Shown: positions 1 to 6,300 of the stretch, piece after piece | Layout of the letters: each line of letters starts with the position of its first letter | Position numbering within the stretch: the first letter of the stretch is position 1 | Source: Candidatus Hodarchaeota archaeon | Lineage (GTDB): Archaea; Asgardarchaeota; Heimdallarchaeia; Hodarchaeales; YT1-057 | Length of the DNA: 6,300 bases | Direction: 5' to 3' | Assembly (NCBI GenBank): GCA_016839955.1 | Contig: JAEOTI010000395.1 | Span: forward strand, 1 to 6,300 | Position numbers and translations under genes: made by a program | Notes under the pieces: model-generated | What the model was told of the DNA's origin: nothing | The model's input: only the letters and a program-made list of their open reading frames with translations | The model's database searches: none

Positions 1-1
1 A

Positions 2-1033
2 TATGTCGCAGAATCCCATGCTAATGTCCTTTTGAAGATCCTCAGACAACTCCCTCTTTATCCTTCTCTTGTTGATGAACAATCTATTATTGATTTTATC
101 GCCCTTGAATTGACACGAATTCCTATTATTCTCAAGAAAAATGATGTCCGGATGATTAAACTATTTCTTAACCCTGAATTCCTAGCTTCTAATCACTATA
201 TCTTCCCTTCGGATGAGAGATTCGCTCGCCAATTAGGATTGACTGATGCCACTGCCACAATGCGCCTTCAACGATTAATTGATGTTAAAACGTTCAACCT
301 ACAGTACTTTATTCATCCTTCCGTCTTTAATTATTCCATTCATCTCATCGAACATGACTGGCCACTTGATGCTTCCTTAACGCCCTACACCTTACACTCT
401 TTCCAGGTGCTCCCTCATCGGGGACATTCTGCAATACTACTCCCTAATTCAATTGACTTTTCTTCAAAAATCATCACTCATTCAACACCTTCCGATTATT
501 ATCTTCATTGGAATCTCGACCAACTCGATCAATGGAACATGGAAAGTTGGGCAGACTGCCCAGAATTTAATCCCTGGTTAAAAACTAGCGAAAATTTTCA
601 TACAACGATCCCCCTAACCCAATCTCATTCTCCCTCAGACGAAGAACTTGATCTTTTGAAAGGCATCTTTCGATCCCCTGAGAATTTTAATTTACTAGAC
701 CAAGAATTAGTAGAATTTGTGGAAGAACACGTTGTTATTCCTATTCCCTCTGTTTCACATGTTGGTCTTGAAAATCGTGTTTTCTTTTCTGCAATAGGAA
801 CAAAAGTTGACGATATTACTCAAGCATTCCTTCCTTTTCCCCATGTCGAACTTTTGCAATCAGAAAATCATTTGTTAGGAATTGTAGATCTCCCCAAGAC
901 CTGGGTGTATGATTTTCTCCAGACTCTTGAAAACCTGAAACTTGAAGGATTTACTCTATATTATAAAACAGCTTCTCTTGAAACCATCTACAATCCTTGG
1001 AGACCAATTAACTTTTTCAAGAATGAAAGTTAA
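2..1033 (+). CDS. Helix-turn-helix protein, 5' end probably outside the window
   Basis: The frame is open from base 2 with no stop, so the gene probably starts upstream of the window. The first possible start inside it is a TTG at 32, which would give 333 residues. Counting from that TTG, residues about 58-84 (FPSDERFARQLGLTDATATM then RLQRLID) have the shape of a helix-turn-helix of the Lrp/AsnC or winged-helix kind: a helix with small residues, a GL turn, a recognition helix, then RL. A beta-like stretch follows (YFIHPSVF). The remaining 230 residues hold no motif I recognise, though the C-terminal third has an alternating beta/alpha look that could be a ligand-binding or dimerisation domain. 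No membrane segment or signal peptide is visible. It lies 63 bases upstream of the SWIM gene on the same strand. A DNA-binding regulator is inferred from the HTH alone, and the target is unknown. Confidence 0.7.
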   Translation, partial: YVAESHANVLLKILRQLPLYPSLVDEQSIIDFIALELTRIPIILKKNDVRMIKLFLNPEFLASNHYIFPSDERFARQLGLTDATATMRLQRLIDVKTFNLQYFIHPSVFNYSIHLIEHDWPLDASLTPYTLHSFQVLPHRGHSAILLPNSIDFSSKIITHSTPSDYYLHWNLDQLDQWNMESWADCPEFNPWLKTSENFHTTIPLTQSHSPSDEELDLLKGIFRSPENFNLLDQELVEFVEEHVVIPIPSVSHVGLENRVFFSAIGTKVDDITQAFLPFPHVELLQSENHLLGIVDLPKTWVYDFLQTLENLKLEGFTLYYKTASLETIYNPWRPINFFKNES

Positions 1034-1057
1034 TTTCCTTCTTCAACCTTCTTTTAG
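1031..1057 (+). terminator. Pyrimidine-rich tract after the HTH gene
   Basis: Directly after the TAA stop the sequence is almost all T and C (taatttccttcttcaacctt, then cttttagg). Archaeal RNA polymerase often terminates at T-rich tracts without a hairpin, and no hairpin is visible here. The assignment is weak and positional. Confidence 0.3.
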
Positions 1058-1059
1058 GA

Positions 1060-1066
1060 ATATTTA
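1060..1066 (+). promoter_or_regulatory. TATA-like box of the SWIM gene
   Basis: ATATTTA is centred about 34 bases before the ATG at 1097. Archaeal initiation about 25 bases downstream of the box would leave a leader of only a few bases, so the transcript would be nearly leaderless. This fits the absence of any purine-rich ribosome site before 1097. Confidence 0.35.
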
Positions 1067-1096
1067 ACAAAATTCTACTACATTCTTCCGATTTCA

Positions 1097-1807
1097 ATGA
1101 CATTGAATGAATCAATGACTAAAACAATCCATGAATTCAACTTATTCCAAGCAGTCAAAAAAGCTGAAAACAAGCTTTACAAACTAAAAGGTATTACTAA
1201 TGTTAATTATTTAACGAATACCATCCTAATTGACCGTATAATCTATTCTAATGAAAAAACTCAGTTGTCATTCAAATTAACTCTTGCCGAAGATTTTACT
1301 GTCACCTTAACCAGTATTATTGATTCATTGCACCTTAACCAACCACTCAATAAAAGAGTTATAGCGCAATTCCTCTCTTCACTACTACAACTAATTATTT
1401 TTTTTACCAAATTAGAAGTTCTTCCTAAAAGACCTGCCACTATTAACATTGATTTATCCCCCACCGACTACAAGACCTATCGGGAAGTCATCCTTTCATT
1501 ATTCAATGGGTGGCAGTACAAGTACAACCAAAAACAATCAGTCTTAGAAATCTACCTACAATATGATCGCTGGATTCAACGCTGGCAGGTTAAAGGTAAA
1601 AGTGGAAATTATGTTATCGCCATTGATCGTGATGGTCAATGGGGATGTTCCTGTCCAGGTTGGACCAAGAATAAAGACCGATCTTTTTGTAAGCATATCA
1701 AATATATCAAGTCACAACGAGAAAAGGGTGTTAAATTAACAGGAATTATTGATCTGTCCCAACCCCGCTCTCCTGATGGACTTACTCAAACACAACTTTC
1801 TTTCTAA
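1097..1807 (+). CDS. SWIM zinc-finger protein
   Basis: This is a 236-residue soluble protein with a C-terminal SWIM-type zinc-binding motif: C184-x-C186, eleven residues, then C198-x-H200, preceded by a beta hairpin (about residues 163-183, VKGKSGNYVIAIDRDGQWG). CxCx(n)CxH is the defining SWIM signature. In known families it binds nucleic acid or partner proteins, for example in Sws1-type recombination mediators, plant FAR1-type regulators and some SWI2/SNF2-associated proteins. The first 150 residues match nothing I can name. They read as mixed alpha/beta with a hydrophobic helix around residues 88-104 that is too isolated to call a membrane span. A second ATG at codon 7 is an alternative start; 1097 was chosen for its TATA spacing. 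It sits between an HTH gene and two winged-helix genes on the same strand, which favours a role in DNA transactions or regulation, but no partner can be named. Confidence 0.85.
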   Translation: MTLNESMTKTIHEFNLFQAVKKAENKLYKLKGITNVNYLTNTILIDRIIYSNEKTQLSFKLTLAEDFTVTLTSIIDSLHLNQPLNKRVIAQFLSSLLQLIIFFTKLEVLPKRPATINIDLSPTDYKTYREVILSLFNGWQYKYNQKQSVLEIYLQYDRWIQRWQVKGKSGNYVIAIDRDGQWGCSCPGWTKNKDRSFCKHIKYIKSQREKGVKLTGIIDLSQPRSPDGLTQTQLSF

Positions 1808-1810
1808 ATT

Positions 1811-1868
1811 TTCTCCTTTTTTAAGCATTCAATTCCATTATGTTTAACTTTGGATTGTAACTATTATG
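1811..1868 (+). repeat. Upstream block, copy 1 (paired with 2361-2418)
   Basis: This 58-base block ends exactly at the ATG of the first winged-helix gene. It is repeated, without gaps and at an offset of 550 bases, before the second gene. By hand count 47 of 58 positions agree. The strongest parts are TAAGCATTCAATTCCAT (17 of 17, from 1822) and TTGGATTGTAA (11 of 11, ending at 1860). It includes a TATA-like TTTTTAAG at 1818-1825, so it probably holds a promoter plus an operator or leader. Similarity stops upstream of about 1811 and directly after the ATG. Confidence 0.85.
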
Positions 1869-2318
1869 AATGGATATGTACTTCCCTCTTTTACGATAAA
1901 TGAATATATAAATATCTTTTTAGACGCAATAGACTTCCCAAACCTTGAACTGCTAAATTATTTAATTGTTGATATTATTAAGAGAGGATTCTTACAACCT
2001 TATCCTCTTGAGACTTTATTTTCTGAGCTTACCCTTATTCCTAATAATATTTTATCCGATTTAAGACATTTAAAGAAACTAAAAGTTATAGATCTAGAAG
2101 AAGATGATAACCAAAATATCTCCGCAATTTTCCTTGAACCAGGGGCATTAATAACTCAAGAACTTCTCTCTTGTCATTTTCCTGAAAGAAATCTCCCAGA
2201 AACTTATATAGAATTATTAAAACGGGGTTTAGCGTCTACTCAGGACTTTAAAAGGACTTTAACATTAATGGTATATTTATTAAAGATCTATAACGATTTT
2301 TGTGGATTAGATTACTAA
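1866..2318 (+). CDS. Small winged-helix protein, tandem copy 1
   Basis: This is a 150-residue soluble protein. The central part (about residues 28-85) reads as a winged-helix DNA-binding fold: a helix (LLNYLIVDIIKRGF), then PLETLFSELTLIPNNILSD as the helix-turn-helix, LRHLKKLKVIDLEE leading into the wing, and a beta strand ending in FLEPG. The C-terminal 60 residues are mostly helical (ELLSCHFPERN onward) and could dimerise. It is a paralog of the gene at 2416: the LxVDxI, GF, P-x2-TL, I-x7-L-x2-L, LEP, IT and CHFPE/FHFPE positions correspond, with about 30% identity by eye over the shared core. It has its own upstream block (1811-1868) and no Shine-Dalgarno site. A small transcription regulator is inferred. 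The family itself is unknown to me. Confidence 0.75.
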   Translation: MNGYVLPSFTINEYINIFLDAIDFPNLELLNYLIVDIIKRGFLQPYPLETLFSELTLIPNNILSDLRHLKKLKVIDLEEDDNQNISAIFLEPGALITQELLSCHFPERNLPETYIELLKRGLASTQDFKRTLTLMVYLLKIYNDFCGLDY

Positions 2319-2360
2319 TTTCATCCCCACTTTGATAAACAACTTACTCAAGATTTTAAT

Positions 2361-2418
2361 TTCTTCCTTTATAAGCATTCAATTCCATATCTTTTGACCT
2401 TGGATTGTAAATACTATG
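2361..2418 (+). repeat. Upstream block, copy 2 (paired with 1811-1868)
   Basis: This is the second copy of the 58-base block. It ends exactly at the ATG of the second winged-helix gene, so the distance from every conserved element to the start codon is the same in both copies. Its TATA-like box is the better of the two (TTTATAAG, 2368-2375). Initiation about 25 bases downstream would fall near 2397-2401 and give a short leader containing the conserved TTGGATTGTAA. That element is therefore either a downstream operator or part of the mRNA leader. Confidence 0.85.
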
Positions 2419-2847
2419 ACAGATCCCATAACCACTTTACTCACAATTTCGGAATCTATTACTTTCGATATATTGAATTGCTTGGTAGTTGATGTTATAA
2501 ACCATGGATTTAATCACTCTTTTCCTGTAGATACCTTAATTGCAGAAGTTAATCATTCTCCTTCTCAAATTTTTGAAGAAATTCATCGTTTGGTAAATCT
2601 TGGAATTATTCATCGTCAAAAAAGAGATTGTAAAGATGAAATCAAGAATATAATACTCGAACCTCAATCAAAAATTACTTGGTTCTTACTTAAGTTCCAT
2701 TTTCCAGAGAATAATAATGAACAAATTGCTGAATTTCTCGCTTTACGTGAAATAGAAACTCTACGGAAAAAGGAACAAGCTTATCAATTCCAAAGCACTT
2801 ATTTAGGAACTCTAATTAGTATGTTAACCGATCACAAGAATGGTTAA
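2416..2847 (+). CDS. Small winged-helix protein, tandem copy 2
   Basis: This is a 143-residue soluble protein, paralogous to its upstream neighbour (1866-2318), 97 bases away. The winged-helix core is clearer here: ILNCLVVDVINHGF, then TLIAEVNHSPSQIFEEIHRL as the helix-turn-helix, LVNLGIIHRQ as the end of the recognition region, and a strand with IILEPQ. The LGII before the wing is typical of small archaeal and bacterial wHTH regulators. The last 45 residues are charged and helical (around FLALREIETLRKKEQAY), possibly a dimerisation helix. The start at 2416 is fixed by the conserved upstream block. The stop codon lies inside the right arm of a 9-base inverted repeat (2842-2850). Autoregulation through the shared block is an inference. 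No known family is recognised. Confidence 0.75.
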   Translation: MTDPITTLLTISESITFDILNCLVVDVINHGFNHSFPVDTLIAEVNHSPSQIFEEIHRLVNLGIIHRQKRDCKDEIKNIILEPQSKITWFLLKFHFPENNNEQIAEFLALREIETLRKKEQAYQFQSTYLGTLISMLTDHKNG

Positions 2848-2877
2848 CATCACCTCAGTTTCGAAACTCCTTTTTTT
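2821..2877 (+). terminator. Inverted repeat, palindrome and T7 tract closing the paralog array
   Basis: ATGTTAACC (2821-2829) and GGTTAACAT (2842-2850) are perfect 9-base inverted arms with a 12-base spacer, and the right arm contains the TAA stop. Seven bases on, AGTTTCGAAACT (2857-2868) is a perfect 12-base palindrome followed by CC and T7 (2871-2877). A stem plus a T run fits a transcription terminator for the + strand genes. The palindrome alone could also be a protein-binding site. Confidence 0.5.
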
Positions 2878-2911
2878 ATAAATAATCTATGATATTCTAA
2901 TAGACAACACC

Positions 2912-3220
2912 CTATTTTCGTAATTTAGGTAACAATTCTTCTTCTACTTTTTCATTGTCCAGTGTCCAATCTTCTGAATAACACCACAACGGAATTTCTG
3001 TCTTTATTACCTTCTTTGAAAATCGATCTGTACTAATTTCTTGGGATTGCAACCAATCTTCAATAGTTTGGATTCCCGGCCATCTTGGAATTAATTCTGG
3101 TAAGACCTCTCGTTGAAGAAACGAGTCCACCCATTCAGGAAGCTCTTCTTGAGCCAACGCTTCAGCTAGAAAGGATTCCCATAACTTTTTTGTCTTTCTT
3201 AGACGATTTACAAAAGCCAT
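2912..3220 (-). CDS. Small hypothetical protein, start uncertain, possibly frameshifted
   Basis: This 102-residue protein runs from an ATG at 3220. It is acidic and helical, with several tryptophans (WVDSFLQ, IPRWPGIQTIEDWLQSQ, LWCYSEDW), and I recognise no family. The frame continues upstream without a stop to 3280 and encodes IRKKETRGRKRIYPNDSSRQ, then MAFVNRLRK. That resembles the basic GRxRxY...RQxAyxxR segment found at the N-termini of many small plasmid, phage and DNA-binding proteins, which suggests the real protein once began further upstream. No ATG, GTG or TTG exists in that extension. An ATG at 3290-3288 lies one base out of frame and would join after a single-base change near 3281. 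Alternatively translation begins at 3220, with TTTAT (about 3241-3246) as a TATA box for a leaderless message. Confidence 0.55.
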   Translation of the reverse strand: MAFVNRLRKTKKLWESFLAEALAQEELPEWVDSFLQREVLPELIPRWPGIQTIEDWLQSQEISTDRFSKKVIKTEIPLWCYSEDWTLDNEKVEEELLPKLRK

Positions 3221-3237
3221 TTGGCGACTAGAATCAT

Positions 3238-3480
3238 TTGGATAAATCCGCTTCCGCCCTCGTGTCTCTTTCTTTCGTATTTAATCTCATTTCAATTCTT
3301 GTATTAACAGACGTTCATGACCCAGAAGAATCAAAATTTTTAGTACAACTAATCTCCCTAGTAGAAGGAATTTCAATAGTTATATTTCTAGTAGCTATTC
3401 GAGATAAAATAACTGAAGCACTTGAACGAGTCGTCTTCAAAGGTCTTGCAAGTCAATGGAGTTATGTTGAGAAGGAATGA
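3238..3480 (+). CDS. Small membrane ORF without a good start, possible 3' remnant
   Basis: This frame encodes about 80 residues, with two hydrophobic stretches: about residues 7-23 (ALVSLSFVFNLISILVL) and about 34-54 (FLVQLISLVEGISIVIFLVA), followed by a charged tail (IRDKITEALERVVFKG). Codon choice resembles the neighbours, and the pattern is that of a real two-helix membrane protein. The frame is open from 3232, and the only starts are TTG 3238 and GTG 3262. No ribosome site or clear TATA box lies at the right distance. Its 5' end overlaps the N-terminal extension of the - strand gene. It could be a short intact protein or the C-terminal end of a longer membrane protein cut by a rearrangement. 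No family recognised. Confidence 0.4.
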   Translation: MDKSASALVSLSFVFNLISILVLTDVHDPEESKFLVQLISLVEGISIVIFLVAIRDKITEALERVVFKGLASQWSYVEKE

Positions 3481-3540
3481 AGAGAATTAGAATAAATCTT
3501 AAATGAATAAACGCCATATAAAAAATGGAAAAATCTTTAC

Positions 3541-3650
3541 TAGGCTTTCTAACGGTAGCGAAAGTTCTGAGGAGCAAATAGCAGTTAGACTGTTCTAGCG
3601 TCAAGGGTTGAACGAACGCCCCGTCGTGGGTTAGTAAATACCTTGACGTG
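3541..3650 (+). ncRNA. Candidate structured RNA, family unknown, strand assumed
   Basis: GC content is 53 of 110 bases against roughly a third in the flanks. A 9-pair stem closes the right half: 3598-3606 (GCGTCAAGG) with 3641-3649 (CCTTGACGT, last pair G-U). Inside it AACgCCC (3615-3621) can pair either with GGGTT at 3605-3609 or with GGGTT at 3628-3632, so two alternative hairpins exist. To the left, CTTTC (3545-3549) pairs with GAAAG (3560-3564), and TAGCAGT (3579-3585) pairs with ACTGttCTA (3589-3597). No Rfam family is recognised with certainty. The AGCGAAAGyT-type segment loosely recalls domain I of group II introns, but no reverse transcriptase or domain V is present. The opposite strand is equally possible. 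Confidence 0.35.
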
Positions 3651-3775
3651 ATTTTCTCCCCCTTCTTCCCCAATGAAAGTAAATACAAGAATTTGGAAAA
3701 AGGCTGGGAAATGAAATTTGAGTTAAGAGGGTTTAACATAAGGAGCCTGAGATAGAGAAGAATAAGTTAAGAAGC

Positions 3776-3781
3776 TTATAT
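3776..3781 (+). promoter_or_regulatory. TATA-like box before the Cys-rich membrane protein
   Basis: TTATAT lies about 38 bases before the GTG at 3817. Initiation 25 bases downstream would give a leader of about 10-15 bases carrying the ribosome site at 3804-3811. Confidence 0.3.
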
Positions 3782-3803
3782 CCTATAGTTAGCTTAATAC
3801 AAA

Positions 3804-3811
3804 GAGGGGAG
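3804..3811 (+). promoter_or_regulatory. Shine-Dalgarno site that fixes a GTG start
   Basis: GAGGGGAG ends five bases before the GTG at 3817 and contains GAGG and GGAG, complementary to the CCTC/CTCC of archaeal 16S rRNA 3' ends. It is the only strong site of this kind in the window and supports the non-ATG start. Confidence 0.6.
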
Positions 3812-3816
3812 TTGTT

Positions 3817-4464
3817 GTGCCCAACCAGAATGTAGAGCTAATAGAATGTGCTCTGTGTAAGAGTCCAACATGTAAAGAATGTGCGACGCCTTATAGAGGA
3901 GACGATTTGAAATATATTGGATTGATCTGTAAGGAATGTGTCTGGGAACAGGCATCTTCAACTGATGATATAAATAGAAAGAAATTCACGTTAAAATTTT
4001 TAATGTCTTTTATACCAGTGTTGAATTTTTATTATTATTATGTAGTAGTGTTTTATATTCGATACCTCCCTTTAAATCCCAGCAATTGGCTAACTCATTA
4101 TCGAAAAGAAATGCAAGAACTAAATGAGTTAGCAGAATTACCTTATTTTCATAAAAGTCGTAAACCTAAATCAGTATATCCAATGGGATATATTTTACCA
4201 GGATTCTTATTCTTTCCACTATTAATAATATGGATTGGAAGTAATAATAGTAATCGAAGTCCTGTCTTTTCTCTAGAATTCACAATTTTCTACTTTATAC
4301 CTCTTTCAGGTATATGGCTCGGTATGATGGTAAATGTTATTGTAGCAGATCGCTATCCAATGAAAAGACTATATTGTAATCATATACCAGATGACCAAAA
4401 GAAGAAGGGAAGAAGGAAAAAATATGAGATTTTTAGTGGAAATATTGGTCCTTATACACCTTAG
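3817..4464 (+). CDS. Three-helix membrane protein with N-terminal six-cysteine zinc site
   Basis: This protein has 215 residues and starts at a GTG supported by a ribosome site. The N-terminus holds three CxxC pairs, C11/C14, C19/C22 and C38/C41, in the form of a small zinc-ribbon or B-box-like domain (ECALCKSPTCKEC, then LICKEC). Three hydrophobic spans follow at about residues 61-81, 124-141 and 155-177, with loops of about 42 and 13 residues. The C-terminus is strongly basic (DQKKKGRRKK), which by the positive-inside rule suggests a cytoplasmic tail and, with three spans, an N-terminal zinc domain on the opposite face. Such a site would more often be cytosolic, so one span may be re-entrant. 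Zinc-ribbon membrane proteins of this sort are common and uncharacterised in archaea. No enzymatic motif is seen and no function is claimed. Confidence 0.8.
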   Translation: MPNQNVELIECALCKSPTCKECATPYRGDDLKYIGLICKECVWEQASSTDDINRKKFTLKFLMSFIPVLNFYYYYVVVFYIRYLPLNPSNWLTHYRKEMQELNELAELPYFHKSRKPKSVYPMGYILPGFLFFPLLIIWIGSNNSNRSPVFSLEFTIFYFIPLSGIWLGMMVNVIVADRYPMKRLYCNHIPDDQKKKGRRKKYEIFSGNIGPYTP

Positions 4465-4526
4465 TATTCTCCTTTTATTGCCTCGATTTCCTGTTTCTCC
4501 AAGGTAGAACTAAGAAAATTGCTAAT

Positions 4527-4802
4527 ATGACTCTTCACACTGAGACTTTCTTCAAAATCCCCCAAATCGACTTACTTTCTATTGCTGTCCTGATGAATAA
4601 AGGACGTTTCAAAGGTACTTCGCTTTATTGGTTACTTAGTCAGACTTTTCACAATAATATCCAACGTGATTACTCTATGAAAAATTTTGACACTATTAAT
4701 GATTATCAATTAACAAAAAACAAGCATTTCCTATCATTTTACCAATTTCTAAAACAAAAATTTCCTATTTTATGGGGAGAATTTCAACCAATAAAGGAAT
4801 AA
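4527..4802 (+). CDS. Small hypothetical protein
   Basis: This 91-residue ORF has an ATG start, 62 bases after the membrane-protein gene on the same strand. The product is basic and aromatic-rich (LYWLLSQTFHNNIQRDY, HFLSFYQFLKQKFPILWGEF), with no Cys pair, membrane span or signal peptide. I recognise no family. No ribosome site precedes it. A T-rich patch at 4475-4486 could be the terminator of the previous gene or a weak TATA-like element. Codon use is similar to neighbours. It may be a genuine small protein or the remnant of a larger one; nothing in the sequence decides. Confidence 0.45.
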   Translation: MTLHTETFFKIPQIDLLSIAVLMNKGRFKGTSLYWLLSQTFHNNIQRDYSMKNFDTINDYQLTKNKHFLSFYQFLKQKFPILWGEFQPIKE

Positions 4803-5006
4803 CATCTGAAACTTGTTATATAAAATTCTTCTAGGAAAAATTGAAACAAACCTATGTACATACTTCCCTCGACATCTACCTTACTGGAGAAGGACATGAA
4901 CTCTTGAAGATCTAACAAATCTACAAATCTCCTTCTAAATGATCATTCACAAATTTCTGAGTGTTAATAACAAAACTCTTTACTCCTATTTCTACTACCT
5001 TAAACT

Positions 5007-5027
5007 GACAGATAAACATTTACTGTC
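5007..5027 (+). terminator. Small hairpin followed by a T-rich run
   Basis: GACAG (5007-5011) pairs with CTGTC (5023-5027), and TAA (5013-5015) with TTA (5020-5022), leaving one bulged A and the loop ACAT. A T-rich stretch runs to about 5045. It could end a transcript coming from the left or act as an operator upstream of the HAD promoter. Confidence 0.3.
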
Positions 5028-5040
5028 TTGTTATTCCTTG

Positions 5041-5050
5041 TTTTTAAAAT
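5041..5050 (+). promoter_or_regulatory. TATA-like box of the HAD gene
   Basis: TTTTTAAAAT is centred about 50 bases before the ATG at 5095. Initiation about 25 bases downstream (near 5070-5075) would leave a leader of about 20 bases containing only a weak AGGAT (5081-5085) ribosome site. Confidence 0.35.
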
Positions 5051-5094
5051 TATGAAAGCATATAGAGTTGTTCAAGCTACAGGATTAAATAGAA

Positions 5095-5835
5095 ATGATG
5101 AATGATAACAAAAACTCCAAGAATCATTTTAAAAATGTAAAGGGAATAATTCTTGACTTAGATGGCACTTTAATCAACTCGATGCCAGTAATTTATGCTG
5201 TAATTTATAAAAAATTACGACGTCATGGAATAACATTATCCCATGGAAGGAAGATTGGGCAGGCGCTTTTCAACAAGCTTTCCACATCCTCACTCCCTCA
5301 AGGAAAGAGAATGGTGCCCCTACTAATGTATAAAGTTGCCAGAGCTGCGGGATTAGACAGAATCCGTTCAGTAATCTTTGTAATTGAAGCAACAATATTA
5401 CTTGGAAAAGCCTATGACAACGCAGAACTATTCCCCGGAACAGTAGACGTTCTGAAAAGTCTGTTAAATCAAAATATTAAACTTGGCCTAGTTTCTATGA
5501 GTTCCAAAAAAGGAATTAATAAAATTCTAACACGAACAAAAATTCAAGACTTTTTTTCGATTGTTATTTCAAGAGACGAGGTTACAAAACAAAAACCAGA
5601 TCCAGAAGCTTTCATGTTGGTTCAACAAAGGTTTCAAGTTGAACCAGAGGCAATTGTCGTGATAGGTGACTTACCAACAGATACTCTTGCAGCTAATCGA
5701 GCTGGAATGCTCTCAATTGCAGTAACAACTGGATTAGCAGGCCCAGAGTGGTTCCAAGGGAGCTCAACACCTACAACAATTATTAGTTCTTTAACAGAAT
5801 TAGAGTCTCTATTTAACCCAAGAAGTGAATTATGA
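5095..5835 (+). CDS. HAD-superfamily hydrolase (phosphoglycolate phosphatase-like)
   Basis: This is a complete 246-residue HAD phosphohydrolase with all four motifs in order. Motif I is DLDGT with nucleophile D21 and acid/base D23. Motif II is LVSMSS with S134. Motif III is K167 in KQKPDP. Motif IV is GDLPTD with D192 and D196 for magnesium. The roughly 105 mainly helical residues between motifs I and II form a C1-type cap, as in phosphoglycolate phosphatase, PpaX-type pyrophosphatase and beta-phosphoglucomutase. Length and order are normal for that group. The substrate cannot be told from sequence, so no gene name is given. Motif II has S-M where T/S-N is usual. ATGATG gives two adjacent starts (5095, 5098); an in-frame stop at 5086 rules out extension. 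A cytosolic location is expected. Its stop overlaps the end of the convergent membrane-protein gene by six bases. Confidence 0.93.
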   Translation: MMNDNKNSKNHFKNVKGIILDLDGTLINSMPVIYAVIYKKLRRHGITLSHGRKIGQALFNKLSTSSLPQGKRMVPLLMYKVARAAGLDRIRSVIFVIEATILLGKAYDNAELFPGTVDVLKSLLNQNIKLGLVSMSSKKGINKILTRTKIQDFFSIVISRDEVTKQKPDPEAFMLVQQRFQVEPEAIVVIGDLPTDTLAANRAGMLSIAVTTGLAGPEWFQGSSTPTTIISSLTELESLFNPRSEL

Positions 5836-6294
5836 GCTTTCGAGTTCATTAATGTCCTCTTCATTCCACTCAAGGTTAATAGGAATAGTTGTAGGATCTA
5901 TTGGATGTCCCAGTTCCTGTCTACTTCTTGAGATCATTTGGCGTTCTCTGAGGATTTTGTATCCTGAGCAACGGCCAACTAATCTTAAATCTGCTTCGGT
6001 ACAAGCTTCACAGATTTTTTCACCTTTAGCAGCTCTCAACTTTGAAACAATGTAAAGACCAATGAGAAAATGGAAAAGGATTATAATTGCCACCCACCAT
6101 GGAGACGTCATTGTTGCTAAAACAGAAAGTGGAATGGATAAACCAAGAAGTAACTTTGAAAAATCTCTTAGTAATTGCCTAACATGAAAAGGTAGAACAG
6201 AAAAGAGAAATACTGGAAAAATTAGAGTATAAAGTACTAAACCTTTAGAAATTGGGTTAATATCTTGATAAAGCGAGAATAATAGAGGTACCAT
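5830..6294 (-). CDS. Membrane protein with Cys-rich C-terminal domain, may continue past the window
   Basis: At least 154 residues are visible, with an ATG at 6294. The two codons before it in the window are sense (ATC, CTC), so an upstream start outside the window cannot be excluded. Three hydrophobic spans lie at about residues 17-35, 46-62 and 66-84. A basic link (SKLRAAKGEK) leads to a soluble tail with C95 and C98 (CEAC), C109 (RCSGYK) and an acidic end (WNEEDINELESS). The basic residues after the third span suggest that the tail is cytosolic. Three cysteines are one short of a usual metal site; H128 or a partner residue could complete it. I do not recognise the family. It converges on the HAD gene with overlapping stop codons. 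Confidence 0.8.
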   Translation of the reverse strand: MVPLLFSLYQDINPISKGLVLYTLIFPVFLFSVLPFHVRQLLRDFSKLLLGLSIPLSVLATMTSPWWVAIIILFHFLIGLYIVSKLRAAKGEKICEACTEADLRLVGRCSGYKILRERQMISRSRQELGHPIDPTTIPINLEWNEEDINELESS

Positions 6295-6300
6295 GAGGAT

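Follow-up and report, generated by a model that had tools for sequence, protein, structure and literature searches.

Among the closest described systems to the locus analysed here are small archaeal regulators that act on their own genes. LrpA of Pyrococcus furiosus occupies a site in its own control region, immediately downstream of the TATA box, and excludes RNA polymerase, and Lrs14 represses its own gene by promoter occlusion, both as summarized in PMC2995911. An analogy with self-binding of the Lrs14 type calls for caution, since the DNA interaction of AbfR1, an Lrs14-like protein of Metallosphaera whose own promoter was among the probes, is described in the account of PMC12529230 as non-sequence-specific. 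The archaeal TATA box is reported to lie about 27-28 bases upstream of the transcription start (PMC5316973; PMC8553660), and archaeal leaders are described as short, with a median of 12 nt in Thermococcus onnurineus (PMC5316973).

Here we analyse a window, by which we mean the whole stretch of 6,300 nucleotides studied (Candidatus Hodarchaeota archaeon, contig JAEOTI010000395.1), in which a sequence-only reading had noticed two diverged tandem paralogs that share an upstream block. A literature search on this block found nothing, and we do not claim that it is absent from print.

Results

The two blocks lie on the forward strand at 1811-1868 and 2361-2418, each running through the ATG of its paralog, and are identical at 47 of 58 positions (81%) without gaps at an offset of 550, when 33% would be expected by chance from composition. 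A repeat finder placed the boundaries of the pair at 1810-1869 and 2360-2419 (82%). The block was judged against first-order Markov simulations of the window, in which the best-matching pair of 58-base stretches reached at most 37 identities in 20 runs and at most 41 in 200; the near-identical 58-base block ending at the ATG that had been described is thus confirmed. In 20-base comparisons made in steps of ten at the same offset, windows starting at 1810-1850 gave 14-18 matches, those at 1800 and 1860 gave 10 of 20, and the others in 1740-1950 gave 3-12, and background identity is already reached downstream of the ATG. The repeat does not continue significantly into the 3' part of the preceding SWIM-like gene (P 0.16). 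That the pair represents a real, non-random, conserved promoter-like region is well supported.

The 11 mismatches fall, in the coordinates of copy 1, at 1815, 1817, 1821, 1839-1842, 1846, 1849, 1861 and 1864. Their distribution over codon positions in the three frames (4/5/2, 5/2/4 and 2/4/5) has no clear phase bias, which makes a conserved reading frame improbable. Two fully identical cores had been singled out, and both hold. Core 1, TAAGCATTCAATTCCAT, agrees at 17 of 17 positions between 1822-1838 and 2372-2388 and overlaps a putative TATA-like box that starts 48 bases 5' of each ATG (TTTTTAAGC at 1818-1826 and TTTATAAGC at 2368-2376). On both strands of the window TTTWTAAGC occurs at 1818 and 2368 only, and TAAGCATTCAATTCCAT, at up to three mismatches, has no match in the window beyond 1822 and 2372 (shuffle mean 0.04). 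Core 2, TTGGATTGTAA, agrees at 11 of 11 positions between 1850-1860 and 2400-2410, although by itself it is not rare, as 7 matches at up to two mismatches were found against 4.1 expected and 27 of 200 shuffles reached 7. The spacer between the cores (1839-1849 and 2389-2399) agrees, by the mismatch list, at 5 of 11 bases; the other six differ, yet its length is unchanged, and the centres of the two cores are 25 bases apart in both copies. The cores can be written as one pattern with an 11-base spacer, TTTWTAAGCATTCAATTCCAT-N11-TTGGATTG. Core 2 matches the reverse complement of core 1 imperfectly and not significantly, and the block has no exact inverted repeat of at least 5 bases. A dyad operator formed by the two cores is not supported, which disfavours a simple dimer operator.

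Counting the archaeal TATA-to-start distance from the TATA-like boxes, transcription would be expected to begin around 1848-1852 and 2398-2402, where core 2 opens, with a leader of about 16-18 nt. This agrees with the earlier expectation that core 2 lies at or just after the start. It had further been proposed that a repressor or an RNA-level regulator could act there. A repressor is plausible, given the hints described below that the paralogs are winged-helix proteins, but an RNA-level regulator is unsupported because the expected leader is short, the predicted folds of the two blocks differ and Rfam matches nothing in the window up to E 1. Compared with 200 mononucleotide shuffles, the fold energy of block 1 was reached by 10 and that of block 2 by 86; low energy is confined to block 1, and the copies have no RNA structure in common. 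A sigma-70 scan of 1700-2500 returned 2 sites against 4.2 expected from shuffles; one, on the reverse strand (2382-2353), overlaps block copy 2, and none lies on the forward strand within either block. The block was found at none of five other gene starts (1097, 3817, 4527 and 5095 on the forward strand and 3220 on the reverse; P 0.23-0.85), and it is not a promoter common to the genes of the window.

The genes behind the blocks are far less alike. Paralog 1 (1866-2318, 150 aa) and paralog 2 (2416-2847, 143 aa), both on the forward strand, share 38% identity over 84 aa (E 7e-17) and 31% over the whole alignment, close to the 30% estimated from the letters. Across 135 aligned codons, identity at the first, second and third positions is 48%, 59% and 38%, the last to be compared with 33% expected by chance from composition, and the same third base is found in 22 of the 41 identical residues after Met1. 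Third positions this near to random indicate that the duplication is old and that the block has been kept far better than silent sites. Thus the claim that non-coding DNA here is better conserved than coding DNA stands, at 81% for the block against 38% for third positions. Equal conservation of synonymous sites had been named beforehand as the counter-evidence to look for; these sites are not equally conserved. The statement that the first codons share nothing is correct for residues 2-9 but fails beyond them, where an ungapped T-I-x-E-x-I match can be seen by eye, which suggests that the N-termini are homologous too. A profile scan of all frames found no third paralog in the window (best other E 0.15), and the protein at 4527-4802 shows no significant resemblance (P 0.53 and 0.71).

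As to family, paralog 2 has weak NCBIfam matches to SarA (TIGR01889, E 4e-4), Sta1 (E 0.045) and Lrs14 (E 0.067). It misses the SarA cut-off at 20.6 versus 62.6 bits and that of the Lrs14 family NF040939 at 13.2 versus 90 bits, its Sta1 and Lrs14 scores of 13-14 bits standing against cut-offs of 80-90. Paralog 1 has no TIGR01889 match. Its low-confidence model has a helix-helix-helix-strand-strand core, for which Foldseek returned mostly MarR/ArsR-type, AbfR2 and SarA rows, AbfR2 at rank 3; the model of paralog 2, also of low confidence, has no wing and does not resemble MarR-type proteins. The two may, on this weak support, be small MarR/Lrs14-like winged-helix proteins. No Lrp/AsnC profile matched either paralog, searches of solved-structure sequences with paralog 2 and with the two-row paralog alignment gave nothing below E 0.19, and neither paralog matched PHROGs up to E 1. 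In PADLOC, paralog 2 matched PDC-S51 (E 0.0013) over residues 67-141 only.

Searches of 5.8 billion proteins, one for each protein and reaching only relatives with common 5-residue words, found for paralog 1, paralog 2 and their SWIM-like neighbour nothing but themselves. A scan of genome contigs with the two-row alignment returned one locus (L012), which we judged to be chance; its match overlaps, in antisense, a reading frame of 1032 aa in a Lachnospiraceae MAG. Paralog 1 had no match in plasmids and paralog 2 none in phages, and viral contigs held no relative of paralog 1, the SWIM-like protein, the 3817 protein or the HAD protein. The pattern searches of viral contigs covered collections other than the source genome. 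They gave 11 exact matches of core 1, several being copies of one another; by eye, none is followed by core 2 at the distance seen in the window, and in one (L002) core 1 is followed within a few bases by AGGATTGAA, which partly resembles core 2. The combined core pattern had 0 matches, and the pattern from core 2 to the ATG had two, one antisense and one in-frame within long reading frames. At the DNA level, 1780-2450 gave matches of 34-49 bases among those listed (10 of 19 plasmid and 10 of 17 phage records). Among these, Bacillus phage G provides the only outside DNA covering most of a block, namely 49 bases over most of copy 1 (1808-1856, 83.7%, E 0.02), others listed falling in the coding part. 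We took the phage G match to be chance, as gene 330, within which it runs antisense, is annotated as a homing endonuclease.

Among nine proteins scanned only the HAD-family hydrolase at 5095-5835 on the forward strand (HAD_2, E 9e-29) has a Pfam match over the cut-off; the 10 listed of its 275 plasmid matches are from Sinorhizobium, at 28-29%. The gene at 1097-1807 on the forward strand matches a SWIM zinc finger below threshold (E 0.0054), and the lack of relatives of its product in the protein search may mean that the source lineage is very poorly sampled. A 343-aa open frame at 2-1033 on the forward strand, cut by the start of the window, has only marginal helix-turn-helix matches (AsnC-type, E 0.21). 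Cysteine pairs and hydrophobic stretches seen by eye in the products of 3817-4464 (forward) and 5830-6300 (reverse), neither with a Pfam match over the cut-off, hint that these may be membrane proteins that also bind zinc. The G+C content is somewhat higher at 3500-3724 (0.41-0.42), a stretch that is covered by a 100-aa frame on the reverse strand (3437-3739) and has no Rfam match up to E 1; the fold of 3520-3680 is not unusual (z -0.43 and -0.06).

Discussion

The locus combines conservation that stops at the ATG with fixed spacing and near-saturated silent sites, and the claim that the genes share a cis element better conserved than their coding DNA is supported by the comparison of 47 of 58 block positions with near-random third codon positions. 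The cause is most likely of an ordinary, familiar kind. We give roughly even chances to the proposal that the block is a core promoter with a regulatory site, kept by selection in front of an old pair of tandem paralogs and perhaps bound by their own products. The TATA-like TTTWTAAGC would set where a short transcript begins, near core 2, and one or more regulators would bind the conserved cores over and just downstream of this box, at a putative operator, and so prevent the transcription machinery from assembling or being loaded. The most likely binders would be the two gene products themselves, in which case auto- and cross-regulation could keep the two operators similar even as the bodies of the proteins diverge. 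Constraint on promoter and operator would then keep the cores and their spacing, leaving the spacer and the coding part free to change. The proposal is supported by the excess of block identity over the simulations and over third codon positions, by the block ending at the ATG and beginning close to the TATA-like box, by a spacer of equal length despite differences at 6 of its 11 bases, by the absence of the block from the five other gene starts tested and of a codon-phase bias in its mismatches, and by the profile matches of paralog 2 and the model and fold matches of paralog 1; LrpA and Lrs14 provide the precedent.

Local gene conversion, which would have homogenised two promoters 550 bases apart in a tract that stops at the ATG since the coding parts have ceased to match, appears unlikely to us. 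A tandem repeat at this distance is a possible substrate, and the identical runs are no longer than 11 randomly placed mismatches would give (longest 17, P 0.17; the two longest together 28, P 0.10). However, four adjacent mismatches in the spacer (P 0.04) together with its equal length are fitted somewhat better by functional cores and a free spacer, and a 60-base tract is short for homologous recombination. We consider it similarly improbable that the block is a promoter type or regulon element of many genes, recognized by a factor encoded elsewhere, with the paralogs as two members. Nothing ties the binding to the paralogs' own products, and the cis elements of a regulon keep their spacing; yet none of the five other gene starts tested in the window carries the block. 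A separate reading, in which the paralogs belong to a lineage-specific regulator family without detectable relatives, whose shared operator-promoter is conserved while the regulators turn over quickly, so that operator identity instead of protein similarity would define the family genome-wide, is in our judgement distinctly doubtful.

The block could also be a dispersed short repeat or the end of a mobile element that by chance became the promoter of both genes, as non-coding DNA that is highly identical beside diverged genes might suggest; this is very unlikely in view of the two copies, which stop at an identical position with respect to the ATG and occupy homologous places of a tandem duplication, and of the viral contigs, which lack the two cores at the window's distance and have core 2 before an ATG only inside long reading frames. 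Alternatively, the block might encode a conserved short peptide in the frame of the upstream gene, which is open through both blocks and in which the last four mismatches (1846, 1849, 1861 and 1864) are all at third positions, three of them silent by eye. Over all 11 mismatches this frame has the 2/4/5 distribution, and by eye it offers no common ATG start, which leaves an exceedingly small chance for such a peptide.

If both orphan proteins do share and read one operator, the locus would offer a compact case in which to ask how regulators of a poorly sampled lineage stay wired together long after their split, and the block could serve as a probe with which to find other members of their regulon.

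Among known systems, the SarA/MarR proteins provide the best profile match of paralog 2 (TIGR01889) and several structural rows of paralog 1, but the match of paralog 2 is far below its cut-off and the models are of low confidence. LrpA of Pyrococcus furiosus, of the Lrp/AsnC family, offers a comparison in mode of action: according to PMC2995911 it is a small regulator with a site bordering the TATA box downstream, as is predicted here. It differs in that our paralogs lack an Lrp/AsnC profile match, in that the site here is common to two paralogs and in that binding here is a prediction. The Lrs14/AbfR/Sta1 proteins of Sulfolobales differ in family cut-offs that paralog 2 falls far short of, and resemble our locus in the weak profile matches of paralog 2 and the high Foldseek rank of AbfR2 for paralog 1; Lrs14 is, moreover, described as negatively autoregulated (PMC2995911), which is the behaviour that we predict for the pair.
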